Assembly (NCBI RefSeq): GCF_030463565.1
Contig: NC_134649.1
Location: 506,001 to 570,000 of the forward strand
DNA: 64,000 bases
Direction: 5' to 3'
Origin: Pelecanus crispus
Taxonomy: Eukaryota; Chordata; Aves; Pelecaniformes; Pelecanidae
Below, one piece after another: positions 1 through 64,000 of the stretch. The position numbers were made by a program, and so were the translations under genes. Positions within the stretch are counted from its first letter, which is position 1. Each line of letters begins with the position of its first letter. The notes beneath the pieces were generated by a model. The model ran no database searches, was not told where the DNA came from, and worked only from the letters and a program-made list of their open reading frames with translations.

Positions 1-3000
1 GGCCAGCGGCCACTTTCCTGCCAGGGTCCGGCGGCCCACGGGCCGGCTCCTGCACGCCCACGCAGTAGCTGGCCATCAGCTTGCGGAAGCCCTCCTCCAG
101 CGACCAGCACTCGTAGGTACCCGCCCGCTCGGGGCTGCCCACCAGGATGAGGGCCCCGTCGGGCAGCACCAGGTAGGAGGCATTGACGGGCGCCCCGTCG
201 TGCAGCCAGCGCCGCGAGGCCAGGTTGGAGAGCAGCCGGCACGGCAGCGGCCGCACAGCGTTGGGCGGCAGCTGGATCCGCTGGCACGGGGCGCCCGAGG
301 CTGCGGGAAGACAACCCATGGGGACGTCAGCGAGGCCGTGGGGACCCCCACGGCGGGCGCGAGGGGGACGGGGGGTGCCGAGTGGGAGCCTGAGGGGTGT
401 GGGAGCCCCTGGGACACCCCGGGCCGGCAGTGGCCCCAGCCCCGGGGGCAGAGCCCACAGGAGCTCACCTGGGGGCAGGAGGACGCGGGGACGGGGCTGG
501 GATGCGTTGGCCAGCTGGCAGAGCCGCTCTGTGTCAGCGTCCTCGACGTCCTGCGCCCAGAGCCTGGGGACAGAGAGGGGTCAGGGCAGCGGGGTGCTGC
601 GGGGTGCTGCGGGGTGCAGGGGGATGGAAAGGGGATGCAGCACTTACTGGGGGTGTGCAGGGGGGTGCAGAGTGACCCTGCGGCAGGCGCCCCGGCTCCA
701 CGCGCAGAAGGGGTCCCGCGCCAGCACGCACTCGCCGCAGCTGCGGTACAGGCTGCAGTTGGCGAAGGGCACCTGAGCCACCGCCGTGTAGGTGGCTGCG
801 TAGACCAGGCCCTGCGGGAGGGGGCACAGCGGGGTCAGCAGGCAGCCCCAGCCCTGGAGCCGTGCGGCAGGGTCGGCTCCTGCGCACCCCTGCCCTCCCG
901 GGCTCCCTGGCCCCCAACCCAGGAGCAGGACCTGCCCCACACGGGCCGAGCCCGGAGCATCCCCTGCCTCCCCCCAGCCCCGCTGTGCCCGTGCCCGGCT
1001 CCTGCCTGGTCCTGGTCCAGCAGCAGCTGGAGAATGGGCTGGCCAGCGGGGAAGAGGCGGATCTCCTCGATGATGTGCACCCCGTGCTTCACGCGCACAG
1101 CCTTGTGCAACCGGCCGTCGTCTGCAAACACAAGGGCCGTGCTGAGAGGGGCTGGGGCACGCCATGCGCCGGCACCTGCCCCGTCGGCACCCTGGGGCTG
1201 CACCCACCTGTGCCCAGGAAGAGGACGTCGTAGGTGCTGTGGAGGCCCTGCGCACGGTGGACGCTGATCTGCTGGTAACGCAGGCGGCTCTGCAGCAGCA
1301 GCGGCTGGCTGCGCACGGGACTGTCCATCAGGAAGTGGTCCTTGATGAAGTTCAGTACCCGGTCTGGCATCTGGAGGGACGAGTTGATCTTCAGGTGCCG
1401 TGTGTGGCTGGTGATGCACTGGGGAGAGAGGAGAGGGCTTGGCCGGGGCACGGGGCAGCGGGCGGGTAAGTGGCCGTGCCGCGGTGGCCGCTGGGACCAG
1501 GCAGCGTGAGGGGCTGCTGCCCTGTGTCCTGCACCTGGGCAGGCACCGAGGAGGCACGTACCGTGCCCGGCCGGGGCTCCGGCACGGGGCCGGTGTCCGT
1601 GTACCACTGCTGCGTCTCGCGGTTCACCTCCTTGTAGAGCCCGCTGAAGGCTCGCTGCACGCTGCGCATGGGGAAGGCGCACACGGCCGAGCTGCCCAGG
1701 CCGCCCTTGTTCCTGGCAGGGGAGAGGCAAAGCCCGTGGCAGGATCAGGCAACCCAGCTCTGCCGAGCCCCCTGCACCGCCCCAGGAACCCCAGCGTGGC
1801 CGGAGCTGACCCGCGCCTCCCCATCCGCCCCGCCGTGCTGCGGGGAGTGCACCCGGGTCCCCTGCCAGCCCCTGCCCGCTGCTCACCACTGTGAGGTGAA
1901 GACCCCGTAGAAGAGCGTCTCCCTCCAGCGCAGTTCCCCCGGAGTGAGCACAAAGATGTCCTGCAGCACGTTGAAGGGGAAGCCATCCTCGGGGTGCGAG
2001 CAGAGCAGTTGCGCCTTCAGGAAGGTCGTCCACCGCCGCTGCAGCACGCGCTCCCCACCCTGGTCCCCCTGTGCGGCACAGTGGGTCAGGGCGCGATGCC
2101 ACGGCCGCCCAGCAGCGGGGAGCCCCACGGGGCTGGGCGAGGGGAGCAGGGGTCTGTCTGTCCATGCAGCAGTGCCGAGACCCCAGGGGAGCAGCCCCGG
2201 TGTCGGGGAGGCACAAGCAAAGCAGCATCTGAGGTCCCCAGGGGAAGGGAAACATGACCCAAGAGGAGGACGGGGCTTGTGTCCCCTCTGGCGAGGGAGC
2301 AGAGGGGATGGGGAAGGGTCACTGCCACCAGCGGGCCCCGTGGGAGCAGCGGGCTCGAGCTGCAGCCCTGGGCTGGGCGCTACGGAGCCATAACTGCCCC
2401 AGAGCGGGTGCTGGTCCCCTCCTGGGGTGTCCAGAAACCGGGGGACGGAGATGTCCAAGGTGGTCCCACATCCCACACCCACCCCAGCGGTGAGTGACAT
2501 CCTGGGCACGTCCCCCCATCCACACCCCTGCTGCCCTGCGCCCACCTTGCACACGCGTGCGATGCGGGAGACGATGGTGTTCTCGAAGTAGTCAAACTCC
2601 TTGCCGGTCTCGCTGAAGAAGAAGTAGACCTTGTCGTCGTCGCCCTCAGGGTTGCCGGCGGGCAGGCTCTCCCGCAGGTAGGCTGAGCCCACGAAGACCG
2701 GGTCTGGGGACACGGGCACCCTCAGCATCGCCCCACCGCTGTCGTGGGGGATGGAGACCCCAACCCACCCGCCGTGCCAGCCCCGGCTCTCACCCTGCAG
2801 CCAGTTGAGGGAGTTCTCTGTCTTGAGGGCGATGCGGCTCTCCTGGCTGCGGTAGATGGTCGGCTCGTTGCCCTGGAAGTTGCTGACAGTACCAGCGTAG
2901 AGCTCGCCGTCTGCCAAAGAGACGCTCCTGCTGCGACCCGGCATGTGCCATGTGGCACAGCCCCGCTCCCCTGCTGGGGTCCACGCTGGCCCGGCCCCGG

Positions 3001-6000
3001 TTCAGCCCAGCCGGGCACTGCAGAGAGGGCGAGGGTCCCGGGGCGGCGTGACTTACCGACCATGACGGCCGTGGACCGGTACTCGGGGTCGAAGGGGCAG
3101 CGTCCCTTCCCATCCTCCAGCAGCACCTTCCCCGACGTGTCCCGCTCCAGGCTGAAGTGCTGCACGTTCTGCAACGGGACCGGGCTGTGAGCCGGTGGCA
3201 CCGCCAGCGCCCGCCCCAGCACCCGGGACCCCACTGCAGGGCCCCGATGGTGGAGGGGGAGGCTGCACCCCCAGCGGGACCCTCGGCCCCCAGCCCCGCT
3301 CCCCGTGCTCACGATGTAGGCGCAGGCCGGGCTGAAAGCGCAGGTGCCGCAGGTGTAGAGGTGGGTGCTGTTCAGCTGCAGCAGCATCTTGATGTAGTTG
3401 TGACAGTCCCTCTGCAAGGGGCGAGAGGACCCGCCTCAGCCCTCCTGCCCACACGCACCCCGGCACAGGGCACTGTCCGCTCCGGCCGCAGCCCCCAGGC
3501 GCCCGCCGGCAGCGGGGCTCACCTGCGGGTCCTTGCCCTTGAACACGCACTGCCTCTTCTTCTCCTCATCTGCGCTCCACGGCAGCTGCAGAGAGGGGAC
3601 AGTCACTGTGAGCCCCCCGTCACCGGCCGGTCCCCCCACACCACCCTGCTCGGGCTGGCAGAGCTCACGCCCGGCATCGATGTCCTCCCCACCTCAATTG
3701 TGCTGGCAAGGCAGCCGCTGGCTGGGGCTCAGCACCCCGCTGCCTGGGACGGCCGGGGCGGTTGCCTCCACACTGTCAGACTGTCCCCGAATGTGCTGTG
3801 ACTTGCACAGACCCCAAACGCTGCCGGGGATGGGACCCCCTGCACCAGAGCTGGCTCAGTGCCCCCTTCCCTCCCCGAGGGCAGCCCAGCCCCAGCCCAG
3901 CCCCGGGGGCTCCACGGTCCCACGGGGGATTGGCCCCGTCTGCGGGCTCACCCTGCGAGCCGGTGCCCCGGGCTGGAAGTGGCTGGTGTTGATGGCGACG
4001 AGCAGCTCGCGTGCCCCCAGGTAGAGGGTGCCGCCGTCCGGGCTCAGCAGCAGGGCCGTGTAGTTGGACACACCGGGCGCCTCGAACCGCTGCACGACCC
4101 GCTCGGCTGAGTCTGGGGAGGGAGAGCGACGGGCATCAGCCTCACGCAGCCCGCGCGGGGCAGCACCCGACCCCCTGGGACCCCCACGCCACGGCTCGCT
4201 CCCGGCCCCCTCTGCTCAGCACAGCCGCCCCGGCCTCGCACCTCGGCCGCACCGCCCACGCGGAGCTGCCAGGGCTGGATCCGGCTCTTGCCATGCGGTC
4301 AGACGCATGCAGTGCTGCACCGCAGCGCACCGTGCACGGCTGCCACGGTGCCCGAGGGCAGCCTCCGCGCCGCTGCCAGCGCGAGCCACCGCCTTGTCCT
4401 GGCCCTGGGGACGGCCCTGGGGCACGCCGCAGCAGCCCTGCCCAGCGCCGGGCACCGCAGCCGGGTCCAAGCCCTGCGGCACGGGTGACCCGGCCCCACG
4501 TGGACCCTGAACTTGCGGCAGGGAGAGTGGGTTGCCAGGACTGGCTGCCCACCGCGGCCCACGGGGAAGCCCCAGAGGCTGCCTGTGCCGGACGCCGGGG
4601 CAGAGGCTGCCGGCTGAGTCACGGAGCACCCGTCCCGCGTGGGTGGCCTGGCCCCGGAAGCCCTTCCTCTCCTGCAGCCACTCTGAATCAGACGGGCCTG
4701 GCTGTGTCAGCGGGACACGTCGGGCTGACTCATGATGCCAACTCCCTCACCCCTGACCCCCTGTGCCCCAGGGACGCCTCGACCTTCCCCAACCCCCTGC
4801 CCTCTCCCAGATCCCTGCCAGGATGGCCCTGGGGCTCCCGCAAGCCCCCGCTCGGTGCAAGCCGCAGCGAGGGCTCGAGGTGCTGCGGGGCTGGCAGTGC
4901 TGCGGGGCCGGATGCTGCTCCTCTCCCCCACCCCTGTCACTCCACGAGTCCCGGCAGCCGCTGGACAGGGCGGCATCTCCCCCATCCCCGGGGGGCTCAG
5001 CGGGCTCCTGGCCCAGCGCCCGCCCCGGCTCCCCTGCGGCAGCGCAGAGGCAGGGACGCCGGCCCCTCCAGGGCATCCCCCCGCGGCGGGGGGTCCCACG
5101 CCCCAGCGCTGGGGTGATGCTGCCCGTGGCGAGCACAGCCCAGCGTAGGCAGCAGAGGGGCAGCAGGAGCCCGGGCGCCCCGCAGAGCCATCCCAGCCCG
5201 CGGAGCTGCGGGAGCCCGTGCCGGCTGCCAGGGGACCTGTTAGGACAAGACCTGCTTCTTCCAGACAAACCTGCTGGCGGCACATCCAGCGCTTCCAGGG
5301 GAGCAGCTCGCCAGCTCCTCCCTCCCACCGACCGCAAGCCCCACACGGCCGCACTCCCCAGGAGCCGCGTTGGGCCGCAACGCTCCTGCCGGCGGAGCGG
5401 CCGGCTCGTGCCCCCCACCCAGCTCCCCCGGCAGCGCCGGGGTCCAGGTCAGGACCCCTGGGTACTGCCCACGAGCTGCAGCCCCTGCAGCCAAAGCAGG
5501 CTCTGCAGGTGGGCAGAGCTCGGCCAGAACCGGTCTGTGCAGGCAGGGCCAGGCAGCGTGGCTCGACACGGCGTGGCACGGCGTGGCACGACGCTGAGCT
5601 GGGCTGTCCTGCTGGCTCCCGGGGCTCCCGTCCAGCTTGGTGGGTCCCAGATCTTCTGGTGCCACCACAACTGTGGCCGGTGGTCACGGGAGCACGTGGC
5701 GGGGCCACGTCCACGCCAAAGAACCGCAGCGCGCTGAGCCAGGCAGCGCTCCCAGCTGCTCGTGCCTCGCTGCCAGAGCCGGCCCGGCCCAAACCACTGC
5801 ACCCTCCCAGGCTGCCCAGCCAGCAGCCAGCATGGGACGGGATTCAGCCACCTTCTCCTGGCAGCAGGGCCAGCCCAGATACACGTGGGCGGCCCCCACC
5901 ATTCCACCACCCCAGCGCCGGACGATGGAGCTGCGCCCAGCAGCTGCCGGTGCGGAGACCGAGCTGCCCACGGAACGTGCCCAGCCGCTCACCCACCCCA

Positions 6001-7253
6001 TGCCAGCTGCTGGGGGGCTCCGCAGGGTGAGAGGGGTCTGCAGGCCAGGCCCCCTGCTTGCGAGGGGCTCTGCCTGGCCGAGCAGCCTCCTGGACGTCCT
6101 TCCCCAGGGCAGCCCCGAGCCCGGCCAGGGCCACGCTGCTGCTGTGGGCTGCGGCGGGGCCCGGAGCAGCCTGAGGCCGGGCGCAGCACAGCAAGGGGCT
6201 GTGCCGAGCCCCAGGGCCACAGCTGAGAGGAGAGGGGGCCTGCAGGCACTCAGCTGCCCAAATGAGGGTGAAACCGCAGGGCAGAGCGGGCAGGCAGAGC
6301 CCCCGTGGCCGGCTCGCCCCATCCCACGCTCACACAGGTCGTGGCTCCACCGCTGCCCTGCGCGTGGGGACACGAGAGCCCCGGGGGGCCCCAGACGCGC
6401 TCACGCCCTCAGCGCGGGTCCTGATGCAGGCAGGCGTGCCTCTGCTCCCCGAGTGCCCCGCGTAGAGCCCCGCCGCAGCCCCGGGGCTCTGCCCTGGCCA
6501 AGCAGCACAGCCCCAGCCCCTGCTGCTGCGCTCCGCTGCCCGGGGGGTCCTGCTGCCCCGTGTTCCCCCGTGTCCCCACTGCCCTGGGGGTCCTGCTGCC
6601 CCGTGTCCCCACTGCCCCGGGGACCCCCATGTTCCCCCTGCCCGGGGACCCCGCTGCCCCATGTCCCCCCATGTCCCCACTGCCCCGGGTGTCCCGCTGC
6701 CCTGTGTCCCTCCGTGTCCCCACTGCCCTGGGGGTCCTGCTGCCCCGGGGACCCCGCTGCCCCGGGGACCCCCATGTTCCCCCTGCCCGGGGACCCCGCT
6801 GCCCCATGTCCCCCCATGTCCCCACTGCCCCGGGGGTCCTGCTGCCCCGTGTCCCCACTGCCCCGGGGACCCCGCTGCCCCGCATCCCCCCATGTCCCCC
6901 TGCCCGGGGAGCCCCGCTGCCCCGTGTCCCCCCGTGTCCCGGGGGAGCGCGTCGCCCCAGCCGCAGCCCCACGGCGGGACACGAGCCCCGGCTTGCCGGG
7001 CCGGCTGGGAGGGTGTTGTGCAGCCTCAGCACCCCCGGCTGTCACAAGGCGTTTCCACGCGGGGCGGTCCCGCGGCGTGGGGAGCCCGGGGGAGGAAGAG
7101 GCGGGGGGGGGGGGGGCCGGGCGGGATGCTCAGCCGCCCCGGGGAGCGCGGGGGGCCCCGCCGGAGCCCCGCGGGGCAGGCACTCACCGTGGGCAGGCGG
7201 ACACTCACCGTAGGGCAGGCTGACCCGCGGGACGGGCTCCTGCGCCGCCGCCG

Positions 7254-7286
<33 letters not shown>

Positions 7287-7323
7287 CCGGCACCGAGCGC
7301 ACCAGCACCAGCAGCGCCGCCAT
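1..7323 (-). CDS. SEMA4B: Semaphorin-4B, N-terminal 681 residues (3' end off window)
   Basis: Class 4 transmembrane semaphorin, a cell-surface guidance and signalling ligand. Coding exons on the minus strand are 7209-7323, 3952-4112, 3523-3585, 3313-3411, 3057-3168, 2794-2910, 2546-2703, 1887-2068, 1562-1712, 1208-1418, 1006-1121, 648-811, 469-563 and <1-300; all join in phase. The start ATG (7323) has G at -3 and +4 and opens a poly-leucine signal peptide ending near AAAQ. The sema domain runs from about residue 48 to 495. The PSI domain follows, with NCSLYRSCGEC at 513-523 and FCAW at 530-533. The Ig-like domain has cysteines 602 and 646. The reading is still open at base 1, so the transmembrane helix and cytoplasmic tail are missing. 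All introns use GT-AG except the one after exon 11, whose donor is GC. The class is read from the domains and recalled family resemblance; choosing 4B over other class 4 members rests mainly on IDH2 and ZNF710 being next door. Confidence 0.92.
1000..1006 (-). other. SEMA4B: Non-canonical GC splice donor after SEMA4B exon 11
   Basis: The only in-phase end for the exon encoding the sema/PSI junction (DQDQ, then GLVYAA) is CAG followed by GCAGGA. A GC donor pairs with a normal AG acceptor at 812-813. Exon 1006-1121 is 116 nt and restores frame exactly with both neighbours; no GT near this point does so. Confidence 0.7.
4113..7208 (-). other. SEMA4B: SEMA4B first coding intron
   Basis: A 3.1-kb GC-rich intron between the signal-peptide exon and the first sema exon. 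The minus-strand donor CCTACG/GTGAGT at 7208-7209 and the acceptor CCCCAG at 4113 are both good matches. Many open frames cross it on both strands but none shows a recognisable domain; they reflect high GC. It holds the tandem repeat at about 6541-6945 and short GGCACGGCGT duplications near 5570-5590. Confidence 0.8.
6541..6945. repeat. GC-rich minisatellite in SEMA4B intron
   Basis: About 400 bp of imperfect units built from the blocks CCCCACTGCCC, GGGGGTCCTGCTGCCCC and GGGGACCCC, with unit lengths of roughly 30-35 bp. Long apparent frames on both strands here are products of the repeat. Confidence 0.85.
7256..7285 (-). repeat. CTG triplet tract coding the SEMA4B signal-peptide core
   Basis: About nine consecutive CAG triplets on the plus strand read as CTG (Leu) on the coding strand. 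They give a run of around ten leucines, which is the hydrophobic core of the signal peptide. Confidence 0.9.
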
Positions 7324-7329
7324 CCCGAG

Positions 7330-7680
7330 CCGGGCCGGGCCGGGCCGGGCCTCCGCCGCCTCCCGCGAAGCCGCCCGGGCGCTGCGGACCTGCGGGGAGA
7401 GAGGGGCTCAGCGGAGGGCCCGGCGCCGGCCCCCGGCCCCGCCCGCTCGGGCACCGGGACGGGGCGGGGCGCAGGAGCCCAGCCCAGCCCTACCGAGCCG
7501 ATCCGGGCCGTACCGAGCCGTGCCGGTGCCCCGGGCGGGGCGGGCGGCTCGGAAGAGGAGGCGGACGGTTCCCCGCCGGCACCGCCCCCCGCCCCGCCCC
7601 GCTCCCCGGGGCACCGCGGCCCCGTGGGGCACCCGGTGCTGCGAGCTTCCCCGCAGTGCCCCGCCCGGCCCCGGCAGCAG
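7330..7680 (-). promoter_or_regulatory. SEMA4B: Proximal CpG island at SEMA4B start (candidate promoter or leader exon)
   Basis: Dense CpG and Sp1-type boxes (GGGGCGGGG on the plus strand near 7462) lie immediately upstream of the SEMA4B ATG. Four GGGCC steps occur at about 7331-7350. On the minus strand a good 3' splice site (CTCTCCCCGCAG) ends at 7390. The start codon may therefore sit in a second exon, with a non-coding exon farther upstream; otherwise transcription starts here. Confidence 0.5.
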
Positions 7681-7807
7681 CCGCTGGTCACGGCCCGCAG
7701 GGGCCGGTGCTTTGTCCCACGCACGAACAGCAGCTGCGGGCCCCGCCACCCGGGGGTCTCCCCGCACCCACACCCTACAGCAGGGAGAACCGGCTGGCCT
7801 GGCACCC

Positions 7808-8036
7808 GAGGGACGTCTGTCCCGGGGATGTCTGTCCCGGGGACATCTGTCCCGGGGATGTCGTCTGTCCTGGGGGACGTCTGTCCCGGGGGACGTCTGT
7901 CCTGGGGAATGTCGTCTGTCCTGGGGGATGTCTGTCCTGGGGGATGTCTGTCCTGGCCATGTCTGTCCAGGGGACGTCTGTCCTGGGGGATGTCTGTCCC
8001 AGCCATGTCTGTCTGGGGGATGTCTGTCTGGGGGCC
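7808..8036. repeat. 16-bp minisatellite GTCTGTCCTGGGGGAT
   Basis: About 14 tandem copies of a 16-17 bp unit in which CCCGGGGA and CCTGGGGG alternate after GTCTGT. It lies upstream of the SEMA4B start codon. Confidence 0.9.
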
Positions 8037-8039
8037 AGC

Positions 8040-11000
8040 TCGGCCCCAAGGCTGGTGCCCGAGCCCATGGCCGTGTGGGAAGCGCTGCTGCTCCCACAAC
8101 CCTCAGCTCAAGCTTTGCTCCATCCCCGCTCCCTGCGGAGCCTTTCCCCGGCTGTCCGGCCACCCTGTGCGCAGCGGGCTGGGGTCTCCACTGGGGGCCG
8201 TGGCCCCTGCCCTGGCACAGCCCAGCGCTCCCTGCCCTCCCTCGGGGAACGATGGGCTCCCACCGGGCACAGCACAGCTGGCAGCGGGATGCCAGGGCCA
8301 GCCCACCCCATGGGGCAAAGCTCACCGGTACCGGTGTCCTCACAGGGCAGCACCCAGGGGCACAGGACACGGTCACTGCCCGCCCCAATGGCCTGTCCCC
8401 TGGGATTTGGGATGAGCGTGGCCCTGGCGGGGCCACAGCGTGGGCAGGGTGGTGGGCATGCCACCGAGCAGGCAGTGCTGTCCCACTACTCGGGCCCGTG
8501 GTGGGCTCTGCACCCTGGCCAGGGTGCGGGGCGAGCTTGCAGCCCCCCAGCAGAAGCACATGCGGACCCCAGAGAGCCGCCCGCTCGTCCAGCGGCTGCC
8601 ATGGCAACGCGTTATTAATGACAGCTGCTTATTTTGCCATGGCAACGGGGGGAAAGGGTCTCTCCGCACAGCAGGAAGCTCTCCTGGGGCTGGGGCCGCC
8701 CTGCCGCTGCCCTCCCCGTGCTGGGCAGAGATCCACACCACCCTGCTCCACCAACCCTGGCCACGGTGCCCCGGGCCATTGCCACCCCACTGGCGGGACC
8801 CCCTGCAAGCCCCCCGCCCGGGAGAAGTGCTCCCCACGCCCCCAGGACAGCGGCACCCACACTCCTGTGCTCTGCCCGCTCGGCACTGCTGGACGGTGCC
8901 CGCTCCCCGGGCCGTACCTGGCACCCAGGGGCAGGGGCTGCTGGTGGTGCCCCTGCCTCCCTCCTCGGCTCGGCTCCCTTCCTGCTCCCGCGGCGATTGC
9001 CGGCAGCCAACGTCCCTTCCTGGGCCGGGAACGGCTCCACCCCACCTGCCTTATCAGCACCCTTTGCCCGGGAAGTGCCACGGACGGGACACAGCTCCGC
9101 GTCGCGGAGCCAGGCACGACACCCTGCGTGGGGTGGGAGCAGAGACTCACCCCCGCAGCCACGGCCCCCTCACCCCACAGCACCTCGGGGGTCCCTGGGG
9201 GGTTTTGGGGACCCGGCCACGAGCTCGCGGCCGTGGGAGCGTTGTGCCAACACCCTGGTGTGATGGCATGCCGGCCATGGGAGCCTCCCGCGGGGATGCC
9301 AGCTGCTCGCGGGGCAGGCATGGAAGGGAGGGCAGGCTGCCCTGGCCCGGGCTGGGCAGCGGAGCAGGCAGCGGAGCCAGGCCAGAGCCTGCGCCTTTAA
9401 GCACAGGCCGCGAGGCGCTCCCCACCGCTGCTGGCAGCCAGGCCTGTTTACGACAAACTCCCATTTATCCACTCCGCCTGCCCACGCAGCCTGCCAGCGC
9501 GGGGCAGAGCCAGGGGCACCCTGCAGCACCCTGCCCTGCTTGCGCACCCGCGCAGGCGCAGCGCCCGGCCGGGCCGGTGTGTGCGTGCCCTGTGCAGCTC
9601 TGCAGGTACCTGCATGCACGAGCGCAGCATCCCCGCTGCTCTCCCAGCCCGCCCTCCGCCTGCAACAGCGGGGAACCCGCTTGGGGTGCCGGGCCTGGGC
9701 AGCACCAAAACCCGTGGCCTGGGGTCACCAGGCAGGCGGGGCGGTGGTTTCTGCACCGAATTCCCACGCCAGCGCCCTCCGCCCTGTTCCCGCGGGCGGT
9801 GGGTGCTTGGGAAGACGGCTGCGGAGCAGGGTGCTGCTGCCTGCGAGGAGCAGGGCTGGGGCTGCGTGCGCCCCACTGCTGCTGCTGCTGCCGCCTGCGT
9901 GCTCACGCCTTGCTTCTGCAGCCTGCCCCTGCACAGGCAGCAGCGCAGGCAGCAGTGCAGGCAGCAGTGCAGGCACGTCTCCTGCTCAGAGACCTGAATC
10001 CGGCTCACACACAGCCTACGCGCCCGGGCTCTTCCTCCCGACCCACATCTCCTGGGGCTCGCGCGCACGCCCCCGGCTCGGCTCTCTCCTGGAGGCTGCC
10101 AGACAACACCAGGCGGTCGCCCCCGAGCCCCCCTCCCGCCCGCGGCCTCCTCTGGGCCGCGCACACGCACAGAGCGCGAGCGCGCTTGCACGCACACCTG
10201 CAGCCGCGCAGGCTCCCGGGCCGTGCTGATTCACGCACAGATGCTCCCAGACCCAGCTGCTCAGCGCCAGCAGCTCAGCGAACGCCGCGCGTCCCGCTGG
10301 AGCCCGGCTGCCTCTGACGGCACAGCCGTGGTCGGTGTGGCAGGGAGGAGCGCGGCGTAGGCACGCTGGCTTTGCTTCGCTGCGCCCCAGCAGCCGGCGG
10401 CCCCAGGGGAGAGGCCCCGCTTGGGACGAGGGGAAGGAGCAGGGGCTGGGGCAGCCTCCAGCCCGCGGCACAGGAGGGCAAACACCGGTGCTGGCCCCGG
10501 TGCAGGGCCCGCGGGGCTCCCTGACGGGGCCCAGGGACCCCGGGGCATCGTACCCGTCCCATGGGCACCGGCCGTGCCACCCTGCCTGAGCCGAGGGCCT
10601 CCCACGGGGCCGCAGCTCTGCTCTCTGCCCCTCCAGCAGCCGCACAAAGCCTGGCTGCACCCGTGGCCCTGGACCCAGCCCGCCAGGCACCGCACAAAAC
10701 ACCCCTGTCCCATCGCTCCCCTGCCCCACGCTCCTGCGCGACGTCGGGCTCCGCTCCGAGGACTATGGGGTATCCCCACGATCCCACTCCCTCTCCCAGT
10801 GCCAGAGCCTGCCTGCACCCACACACGTGCTGCCTGCACCCACACACTGCCTGCCCGGGAGGCTGCAGGACACACGGGGCGCTGCCCTGGTCCCCCGTTG
10901 CGTGTTGGGCACCCCTGGCACTGGGCAAAACGGAGACAGCGAGCACCCCTTGGAGGGCAGGGATGCGGTGGACTCTGAGCTCAGGCACTTCTGCACCCCA

Positions 11001-11640
11001 GGGTGCAGGAGCTGGGGCATCCTGGCTCAGGGATGCGTGACCCCTTCCCAGCCATCCCCGGCCCCACAGAGCCCAAACCAGCGCCCATCTCCTCGGCCCC
11101 GCTCACCCTCAGCACAGTGGCACCTTCGCTGCGACGCTGCCTGGGAGGGCAGGGGGTGTCAGACCCCAAAAGCACCACAGCACCAGCTGCAGCAGACAGC
11201 GGGGACCAGCGGGGAGCCCCCACAGCCCGTCCGGCCCCAACTCGCCCTGCGTCCCCAAGCCCAAGGGCTGCTGTGGCGCCTACCACCATCACCAGGCACA
11301 GCGGCCGCACGCCTGGGACACGCACCACGTGTGCAGCCTGCAAGTGTCCAGGGCACATCCACACACATGGGACATGCCACGGACACGCATGCCCCATACC
11401 TGACACTGATTCTGCACGCCCCTCTCCGTACAAGCAACCCGTAAGACACATCCAGAGCACTGTGCACGCACTTCCGCACCCTCAGCCAAGCGCCGCGCTT
11501 AACGCACACCCAACACACATGTAAACACACGCAGGGAGGCTTACGGGCTGTACACACCCAGTACGGCAAACACACACCTGCAAACAGCCCCACGGGGTAA
11601 CAGCCCCACGCTGCGGGTGGGCTGCCATCCAGGCACCCCC
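8040..11640. other. Upstream/leader-intron sequence of SEMA4B, no gene seen
   Basis: GC-rich single-copy-looking DNA. Open frames on both strands show no recognised domain or homology. A short (GCAGGCAGCAGT)-type repeat occurs at about 9936-9973. If the distal exon at 12.2 kb is real, this is the leader intron of SEMA4B. Confidence 0.5.
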
Positions 11641-11649
11641 CCCCACCGA

Positions 11650-12165
11650 ATGCGCCTGCACCCCGCATGTGCACACACTCACACACATGCACACTCACAC
11701 ACACATGCACACTCACACACGCACCCCCAGGCCCTCTGGCACCCCCAGCCCCACGCTCCCCCGCACACACGTCCCTCGGGGAGCCCCGTGCATATGCACA
11801 CACAGTCCCCTGCACGGCCCCTGTGCACGCACACATGCTGCACACCCCTGTACAGCTCTGAGCACCCCTGCACACGTTGCACACCCCTGGACACCCCTGT
11901 GCACCCCTGCACACGCCTGCACACCCCTGTGCACCCCTGCACACCCCCGTGCACCCCTGCACATGCCTGCACACCCCTGCACACGTTGCACACCCCTGCA
12001 CATGTTGCACACCCCTGCGCACAGCCCTGGACACGCTGCACGGCTGCACAAGACCCCTCTCAGGAACCGCGCACACACACACACGCCCCCCGCGCACGCA
12101 GCCGCCCGTGCACACCCCCTTGCACACGCACACCCCCTTGCACACGCACACCCCCTCCCACACCC
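11650..12165. repeat. CA-rich minisatellite cluster
   Basis: Imperfect CACACTCACACA microsatellite (about 11665-11730), then an array of 10-12 bp units of the type ACACCCCTGTGC (about 11830-12020), then CACACCCCCTTG copies. Cysteine-rich or histidine-rich frames through it are repeat artefacts. Confidence 0.85.
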
Positions 12166-12201
12166 CCCCGGCCCGGCCCGGCGCGCCCGCCCGCTGCTCA
12201 C

Positions 12202-12450
12202 CGGCTCGGCGGCGGGTGCGGCGGGACCCGCCGGCAGCGGGGGCGGCTCCGGGGTCCCCGCCCGCGGCGGGGCGCGGGGCGGCTCCGGCTGCTCCGCCCG
12301 CCGCTCGCAACAAAGGGCCGCCCCGCCCGGCCCTGCCGCCCCGGCTCCGCCACCGCCGCCGGCACCGGTACCGGCACCGGCACCGCTCCGGGCGTCCCCC
12401 CCAGGGGGGCGGGGGGCGGGAGCGCGGGGGGGGGGGCAGCCCCAGTTCTG
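12202..12450 (-). promoter_or_regulatory. SEMA4B: Distal CpG island with candidate SEMA4B non-coding first exon
   Basis: A very CpG-rich block with a strong minus-strand 5' splice site (GAGCCG/GTGAGCAGC) at 12201-12202. A transcript starting in this island could splice to the acceptor at 7390 ahead of the SEMA4B ATG. Short GGCACC/GGTACC steps lie at 12355-12385. The exon start is not determined; the assignment is inferred from splice-site position and CpG density only. Confidence 0.4.
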
Positions 12451-15100
12451 GGGTGCGGGAGCTGGGGGGGGGGGCCCTGGCTCAGCGGCAGGGGAGGGAG
12501 AGTCCCGGCGTGGGGGCGGCGGGGGTGCCCCCACTCGGGGGTGCCCCCACTCGGGGGTGCCCGCGGCGGTGCTGGCCCCGGGCTGGCGCTGGCCCATCCA
12601 CGGGAGGACACTGGTCCCCCCCCCGCAAGGCTGGCCGCATGCTGCCCTGCCGCCCGAGGGGCTCAGCAGCGCCGTGGGGCCGGCGGGGAGCGCGGTGGCC
12701 GTGGGGGGCTGCGGCGGGGAGCGCGGTGGCTGTGGGGGGCTGCAGCGTGGGCCCTGCCTGGGTGAGCGGCCGCAGGGAGTGGGGTGCTGTGGGGCGGCAG
12801 CCCCGGGAGCAGAGGTGCCTGCGCTGCGCAGGGGCTGAGGGACACCCAGTGCGCCTGGCTCCAGGCGTCGCCATGAGGTCCTTGTGGCGACACCCGGCTC
12901 CGGGCGTTTTGGGGTAACTCATGGCCCCAGGCATCTCGGGGTGATGCACAGCTCTGTGTCTTTTGGGGTAGCCCATGGCTCCAGGCGTCCCCACAGTGAC
13001 ACGCTCGGGGCTGGAGGCCGCTGGCTGGGTGTCAGCGGTGCGCAGCGCTGCCGGGGCGTGCAGAGAGCCCGGGCGGGCACGCCGCTCTCCTGGGGTGCGG
13101 GATGGGTGGCCCTGGCGGGGGCTGGCCTGCGCTGCAGCCTGGGGCAGGCAGGGTGGGAGGCAGCCGTGCCCTGGGCACAAGGGTGCCGTGCTGCGGAGGT
13201 GTGATGGGGTGAGCTGGCAGGACACGCAGCTGTGCTCCAGCGTGGGGTCCAGCAGTCAGAGGCCCCCCAGCCCCGGAGCAGCGCTGCCAGCACAGCTGCA
13301 GCAGCAGCACCCAGCCAGTGCTGTGGACACGGAGCCAGTGCTGTGGACACGGAGCCAGTGCTGTGGACACGGAGCTGCCGGTGCTGGGCCGGGCAGGGAT
13401 CACAGGCAGGGGTCCCAGGGCCAGGCAGGGGTCACAGGCAGGGGTCCCAGGGCCAGGCAGGGGTCACAGGTGGGGGTCCCAGAGCTAGCCAGCCGTGGCC
13501 CCGCACCCCTCTTCCCAGGGCCATCCTCGCAGCCTGGCTGTGCAGTGTGCAGTTTCCATCCTCCTTCTGACCCCGAGCGCCGCCATCTGCCCGCCTGGGC
13601 CGCCGAGCCCCTCCGCAACCCGGCTGCTCGGCTGGACGTCGCACCGTGTCCCCCAAGCAGCCATGCCGCCTCACCCCGTGCAGCTCCTGGCCGTGCCACT
13701 GGCACGTGCAGAGGCTCTGCCGCAGGCAGCTGCCTGCTCTGTGCACCCCTGGACCCCAGGTGTGGGGTGAGGGTGCGGTGCGGGTTTGCTGGTAGGGGCT
13801 GTGCCCCTGCCCCGTGCTCTGTGCCACCCCTGGCCCGTGCCGCTGCCCTGCAGCCCTTGGGGGACGCAGACTGCCGCCGAGGGGGGTGCAGCCCCTGCCC
13901 TGCAGCCTGCAGGCCGGTGGCTCAGAGCAGTGCCAGCGAGGGAGGCCCATCTTTGGGGGTAGCAGCGCTTGCACAAGGAACCGTGTCGCCGCATTGCCCT
14001 GCCAGGCACGCAGCTCCCTTCGGCCTCCTCGGTGTCCCCCTCCCACGGGCAGGCGTGGGGCTGCCTGCAGGCAGCGGTGTGTGCGTGGACAGACCCCCCC
14101 TCCAGGTCCTTGGTCTTCCTCTGGCTGGGCTCTCAGTGCTCCCAAGCCGCCGGAGTCGGATCCCTCCCGGGACACGTCGCTCCCCAGAGCTTGGCCCCAG
14201 CCCACCACAGCTCAGCCCTGCCAGCCTCCGGGGACCCTCCCGGGGCCAGCTGTGCTCGGGGGGAAGCTGGTTTGGCAGCAGCCTGGGGTGTGTGGATTGG
14301 GCTCTGGCCAGGGATGGACTCCTTTGTTTGAAGGCAGCCCTTCCCTGGGACGGTGCCACATGGCTGCTCTCGTCAGCGCCGGCGGAGCCTGTGCTCCGCG
14401 GGGGGACGGCCGCCGTGCTGGCGTGACCTCGTCCCTACAGGAGCCGCGGTCACTGGGCGGCTCTGACCGCGGGGACGGGGTGAGGGCAGCCGGGGGAGCG
14501 GCAGCTCTGCGGCCGGGTGCAGCTGGGCACCCCCCCGGGCCCTGCGCTGGGGGGGCAATGCCGCCCACCGACCCACGGCAGGGCAGCCCCAGCGGTGCTG
14601 GCTGTGAGGCTGCAGGGCTGCTTGTGGGACAGGGTGCTATGGGGAGAGCAGTGGGACCGGGGATGCCCGAGACCCCAACGCTGCCCCAGAGCAGTGGGTG
14701 CCAGCCCCCCCCCATGACCGGCAGCCCTGCAGGCTTCTGCTCTGGTTAATGTTAAAGCCAGGCAGACGTCAGTGCGCCGGGCCCTGCCTCCCCCCCAGCC
14801 CCTCTGCCTGGGGCCGGCAGCTCCAGCAGCACTGTTTTTCCTCCTGGAGCGGGATCTGCCCATCCCCTGTGGCTAAAAAAAGCCATCGGCTTGGCCCGTG
14901 CAGAAGGACAGCCAACCTCTTGGGCCGCGGCAGCCTCCTGGCCGCCCCAGCACACCTCCTGCCTCTGCCCCCAATGATTTTGGGGTGTTTCTGGGGCGCA
15001 TCACCCCCCTCATCCCCATGCTGGGGTCAGGCGAGGCGAAATCCCCCGGGGAAATGGCAGCAGCTGCCCGTCCCGCTGGGTCCAGCTGCCCGGAGTCACG
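12451..15100. other. Intergenic space between SEMA4B and IDH2
   Basis: No gene recognised. Small tandem repeats are visible: GTGCCCCCACTCGGGG at about 12524-12560, a roughly 36-bp unit twice near 12680-12750, AGCCAGTGCTGTGGACACGG three times at about 13310-13375, and a roughly 37-bp unit about 2.5 times at 13390-13480. Confidence 0.6.
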
Positions 15101-15679
15101 CGCTGGCAACGCGCAGCGTTGCTCGCTCCTACGTAGGGAAAGCCCGGGGCCGGCTGCGAGCCCAGCGAGCATCGTGTCCCCGAGCCAGCGACGTCCCTTT
15201 GCTGGGAACGGGGACCACCGCGCGCCCTCCCCGCCCTTCGCACCCCGCGCCGGGCGCGCGCCGCCGGGGGAGGACGCCTCGACGCCTCGCACGCCCGCCC
15301 TTGCCGCCGCCGGCCCCGGGGGCCTCCGGTGAAAGCTGATGCCGGGCTCGCCGGTCACCTTGTCCTTTGGCACCGGTTGCACCCAGGAAGTGGCATCTCC
15401 CTCGTCACCCACCCCACGGGGGGGGGTGGTGGGTGGGGGGGGGCAGCGTCCTGCTTTGCACCCTCTCGGAGGGCATCGTCTCCCGTGGGTGTTTTGCAGA
15501 TGGGTGATGGGGAGGGGGGTGCAGCAATGGCCTGGGCCCCCCCGTGGGGCCCCGCGCGGGCCCGGAGGGGCCCGCGCGGGGCCCCCACGGGGGGGGCCCG
15601 GCCACGCACCGCCCCGGGGCGGAGCAAACGGCGTCCCCGCTCCACCGCCCCCGTCGCGTCCGCCCCGTCGCACCCCGCC
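15100..15679 (+). promoter_or_regulatory. IDH2: IDH2 CpG-island promoter and 5' UTR
   Basis: CpG-dense sequence runs up to the IDH2 ATG at 15680, with Sp1-type GC boxes (for example CCCCGGGGCGG at about 15612) and no TATA box seen. The start context CCGCCATGG is a strong Kozak match. The transcription start is not resolved. A large hairpin-forming inverted repeat lies inside it. Confidence 0.65.
15537..15595. other. 27-bp-pair GC inverted repeat upstream of IDH2
   Basis: Left arm 15537-15563 and right arm 15568-15595 pair over 27 base pairs with a single bulged C in the right arm, around a 4-nt GGAG loop. The arms contain CCGCGCGGG. The palindrome ends 85 bp before the IDH2 start codon. Confidence 0.95.
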
Positions 15680-20491
<4,812 letters not shown>

Positions 20492-20725
20492 GGGGGCGGG
20501 GGGGGGCCGCCCGGCCCCGCTGTCATCCGGATGGACAGGGACCCAGCGCTGCCTCCAGCTCACCGACACGGCTCAGGAACAGTTGAATAATTTTTATAAG
20601 CAGTTTTCTTACGAGTGTTTTTAAAGCCTTTCTAGCAGGGGTGTGTAAGACAGGAGGGGCACGGGGTGGGGGGGCCTGTCCCGCACTGACTCATGTACCC
20701 CCCCCACCTCGCGGTGCCAGTAGCC

Positions 20726-20731
20726 ATTAAA
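20726..20731 (+). terminator. IDH2: Probable IDH2 polyadenylation signal (ATTAAA)
   Basis: ATTAAA lies 235 bp after the IDH2 stop and is followed within 20 bp by a GT-rich stretch (GTGTGGTGGTGG), the usual downstream element. Cleavage is expected near 20745. Confidence 0.6.
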
Positions 20732-20814
20732 CACCTCACCGGCCCACGGCGTGTGGTGGTGGCACGGCTCTCGTGGCGCGGGCACGGGGCGGCTGCCGGC
20801 CGCGGGAGGCAGCC

Positions 20815-22890
20815 AGCAGCTAAAGAATACGCATTTATTGGCATTATTGCTAAACAACTCTTCAAACCGGGGGGGGTGAAAAAAAATAACCAAAACACAG
20901 TAGGGCTTTGCACAAGGGGCGGCTGAATGCTCTGCGTATGTGAAATGGGGGGGATGCCGGGGAGCCACGCAGCCTGCTGTGCCACCGGCACGAGACCCCC
21001 CCGCTGCCTCATCCCGCAGGGCAGAGCCTGCTGGCACAGCCGGCCAGGGCTGCCCCCAGCAGCAGCAAAGACCCCATCGGCTCGGCCTCACCAGCCCGGC
21101 CTCGCCCAGCGCTGGGGACGCGCGTCGCGGCTTTTGGTGACTGGACTGAGGTAGCGTGTGGGGGTCCGTGCTGGCTGGGAAGCACGGAGGGGGCTGCGGG
21201 GAGGGGGTCCGGGCTGGCCAGCGCTGCAGCTGCCTCCATCCTGCCCCAAGGCTGGGGGAATTTGAGGGGAGGGGGGAAAAAGGTGATGGCAAGGCTGGGG
21301 AGACCCTGCCAACCCCCAGTGCCAGCCTGGGGCTTTTGGGGAGGGGGCGGATGGTGCCCTGCCCCGGGAGCATGCTGGGGCCTTGCTCGGCCGCCTGCAG
21401 CGTGTGCGGGGAGGTCAGCGCGGGGGTCCCGGCCCCCCGTGCCGCAGCTGCAGCCGCCCAGGAGGTACCGGTGCCTGCCGGGGCCCTCCGTGGCACAGGC
21501 CATGCTGTGGGAGCGATGCTCTCGGTGCTGCCTGGTCCCCAGCCCCGCAGCAGGGAAGGTGGTCCCAAAGGGTGGTCCCAGACCCTGCTGCCTCAGCCCC
21601 TTTCTCCCCCCTCCACCTGGGAGCGTAGGAGGCAAACCCACATCCCGAGGGCTGCGCTGCCCCAGGAAAATCCTTTTCCCGAGCTCTAGAGCAGCTCAGG
21701 GGGGTGAGGAGGGGGTGCTGGCAGCGTGGCAAGCAGCTGCGGTTTGTTAGCATGGCCCTGCCCATGCTCGGCTGCCCCACGGGCAGCAGGACCCCCCTCT
21801 GGTCCTCAGCCCCCCGCCCCAGCACCATCACGGCCCGCACCGCTCCCTGCGCACAGACCACACACGTTACACAGGTTTACAAAGCACATTGGTTGAAGGA
21901 AACTGAACTCAGTGAAAAGATAAACCCAACCACGCGGCACGTCTGAAAAAAATAAATTACTTTCAAAATACCATCATTTGCTCAAGTTGAACAGGGTTTG
22001 CCTTCCTTTAAATACACCGCTCGCTACAGCTGCTCTATACCCAGAGCTGCTGCTTCCTCTGAGCTTTGCCATTAGTTTGTAAGAAAATACTCTGTTTTGT
22101 ATGTGCCCCGTGGCCTCGCACAGGTTGCCGCAGCTTTGCCCGTGCCAGCTCGCAGCCAGTGCCAGAACAAGCGGGACAGCTCTCGCCTGCCCGGGAGACG
22201 GGGAAGAGCAAGAAATGCAAACCCACCTCCTCCCGCGGGCAGAGGGGCTTCTGCCCCACGGGGCGCTCGGGGCAGGGAGCAGGGGGCCAGCCGGGCTGCA
22301 GCCCCAGCGCGGCCGTGGGGGAGCACCCAGGAGGTAGAATAATTAGTAATGCTCATCATCTTCTGGGACGTGCCTTCCCCTGCCTGCAGCTTCAAGTACA
22401 CCGGAGGCTGGAGCGCAGGCAAGGGTGAGGACAGAGCCAAGGTCCCGGCTCGCCACAGCGCAGTGAGGCAGGCAGGCAGGAGCAGAGCCAAGGGAGGTCA
22501 GCGCCGGGCAGGAGAGCTGCAGGCAGCCGCTGCACAGCTCGGCCCTCCCTCTCCTGGGGTGGTGGGGAAGGAGGGAAGGACCCCAGCGACGGCGAGAGCT
22601 CCACCGAGGCTCTGGCAGCAGCTTGGAGCTGAGCCCTCGCTGCACCAGCTCGGCGTGCCCGTGGCAGGCAGTGGCTGCTGCCCCGTGCCGCCTCCAGCTT
22701 CCGCTCCTGCCTTCGCCTCGGCAAAAGTTTTTGGATATCCCTGTTTTCTCCTTCACCAAGCTCAGCCGGAGCCCCCCCCCTGCTCCAGGGGCAGCGCTGT
22801 GGGCCTGGCTGGGTGCCGCAGCCCGCCGGCAGCGGCTCCTCTTACCACGCAAAGTCCACGCAGGCCCCCAGCAGCCTCCTCCAGCCTTGG
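20815..22890 (-). other. ZNF710: ZNF710 3' UTR (inferred)
   Basis: Sequence between the ZNF710 TAG (22891-22893) and the candidate poly(A) signal. The part at about 21890-22090 is AT-rich compared with its surroundings, as conserved 3' UTR segments often are. No other gene is recognised here. Confidence 0.5.
20834..20839 (-). terminator. ZNF710: Probable ZNF710 polyadenylation signal (AATAAA)
   Basis: The only minus-strand AATAAA found between the ZNF710 stop and IDH2. Using it gives a 3' UTR of about 2.05-2.1 kb. The downstream element is less clear than for IDH2. Confidence 0.5.
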
Positions 22891-25800
22891 CTACAACATG
22901 TTGTAGTACGCCATCTCCTTCATGGCCTGCTCGGTCAGGGCATGCTCATCCGGAGGGTTGCCCACCCCCCCGTAGCTGTAAGAGTTCTCCTCCTCGAAGT
23001 CGTCCATCTCCTGCTGCCCGTCCAGCTCGGCGTGGTCAGCCCCGGCCAGGTCCATCATGGGATCTAGGATTCAGCACAGGGACACCCGATTGTGGACCTG
23101 CATGAAGGTCCAAGGCCACCAGCACCCCTCCCACCTGGGCACCTCAGGTTTGGAACCCAAAGTTCCCCAGGAGCTACGGCTCTGCTCGAGCCAGGCTGCT
23201 TGTGGGGGGCTCTCGGCTCAGAAGACCCCCAGCCATGCCCGGCGGTGGGTTGCACAGCAGGGATGGTGTGCTGGCAGAGCACCGGCGTGTGCGTGCTCAC
23301 CCCTGACCGGTACGTGGGGGTCTGCAGCACCCATCCCACCGTGGGGGCCGGGAAGGCAAGGAGAGGATGGCAGCGCAGGAAAGGCATCCTTCCAGCGCCG
23401 CGCTCGCACTCCCTGCCTGCGCCGCGGTGCCGGGCAGCGGCTGAGGCTTGGCCGGGGTGGGAAGGAAAAGGGCAGGAATGTGGGATCCTGCTGGGTCCCC
23501 CCAGGACGCGCTGAAGGTGGGTGCCAAGCTGCTGGGGAAACTGAGGGGATGAAGCAGCCAGAGCTCGTCTCCAGCTCTGTCCATGCAGAGCAGGGGTGGT
23601 CCCGCCGCAAGGCTGCTGACGGAGCATCTGCGCTGATGCCGTGCGGAAACCCGCAGCGGGGGCATCTCCTGGCCCCCCCGGGTGCCTTCGGGCAGGCGCA
23701 GAGGGGGCAGGCGGGGCAAGATCAGCGGCACTTACCCCTCCCACCCTGCAAAACCCTGTGACCAAAAATCAGTCACAGTGTCACCAGTGGGCACCATCCT
23801 GTCCAGGGATGCCGAAGCCTCAATGGCTCCTTGGGGAGCTATTTATTTTAACTTTATTCCGAAGTTCATTTATTTGTATTTGTACCAAGTTTATGAAGCT
23901 TCCTCGGCTCCCGCTCAGCACCTTTCCACGGCCCTTGTGGGAGGCCAGGTTTTAGGACGGAGGGGAGGCTGGCGGGACAGCGTGTGTCACCGTGCGGTGC
24001 TGGCAGGACGAGCGAGCTGAGGGCAGCCCTCGGGCGACAGGACACGAGCTCGCCAAAAGCCGCTCGCCGGAGCTGCCGTGGCACAGCCCAGCAAACAGCT
24101 GAGAGCCGGGCGCTGCCAGGAGCGGCCGCAGCGGGGAAGACCGCAGCACCATGTCCACGAGGGCCACAGAAATGCCCCGAGGGCCGGAGCCCCTCTGCTG
24201 CGGGGCCAGGCTGGGGGAGCTGGGGGTGCTCAGCCTGGAGAGGAGGGGGCTGCGGGGAGGCCTGAGTGCGGCCTGGCAGTGCTGAGAGGGGCTGCAGGAA
24301 GGGGGGGGGCAAGCTTTTTAGCAAGGCCTGTTGTGACAGGACAAGGAGTAATGGCTTTAAACCAAAGAATAGATTTAGACTAGACATAAGAAAAATTTTT
24401 TACACTGAGGGTGGTGAAGCACTGGAAGGGGTTGCCCAGAGAGGTGGTCAATGCCCCATCCCTGGAAACATCCCAGCCCAGGTTGGACGGGGCTCTGAGC
24501 ACCCTGCTCTGGTTAAAGCTGTCCCTGCTCGCTGCAGGGGCTGGGCTGGGTGCGCTCTAAGGGTCCCTTCCCACCCAAAGCATTCTGTGATTCTATGACA
24601 GGCAGCGCCAGGGACTGGCCACAGCCTGCACCTACCTTGGCTGTCCAGGCTGATGTCCATCACCCCATGCTTGACCTTCATGTGCCGGCTCAGGTTGCCC
24701 TTCAGGTTGAACTTGCTGGAGCAGTAGGGACACTTGAAGGGCTTGCTCCCCGCGTGCAGGTGCATGTGGCCCAGCAGGTTGTACATGCGGTTGAAGGACT
24801 TCCCGCAGACCTGCGGGCAGCATTCCTGGGGTCAGCGAGGGCTCAACCCCGGCAAAGCGGAACGGCTGCAGGCGCTCGCCCGCGACGGCTGGTGCTGCCA
24901 CAGGGACGTGCGCTTTTCAGGGGGGACCTCGCTCCTGGGGTCCCCCATTGCTCCCGCCACCTTCTAGGAGTAACGGGGCTGCTTCCCTCCTCCCCTCGCC
25001 TTGCCGCCAGTGGCGGGAGGCCTCAGGGACGCTGTGCTGGTATCGCTGGGAGCTCCAGCACACCCAGCGCTGGTCAGAGAGGTACTAATTGTCCTTCTCT
25101 GTTAGCGGTGCCCATGCCCTGCCTGCAGCAGCTGCTCCCCGCTGCGCAGCTCTGAGCAGATGCATCAGGATGAGCTGTTTGCCCGAGCGAACAGAGGGAG
25201 GCATCGCAAAGCTGCTTTCCCGTGGCTGAGGTCTCAACCCAGCCCGGCTGGGGTTTCTCCTGACCACAGCACGCCAAGAGCCCACGCAAACCCCCCCAGA
25301 GCCCCGACGGTACCTTGCATTTGAACGGCTTCACCGGTGAGTGCACAATCATGTGGGTCTTGAGCGTCTGCTTCTGCACAAACGTCTTGAAGCAGATGTG
25401 GCACTGGTAGGGACGGACGCTGGTGTGGATCAGCATGTGCCGCTTCATGTTGGCCTGCAGGGTGAACTCCCGCCCGCACACCTCGCACTTGAACTCCTTC
25501 ACGCCCTGCAAGGGGTTCGGAGAGCCGTGGGCAGGGGGCAGAGCTGAGCCCTGGGCAGAGCAGCAGCGGGCAAGGCTCTGCCTGCGGCGGTGGGGTCCAG
25601 CGCACAGCGCTGCCGGGGCGGCTCGGGGGCCTCCGAACAGACCCCGCAGGAGCGGGGGGCACAGGAGCGGTGCTGGGCACGGTGCGGAGCAGGGACCTGC
25701 GCTCCCCCAAGGGGCATGGGACGGGCTTCTCGCGCTAAGCTGAACTTTGGGGACTGTCAGTGGGCTGGACTGCAGGGACTAGGGGGGAGATTGACCCTCA

Positions 25801-28067
25801 TCAGCTCATCTGCACCTTCCCCAGAGCATCTCCTGCTCCCCTCTCCCTTCTGCAAGCGCAGAGTGGGCACTACTGAGAGCCCGGGGCTATCCCCACACTG
25901 CCCTGGGGGCTAATTCCCACTGCCCGGTCCTGCAGCAGGCAGGATCCTGTCTCGTCCCAGATACCATCTCACCTGCACTGGAAACACATTTGCAGCACTT
26001 GGAAAACCAGTATTAGGTCGGTGCCACCGGAGCAAGAGCGGCTCCGCAAAGCGGCACCCACGGGAAGGGGCTGGCTGGGGAGCGCGGCAGCCGACCCGGC
26101 ATGGGTATGTTCGGGGGCCCTGCCCGAGCCCAGCAGCGCGTGGGAGATGGGCTGCAAGGGAGCGTGGCTGGATGGGCTCCGTAAGTCCAGCTGGGAGACC
26201 CAGCTTTGCTCTCTGGCTCAGGCCGGCTCCCCCTTGAAAGAAGCCCTAGAAAATGGCAACCCCCTTGCTCGCAGCCTGCTGGGAGGGGCTGCGGCAGCGT
26301 GTGGCCAGGGTCCCCCAAGTCACCTTGCCGCAGCACCCGCAGCGGGTCTGAACCCCCCTCCCTGAGGATGGAAACTCCCAGGATGAAAGGAGGCTGGGCA
26401 GCCCCAGGGCCCCTGCCCGTAACGATGCCCTTTCACTGCTGATCAATGACCGCTAGCGAATGCCACCCGTGGGTGCCTCTGCCCACCCGCACCACCCATC
26501 CCCCGGGGCTGGACAGGGCTCGGGAGCACGGGGACACCCCTCTCCCCCAGCACCTACATCTAGAGCCGGCACATCTCCTCGAGGCACGGCGAGGGCAGGA
26601 CCCCTGGGGTGCCCGACGTGCGCTGGCCCCTACCTTGTGCGTGAGGGAGTGCTGCTTGAGGTGGTGGATCTGGCTGAACTCCATCCCGCACTCAGTGCAG
26701 ACGAAGGGCCGGACGTTCTGGTGCTTCAGCATGTGGTTCTGCAGCTGGCTGCGGTAGTGGAAGGACTTGCTGCACTCCAGGCACTGGTACAGCGTGGGGC
26801 CCTGGTGCGTGGAGAGGTGCCGCTTCAGCTGGGTGAGCGTGGAGAAGTCCAGCCCGCACTCCACGCAGACGTGGCAGCGGCCGCTCTCGTGCTTCACCTC
26901 GTGCGCCTTCAACTCGCTGGGGTAGGCAAATCCCCGGCCGCAGAAGCGGCAGCTGTAGGGCTTGATGTCAGTGTGCAGCAGCATGTGCCGCTTCAGGTGG
27001 CTGGTCTGGGTGAAGGCCTTGCTGCACACCTCGCACTTGTGGGGCCGCGTGCCCTGGTGGGTCAGCAGGTGGGTCTGCAGGTGGCTGGGCTGCTTGAAGA
27101 GCTTGTTGCAGTGCGGGCAGGAGTGGGGCTTGATGCCGTTGTGGCCCAGGATGTGGGTCACCAGGTTGTACTTGGACGTGTAGGACTTCTCGCACATGCG
27201 GCACTGCCAGCGCTTCTGGCGGTCCCCCGCCTCCACCAGGTAGGAGTCATCGATCTGCACGTTGATGTCCAGCCGGTCCAGCTGCGCCTTCTTGTTGCGC
27301 TCGCTGGTGACACCCGCCGCCTCCGCCTCCAGCTCCCCCGGCTCCTGCCAGGCGAAGCCCTGCTCGCTCTTCACCTGCTCGGGGGATGCCGGCGCAGGGG
27401 CCTCCGCCTCGCCAGGGGACGGGGCACCCACCTCGAAGGCGCATTCGGTCCGCAGGGCCCCTGCGGTGCCACCCTCCGCCGCGCCGGCCGGCTCGGTGCC
27501 GCTGAGGTGGCGCTCGGTGCCCTCCAGCTCCTGCCGCGTGTGCCGGCGCAGGTGCCGCAGGCGCCGGGGCTTCCTGCCGAAGGCGCCGAGGTCAATCATC
27601 TTCATGGCGCTGCTCTGCACCGTCTGCTCCTGGCTGGGGTCCTGGAGGGGAGGCGGGCGGCTGTGCTGCTGCTGCTGCTCGCCCTCCTCGTCCCCAGGGC
27701 CGGACACTTCGTACAGCGCCTCGTCCTCCGCCTCCTCGCACTTGACCTTGGGCACCAGCCTCACAGGAGGCCGCTTCCTCCTCCGGGCGTGCTTCTCCAG
27801 GGAGGACTCTGCCTCCAAGGCATCCTCCTCCTGCCCGTCCCCCGGCGCCTGGCCCTCGCCCTCCAGACGGCACTCGCCCTCCGGCTCCCCGGGCTCCACC
27901 GCGGCGGCATCCGGCAGCTCCCCTCCCAGCCCCGGGAAGAAGCCAGCGGGGCTGACGGTGGCCCCAAGAAGCTCATTCTCGGACACCAAGCCCAGAACTG
28001 CAGCCTGCGCCAGGGACAGCACCACCACCGCGTCCGTCTGGGTCCCGCACTCGGTGAAGCGATCCAT
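22891..28067 (-). CDS. ZNF710: Zinc finger protein 710 (complete, 657 aa, 11 C2H2 fingers)
   Basis: Nuclear C2H2 zinc-finger protein, presumed sequence-specific transcriptional regulator. Coding exons on the minus strand: 26634-28067, 25314-25505, 24636-24810, 22891-23063; total 1974 nt, in phase, stop TAG. The start MDRFTECGTQTDAVVVLSL matches the family start and has G at -3 and +4. Residues 1-285 are acidic and disordered with a Q4 run and the conserved KMIDLGAFGRKPR segment. Eleven fingers follow, with first cysteines near 289, 317, 345, 373, 401, 429, 457, 485, 513, 541 and 569. Linkers such as GIKPHSC and SPVKPFKC differ from the common TGEKP. Exon junctions fall after finger 7 and inside finger 10. 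The tail ends EQAMKEMAYYNML. Human ZNF710 is 664 aa. It is convergent with IDH2, as in human. Confidence 0.97.
24183..24600 (+). mobile_element. CR1 LINE, 5'-truncated 3' end
   Basis: Runs from the GGAGCTGGGGGTGCTCAGCC segment through GGACAAGGAGTAATGGCTTT, GAGGGTGGTGAAGCACTGGA and GTTGCCCAGAGAGGTGGT, and ends ATTCTGTGATTCTATGA. This is the classic avian CR1 3' tail with 8-bp ATTCTRTG repeats and no poly(A). It lies in the last ZNF710 intron, antisense to that gene, with its end about 36 bp from the exon 24636-24810 donor. Confidence 0.95.
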
Positions 28068-28095
28068 CTCTCGCTGCCTGCCTACGCTGTCATTG
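28068..28095 (-). other. ZNF710: ZNF710 leader within the first coding exon, with minimal uORF
   Basis: A 3' splice site (CCCCAG) ends at 28096, so the coding exon begins with only 28 nt of leader. It contains a complete 3-codon upstream frame, ATGACAGCGTAG (28082-28093), which stops 14 nt before the ZNF710 ATG and is out of frame with it. Confidence 0.7.
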
Positions 28096-28097
28096 CT

Positions 28098-31000
28098 GGG
28101 GAGGGAAAGAGACAGCTGTTAGCCCTCCTGGTGCCCCTGCCACCACGCAGACACTGGCAACGCTGCTCCACGAGGCGCTCATTCCAGCTGTCACCCCTTT
28201 CCTGATCACTGTCCCCAGCAAACCCCAGACCGATATGGGTGATGCCAGCACAGGTCCCCAGCACCACGCACCCCAGGACATGGGGTTGGTGCGGCCCTGG
28301 GGGTCTCAGCTGCAGGGGGGGGACCGGGGAGCCAGGCTGCGGAGGGGAAGCTCAGCTCCATGTCCATGGTTGGCCTTTCTGGCCAGGCTATCGAACCCCA
28401 AGGCTGAGGTCTGGCTCCTCACGTGCCCCAGAGCTCCCTGGCAGCGACTCCTGGGAACAGGCACCCATGCAATTTGGGGACCAGTCAAGAAAGCCAAACG
28501 TGCCGCTCTGCCCTGTGCTCCCTCCAGGAGCAAGAAGTGGCAGTGAAGGGCATGGGGAGCCTGAGGAACCAAAGCCCAAACCCTCCTCACTGGGAGCATC
28601 TAGAAAGTGGTCAAAGTGCCAGGCTTGCGATCCCAAGCGAAGCGCATGGCAGAGGCTCTGCTCAGCTCAGTGCTGGTGCTGTTGGCACGCTCACCTATGG
28701 GAGTCCGAGCATCGCGGACTCGTGTGCCCGAGTTACGCAGGGAAGAAGCACAGGACACGGACGGGGTCAGAGCAGGACTGACCCAACACTGATGCCACCC
28801 TGGGTGCGTGACAAATGGACCACAACTGGTTTATCACCACTCAGACCCTCGGGACCTGGAGACACATCCCCACCGCCCTCCAGGAAGGCTCGTGACAGGA
28901 TCCCACAGGATCAACTCTTGAGCTCGTGCTGTTTAAGTATTCCATCCACTTTCGGGAAGAAAGTCGGATAACTGCTCGCGGATGACACCCACAGCGATGC
29001 TCACTTGCACCATCGCCACAGGACTCATCGGCAGAACGGCCTGCCTGGGCGCGCTGGCACCACAGGAACCCTTGAGCAAGTCATCCCGATGGAAACGTAG
29101 GGAGACCACAAGGAGAGGGACAAGGGAGCAGACGTGGCTCCAGGGCGTGGGGCAGCAGCCTGGACCTGCGAGCGATGCAGAGCCTCCAGCACCCAGGTGG
29201 GCGACCTGCAGGAGCGTGCCAGAGCCCGCCGGAGAGGCGGCACAAGAGGAGCGGCTCCAGTGCTGCTGTTCGCTGCATCCAACGCTGGTGACGGCTGGGG
29301 AAAAGGTGACGGTGGAGCTCACATGGGAGCAGTGCACGGTGCCAACCAGTTTGGGAGATACATACTTGAAAGGTCAGGTAGACATCAACCAGCTTTGGCT
29401 AGGACAAATGACCTTTGGTGGAGAAGCAAGGAGCAGTCAGCAAGCGCAGGAGAGCGCACCGGGAGATCCCGGCAATGCCACGGTATCGCCACTGGGTATA
29501 CATGGGACCACAGCAAACTCACAGGGCCGCAGTTTCAGCGGTAAAAGTCAAAAGGCGAGCAGAAAGCCCCACGTTCACATCATGCCTACAGGCGGTTGCC
29601 ACTGGCAGCTGCCGGGTCTACAGTGGCAGCAGGCATGGGGCACCCCGGGGACAGCAGCTCCGCTCCTGAGCCTGGGACAAACCAGGAGCTCCCCGTGCTC
29701 TGGTGGTCTCCGGGGGACCCACCAGCCTGGAGAGCAGAGCACAGGGTGCGTTCCCACCAAAATGGGTGACCAGCGTGGGAATGGCTGCAAGGAGGGACAA
29801 GGCCCTTCCGAAGAGCTGGCATTCCTCACCAGGCAGATGGAGCCTGCACCCGCCCCACCAGCACCGGCCCTTTCTGGAGAGCTCAGGGACAGCCGGCCAG
29901 CAATCCGAGGAACCACTGCCATAAACAGCCTGGGAATCTGGGATAGCAAAGCACGGAGGAGCTGCTGCACCAAGAAGAGCGGGGCAGACACCATTGCGCC
30001 TCAGGGATGCTGTTTTGCCATCCATCCCCAGATCCCTCCGGTTGGCAGCCGTGGGTTCCTTGGCGATTCAGGCTGGGAAACAGGGAGGGGAGACCATCAG
30101 AGAAAGCAAAACAGAGTGAATTGAGAAGCCGGAGAGATGTAAAGGTGCAGGCAGGTCTGCCAGTGGAGCAGCCCGCCGGTAAGCTTGGGAAAGACACACG
30201 GGCTGCCAAAACACTCCCTTCAGCTGGAGGGTAGTTTATGCGTTTTGTTTTGCGAGGATTAAAACAACACCTTAAGAACGTGCCCACGCTCGGCTTGCTC
30301 GTGCCCAGGGGCCCAACAGCCCCCAGCCCCGTACCCGCACCAGAGAGGATGGGGCAGTGTCCTGGAGGGACGCGGAGCCTGGAGCAGCGATGCCCGACTC
30401 CCCCGGGGCCGAGCCAGCCCAGGACCCCCATGGATGGGGTGCAGGGCCCCCAGCAGCCTCCTCCAGCAGCCCTGGGGTGGCCAGCAAGGATGGGCAGGGA
30501 GGCACCTGGAGAGCTGCCACCAGATGAAAGCCAGGAGGCCGCCACTTCCTCCTGCGGTGAAGAATGTTTTCCTAAATATAATTATTTCTGCAGCTACAAC
30601 AAAGAGAAATCCTATGGGGGAGGTAAAACAGGAATAAACTCTAAACCAGATTATGTCGCAGTCCCAGGAGCACCTGCACGGCGTGAGAGGCAACCCTGGG
30701 CTAAATAACCACTCTCCGAGCGGAGAAACCCTGCTTTACCCAGCTATCGTCCCCACGGTTCTCACCGTGGCACCCACACGGCCTCCACGCCACATCCCGC
30801 CTGCCAGGCCAGTTACGGGCTGCAGGGAGAGGAGCGCTGGCCGGCGCACATCAGCCTCTCCGCTGCAAACAAACACCGCTGCAAACACCGCTGCAGGCAG
30901 CTGCCTGCTCTTGCTGGTTCCTGCACGGCCCTGATGAGCGTGGCCTGCGCGTCCTCTCACGGCAGCTCTGCGCCCGCCGTGGTGCACAGATCCCTCTGGG

Positions 31001-31360
31001 GAAAGGGAAGTGATGGGGAAGGGGAAAAGAACCGGTGTGGAAACAGGAAGAGCCAGAGAAGGGGGACAGACACCGACTGCACGGGGTCGGCTGCCTGGGG
31101 GTTCAGCACCCGGGCTCTCCTTAGCACCCCTCCTGTGTGTGCGGCACGGGGTGCTCAGCCCCCACTGTGCTGGATCCGGCCACAGGATCGGGCACCCTCA
31201 GCCCAGGGTCCGACGCACCCGGCGAGGGGACCCTCCCCGGGGCTGAGCCTGCAACCTGTGCCCCGGAGGGGAGGTGGGCGCTGGTGCCTGGGGCACGCTG
31301 CTGTCCCCAAGCTCCAACCACATCTGCCCTGGCATGGCAGGCAGGCCCTTTGCCAGCAGC
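28098..31360 (-). other. ZNF710 leader intron, 3' third: nothing recognised
   Basis: GC-moderate unique sequence with no gene, repeat family or RNA gene that I recognise. A short AT-rich island at about 30560-30680 (AAATATAATTATTT) is the only clear compositional shift. Confidence 0.5.
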
Positions 31361-31367
31361 TCCAGCA

Positions 31368-31655
31368 CCCTACGGCCATGGCTCCAGCACCCTCCAGCCC
31401 CCAGCACCCTACAGCCATGGCTCCAGCACTCTCCGGCCCCCAGCCCCCTCTGGCCATGGTGCCCAGCACCCTCCAGCCCCCTCTGGCCATGGCTCCAGCA
31501 CCCTCCGGCCCCCAGCCCCCTCTGGCCATGGCTCCAGCACCCTCCGGCCCCCAGCATCCTCCGGCCATGGCTCCAGCACCCTCCGGCCCCCAGCATCCTC
31601 CGGCCCTGGCTCCAGCACCCTCCGGCCCTGGCTCCAGCACCCTCCGGCCCTCGCC
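31368..31655. repeat. Minisatellite of CTCCAGCACCCTCCGGCCCC units
   Basis: About ten imperfect copies, each roughly 24-36 bp, of a unit with CCATGGCTCCAGCACCCT followed by CCGGCCCCCAGC. It produces proline-rich frames on both strands that are not genes. Confidence 0.9.
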
Positions 31656-31834
31656 GGAGCGGGAGGCAGGGCCTGGCCGAGCACCCCTGCCTGCTCGGGC
31701 ATCCCTTCCCCGCAGTGGCTCGGAGGGAGCCAGGCTGTACAGAGCCAGCACCGGGGACCGGGGTCGGCCAGAAATGGGGGGGTGGGGGTGGCTTCAGGCC
31801 CTCGCACCTCCAGCCCCGGGTGCGGAGCTGGGCA

Positions 31835-32035
31835 GAGAGGAGATGGAGAGGAGGAGGAGGGAGGAGGAGGAAGAGGATGGGGGGAGGGGGAGGATGGGGA
31901 GGAGAGGGGGGAGGGGGAGTGCGGAGGCAGCGAAACAAAGCGAGGAGCGGGGGAGGGCGGCGGCGGGAGGAGGAGGAGGGGTGGGAGGAAGGATGGGGAG
32001 GAAGAAGAAGAGGAAGAGGAGGGAGCAGCCAGGGA
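31835..32035. repeat. 200-bp polypurine (GGA/GAA) tract
   Basis: Almost entirely A and G on the plus strand, dominated by GAGGAGGAGG and GGGGAGGGGG steps, with a short mixed interruption at about 31920-31960. Such tracts can adopt triplex or G-quadruplex structure. Confidence 0.85.
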
Positions 32036-35000
32036 GGCGGCTGCCAGTGTGCACAGACGAGGCCTGGGGCTGCCCCGGGACCCCCGGGGCTGAGCGACCC
32101 CATGGCCCATCGCCCAGGCAGCCGTGGTGTGAGGGCGGGTCTCATCCTCATCCTCCTCCTCCTACGGGCTGCTGGGCCGGGCTCAGCTCGCTGCTCCCTT
32201 ACGGAGCATCCCTGCCAGGGAAAACAGCCCAACACAGCGCACCCCCGCACGAACAGCCCTGCCAGTCTGCAAGGACTTGGAGCGATTCCCGCTTCCCCGC
32301 TCCCACTTCCCTAGCCGGCAGCGTGCCCGTCTGTCGCCGCTGAGCGCCCACCCTGCTCAGCCAGCCCCAGGTTCCCAGCGGGGTCCCCAGCAGACGCCGG
32401 CCAGGGGTTTGGGTGACGGGCAGTGCAAAGCCAGGGCTCGGGGTGGCCAGAGGTGAGCAGCGCTTTGCCCAAAAGGAGCGTGCGAGCAGCACCGCCGCCT
32501 TCGGGGATCTGCTAATGTAATTCTTGCTGGAATTGAGGAAGTTGAATCAAGAGTCCGCTTCCCCAGGGTCTCAGCCCAGACAGGGAAGCCGGGGTCCCTC
32601 TGCTCTGCCCTGGCGAGAGGAGGCTGGGAAGCAGGGAAGGCCTTCGGATTTGGTCTTGTATTTTGTTTTTCCCTTGGTTTGGGCGCAGCTTCTATTTCCA
32701 CATGCACTGGGTGTCTCTTCCAGTCCAGCTGAGATCTTGCTTTTCCCAGGGATTTCTCCACAGACACTTACACAGGATGATAAACACCCACACACCTCCT
32801 GCAGCAGCGTGTTGTCACCCCCGCTCCCGGCTGGGGACCGGAGGGCACCGCCACATCCTGCTCCCCACCGCAGGGGCCAGTAAGCGCCGTGCACGGGCAA
32901 CCCGCGACCTGGACAGCCCCGCAGCCAGCTGGCAGCCTCTGAGATGGGAGAGGGGAGAAGGGACATGAAAGGAGACCCAGCGGTTGTCCCCACGTCTCCA
33001 GCACTGCAGAAGGGTCAGCTGGACCCCCAGCACAGCTCTGGGTCTCTGCGCCCGAGCATGAGCACCACAAGACGAGGAAGCTGAAAGAATGACACACTCG
33101 CATACTCTCCTAAGACCTGCACTGACACATTTTAAGAACAACCCTAAACCAGAGGCTTTTAGAAGAAAGTAAATGGTGGATTCAGACTCTGGGGCACTCC
33201 GAGAAAAGGGATGAGCTCCACTCCTCCGGGCCATCAGTACGAAGATAAAAGCCTTGTGTTACACAAATCGCTCTTTGCACTTTTCTCTATCGAACCCTCA
33301 AGCCCTGGTACATGAGAAATGGAGCTTTGCTATTCAAGAGAGCGAGGCCGCAACAGCTTGCAGAGCTGCTGCTGCAGCTGCACAAACACCGCAGGGAGAG
33401 AAGTGGGGAATGGGACAGATGCTTTTGTTTCACTTCTCGCTCTCACTTCCCTGTTCAGCCTTCTCGGCTCTTGCAGAGCAGGCTGGAAACGCTGTTTCCC
33501 AACATGCTGGCAAGTGAGGTTGGGACATGTATTTCAACTCCCCCAGGAAACACCCTGACACCCCTTGGGGTGCAGAGCGCTGCCTAAACCTCTGCTCTCC
33601 AGGGAACTGCTTCCAATCTTGCTCAAGAGCCAGAGCACCGGCCTCGGGGGGCCTCGGGTCCAGGGCCCCGACTGAGCACAGACCTGCCACAGCCAGTCCC
33701 ACGTGAAGCAATCGCTCCTGGGTGAAGCAAGGCGATGCAAGCCCAGGGCTGAAGCATGCAGAGCACCCAGATGCCGGGCAGAGGCTCATGTAGCGCCTGC
33801 ACGTCTGCACCCAAAACCCAGCTGAGACCTCAGCCTCCTGGAAAGTCCCGGAGAGATCCCTGTGCATGAGCCCTCTGCAGCGCCGCATGGCAGCGAGCAG
33901 GCTGCCAGGGAACCGAGGGCTGGGGACCGCTGCCGCGTCCCCCCTCCCAGGTGCACGGCAAAGGGAACTCGCTCCAGCAGCACCCGCGCAGCCCCGACCC
34001 ACCTCAGCTGCACGGGAAGGGGCAGGGGAAGCAAAATAAGCAGACATTATGTTGTCCCTCCTGGTGCTGACAAAAATACCACCAGCTGCGGTGTTACAGA
34101 CTCATCCCTCCAAGGCTGGGACTCGGGAGCTGCAGCACTGGCCACACTGGGAAGACCCACGGGCAGCAGGGCACGGACAGGAGAGGATTCTGCCAGTCCG
34201 TCCTGGCAAAGCAACAGTCCCAGCGTTGCCCCAGTGCTAGAGCAGCAGGCTGAGTCTCCAGGGGCCGTAAGGATGCTTTAACAAATAAACTCCATCCCTC
34301 TGTGGAAAAGGAGACTGTTACGAGCTGTACAAAGGGCCGCACTGCCTTGATAATGCCCCCAATAAATAAGAAAACTCCGGCCAGCGAGCAGGACGTGCCC
34401 GTTCCTCTGCCCGAGGGGGACGCGCAGGCTAAGCGGGGAAGGTGGGCTACAGGCACACGACCCGAGAGGCAAGCTGGCAGGCTGAGGGTAAGGAGGAGCC
34501 AGGCAAATCCGTCTCTCCCCAATCTTCCACCCCATGAAGAGCAAACGATGCCAGGCTGAACCTTAAACTGAACTCCCCCACCGACCCCAGTCCTGCAAAC
34601 ATCTCTTCTCCTGCCTTCACACCCACCACCCCCCCCCGCTCCTCACCGGCCTTCCCCCTCCGCACTCAAGTTTCTCATGCAATCCAAGATCTGCCTTTCT
34701 TTTCCATTACCCACAGACCAAACTTTTCCGTAGCTACTAATCATTCCACAGTTTGATTTGGTGCAGAGCTCTGTGCCGTGCTGGCCGGCAGCGTCCTGCT
34801 CCCATCGGACGGATGGGAGACACTCATGCAGGAGTTGCGTTGCTGACTTCTCGTGTCACCCTGCTATTTCTGCCTCCCATCACTCGGCTCTGCACCGGCA
34901 CGAGCTGCTCGCCTTTTATGCCCTTTCTCATCCCACCTCTCCTCGGTTGTCGACAAAGAGCTGCACCCACAATGACAAATTTCATCACCCCATTTTTCAA

Positions 35001-37270
35001 CAAATTCACAGCTTTTCAGGGAAAAAATTCTATGCAAAAATCTGCTCCTACACCGATTTCTTCAAATCTTTTCTCAGAGCCCACCTGAGCCTCGCCGACA
35101 CCCAGCAGCGGTGGAGCAGCTCCGGCAAGGCACTTGTGTCTGCGCTCTTCTGCTCACCCCGTCCTGCCCTTCGACTGTCCGTTCTCTGGGGGCAAAGCCC
35201 GTATCTACCTCGCTACGTACGCCGAGATCCATTTTTGAGTTGCGAGTATCACTGTAAAAAGGCACCTGCACACAGCGGGGCTGCGGGCGGGGGTCCCAGC
35301 TCACACGCTGCTGGGGAGGGGTCTGCCCTCCCACGGCTCTGCTCCAGCCGGCACCTTTACGCCTCTCCACGCTGGCTTCCCTAATCCCCTTTTCCAATTA
35401 TTGTTTTGTGTGTTCCGTTCATCCCTCTGTCCCACCTCTCAGAGCAGAAATACAGAAAATAAATTAAACGTGTCTTAATATTGATCTCAGCAGCAACACA
35501 AGAGCAACTCCTCTTCCTCCCCAGCTCAGATCTCCAGATCCTTCCCGTGGCTGTACCTGGCAGGTTTTCGCTCATCAAACTCAGCCGTCCCTGCCCGTGT
35601 ACCGTAGCTGGAGCTGAACGCACTTCCGGGCTTAAATCAAAACCTTCAGTTCAGGTTTAGGCGCTCTCCAGCTCGTTTGCCAGTGGAGACACTTGCCCGC
35701 ATGCAGAGTTACACGAATGCACTTCCCGGCATCCCCTCCGAAAGCTGCGCGTGCCGTGCTCCCGGTCCCCCTCGTCCGTGTCTCCCTGGCCGCCACCACC
35801 GGTCTCCCCTCTCCGACTCGTGGGAAGGACGCACCCGGGGCTGGCAGCGGCGGCTCCCGGCCCTGCTCCTCTGGGGTTTGTGAAATTTGTTTTTCTTTCA
35901 GCATTTCTCCTCCCACTCCTGGGAGGTTTTTGCCTTGGTGCAATCTCTCTTCTCCCCTTGTCTTTCTCAACAGAGCTGGGAAGGGTCAGGCTCTGCCCTG
36001 GCACATCCCTGCGGTTCCTGCCCGCCCCGGCCCCCGGCTGCCTCCTCAGAGCCTCCACCAGCTCCTCACTCACCTCCTGGTCTTTAGGCACTTAAAATAG
36101 TTTTGTTTTGGTTTTTTTAACATAGCTTTCACTTCCTTATGCAATTTTACTTCTATTTACCTCTCTTGCTTCATCTTTAACCACCCAAACACTTCACTCT
36201 CACCTGGAGCCTCTTACACCAGGCAGGTCCCCTCCTGTTTTTGCCCAACAGCCTCTTCATCCCCCAGCACGTTTCTTGCTGGATTCCAGATTTTCCAGCC
36301 ACTGCACCGGTCTAAAGGCCATCCATCTCTGGACACTTTTCCCTTCCCTATTTTAACCCCCTCAGTTTAACCTGGCCACTCCACCGCCTTGCGGCGCCGT
36401 CCCACCCAGCCCCTCCACCAGCGCCCGGTGCAGCCGAGCCGCAGCAGGCACCAACGCGGCGGCTCTGGAAGGGAGACTCTTGGCAATCCTGAATTAAGCA
36501 GCCTAAAAAAAGTTATGGCTGGTTCACGGAAGCCTCACCTGTGCACACATATGAGGTTTGCCTGCAACATCCTAGGTGTGACAGGGGGAACCGGAGCAGG
36601 ACCGCCCGCTCCCACAAAGTGCCGCCCTGGCTGCAGTCCCACGGAAGGTGCTCTGCAAGTGACCCCAGCTCCTGGCTACCTCGCTGAGCACCCCTACTCT
36701 CTGCTGAGGCGTTAACTATTGGCAAACAAGGGTCTTTGCATCGGGCTCCATTTCCTGACCGAATGCCCTCCTCTCCGCTGCTCTTTACACCAGCCCCAGA
36801 AGGCAGCAGGGTGAGCGGTACAGTCACCAAACTTCACCCAGCCCTTCCTGCAGGAAAGGGAGTTCAAGGGCATCCAAAATGCAAAGGGTTTGCGAGATTT
36901 ACCTTTCGCAGCCTTCCCCAGGAGCAGTGACTCCTCCCTCTGCCAGGGATGCAGGAGCCCTCCTGGCTTCAGCTGCCGCCGTGTTATCTCCGCTCCATCA
37001 GCGGGTAAGTGCAGGCACATGAGCGGGTGCCAGGGCCCAGCTGGTACCAGCTGCAGCTTATCTCCTTTAACTCACCTCCGCGCCCACATTCGGCATTACG
37101 GGCCGGATGACAAACCCAGCAGCAATCCGGGAGGACCTTAGGACTTGTTCCCTGCTGAAAGAAAACCAACTGTGCAACCTGAGCAATGCAATCAGGCCAT
37201 CCCGGGCGGGTAGGGAGCACCTCCCTCAAAGCTCCTCGGCTTCAAACCTCCGCAGTGGCAAGGTCCCGGG
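32036..37270 (-). other. ZNF710 leader intron, central part: nothing recognised
   Basis: Unique sequence with pyrimidine-rich patches (about 34580-34660 and 35880-36250). No coding, RNA-gene or transposon signature recognised. Confidence 0.45.
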
Positions 37271-37275
37271 GCTGC

Positions 37276-37385
37276 GGGAGACCAACCCGCGCCCCTGCGC
37301 TGGCTGCCGAGGGCTGCACGCCGCAGCTCCGGGAGACCAACCCGCGCCCCTGCGCTGGCTGCCGAGGGCTGCATGCCGCAGCTCT
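37276..37385. repeat. 55-bp tandem duplication
   Basis: Two nearly identical 55-bp copies, each beginning GGGAGACCAACCCGCGCCCC, at 37276 and 37331. They differ at about one CpG (CACG against CATG). Confidence 0.9.
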
Positions 37386-37467
37386 GGGAGCTGCACCCCC
37401 CACACCTTAACTCCGGTGGGCTCCCAACCCACGGAAGGCGGCCGTCAGGGCTGGGTGGCTGCCGGAC

Positions 37468-37885
37468 CCCTTCTGCAGGACCCTTTGCGGGACCCCCACT
37501 GTGGAAGCCCCTTTGCGGGACCCTTTGCGGGACCCCTTTGCAGGACCCCCACTGCAGAAGCCCCTTTGCGCGGCCCCCACTGCGGGACCCTGTGCAGGAC
37601 CCTCACTGCGGAAGCCCCTTTGCAGGACCCTTTGCGGGACCCTTTGCGGGACCCCCACTGCGAGACCCTGTGCAGGACCCCCACTGCAGAAGCCCCTTTG
37701 CAGGACCCCTTTGCAGGACCCTGTGCAGGACCCCCACTGCAGAAGCCCCTTTGCAGGACCCCTTTGCAGGACCCTTTGCGGGACTCCCACTGCGGAAGCC
37801 CCTTTGCGGGATCCCTTTGCAGGACCCTTTGCGGGACCCCCACTGCGAGACCCTGTGCAGGACCCCCTCTGCAGAGCCCCCGTGC
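37468..37885. repeat. Minisatellite of CCCTTTGCAGGAC / CCCCACTGCGGAAG modules
   Basis: About 420 bp made of two alternating modules (CCCTTTGCRGGAC and CCCCACTGCRGAAG) in variable order, so unit length is irregular. CpG/TpG variation (GCGGG against GCAGG) is the main difference between copies. Confidence 0.9.
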
Positions 37886-38636
37886 CGCCGGTGTCCCGGG
37901 GGGGTCGCAGGCTGCCCTGCAGCTCCCGGTGCGTGGGGCAGACACGGCGGCAGAGGCACCGTGCAAAGCTCTCGGGGTGCTGGGGTCGAGCCCGAGCATA
38001 AATTGGGGCTAAAGACGACTGGGTGATGTTGGGTACGTGGGGGTGATCTTGTAGGGGGAGGAGGCATTAAAGCTTTTCAACGATTTCTAACAGCAAATGG
38101 CTGATCAACAGATCTGCAGTATTTGTGAGAATACCTTGGATTTTATTTTTCTTCCTTTCTTAACAGAAGCTTTCATTTAAATTTAATAAAGGAAAAATCA
38201 GCCTTTCATCTTTTTTGCGGTTTTCACATAAGGCTGCTCAAAGCACCCAGAAAAATTCTAAACAGAAAAATTCTTTTCCCCGAAAATCAGGGGAACAACT
38301 GCAAACAACTAAAACGATTCGTAAAACTGATCCAGAGCATTTGTCCTGTACCAGGCCTGAGGATTTACGAGCTCATCTTGGTCTCGCTAACCGCTGAGCT
38401 GGGGCTGAGCGAGGGAAGGATGAGCGGGGTCTCCCGTGCTCTGCCGGGGCCGCAACGGCTTCCCCGCACAGGACGGTCTGTCCGGCACCGCAGGACGGTC
38501 TGTCTGGCGCTGCGGGAAGGGCACGCTGCAGCCGGGCTCAAACACCGGCTACATGCAAGCCCAAATGTCTGTCTTTCCCGTCACGGCCAAGAGCCGTGGG
38601 ACGCGGGACGCACGCACCTGACGCTGGCTCCATGCC

Positions 38637-38760
38637 GGCTGCGGCAGCGTTGGCAGTGCCGGCAGCATTGGCAGCGTCGGCAGTGCCGGCAGCATCGGCA
38701 GCGTTGGCAGCGCTGTCAGCGTCGGCAGTGCCGGCAGCATCGGCAGTGCCGGCAGCGTGT
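38637..38760. repeat. 12/15-bp GGCAGCGTTGGCAGTGCC repeat
   Basis: Tandem alternation of GGCAGCGTT, GGCAGTGCC and GGCAGCATC blocks. It gives Ala/Leu-rich frames with no other coding sign. Confidence 0.85.
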
Positions 38761-39233
38761 GCCGTGGGGCTGTGGGCACGGAGCGGCTGCCGGCCACTGC
38801 TGCCCAGCCCGCCCACCTTGGCCTGCGGCGGAACTGAAAACACCGCTTCTCGCCTCAGAGCTGACGTCCGACGCAGATAAACTGGACTTTCAATAACGAG
38901 CCGAAGCTCTGAGAAACGGGAAAGAGGATGCGTGGTGCTGGGCTGCTGCGACCACGCGAACGCCGCATTTTGAAAGAAATCAAAACAATTTTTAAATTAA
39001 TTCAACTGGTGTCTCCACATTAGATGCCATCTAACTCCATTTTTTATGGAAAACTTTTGTTAATGACTTCCCCAGAAAAAAGAAAAAAACCCTACTTATT
39101 CTAAGTTGATGAGAAAGCAGAACTGCTGCCTTCAGCCTTGGATATGCTTTCTGACAAGGAAAGGCGTACGTGGTATCACGTGTACCAAATGGAGTGGTTC
39201 TGGGTGGAGGAATTACTGTCTTTGGGGGCTTTG

Positions 39234-39263
39234 TTTTTTTTTTTTTTTTAAAAAAAAAAAAAA
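39234..39263. repeat. T16A14 homopolymer pair
   Basis: Sixteen T run directly into fourteen A, forming a perfect AT inverted repeat with no loop sequence. The surrounding 39000-39600 is AT-rich. Confidence 0.9.
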
Positions 39264-39619
39264 GGACGCAACCTACAATTTGCAGCATGATACAGATAAT
39301 GTTTTTTAGTAAGATTAAGTGGAAAAACAGTCTGGGGAAAATGACGACTTCAGTTCTGTATGACAGACAATGTCTGGGGAAGGGAGCGGCACCCGCGTTG
39401 TCAGATCGCGTTAAACCCTTCCCCAATCGATCTGTTGATGTTTCTTTTGGTGATTCTTACCCCAACCATTATGTTCATGGGTGAGAAGCAAATATTTACG
39501 TCAGTAGCCACCAGGTTATTGGCAAACTCCTGAAGGGAAAAGGAATGTTTTTGAAATACGTGGAGATTACTGTTTCTGCAGAATAAACGTGTACGGAGCA
39601 CAAAGCCGCCCGGTGCCCC

Positions 39620-42600
39620 CATCACCAGCCCAGGGATGCGGGAGCAGCTGGCGCCTTCGGGACCTTCCCAGGGACCGGACGAAGCCGCCGAGCACAGAGC
39701 TCTGGGCTTTGAAATGACACCCGCAGTGTCACGGAGGGAGCTGTTCCGCTTTGCAGCGCCCCGCTCATGAGCGAAGCTTCACCCTCACCGCAGGGCTTCA
39801 AGCAAGGTTCTTCTTTTCCAGCTCTGGCTGCGGGAGCCGCCTGCGACCGCAGTCAATTACACCGGGATTTATCCCGACCTGGCACCCGACTTCCACGGGA
39901 TGGGAATCGGCCACCGAACTGCCGCCGCAGAGGCAGGGGGGTGCTCGGCTGCCCCTGCCCAGCCGCACCGGCCCAGCGCGGGCACACGTGGCGGCCGGGC
40001 TGGCACCGGCGCAGGCGGCACCGGCCAAGCTCTGGCGCTGCCCTCGCCCGCCGGCACAGCGTGCGCGGTGCCTCGGCGCCCGTCCTCCCCTGCGAGCAGG
40101 TCGCTGCTCTGCCCTCTTGGCCTCACCGTCACACGCTACCTTTTTTTATCTTTGAAATGCAGCAGCCGCATCTGGAAGTGGAATATAAATATCGAGGGCA
40201 CGGCACAGGCAAGGGCTCTCCCTCCCAGGTCGGATCCTCTCCCACCTCCCGCCAGCCCTCCAGAAGAAGGCCCACGTGTTTGACTAGGTACGGGCGCAGC
40301 GTGGTGTCCTGTTTCTGAGGAAAGCCTCCCCGCGGTGGGCAAGAAATGCTTCAGCTGCTGGAAGCTCAGGGTGAGAGGGGTCAGCCTGCGAGCAGCAGCA
40401 GATGCAGCAGCCCTTCGCCGTGGAGGGACGGAGCCGCGGCCCCCAACGCTGTGGCGGCTTCGCAGCAGGCAGGCACCCACGCCGACCCGCGACATCCGCC
40501 CTCCGGCTTCCCTTTCTGCTGAGAATCCCCTTTCCTCCTCCGCCCGAGACCGAGCCTCCATCCCTCCGAGCCTCCATCCCTCCGTCGCTCCCCGCCCCCA
40601 GCATCCTCCGCTCCTCCATCCCTCCGTCGCTCCCTCATTCTTCCCGTTTCCCTGGCAACGCCCATCTCCGCAGCGGAGATCTGTCCCCTCTCTCCCTCTT
40701 ATCTTTCTCCTTTCTCTTTCATCTATCTCCTAATCTCCCTCTCTATTCCAAACCTCTGTCCTTTGCTTCCTTTCTTTCTCTCTCCCTTTTCATCTCCTCC
40801 AATGTCTTCTCCATCTCGGGGTTACAATTATTCGCATCTCACTTTAAAAAAATAATCTACTTCATTAGCCGCCGTGCCACCCGCTCCACTCCCACTCCTC
40901 CTGCAGCCCACCCGCACGGCTCAGGACCCCTGCCCATGCCCGAGCCCCAGCGTGCACCTCTGCCAGAGGACAATAAAGTTACCGTGCTTTGGTGAGGCCC
41001 TTCCAACCTTCCTCCAAAGCCCTTCAAACAAAGGGGAAGCAGAATTCTCCTCTCACACTACAAGACGTTCAGGATGGGGCAAGCAGATGCCCCTCCCGAG
41101 CTGCCTGCAGGGCTCACCTGCCCGCATTTTGCCGTGGGGCTTCAGTACCAGGAGTCCCCGCTTTGCTGCGGTTTCCGTGCATACGGCATTCACCCAGAAC
41201 CGCTGTTTTAGCAGGAGAGGAGCAGCCCCGGGCGCACACCCAGGCTCTCGGCCTCGCTTTCCACAGCGGGACCTGGCTGCGGGTGCCGGGCAAAGCCTCG
41301 CCAGCCGGTCCTGACCCCCGTCCTCCAGCCCCTCTCTAACGCAGCCAACACGAAAGCCGGTGGCTCCAGTCCAACGCCTGTTCGTGTGTCTTAGATCAGC
41401 CCTCAACTTCTCCTTTATTTCAAAGCAACCAGGGGAGACTAAAATTAATGGGGAAAAGATGCTTTCTGGAAATCAGAGACCTAGTTGCAGCAGTTTGGCC
41501 ATGGGGGTGATGGATGGACAAGAGCTGCCTGGGGAGGACAGGCTCTGCCGGGGTCTGGGGGCCGGTAGGAAGGAGCAGGGGAGGCCCGGGGCTGACTGGC
41601 AGCACAGGGTCACTTCAGGGACCCCCTGTTTTGCGGTGCACAGTGCAGCGAGGGGCCCATCAGAGCAGGCTCGTTACCACGAGTCTTTTCCCTGCACCAG
41701 GGAAGTCTCCTTAGAAAACTGCGGTGCACAGACCGACCAAGCCAAAGCAAACACTGGACCCAGCGCTCCGCTTCTGCCAAGGGATGGCAAAACCTTTGCT
41801 CCTTCAGCCGCCAAAGCCGCACCAAACCCTGCTGACGGTGACAGCCTGGAGCAGCGCTGGGGCCGGGAGCGCTCGGGGAGGGGGATTCTCGCCGCCGCCC
41901 CCAGCCGCCTTCCTTGAGGAGCTCCTGTCGCTTTGCTGCATGGCACGGCAACATCTCTTCTTTAGAAGACCAAACTGATCCAGCTTTAAGCCTGATTATC
42001 AGCCCTTCTGCCCAGGCAGCTCTTCTCGAAGCAAGACAACGGAGCTGCTAGGAGCGCTGGTGGCACCCAAACGGCGTCTGGGGAGCAGCGGCTCGGGGAC
42101 CAGCCTCGTCCTGCTGAGCGAGGACATTTCCTTAGACCTGACCGGAATTACTGTGGCCTTACGGACGCATATGAGACCCTTCCTGCTCTTCTGCCGTGGA
42201 GGGAACCCAACCCACGGAACCCCGGCACCCTGAAGCCCCACCTCCACCAGCCCTGAGCGCCGTGACTCGCCATGGCCGACGTCCACCCCGCGCCCCGGGG
42301 ACCCGGCACCGCTCCCCGGCGCAGCGCTCCGGCGCATCCCACGCTCTCCCATGGGCGCCTCGGGCAAGCACAGCGTTCCCCCTTCACGACGACGCAAACG
42401 TGGCCTCTCCGTCCCCATCCGCCTGCCTCCCCCCCACCGCCGCGCGGGGACACGCGCCGCGGCAGAGAGCTCTCGCATCTTGCTTTTGGAGCTTGTTGTC
42501 ACGTCACGGCTTAAAAACGCTGCACAGGAGCACCAGAGACAGAAATAGCGATTACAAATACAAGCAGTTGGTGGCCGAAGGTGCGGGGCAAGCAGCAGCC

Positions 42601-42980
42601 AGGGGCGAGCCCGGTTGGAGCTGAGGGCGAGGGGCCGCTCCTGCCCGGACCCCCCTCTCGCAGCACGAGCACCCGCACCCCAGCCAAAACAGCACCGACC
42701 CGCGGACCTCCCCGCGCTTCACGGGGCTCGGGGCGTTTGTCAGCGGTTTGGGACCGACGGTGGTTGTGGTGCGGCAAGGAGCAGGGAGAAATCCCAGCCC
42801 GGCCAGCCCCACCGCCGTCCCAGCCTCGCTTCAAAGGCTCCACACAGAACCCTCGCTCTCCCTTGGAAAACAATTTTTGCTTTTAAGTGAAATAAACAGG
42901 GAAAGACAGACTTTCAAGTTCCTCCTTGCTGCAACGACTTCTCTTCGACATACTCCCTTTCCTCTCCGAAAATAGAAGAG
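39620..42980 (-). other. ZNF710 leader intron: low-complexity and unique sequence
   Basis: No gene recognised. At about 40545-40645 there are copies of CCTCCATCCCTCCG. About 40670-40810 is a nearly pure C/T tract of the CTCTCCCTCTTATCTTTCTC type. Confidence 0.5.
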
Positions 42981-42984
42981 CTAT

Positions 42985-43190
42985 TCAAAAAAGATGCGAG
43001 AAGAAAAAAGGAACTGAATAGAGGAAAGAGGAAAGAAAAAATGGAGCCCCAAGGGGGTGGAGAAAAACAGAATGAAAAGACAGCAAAAGTAAAGAAAAGG
43101 GATGAAAAATAAAGGAGGGGGAAGAGAGAGACAGACAGAGAAGCTTTGAAAAGAAAGAATGCTCCCAGCCTGAATACAGTGTGCATGAAA
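42985..43190. repeat. Purine-rich low-complexity tract
   Basis: About 200 bp rich in AAAG, GAAA and GGAGG steps on the plus strand with few pyrimidines. Long minus-strand frames here are Phe/Ser/Leu-rich artefacts. Confidence 0.75.
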
Positions 43191-43199
43191 AAAAGAGCG

Positions 43200-46100
43200 C
43201 TTGAAAAGAAACAGCCAGATGAAATGACCTCTCATTCACAGCCTGTGCCAATCACCACCACAATGTAAATCCTTTCTTCTTTTCTGCATTCTCTCTCTTT
43301 CCAGCGGGGGCAGAGGGAAGAGGAAGAAAGGGGAGTTAATTCTCAGCATAGCAGAAAATAAATCTGCTCTTTGCTAACTCCCTGAAAGAGACGCCGAGCT
43401 ACTTTTAAAAATACCTCTCCCAGTAATCACACATGCAGATATGTAAAAAAAAGTAAATGCAGTTCTGCACAGAGTGGCTCTGGGAAGGCCTGTCCTCACC
43501 ATCAGGGCTCCTAGATGAAAAGCCACCACGCCGTCCCTAGGAAAAAACACGGAGCAAATACCCGGAGAAAACAAATCTGTAGAAACAAGCGTGGCCATGA
43601 AAAGCAACCGGCGCCGGAGATTTAGGTCAAAGCCCGAACCTTGCAAAGAAAGATGAGGGATTGTTGGGAGAGATGCAGTCCGGGGGCCCGACTCTGGGCC
43701 AGGCACTGCGGGTGCCAGCTCTGCGGGGAGGGAGGGGGCGAAGGGTGGGCACCGGCGGTGCCCGGCGCAGCCCCCCTCGCCCTGCAACCCCCAAACCCCC
43801 CAGCAGACGAAAGCAACAGCAGCACCCCTGCCAGGAGAGGCCCGACGGGGCTTTACCGCGGGTCTGCAAACCCCAGCACCGTCCCGTTTGTTCAGCATCT
43901 TCAGCGGGGGGGGGGGGAGGTTAACAGAGCCTCACAGATGAAGATGAACCAAAAAGCGCAGGAAGGAGAGAGGCATTGTAACACAGGGCAAAGGGAGAGT
44001 ATAAACGCAGTGAGAAGAAAATACTGAAGATGGAGCCCCCGAGGAGAGCGCGGACCGCGGGGACAGAGCGAGAGGCAACAGGCACCCCGCGTTCCGGCGG
44101 GCAGCGAGCTGGAGCTGGACTTGCAACGCTGCCTGGCAGCAGAGCAGACCCAGGCTGCAGGCGAGGGTCCGCAGCGCGCAGAGGACGACGTTCCTGCACA
44201 GGCGCCTGCCCAGCAGCCGCTCGGCATCGCTCCCGCTCAGCATCCCCCGGTGCCAGGGGTTAATCATAAACTGCGGGGACCTCAGAGCAGAGCAATAAAA
44301 GTGGCTGGAGGTCAGAGGAACCGATAACGCAAGTAGGAGCTCAAGCACCCTTGTACGTATAACCCGGCTGGCCGGTTGTAAAAGGGAAAACCAACCAAAA
44401 TGTTACAGATGTGAGCTGTGTGCCACCCCAAGGGGAACAGAAGGGGAGACCCCCGCAGCAGGAAGACAGTCTCACTTTTGAGATTGTTGCTGCCCTTATC
44501 TTTGGAAGTAATTTCAATGTATTTTTCATATTCCCCATGTGCGGAGCTTGCCCCCAGGATGGCAGCTCATGGGCCCGGCCGCCCCCTTCCCCGCCCCGGG
44601 CTCTGTCCTGCGTGGGGCTGCGAGAATGGAAAAATGGGGACCCAGGGACTGCCTGGATCCATTCACAGCAGCCAGAAATTTCCAACCAGAGCAAAAGGCC
44701 AGGAGGAAGGTGAACACTCCGGACTGCACGTGATTTTGCTGATAAGTTCAATCTTCCCATGTGCTGGGAAAGGCCGGGAAAGGCTCCCCCCGAGTCCCCA
44801 TGCCCGGGCAGACGTTACCCCTCTCACTGCAATGTGGGGAAGGGGGAGAGGGCAACCGACGGGGCGAGCACGGACAGGAACCTCAGCGCAACGTCCCATA
44901 CGGCCATGCAAAACTCTCCTCTGCTTCTCAGACAGCTGCTCCCGGCGTTGGTGACAAGGGGTCCCAGCGCCCTGCCAGGGCTGGAGCCCCCTCCCCTGCC
45001 CCGCCGGCTGCCCGCTCCCCACAGCGATGCTGCGCCCGCCGCGGCCGGGCATCGGCTGAGCTCTGCCACTGGTGCCGCACCGCTGCCGTTGCCGCGGCAC
45101 GAGGACGGACACCGGACGGGGCAGCGGCGCCGGCGGCTGCACCACGTGCCCGGGGAGCCGGGCGCTGCTTCGTACCGCGACGCTCACCGCATCCATCACC
45201 TCTCCTGGGCCAGGTAATGCACTAGGCATAGCCACGAGGGTCTAATTTGAGCGTGTTAATTAATACTCGACCGGATAATCTTTCACATGTAAAACTCATC
45301 AGAGCTTCTGAAGGCCGCTGTTCTGGGTTAGCGGATCCAGCTCCTGCTGTCGGCACGGAGGCTGCTCTGAGGAGAGTTCGAGGAGCTGCCAGGTAAGGGG
45401 ACATTTCACTCCGCATCTCCTCCGTGAACTTCACATTTTCAGGCTGTTCTGCTTTGGAGAAAACTGCTACCAACCGCACCGGCCCCTGCGAGCCAGCAGC
45501 CGTCGGGACGTCCCTGAGCACACCACCACCGACTGCGGTTTGCTCTTAGCGAAGGGAAAAGATCCCCGATAAGCCTTTGCAAAGCGAAGTATGGCCAAAG
45601 TAGCCTGCAGGAACGCAGGACCTCCCAGCTCAGCGTCTCAAGGAATTACCTCCAACACACGAAATCTCCCCTGCAGAACTCACAGGAGATGCCAGTGGGG
45701 GTAGAAATGTTAAATAACAAAGACACTGAGTGCACTTTTCTGTAGCTCACAGGTGAAAGGAGCAGGGGGAATCGCAGCTTTCCCGCAGCGGGCGGGCAGG
45801 GGATGGGCAGGGGCTGGGGACCGGGGACCCCTGGGAACTTCCCACTTCTGACTTCTCCGATAACAGCGTAACTGGACGTGTTGCACCCTTTTAGGAGCAA
45901 AACTGACTGCTCTGCTGCAAACACCACATTACTTTCAGATCCACAAGCTGAAGAACGTTTCAGATCCTTTTCTGAGCAGCTGAGCAGTTCAGAAAGATGA
46001 GCGTTGGGAAAGCGCAGTCCAGGATGGAGGGCGCAGGAGGTAGCAGACGGAGGGTCCCCACCGGTGGCAGTTTATGAAATCTCAGCTCAGGGCTGACCCA

Positions 46101-49100
46101 AGGAAGCGATCGTGCCAAGTCAGACATGGAAAATACGGTATCCCCTGGCAGTGCTGGCCAGGCGGGGTGAATGATGGCTGCAGGCATCTGCGGGGGGATC
46201 TGCTGATGGGGCAGATGCAACGCGGTTGGATTTGTGGGAGGGCGGAATGGCCGTGCAGCCCAGGGGAGATGGGCTGTTCTGCTCAGCTCCAGGGCATTCC
46301 CTGCTCTGCCCCGTTCTACCTCGGGAGAGGCCCTGGCACGGGCAGCGAGGGCATGGGCAGCGAGGGCACGGGCAGCTGGCCCTGCTCCAGTGCAGCGAGA
46401 GCATCCATCCCCTCCGGCCACAGACGCCTCGTCTCCCCCGGCTTTTAGGGGATGAGCCAAAGCCAGCCGTGCCTGCTCCCCTCCCCTGTCCTGACGCTCT
46501 CTGGCAGCCACGGAGACCCAGAGCCATCACCGGGGCTTGGCACAGGCTGCGGGTGCTGCTCCCCCTGCCCCGTCCCTGAGGCGCCTCTCTGAATTGCTCC
46601 GAACAGGAGCTGGAGGTGGATGGCCATGGGACTCGGGCTGAGATCCTTCCCCAGCCCTGGGGTGCTCAGTTCCGTCCCCGCTGCCAGCACCCCGCCGCCG
46701 CACGGCCACCCGCCGGGGACAGCGGGCAGCCGGTGACAACAGCCGCAGCGCGGCTGCCCGCACCGAGGGCTTCGGTAGCCAACACCTCGTCCTGGCAAAC
46801 AGGGCCATTGCAGCCGACGGCGCTGCCCTGCTCCGTCCCGCCGGTATCCGGCAGCACGAGGACTCCACGCGCGTCCCCGGCTGTAGCGAGGCCGTCTCCG
46901 CGCCCGCGCGCGTTAGGGCTTACGCTGGGAACGCAGCTAATGCCCCGCACCGCTTTTGTGCTCTCAAAGCTCGGCAAACAGCTTTCCTAGCACCGGTGCG
47001 TGCACACGGGTCCCGTCCACAACCCACCCTCTGCGCGCCCTGCCAGGGGCCAGGGACATGGGTTTGTCCCGAATCCCCCAGCCCCGAGCAGCGGCACCGC
47101 GGGAACACAAAGGGTCTGTTTCAAAATACCAAACTGTCATTAAAGGAAAAAATCCTCCAGCGCGGAGCCTAGCCTGACACAGATGAAAAGTCTGAAACAG
47201 TGACAGGTAAAATTCAAGCCTGCGAAGTCAGAGTGACTGATATGGAAAACGCCCCTTCAAGCCAGGAGGCTCTGCTTCTGCCCTGACGAAGGATAATGAA
47301 TGTACGGCAGCCACAGGACGGGTGCTTCAGAAAATAAAGGCTGAATATGTAATTTCAGACTATTTGAGAGTCTGCGAGAGAGTGAAGTTTGGGGATTTTT
47401 TTTTTTTTTTTTTTAGCTGAGCTACTTTTTATTCCACTTCAGACACATCAGTGAGGAACCTACCGGGGCAAGCTCTGCAGAAAGGCTCCCTGCATGAAAG
47501 ACTCCACATCTGCCGTCCCTCACGTTTCTGGTGACTTCAGGGAAGCAGAAACTTAGATTTTGAAATCTGAGTCCTGAAATGCATCAGATTGGAGCATCGG
47601 TGAGCCGAGGGAGCTCCAGGAGACGCGCCCAGCAGTCGGGTGGGCGCTGGGCGCAGTTGTCTGCGCGTTCTCGCCGAGGACGGCGTGCGTGCGTAGCCCA
47701 TGCAGTTGCATTTACGTGCTTGCCACCGGCTGCCTACAAACCATAAAAGCACTCGCCTTTCTGCACGGCAGATGTCTTTTAAAACCACGGCAGCCAGAGG
47801 ACCACGGCTGCTTTTCTCGCGGAGGAAGCAAAGGCTCTTGCTGGTCTGGAGGAACGTTGCATTGCTTGCGTACTTCTGTAGGGTTTACGTGGCCGCGTTA
47901 AAAAGAAATTTTCCCGTATTGCGCTTATGTTTTTGTGTTTATTATCATGTCGTGAGAGTTCATCCAGCCCTCCTAACTCCGAGTGGGGGCTGAGATTTTA
48001 CACACGACTGCATATTTATTTATTTTTTTAAATGGAGTTCAAAGGAAAGTTTGGCACCGCCGTCCGGAGCGCGTCACACCGGCCAGACCGTCGGGTGCAG
48101 ACACAGCCTCGCACGCCTGGATGCGATGCCCGGGGCCCTGCAGCTCGCAGCCATTCCACTCCTGAAACCGGAGCAGACGTGGGGCAAACCCGGGCAGGGA
48201 GCTGCCGCGGGCACTGGAGGGAATGCAGCACCCACCCGGCGCGATGGGCTCAGAAAGAGCTCAGCGGCTGATGTGAGGGAAAACGCAGTGGACAAACACG
48301 GGCCGTGACTGAGGGGGGTGGGGATGTTTGTACTTTTTACTCATCTTAATAAATATTTCATAATGTATCTACAAGGCTGGTTTTGTCTATAGGCTTTTTG
48401 CCTTTTGCTTTGGCAGCACTAAGGGCCGGCTCGCACGCGGGTCTGCTTGAACCACCCCGGCCCCCATTTTCATCACAATCTGCATAATTGCTGTATTTTG
48501 CGCTCTTTCTTCTTACAGCAAGAAAGTCCTATAAATATACAGAATATTCAGCTGTTGAAATAATTTGCTTATATGTGTCCCTTGTTTATAATCATAAAAT
48601 GAAACCAAACCACTCAAGCCCCCATAAATCAAGCCTTGCTCTCTGCAGATGAGTTCTGCAATTACCCTGACGGGCTTCACAAGCCTGTGCCGAACGGCCA
48701 AGGCATAAACCAGGGAAGGACGAGAAGAAACTCAGCGAAGAGGCTTGGCACCACCAACGGAAAAGGCTCTTTCAGTTCTGCCTGCAGTCCTGCCTTCTAG
48801 AAAGTCATTTGTCTGTGCCTACAAACTCAGGTCTGCGGCTCCTCCGAACAGCAGCAGAAGCCTGCACTGAGCCCGTCTGCTCACAGCAGCCCCGGGGACT
48901 CGTGAGCGAGGGCTGCAGGGCCAGCCTCCTGCACGGCGAGCGCAAAATAGCCACGGAGAATATATACCGACGGCTCCGGAGCAAAGCCACGGGGCGACAG
49001 AAGGAGGGCAGGTCGATCGGTGCCTGAAAATGGTAACTCTCAGGTGGCTCAAAAAAAAAAAAAAAAGATTGCAATTGGCACAGAATAGGGAGATATTAAA

Positions 49101-52100
49101 GTTCATATTTTATGGTGCCCCCGTTTCAGATGGCCGAGGGGTCAGTACTCGGGAGCGTAAATCCCTCGGCGAGGAAGCAGAGTCTCACAGTCCCCGTGGA
49201 TGCGTGTCCTGGCTGGGAACGGGAGCCAGCTCCCCAGAATACCCATCCTTACAACAGCAACGAACTTCCCAAAGGCAGCCGTCGTCCAGGCCAGTCCCTG
49301 GACATCCCTGATCTACCCGGCCACGCTCAGTGTCTCCCCAGCAAGGCGCGGGACGAACACGGCCGGGCTGCCCGTGGCCAGGCGCCCGCCTGCCTCCTCT
49401 GCCGGCCCCGCTCCGGTGGGCACGTTACGGCCGAAATTCGCGCTCGGACCATCCCGAGCGTTAAAACGGGAGCTGTGGGCGGCGTGGGCGGGGAGCAGCG
49501 GGAGAGCTGGGGTGGAGGCGTGATGCCAGCGCGCCGGCAAGGTGCGTCGGGAGAGAGAAACTCAACGAGGGGAGATAGAAAGTGCTGGAGAGAGAAAGTG
49601 CTGGAGAGAGAAAGTGCTGGAAAGAGAAAGTGCTGGAGCGGCAGCCAGCCGGAGGGCTGCACCCGTCGCCTCTCTGGGAGGGAGAGCAGCATGCGAAGTG
49701 TTAAAGAAAGGTCTCCCCAAGGGAAAACACCCCAACGCCGTCCTCCAGCTCGCGCCTTGAGTTGCAGCCTGGCAGCGCTGAGCCCGCAGGCACTGAGACC
49801 CCCCAACCCGGAGTTCAACACCCCCGGCCGGGGCTGCTCCAGCCCCCGGCCCCGGCAGGAGGAGGCACGGGCTGTGCCCCCCGGCCCCCGCCGAAATGGC
49901 CCCAGGCAGCGGCCCCGGCACGGCGGTGTGAGAAGGGAGGGGAAACCAACCAGGGAGCACTTAAAGAATTAAAAATTTGAAAGAAAAAGCACGGAGAGGA
50001 CCGAGAGCTCGTTAAACCCAGGGTAATACAGACGAGCGATGAGATCTCAGGGGAAAGAGCAGAGCGGGGAGAAGTGACCCGGCACCACGGAGCCCGGACA
50101 TGAGACGACACTGCACCAAGAAACAGGAAAGATAAATTTAGAGGCAGCCAGCGAGCGCTCTTCCTCCTGCAGCTCTGCCCGTCCTTCCTCCCCCTCCTCT
50201 CCCTCGCCGGGTCGCCCATGACCATGAGCAGGACACGGGCTCCAGCCCGGTGTGGCTTTTGCCTGCCAGGGGCAAAGCCCAGCTCTCCCCCTGGCCTGGC
50301 CGTACCCAGGGAACAAACCCGGCCCTGCCGCGGTGCCGGCTGCGGGAGCGGTGCTGGGAAACAGCAGCACCCCGTAGGGAAGGATGCTAAAGGCTTCAGG
50401 CGGACAGCGAGCAGCAAGCCCTAAAGATTTCATTTCTGCACCACCTGTTTGTGGCCTCAGCCTGCAATCCCCACGAAATTCCCCTTTTTAACTACAGCGG
50501 CTCCCACGCTGCCCAAAGTGCATCTGGGTGCACAATGCCGATGCAGAAATACGGTTTCACATACACAAGACGTGGAAGTAAAACAATGAACACGTCCGCA
50601 TGCTGCTTCCTAGTTAAAAGACATTCTTCCCCAAACTGATGTGCTGAGATAAAGCCTTTAAAGGCCTGGCTGATATTTCCTTCTTAGTCAAAACCTCTTT
50701 GTGCCTGTCATTCGCAGGCTGTGCTGGAGATACTCAGGTTTTGCATGCAAGAGGGAAGCGTGCTGTTTGTCAGGGCACAGGGGCCCGCAGAACGCGCTGA
50801 AGAGCAAGGGGAAACAGATGAATAATAGAGTTTTGATTTTAACTAAATTCACTCATTTCAATCACTCTGCGTCACAGCATCCATTTAAAACATCCTTGCG
50901 CTGGAAGCTGTGTTTCTCGCTGCAGCACTGAATCTCCAACCCCAGCGCCCAGCCGGCTGCGGATCCACCACGGCAGCGCCCGCACCGCCGAGACCCCCGG
51001 CCCATGGGTGCTTCCAAGGCGCACGCACATGCGTGCGCACACGCAGCAGTGGGAGCTGTCGAGCAGTGCCATTTTTAAGCCCTTTTCGGGCCGGAGCTGT
51101 GCCGTGTGTTTGGCATCAGTACCCTGTTCCTGGTCCCTTCCAGCCCCCTGCTCTGAGGGTGGGTTTGGGTGCTGCCCCCACCCTCCCCCTGCGGCCCCGG
51201 CTCTGCCCATCCCTCTGCCTGCCCCCTCCAGCCTTGGCTGGGGGGGTCCTCAACCCACCAGGGCCCAAAATCCCGGCCTCGTGCCAGCGCCCAGAGCTCC
51301 TCTTCGTCAGCCCCGACCTTCGGCTGGGCTCCTGGTCAGGCGGTGCAGCCCAAACCTGCTCCGGTCATCGCTTGTGCTCCACCATCCACCCACCTGCAGC
51401 TGCTGCTGTCCCAGAGCCGTCAGGATTCCTGTTATTAAACGTTCTCCACCAAAATTTGTCCTCTTGCACGTCTGTCCTCGACAGCATTTTCCATAGCTCG
51501 CGTGTTACACGCCCAGTACACCAGAAGGATTTGCATTACTGCGACCCTGAGCTGCCCCCACCCCCGGGGTGGCTTTGTCAGACCCTTCCCCGTCACTCAC
51601 GCTGTGACCACCTCTGCGCCACGCTCTTCGCGGTACTGCCAGTGGCATCGTCCCTCCTGCCTTATTTAGGGAGCAGCATCCCATCCATCAGCACTTCCAG
51701 TCGTAGCTGCATCCCAAAGCTCTTCACCTGAGCTGCCGGCAGCAATGCTCAGGTCTGATTCATGGTTGATTCAGTTAATATTTAACCTTGTAAGGCGAAG
51801 AACAGTTACAAATTTTCCTCCTTTGTAGGTTACGACTCAGCCACCCACACGAAACGTCACCGCGCTCCGCGCCACGCTGCCCTCTCCCTCCCCTGAGCCA
51901 CTCCTGGAAAGCAAGTATCACTTTTGGGGGTAAAACAGGTTCCCACTCATTTCCCACTTGTCCCTTCCCACGCGAGCTGTGCGTTGCCGAGCTGCGCACG
52001 GGCCGGTGCGAGACCCCAGTGCTTTTGCTCCTCACCGCCCCGTGCCGAGCGGCTCCCCGCCGGCCGCTGTGCCGGGACCCCCCAGGCCCTTGGCAGCCTG

Positions 52101-52110
52101 AGCAAGCGAC
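43200..52110 (-). other. ZNF710 leader intron: mostly unique, AT-rich islands, no gene seen
   Basis: No domain-bearing frame or RNA gene recognised. AT-rich islands stand out at about 47880-48050, 48310-48720 and 50420-50900. A T19 run is at 47396-47414. A 16-bp unit (GAGAGAAAGTGCTGGA) repeats four times at about 49573-49637. Confidence 0.45.
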
Positions 52111-52116
52111 GGCCCC

Positions 52117-52225
52117 ATAGAATCATAGAATAGAATCACGGAATCATTGAGGTTGGCAAAGACCTTTCAGATCATCCAGTCCAACCATTAACCTACACTA
52201 CCAAGTCCACCACTAAACCAATTAA
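52117..52225 (-). mobile_element. CR1 LINE 3' fragment (short)
   Basis: Plus-strand text begins ATAGAATCATAGAATAGAAT and continues GATCATCCAGTCCAACC and CCAAGTCCACCACTAAACCA. This is the reverse complement of a CR1 3' end. It is truncated after about 105 bp. Confidence 0.9.
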
Positions 52226-52229
52226 GGGG

Positions 52230-55200
52230 AGAGTAATAATTTCATGTTTCCTGGCTTGGTGGCTGGATTATTTATAATTAATATTTATATCCTACTCCGT
52301 CCACTGCTGGACCAACAAATTGTGCAGATCCTGCGCGTTGAGGGAGACCGTGCTCCGTGTTGGCCGGATCCTGCCAGCTCGGGGCTCCTCCGGTGACCGG
52401 CGAGCGGGTCCGAACGTACACCAGAGCCTCCAGCTCGCGAGACCCCCAGGCTCCCGATGCCCCATCTCACTCCCACAGACTTGCACAAGCCCAGGGTAAC
52501 AGTTTCGGCCCCCCAGCTTTTGGGGAGGACATCGTGCGTTTCAAATGAAAAAGCAAGCGTTATCTTTTTTTCTTTAAATCTGTTTGTACAGATTTGATGC
52601 CCCTCAAGACTCCTGGACAGACCCCAGGGCTGCAGGAGGTACCTTGTTCTAATTTAGCATCCTGCCCCTGCATGTTCTCTGCTGCTCCCCCATCACCGAA
52701 TTATCTCTTTTTTTATCTCAGGAGCAAGTCCTATGAAGTTTCACATGAACTTTCTACCAGTTTTTCCTTGCCCTACACAAAAGAGCAATCCGGACACTGC
52801 CTGTCTCCCTCGGTTTCTCTGCTGTGAAATTAGAGGTGGCCTGAGAAGGAAGGAAGGAAGGAAGGGTGGGAGATGAGGCTTTTCTTCCCACTTGAGGATG
52901 TTCAGAGCGATCCAGGAGACCTGGCATCTAAAAACTAGGAATCCTCCCCCCCACCCCAGTCACTTCTTTACTGAAAAACCTATGATAGTTTGCAGGAACA
53001 TTATACAAATGTTCAGAGAGACGGGAGGACGGTGATAGCACAAGGGCGCCGTGGAAGCCACGTGCTTTACAAAGATTTTTAGGCAGGTTGCTTACATGTT
53101 GTTTCTATTTATTTTTGTTAGAAATACTTTAGTGTCACTCAAATGACGGACAGACAGTTGAGAGTAAAGGCCACCGTCAGGCGAATTTAAAATCGTGTTT
53201 CCCCCGCCCCTTAATTTAAAGTTTGGGAAAGAAACTGCATTACGTGCTCGTCCTCTCAGCGGGAGGGAACCCCGCTCCTCCACCAAAACCAGGGCAAAGA
53301 AGAGTGGCAGCCCCCCAATTTTTTAAATACATAACCCCCCCAGCTCACTCCAGCAAGAGCACCATTCCCGACCGACTTCATGCATTTCACTCTGCCGCAC
53401 CGAGCTTTTGACAGAAATTGTTTCTTTAGGGCGAGCCGTGCCTGGAGGCGGGTGGGCTGAGCTGGGTCCGTCTCCCAGCACAAATGCCACCACGACGTGC
53501 CGCCGTTCGTGGGGACGAGGGAGGAGGATTGCTGCGCAGGGGCCTGGAGGAGGAAAATGTGGGACAGCGGGACAAAGGGAAAATGCTTGTCACCAGCTCA
53601 CAGCCCTCCGTCCCCAAGGTCAAGCCCTGCGGGAAGGCTCAGGGACCTCAGCGGGGACCGTGACTCATCCCGAGGGCTGCCGGCCAGCACAAAGGACGGG
53701 ACCGCGGCGCTCCTGGCACATCTCGGCCGCCCAGCAACGTTCTGACACTCAAAGCCACGCCGTCTCCGCCGCAAGCATGCCCCGAGCAGGTATCTGGGAC
53801 GTTTCACGCCCGGGCAGGGTGGGTTCTGCAGGCAGAGGACAGGAGTTGTGCTCCTGCCTGCCAGCGCTTGCCGTTTCACGGGAGGAGACATAACGGGTCA
53901 AGGGAAACCAAAACCCGGGGTGGGCAGCAGAGGGAAGGGGGAGCAACAGCAACGACACCGGCAGGAACCCCCCCCGCGCCCGGCGCAGCGGGGACGACGC
54001 TCGCAGCTCTCCCCTTGCCTGTGGGCTGGTGCTGGCCTGGCAGAACACGGACACGACCCGCTCCGCTGATATGAGGGAGACCGTGCTCGAGCAGATGCTG
54101 AATTGGAGCCTACTTCTCAACAAAGAATAAATGTAAAATAAACGTCAGGAGTATAGGCGACGCTCTCACTCAGGGGATTTTATGCTGGCACGTTCTTTGC
54201 GGTACAAAATCCCCGTTTCGCCCATTTCTTAACATTTCCAGCTATACTTTAGAGCAGAATGACGTTTGTGCTCATCCCTCTCCACGTTTCCTAAACTAGT
54301 TCATAAACGAAACACCTTTTTGCAGTGTGGTCTGATAAAACCAACTAAACCCACTTTCTCAGCGATTAAACCAAACCCTGCCAATGTCAAAGGGAACAAG
54401 AGGAGACACGCTGCTCGGGCACCGTGGAAGATGCTCCCGCTCCCTCCACCGCAGGTAGCCACGTCTGATCCTCCCAGTCACCTCCCAAGTTTAGGGTGGG
54501 AACGTTCCTCGGTGTGTAGCAAAGCTCGAGTTACTGTGATGTAATTTACCATTTTATAGGGATATATGCGATCGCTATTCAGAGAAGGCTTTAATGGAAG
54601 CCTACATGCAGAAGAGGAACCGGGCCCTGCCGGGTTAACTGGGCTCTGCCTGTGGTGGCTCTGGGCGAGGAGGACGTGCCTGGCTCCCACGGGCGGGAAA
54701 GCTGTCACCCAGGGGTGGGAGCAGGGGGCACCGGTCATAGCCCTCCCGTCCCACCGCTGGAACCGTGTTTGGTGCCACGGCTGCGGCTCCCAGCTGAGTG
54801 CCGGGGGTCGGTTACCCCCCCGGGGCTCCAAAGGAGACGCTGAGACGAGTGCCCCCGTCACGACTTCTCGGGAGTCTCCCTGGGCAAGCCGTGGGTCTGG
54901 GGTCCCCCTCCAGCCTCAGACGCGTTTGTACAAAGGCTGCGGCCGGCCCGGACGACCTGCGCAAACCAGGCTGAAACCGCGTTTGCTGGACCCGCTGAAT
55001 ATCCGGCTTGGTGAGGCTGGTTTAAATCAGCGACGCGAGAAGCCACCGAGGCGAGGCCGGGAGCGCGGCGTGGGAGCGCGGGAGCCCGGCGGAGTTGGCG
55101 GCGCTGCCCTTTGCGCTGCCGGGTCTGGACCCGGCGGGAGCTCAGGCTCCGGGATGCCGCCTTCCATCCTGTCGCTCCCCCTCCTCTGCCCACACAGGCT

Positions 55201-55380
55201 GCTTACAAAGAAACTACAAATGATTGACTAATTAATTAATTATAACTAATTTAACCACCGCATCCTGTTGACTAACAGCTATCAAAGGGCTGCACAAACA
55301 GGGAGTCCCGGCGAGGGCAGGGAAGCGGGAGACAAAGCAGCCCCCGGCCTGGCAGCGGCGGGTGCCCCCAGACCGAGACC
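52230..55380 (-). other. ZNF710 leader intron, promoter-proximal part
   Basis: Unique sequence, AT-rich at 52230-52800 and 54100-54320. A GGAA microsatellite lies at about 52841-52866. A dense homeodomain-type TAAT cluster is at 55215-55260. No gene recognised. Confidence 0.45.
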
Positions 55381-55566
55381 CCTCGCGTGCAGCCATCGGG
55401 GGGTCCCGACTGTGAAATCTCGGGGCGCCTCTGTTATGGAAAGCGCAAGCGGGACCTGCCCGCTGCGGGACGGGCCAGCCTGGGCCCCGCGGTCACCCAC
55501 CGCTTCGTTTCAGCCCCCGCGCCCGCCCCACTCTCCCGCTGTTGCTGTAACGGGGGGCACGGCCGC

Positions 55567-55642
55567 CGCGCCCGAAGTTTGGGGGCACTTTGCAGGTGCA
55601 GGACCTGCAGGAGCTGCAAACTGTCCCCAAACTTCGGGCGCG
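55567..55642. other. Perfect 18-bp inverted repeat with extended dyad
   Basis: CGCGCCCGAAGTTTGGGG (55567-55584) is exactly repeated in inverse complement at 55625-55642. The inner flanks are also partly paired (TTTGCAG facing CTGCAAA), so most of the 76 bp can fold as one cruciform or hairpin. Confidence 0.95.
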
Positions 55643-56147
55643 GCCCGCGTGGGGACCCCCTCGCCCCCCCCCCAGCAGCAGCCACCCCACGCCGCGGCAC
55701 CCCGGGGGGCTGCTCGGCGGCCGCCCCGCTCCGGGCATCCCCCGCCCCGCAAAGCCCGGCGGGGGGCGATGCACCCCTCCCTCAACAGGTAACGACCCCG
55801 CGGCCGGGGGCCGGGCCGCCCTCCCCGCAACTTTACCGGGCCCCACGACCGCGGAGAAACTTTGCGAGCGGCGACGGGGAAACTTGGCGGCGGGGAACCG
55901 GGGGCGGGGGGGAGCGGAGCACCCACGTGTGGAGCGGACACCGCCGCCCCCCCCCCCCCCGCCGCCATCGCTCCCGTCTCGGTCGCGGGGGGAAGGTGGA
56001 AGCGAAAGAGAAGACGGCGGCGTTACCGGCGGCCCCGGCTGCGGAGCGGCGGTCCCCGGCGGTGGGGGGAGAAGGGCAGGGGACAGACGGACACGCAGAC
56101 GGGGTGGGGGGGAGGCGGGGGCCCGCAGCCCGGCGGCGGGGACTCAC

Positions 56148-56300
56148 CGTGCGCTCTCCCGCGGCGGCTCCGCGGGGCGGCGGCGGCGGCTCCGGGCCCG
56201 GCGCTGGGTGCGCAGGAAGGAAGAAGGAGGGAATGAGGCAGGGCTGACGTGAAGGGATGCAAAACAGCTCCTCCTAACTCGGCCGCCGGCGGCCGCCCTT
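56148..56300 (-). other. ZNF710: Candidate non-coding first exon of ZNF710
   Basis: A strong minus-strand donor, GCGCACG/GTGAGTCC, is at 56147-56148 inside the CpG island. A minus-strand GATAAAGGG box near 56296-56304 could act as a weak TATA element, in which case transcription would begin at about 56270. It would splice to the acceptor at 28096, giving a 28-kb intron. This rests on splice signal, CpG island and known ZNF710 structure, not transcript evidence. Confidence 0.5.
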
Positions 56301-56420
56301 TATCTCCCCGCCGTGCCCCCGCGTCCCCCCCCAGCCAAGTTTCCCGAGACCCCCCCCCCCCGCACACCCCCACGCCCCCACACCCCACCGGAGCCGGGTC
56401 CGCCCTCGGTACCGGCTGCG

Positions 56421-57799
56421 GGGAACAAAGCTGCGGGGCGCGGCTCGGCTGATGGTAACGGGGATGGGGGTGTCCGGTGGGGACCCCCCGTACGCCTTGT
56501 GGGGACGGCACGGGCGCGGGGTCGGGCTGCAGCCCCACCCCGCGCCGACCCCGCAAGGCATCTTCACGCTGTCCACCGAGGACCCACGGGGTTATTTTAT
56601 CCTAGCGATGCGTATCGCTGACTTTTGAGGGGCTCATCGCCCCATAGAGGGGTGCTCGGGGGGGTTACGCGCAGCCCGCAGCAGCCGTGGCCGCAGGGAC
56701 AGGCGATGGGACCCCGCTTTCACGGTTGGCTGCTGGGCACCGCTCTCCTCCACAGCAACGGTGGGCGTTCGGGGAAGATCATCTGCACCCCAGAAAGCTT
56801 GCAGGGGTTACGTTGTACCAGCTGACGGCAAGGCCCCGCTCTCCCCCAAAAAAGAAAGAATTTGGGGTGATCCAGAAATCTGAGGGGTCGTGGCAGAGGG
56901 ATGCATTTTACCCCCACCCAGGGAGGGTGCAGGCGGCGGCGGAGGGAGAGGCCGAGGTCCACCGCGGCGGGGAGGTGGGATGGGGCTGCGGCGGCAGAAG
57001 GCGGCAGGTCCCCAAAGGGAGGGAGCGGGGACGTGACGCGGCGTGGCAAGGGGAGCGGCTGGCACCTGCGAAGCCTCCTACAGCTGCGGACGGGAGCGCT
57101 GGCTCCCATCGCGAGGAGGACGAGGGTCTCCTCACGGGAGAAGGTGTAGGCGAAGGCCGCCGGGATTCGGCTGGTGCGTCGGGAAGATGGAGATTCTCAT
57201 CTCCATGGAAGCAGGTGGAGCTGGACAGACTAATCGCAGCAAAGAGTTTGTCTAAAAATGCAGTCCTTTGTCTGGCAGACTCACTTCTCGTTTTCAGCGG
57301 GTTTTTTTTGTATTCTTGGGTGAAAATTGATCTCGCCAACACGTCGAAGCTGTTGGTGCCTGTGCTTACGGCCTCCTACACCCGCTGCGTGTGTTGGAGG
57401 CCGGCCAAGCAACCCCTGCCACGCTACGGCTGCTGCCTGACCGGCGCAGGCCGAGCGCTTCCAGAGAGCGGACCCGGCTGATGCAAACATTCGCCCAAAA
57501 CGATGTTTCTCTTGCAACCCCGCCTCGCTACATGGGCCGCGCTAAGGACAGAGTTTGCCCGTGCAAATAATTGTGAACGGGAAAGGACGGGAAATGGGGC
57601 TGGACGAGATTTGCTCTCTTAAATCCCTGTGGATGCCATGGGCGTCACGCGCGCCCTGAGCGCGCCCAGCGGGACACGGAGCACGGCACGTGGGGAGCGA
57701 CGGCACTGGCGTGGGGAGGCCCCAGCGCATGGCGGGACACGGCCGGAGGGACGGGGAGCAGAGGTGGGGGCAGGGAGGGGCTGCCCCGATGGGGAGCCG
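56421..57799. other. Spacer between ZNF710 promoter and CCAAT array
   Basis: GC-rich unique sequence. No gene recognised. About 57630-57800 is again CpG-rich (GGGCGTCACGCGCGCCCTGA), directly before the array starts. Confidence 0.5.
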
Positions 57800-58680
57800 C
57801 CCGCGGCTGCTGCAGCCAATCACGACGAGGAGGTGCGAGGCTGCAGCAGCGTCAGCCAATGGAATGAGGAAATGCGAGGCTGTAGCAGCCTCAGCCAGTC
57901 AGGACAAGGAGATGTGAGGCTGCAGCAGGCTTAGCCAATCAGAACAGGAGATGCAAGGCTGCAGCAACATCAGCCAATCGAAATGAGGAGATGGGCGGCT
58001 GCAGCAGCCTCAGCCAATCAGGACAAGGAGATGCAAGGCTGCAGCAACATCAGCCAATCAGAATGAGGAAATGTGAGGCTGCAGCAGCCTCAGCCAATCA
58101 GGACAAGGAGATGTGAGGACGTGTAGCCTCAGCCAATCGGGACGTGGAGACTCGAGGCTGCGCAGCCTCAGCCAATCGGAACGTTGCGACACAAGGCTGT
58201 GCAGCATCAGCCAATAGGGATGAGGACACGTGAGATTGCGCAGCCTCAGCCAATCGGGATGAGGAGATGCGAGGCTACATTTGCCTGAGCCAATCGGCAC
58301 ATTGCGAAACAAACCTACGCAGCCTCAACCAATAGGGATGTGGAGATGCAAGGCTGTGCAGCCTCAGCCAATCAGGATGTCGTGATGCAAGGCTGCACAG
58401 TCTGAGCCAATCTGGACGAGGAGACACAAGGCTGCGCAGCCTCAGCCAATCAGGATGTTGTGACGCAAGGCTGTACAGCCTCAGCCAGTCGGGACAAAAA
58501 GACACGAGGCTGAAGCAGCCTCAGCCAATCGGAATGAGGAGACATGAGGCCACGGAGCCTGAGCCAATCGAGACGTTGCGACACGAGTCCGCGCAGCCTC
58601 AACCAATAGGGATGAGGAGGCGCTGGCTACAGCCGTCTGAGCCAATCGGGACACTGAGATACAAGCCTACGCAGCCTCAA

Positions 58681-59035
58681 CCAATAGGGACGTGGAGATG
58701 TGAGGGTGCACGGCCACAGCCAAACCGGATGTCGCGACTCGAGGCCACGCAGCGTCAGCCAATCGTGATGTTGCAACTGATGCTGCGCAGCCTCGGCCAA
58801 TTGGGACGAGGACCTGTGAGGTGGCACAGCCTCAGCCAATTGAGATGTTGCAACATGATTCTGCGTGGCCTCAGCCAATCGGGATGTAGAGACGCAAGGC
58901 TGCACAGCTTCAGCCAATCAGGACATGGGGACACAAGGGTGTGCGGCCTCAACCAATTGGGACGAGGCGATGCGAGGCTGCAGCAGCCTCAGCCAATAGG
59001 GACATGGAGATGAGAAGGTGCACATCCTCAGCCAA
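58681..59035 (+). repeat. Higher-order block, copy 1
   Basis: A run of nine or so distinctive units, including the diagnostic variant CACAGCCAAACCGGATGTCG in which CCAAT has become CCAAA. It recurs in the same order 3168 bp downstream (61849-62203) with few differences. Confidence 0.9.
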
Positions 59036-60458
59036 TCGGGACGAGAATATGTGAGGCTGCGCAGCCTCATCCAATCAGGACAAGGAGAAGCGAGGGTGCG
59101 CGGCCTCAGCTAATCAGGATGTGGAGATGCAAGGGTGCGTGGCTTCAGCCAATTGGGACGACGACACGTGAGGTGGCACGGCCTCAGCCAATTGGGACAA
59201 GGATACACGCGGGTGTGCAGCCTCAGCCAATCGCAATGTTGAGACTCGATGCTGCACAGCCCCAGCCAATCGGGATGTCGCAACTCGAGGCCGCGCAGCC
59301 TCAGCCAATCACGATGTTGCAACACGATGCTGTGCACCTCAGCTAATCAGGACAAAGAGCTGTGAGGCTGCGCAGCCTCAGCCAATCGGTACGCAGAGAT
59401 GCGAGCTTTTGCAGCTTCAGCCATTCGGGATGAGGAGATGTGAGGTGGAGCAGCCGCAGCCAATCGGGACGAGGAGACGCAAGGCTGTCCAGCCTCAACC
59501 AATCGCGATGTGACGACGCGAGGCCCCACAGCCTCAACCAATCGGGAGGTTGCGACACGAGGACCCACAGCCTCAGCCAATAGGGATATGACACACAATG
59601 CTGCACTGCCTCAGCCAATCGGGCCATGGAGACGCGAGGCCGCGCAGCCTCAGCCAGTCACAATGTTGAGACTAGATGCTGCACAGCCCCAGCCAATCAG
59701 GACGTGGAGACACTAGGCTGCGCAGCCTCAACCAATCGGGACATCAAGATGCGAGGACGTGCAGCGTCACCAGATCAGATCGAGGAGACGCGAGGCTGTG
59801 GAGCCTGAGCCAATCGAGACGTTGCGACACGAGTCTGCGCAGCCTCAACCAATAGGGATGAGGAGATGACGGCTACAGACGTCTGAGCCAATCGGGACAT
59901 TGAGATACAAGCCTATGCAGCCTCAACCAATACGGACATGGAGATGCGAAGGTGCACAGCCTCAGCCAATCGGGACACTGTGATGCGAGGCCGCGCAGTC
60001 TCAGCCAATCAGGACATTGTGACATGACGCTGCGCACCCTCAGCCAATCGGGACGAGGAGATGTGATGCTGCGCAGGCTCAAACAATCGGGATGAGGAGA
60101 CGTGAGCGTGCGAAGCCTCAGCCAAATGCAATATGGTAACACGAGGCTGCACTGCCCCAGCCAATTGGGACGTGGAGACGCGAGGCTGCACAGCCTCAGC
60201 CAATCAGGACGGGGAGATGTGATGCTGAGCAGCCTCAGCCAATTGTGACATGGAGACATGTCCGTGCGCGTCCTTGGCCAATCGGGATGAGGAGATGTGA
60301 GGTGGCGCAGGCGCAGCCAATCAGGACGAGGAGACGCAAGGCCATGCAGCCTCAGGCAATCGCAATGTGGCGACATGAAGCCGTGCAGCCTCAACCAATC
60401 GGGGCATTGTGACTCGAGGCTGCGTGGCCTCAGCCAATCGGGAGGTTGCGACATGAGG

Positions 60459-60474
60459 CCCCCCCCCCCCCCCC
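60459..60474. repeat. C16 run interrupting the satellite
   Basis: Sixteen C replace the start of one unit, between ACATGAGG and GCCTCAGCC. It is the only long homopolymer seen in the array. Confidence 0.9.
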
Positions 60475-61848
60475 GCCTCAGCCAATAGGGATGAGGAGAT
60501 GCTAGGCTGCACAGCCTCAGCCAATCCCAATGCTGCAATTGGAGGCTGTGCTGCCTAAGCCAATCGGGACGTGGAGATGCAAGGCTGCACAGCCTCAGCC
60601 AATCAGGACATGGAGATGTGAGGGTGTGTGGCCTCAACCAATCGGGACGAGGCGACACAAGGCGGCAGCAGCCTCAGCCAATAGTGATGAGGAGACGCTG
60701 GCTACAGCCGTCTGAGCCAATCGGGACATTGTGATACAGGCCTACGCAGCCTCAGCCAATAGGGACATGGAGAGGCGAAGGTGCACAGCCTCAGCCAATT
60801 GGATTGAGGAGATGCGAGGCTGCGCAGCCCCAGCCAATCGGGATGTTGCAACACAATGCTTCGCGGCCTCAGCAAATGGGGTCGAGGAGACATGAGGGTC
60901 CGCAGCCTCAGCCAATCGGGATGAGGAGACGCAAGGCCACGCAGCCTTAACCAATCGCGATATTATGAGGCGATGCTGTGCAACCTCAGCCAATCGGGAT
61001 GAAAAGCAGCGAGGCTGCGCTGCCTCAGCCAATCAGGATGTCGTGTCTCGAGGCGACGCAGCCTCAGCTAATCAGAACGAGGAGATGCAAGGCTGCGCAG
61101 CCCCAGCCAATCGGGACGAGGTGATGCAATGCTTCACAGCCTCAGCCATTCAGGACAAGGAGATGCGAGGCTGCGCAGCCTCAACCAAATGGGCATCGTG
61201 ACGCAAGGCTGTGCAGCCTCAGCCAATCAGGACATGGAGACATGAGCATGCACGTCCTCAGCCAATCGGGATGAGGAGATGTGAGGTGGCACAGCCGCAG
61301 CCAATTGGGACGAGGAGACACAAGACCTCATAGCCTCAACTAATCACAATGTGGCGATACGAAGCCGCGCAGCCTCAACCAATTAGGGCATAGCGACGCG
61401 AGGCTGTGCGGCCTCATCCAATTGGAAGGTTGCGACACGAGGCCTCACAGCCTCAGCCAATAGGGATGAGGAGATGCTAGGGTGCACAGCCCCAGCCAAT
61501 CAGGACATGGGGACACAAGGGTGCATGGCCTCAGCCAATTGGGACGTGGAGACGCGAGGCTGGGCAGCCTCAGCCAATCGGGACGTTGTGATGCAAGGCT
61601 GCAGCAACGTCAGCCAATAGGAATGAGGAGACGTGAGACTGTGCGGCCTCAGCCAATTGGGATGTCACAACACAAGGCTGCGCAGCCTCAGCCAATCGGA
61701 ATGAGGAGACACGAGGCCACGGAGCCTCAGCCAATAGGGACGAGGAGATGCAAGGCTGCAGCTGGCTCACCCAATCAGGTCGAGGAGACGCAAGGCCACG
61801 GAGCCTGAGCCAATCGAGACGTTGCGACACGAGACTGCGCAGCCTCAA

Positions 61849-62203
61849 CCAATAGGGACGTGGAGATGTGAGGGTGCATGGCCACAGCCAAACCGGATGT
61901 CGCGACTCGAGGCCACGCAGCGTCAGCCAATCGCGATGTTGCAACTGATGCTGCGCAGCCTCAGCCAATCGGGACGAGGACCTGTGAGGTGGCACAGCCT
62001 CAGCCAATCGAGATGTTGCAACACGATTCTGCGTGGCCTCAGCCAATCGGGATGTGGAGACGCAAGGCTGCACAGCTTCAGCCAATCAGGACATGGGGAC
62101 ACAAGGGTGTGCGGCCTCAACCAATTGGGACGAGGCGATGCGAGGCTGCAGCAGCCTCAGCCAATAGGGACATGGAGATGAGAAGGTGCACATCCTCAGC
62201 CAA
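61849..62203 (+). repeat. Higher-order block, copy 2
   Basis: Matches 58681-59035 unit for unit at an offset of 3168 bp, including the CCAAACCGG variant and the GGACCTGTGAGGTGGCACAG unit. Differences are mostly C/T and G/A at CpG sites. Confidence 0.9.
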
Positions 62204-64000
62204 TCAGAATATTGCGAATCGATGCTGAGCAGCCTCATCCAATCAGGACGAGGAGATGCACGGGTGCGCGGCCTCAGCCAATCAGAACATTGTGATGCGA
62301 GGCAGCACAGCCTCAGCCAATCAGGACACGGAGCTGTGAGGGTGCGTGGCTTCAGCCAATCGCGATGTGGTGATGAGATGCTGCACAGCCCCAGCTAATT
62401 GGGACATGGACAGACTGATTGTCCTCAGCCAATCAGGGTGTTTTGATGCAAGGCTGCGCAGCCTCAGCCAATCAGCACATGGAGACGCAAGGCTGCATGC
62501 TCTCAGCCAATCGAGATGACGACATGTGAGGTGGCACGGCCTCAGCCAATCGGGATGAGGATAGATGCAGGTGTGCAGCCTCAGCCAATTGCAATGTTGA
62601 GACTCGATGCTGCACAGCCCCAGCCAATCAGGATGTCGCAACTCGAGGCCGCGCAGCCTCGGCCAATCACGATGTTGCAACACGATGCTGTGCACCTCAG
62701 CCAATCAGGACAAAGGGCTGCGAGGCTGCTCAGCCTCAGCCAATCGTGATGTTGTGACATGAGGCTGTGCAGTCTCAACCAATTGGGATGAGGGGATGCG
62801 AGCTTGCACAGCCTCAGCAAATCGGGACGTCCTGACGCGACGATGCACAGCTCCAGCCAATCGAGATGCGGAGATGTGAGCTGGAGCAGCTGCAGCCAAT
62901 CGGGACGAGGAGACGCGAGGCTGCACAGCCTCAACCAATCACAATGTGGCGACTCGATGCTGTGCAGCCTCAGCCAATCGCGATGTTGCAATTAGAGCCT
63001 GCGCTGCCTAAGCCAATTGGAACGTGGAGACGTGAGGTCACGCAGCCTCCGCCAATCAGAATGAGGAGATGCAAGGCTGCGCATCCTCAACCAATCGTGA
63101 TATTATGAGGCGATGCTGTGCAACCTAAGCCAATCGGGATGAAGAGCAGCAAGGCTGCGCTCCCTCAGCCAATTGCAATGTTGCGACTCGATGCTGTGCA
63201 GCCTCAGCCAATCAGAACCTGGAGATGCGAGGCTGTGCAGCTTCAGCCAATCGGGATGTGGAGACGTGAGGCCACGCAGGCTCAGCCAATCGGAATGTTG
63301 CAACATGATGCTGAGCAGCGCCAGCCAATTGGGACGTTGTGACACAAGGGTGTGCAGCCTCAGCCAATCATGATGTTGTGACAAGATGCTGCGCAGCCTC
63401 AACCAATCAGGATGAGGAGACCCAAGGCTGCGCAGCCTCAGCCAATCGCGATATTGTGACACGAAGCCGCGCAGCCTCAGCCAATAGGGATGTTGCAAAA
63501 CAATGCTGCGCAGCCTCAACCATTCGCAGTATTACAACACAATGCTGCGCAGCTTCAACCAATCGGGACGAGGAGATGTGAGGCTGTTCAGCCTCAGCCA
63601 ATTGGGATGAGGATACGTGAGGTTGCACAGCTTCAGCCAATTGCGATGTTGCGATTGGAGGCCATGCTGCCTAAGCCAATCGGGACATGGAGACGCGAGG
63701 CCGCGCAGCCTCAGCCATTCAGGACGTGGAGACTCGAGGGTGTGCGGCCTCAACCAATTGGGAAGAGGCGACACAAGGCTGCGGCAGCCTCAGCTAATAG
63801 GGATGATGACATGTGAGGTGGCATAGCCTCAGCCAATCGGGACAAGCATACTTGAGGCTGCACAGCCTCATCCAATCGCAATGTTGCAAGTCGATGCTGC
63901 GCAGCCCCAGCCAGTCAGGATGCGGAGACGTGAGCGTGCACGTCCTCAGCCAATCGGGATGAGGACATGTGAGGTGGTGCAGCCGCAGCTAATCGCGATG

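Follow-up and report, generated by a model that had tools for sequence, protein, structure and literature searches.

Single-locus tandem arrays that lie near genes and carry a transcription factor site in each unit are known among the regulatory minisatellites and VNTRs, the insulin VNTR being an example. Direct repeats of the CCAAT box have been described for NF-Y/c-Fos promoters, mostly as dimers; according to PMC4982600, two NF-Y trimers need at least 24 bp between CCAAT boxes, and the spacings of the direct repeats peak at 31, 41, and 52 bp. The closest known design is the U3 enhancer of the ERV9/LTR12 long terminal repeats of primates, which is built from head-to-tail units of ∼41 bp, each with a conserved CCAAT, and is bound by NF-Y, with mutation of the CCAAT repeats abolishing that binding (reviewed in PMC11853044). 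About 5000 human LTR12 elements carry 5–17 repeats each (PMC11853044).

We analyzed a stretch of 64,000 nucleotides from Pelecanus crispus (the window; C7:506001–570000), the right end of which is occupied by a 39-bp tandem array with the consensus CAGCCTCAGCCAATCGGGACGTGGAGACGCGAGGCTGCG. TRF calls the array at 57813–63995, touching the window end, and TRF, unit alignment, and a reading of the following 10 kb place its true end at about extended coordinate 65520 (L007:1–1520), so the array of the preliminary description is real and longer than was claimed. Wrap-around alignment defines 198 units of 39 bp (7.7 kb, intergenic), 159 of them inside the window; column statistics use the 196 nearly complete units. 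The array and its internal features are as follows.

57813..64000, on to about L007:1520 (contig C7:571520), plus strand: 39-bp array whose unit carries a single NF-Y-type CCAAT box (TRF, unit alignment)
57813 to a right limit of 58117, plus strand: left-edge units, several of 40 bp, with CTGCAGCAGCC replacing CTGCGCAGCC (sequence read)
58672..59022, plus strand: nine-unit block, repeated almost identically 81 units further on (unit comparison)
61840..62190, plus strand: second copy of that nine-unit block (unit comparison)

Past the array, in otherwise unlike sequence, two further boxes with the flank CTCAGCCAATCA stand at L007:1588 and 1618.

With LTR12 U3, the array shares tandem units and one conserved CCAAT per unit. 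Unlike LTR12, which has 5–17 repeats in thousands of dispersed elements, it has 198 units of 39 bp at one locus, a different unit sequence, no LTR context that we noticed, and NF-Y sites that are putative. Without dispersed copies, and with a number of units far outside 5–17, it is not a member of LTR12 U3, although it may work in a like manner. Like the NF-Y/c-Fos promoters, it has CCAAT direct repeats spaced above the 24-bp minimum; unlike their dimers, it repeats every 39 bp start to start (34 edge to edge), at none of the peaks of 31, 41, and 52 bp, which weighs against the NF-Y reading; on the figures of PMC4982600 all sites could be filled at once, although the kinks would not all face alike. 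The insulin-type VNTRs also resemble it as single-locus arrays near genes with a candidate factor site per unit, but the units here are strongly diverged, with a core that is measurably colder. A second 39-bp array in the same genome, with CCAATCAG (L033:3305–3715, 10.6 copies), has the same period, orientation, and core; it is much shorter, the rest of its unit is unrelated, and its CpGs are largely kept (0.85).

The array classes as a minisatellite by its head-to-tail units of tens of bp (TRF period 39, 198 units), its kilobase size, and its single locus: two whole-genome DNA queries of the 1.31-Gb assembly (310 contigs), one of them made of the left-edge units, matched C7:563.8–571.5 kb only, their match counts being lower bounds. 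Satellite DNA, with its many large heterochromatic arrays of homogenized units, is a poor description of one 7.7-kb array in which neighboring units resemble each other no more than units far apart. The array is apparently old. Mean identity to the consensus is 0.799 (198 units) and pairwise identity averages 0.697, and adjacent units are slightly less alike at 0.685, a value as low in 1 of 1000 shuffles, which is the opposite of what a young or locally homogenized array would show. The nine-unit block is a recent long-range duplication within the array, with 0–2 differences per unit between its copies. A 23-mer of the unit had 0 matches to viral contigs, the 13-mer CAGCCAATCGGGA had 0 matches in literature text, and no bird array of such a kind was found in the titles and abstract openings searched. 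A coding role (39 is a multiple of 3) was considered and rejected, start-codon ORFs inside the array reaching no more than 261 aa on the minus strand and 159 aa on the plus strand and being scattered over frames.

Across its 159 units, the window holds 136 intact plus-strand CCAAT boxes, not the about 150 first reported; on both strands there are 181 CCAAT in the window against 110.8 expected, a number reached in 0 of 100 shuffles. Over the whole array the box is intact in 168 of 198 units (166 of the 196 nearly complete), evenly along its length (0.82–0.88 by fifths). Its orientation, described as always plus, is mostly so, with 172 plus-strand and 25 minus-strand CCAAT and 21 copies of the self-complementary CCAATTGG between 57801 and 65640. 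The statement that almost all copies retain AGCCAATCGG or differ from it by one step was loosely put, as only 47 of the 198 units contain the exact 10-mer, and 84 of the 196 nearly complete units agree with RRCCAATSRG. The identification of the core as an NF-Y-type box is borne out: RRCCAAT is found in 159 of 196 units, giving the many same-orientation sites of a homotypic NF-Y cluster, RRCCAATSR is found in 108 of 196, and 189 of 196 have a purine (G or A) at position −1.

In a per-position comparison corrected for CpG, CCAAT changes more slowly than the other non-CpG columns. Cells differing from the consensus number 33 of 980 in the core and 826 of 4697 in the other non-CpG columns, a ratio of 0.19 (about 0.27 without the six most polymorphic columns, calculated from the values of the single columns). 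Outside the CpG columns, change in the core is thus ∼4–5 times lower than elsewhere in the unit, and we therefore set aside shared ancestry, which had been offered as a possible account of CCAAT retention. The fraction of the 196 units with an intact CCAAT is 0.847, whereas 8820 sets of five other non-CpG columns with equal A/T and C/G content are intact in 0.363 of units on average and in 0.740 at most. Because columns are the unit of replication, the column tests are the ones relied on: Mann-Whitney p was 0.0009, a base-stratified test gave 2 of 2352 (2 of 450 without type-polymorphic columns), and shuffled column order gave 4 of 4000 (a fraction of 0.003 in a run of 600). The five adjacent columns with the least change are exactly the CCAAT pentamer. 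Where C stands in the same GCC context, column 3 is changed in 19 units of 196 and core column 9 in 5 (Fisher p 0.005). A point against selection is that four A columns outside the core (7, 18, 26, and 31) are retained almost to the same degree (0.93–0.98).

Comparisons between units are in the same direction once the choice of pairs is corrected. A spanning tree built on non-core columns gave a core ratio of 0.62 overall and 2.40 on its 28 shortest edges; its neighbors were chosen by non-core likeness, so non-core change is undercounted and the bias runs against a conserved core. We replaced this count by pairs chosen via their flanks, from the likeness of neighboring units, with each unit used once and some pairs not being recent duplicates. 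Seventeen such pairs had 0 core vs. 40 other non-CpG differences (binomial p 0.0005) and 26 pairs had 3 vs. 75 (p 0.0003), while the 19 of these 26 with no more than 7 differences had 1 core difference vs. 24 (p about 0.05, hand count). To the extent that a single genome can tell, conservation of the CCAAT core thus exceeds what shared ancestry and CpG effects would leave, and by the column tests within this genome the sites are conserved beyond their surroundings, as in a homotypic cluster.

An old, ordinary minisatellite without function, its core cold by chance, by context, or through its founding units and its match to NF-Y a chance product of a genome rich in GC and in minisatellites, is quite possible. 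The base-matched column tests overall give p of only about 0.001 to 0.004 from 29 non-CpG columns, for an array that was noticed by eye through its CCAAT. There is also no sign of relaxation after box loss, which agrees with absence of function: units with a broken box are not more diverged elsewhere (0.784 vs. 0.776, p 0.50), and the number of core changes in a unit follows a Poisson distribution (166/27/3 observed vs. 165.6/27.9/2.3 expected). However, the Poisson fit, equal divergence, and even spread neither need nor exclude selection, and both the outcome of base-matched, CpG-corrected tests and the exact coincidence of the coldest columns with CCAAT speak against a functionless core.

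A kept core without relaxation in broken units would also be explained if intact-box units or blocks were copied more, for example because bound or open DNA recombines more often, with no benefit to the host. Block copies are indeed present within the array. Because likeness is no greater between adjacent units than between distant ones (0.685 vs. 0.697), however, copying seems rare, and broken boxes were copied too, the CCAAA unit at 58711 recurring at 61879; we regard such biased amplification as improbable.

In the CpG columns the consensus base is retained in 0.663 of units, vs. 0.815–0.829 for other non-core columns. Every CpG column of the unit has decayed, including the one right after CCAAT (84 CG, 30 TG, and 51 CA of 196), and has turned into TG and CA, whereas TA stands in 0–9 of 196 units. 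We read decay to TG and CA as germline methylation; such decay, as in methylated DNA, also suits an array without function. Decay of all CpG columns, even beside CCAAT, argues against permanent germline occupancy, and the idea of a permanently open platform finds no support. Since CpGs are hypermutable, CCAAT kept amid their decay does not by itself show constraint; the hint of constraint in the preliminary description stands through the CpG-corrected column tests, its own argument from CpG decay being insufficient.

Other arrays of the genome bear on whether a CCAAT word is cold in itself. Nineteen loci were examined and 15 gave values, L045, L049, L050, and L051 being without a CCAAT array (24–60 bp, at least 4 units). 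Eight of the arrays have CCAAT in non-NF-Y flanks, with the following changes per core column and per other non-CpG column.

L034: 0.80 core, 1.06 other
L035: 1.60 core, 0.65 other
L036: 1.60 core, 2.22 other
L037: 0.40 core, 0.82 other (colder core)
L038: 0 core, 0.42 other (colder core)
L040: 4.54 core, 4.16 other
L041: 5.52 core, 4.90 other
L046: 0.67 core, 0.53 other

On the whole, the pentamer is not specially protected in these eight arrays, and that CCAAT is not cold in itself in most of them is a further point against a functionless core in the pelican array. L040 and L041 look related and hence are not independent; L034–L038 were found through four CCAAT at 39 bp, and the L041 array has one such match, which favors intact cores. 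That pattern, four CCAAT at exactly 39 bp, has 87 matches in the genome, 61 of them from the present array. In seven NF-Y-type arrays (L033, L039, L042, L043, L044, L047, and L048, with 4–10 units each) the core is unchanged in 7 of 7; they were found by demanding intact cores and therefore are not counted as replicates of constraint. In the shuffled-order test, fractions ranged from 0.022 to 1.0 for nine further arrays located in the window and in L008, which, being short and less diverged, are weak controls.

Arrays bearing a given word are common, as an absence of function would have it: by whole match counts, which are not numbers of loci, genome triples number 237 for CCAATSRG, 602 for the scrambled ACCATSRG, and 61 for CTACASRG, and the reversed-pattern controls give 81, 262, and 922, respectively. 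NF-Y-cored arrays are not over-represented by this triple-match measure, and minisatellites abound in the genome. That NF-Y arrays arise again and again was rejected on this count (602 for the scrambled word vs. 237), although there are several arrays that combine an NF-Y core with dissimilar units.

As to the protein, the half-site of NF-1 is GCCAA, which AGCCAAT contains, and NF-1, C/EBP, or a Y-box protein could be the partner instead of NF-Y. It is the CCAAT word that is kept rather than GCCAA (intact in 166 vs. 136 of 196 units), with its T retained in 0.980 of units and the preceding G in 0.796. NF-Y fits the kept word better than NF-1, and we consider another CCAAT- or GCCAA-binding protein very improbable.

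Once per unit the consensus contains a perfect 16-bp palindrome, GAGGCTGCGCAGCCTC, which could be imagined as the working part in the form of a hairpin, cruciform, or structured RNA. For seven of the eight base pairs, the number of double changes is close to or lower than expected, with 0–2 per pair restoring pairing, and the T35–A1 pair has 4 doubles vs. 11.6 expected; Rfam at gathering scores gave 0 matches in the window. With no covariation in the seven pairs tested and no Rfam match, we rejected the palindrome, which has scarcely any likelihood as the working part.

The array sits between two divergent genes.

26433..28118, minus strand: large exon of a ZNF710-like C2H2 zinc-finger gene (ORF, Pfam zf-C2H2 families)
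55601..56200, strand not assigned: CpG-dense stretch, possible ZNF710-like promoter (GC 0.78–0.81, CpG o/e 0.76–1.05)
L007:3845, 2325 bp past the array end and outside the window, plus strand: start of an AP-3 sigma gene (exon matches)

The ORF at 26433–28118 reads as what we take to be ZNF710, transcribed away from the array. The CpG-dense stretch may be its promoter; a search for the first exon located none. Exon 1 of the AP-3 sigma gene barely passes the cut-off for the clathrin adaptor small chain (E 1e-4, 22.7 vs. 22.5 bits), and the next exon matches PDB AP-3 sigma-1 chains (E 2e-10). The gene is probably AP3S2 (sigma-2), an assignment we make from the presumed human neighbors of ZNF710. 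ARPIN presumably lies between ZNF710 and AP3S2 in human; its Pfam domain (PF10574) had no match here, and the 14 control genomes were silent too, so the result is uninformative. ZNF710, originally proposed as the target, is thus possible but need not be it, with AP-3 sigma starting 2.3 kb right of the array.

The array, with its 168 boxes in one place, had also been proposed to act as a sink, titrating NF-Y from other sites. No evidence for this was found, and 168 boxes are few beside the about 5000 human LTR12 elements with 5–17 repeats each (PMC11853044), which hold far more sites; by this argument we give a sink only the slimmest of chances.

The array is best taken as a minisatellite of one locus, apparently old, with NF-Y-type boxes that are probably under constraint. 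Their conservation suggests, but does not prove, that it is used as a regulatory platform. The explanation we favor, with a probability of about 0.42, is that the founding unit would have held a strong NF-Y box, that purifying selection would have kept most copies able to bind what is putatively NF-Y, and that the array would serve as a many-site enhancer or open-chromatin spacer for the ZNF710-like gene, the AP-3 sigma gene, or both. A bolder form, possible if somewhat doubtful, is a gene-sized NF-Y platform of ∼170 boxes, arisen through tandem duplication, then kept box by box by purifying selection and holding the interval between the divergent genes open, in which the LTR12 design would have been reached independently with more than 10 times the repeats.

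The high divergence of the units predicts that the array is old enough to be common to related species. Should constraint fail there, the case would show that an old array can come to hold a strikingly conserved word although it has no function. If it holds between species, selection would be readable inside a minisatellite, each unit being a replicate of one site, and the tolerance of the NF-Y site, together with the effect of site number, would be measurable at one natural locus.

Outside its NF-Y-type core, GCCAATCAGAG, the unit of a second 39-bp array in the same genome is unrelated to that of the main array, and most of the CpGs in this second array have been retained. The locus of this second array is given first below, followed by those of several further short arrays:

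L033:3305-3715 (contig C26:25304-25714): 39-bp array with core GCCAATCAGAG, 10.6 copies
L039 (C1), L040/L041 (C2), L042/L043 (C3), L044 (C5) and L047/L048 (C6), among the matches listed: short arrays, units with CCAATCAG or CCAATCGG

The periods of these short arrays range from 28 to 54 bp, and their unit sequences are dissimilar. Because scrambled motifs, used as motif-search controls, were likewise frequent in arrays of this genome, we claim no enrichment. About 1 kb to the right of the L033 array, an ORF on the opposite strand resembles a long-wavelength opsin.

The window itself holds another tandem array, over whose region (16001-17000) AT skew is -0.46:

15974-16853: 70-bp array, 12.6 copies, plus strand strongly T-rich

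ARPIN, which in human sits between AP3S2 and ZNF710, was not seen between the ZNF710-like and AP-3 sigma genes (57813-65520 and flanks); a Pfam search for it was uninformative, being equally silent in 14 control genomes.

Within the main array, one unit is broken up by a run of ∼16 C (60460-60475), which accounts for the array's single 48-bp spacing. Immediately beyond its right edge, in the 10 kb following the window, are two extra CCAAT boxes (L007:1581-1625) that have CTCAGCCAATCA in common with main-array units, the remaining sequence being dissimilar; they may be terminal units that have decayed, or else the seed from which the main array grew.
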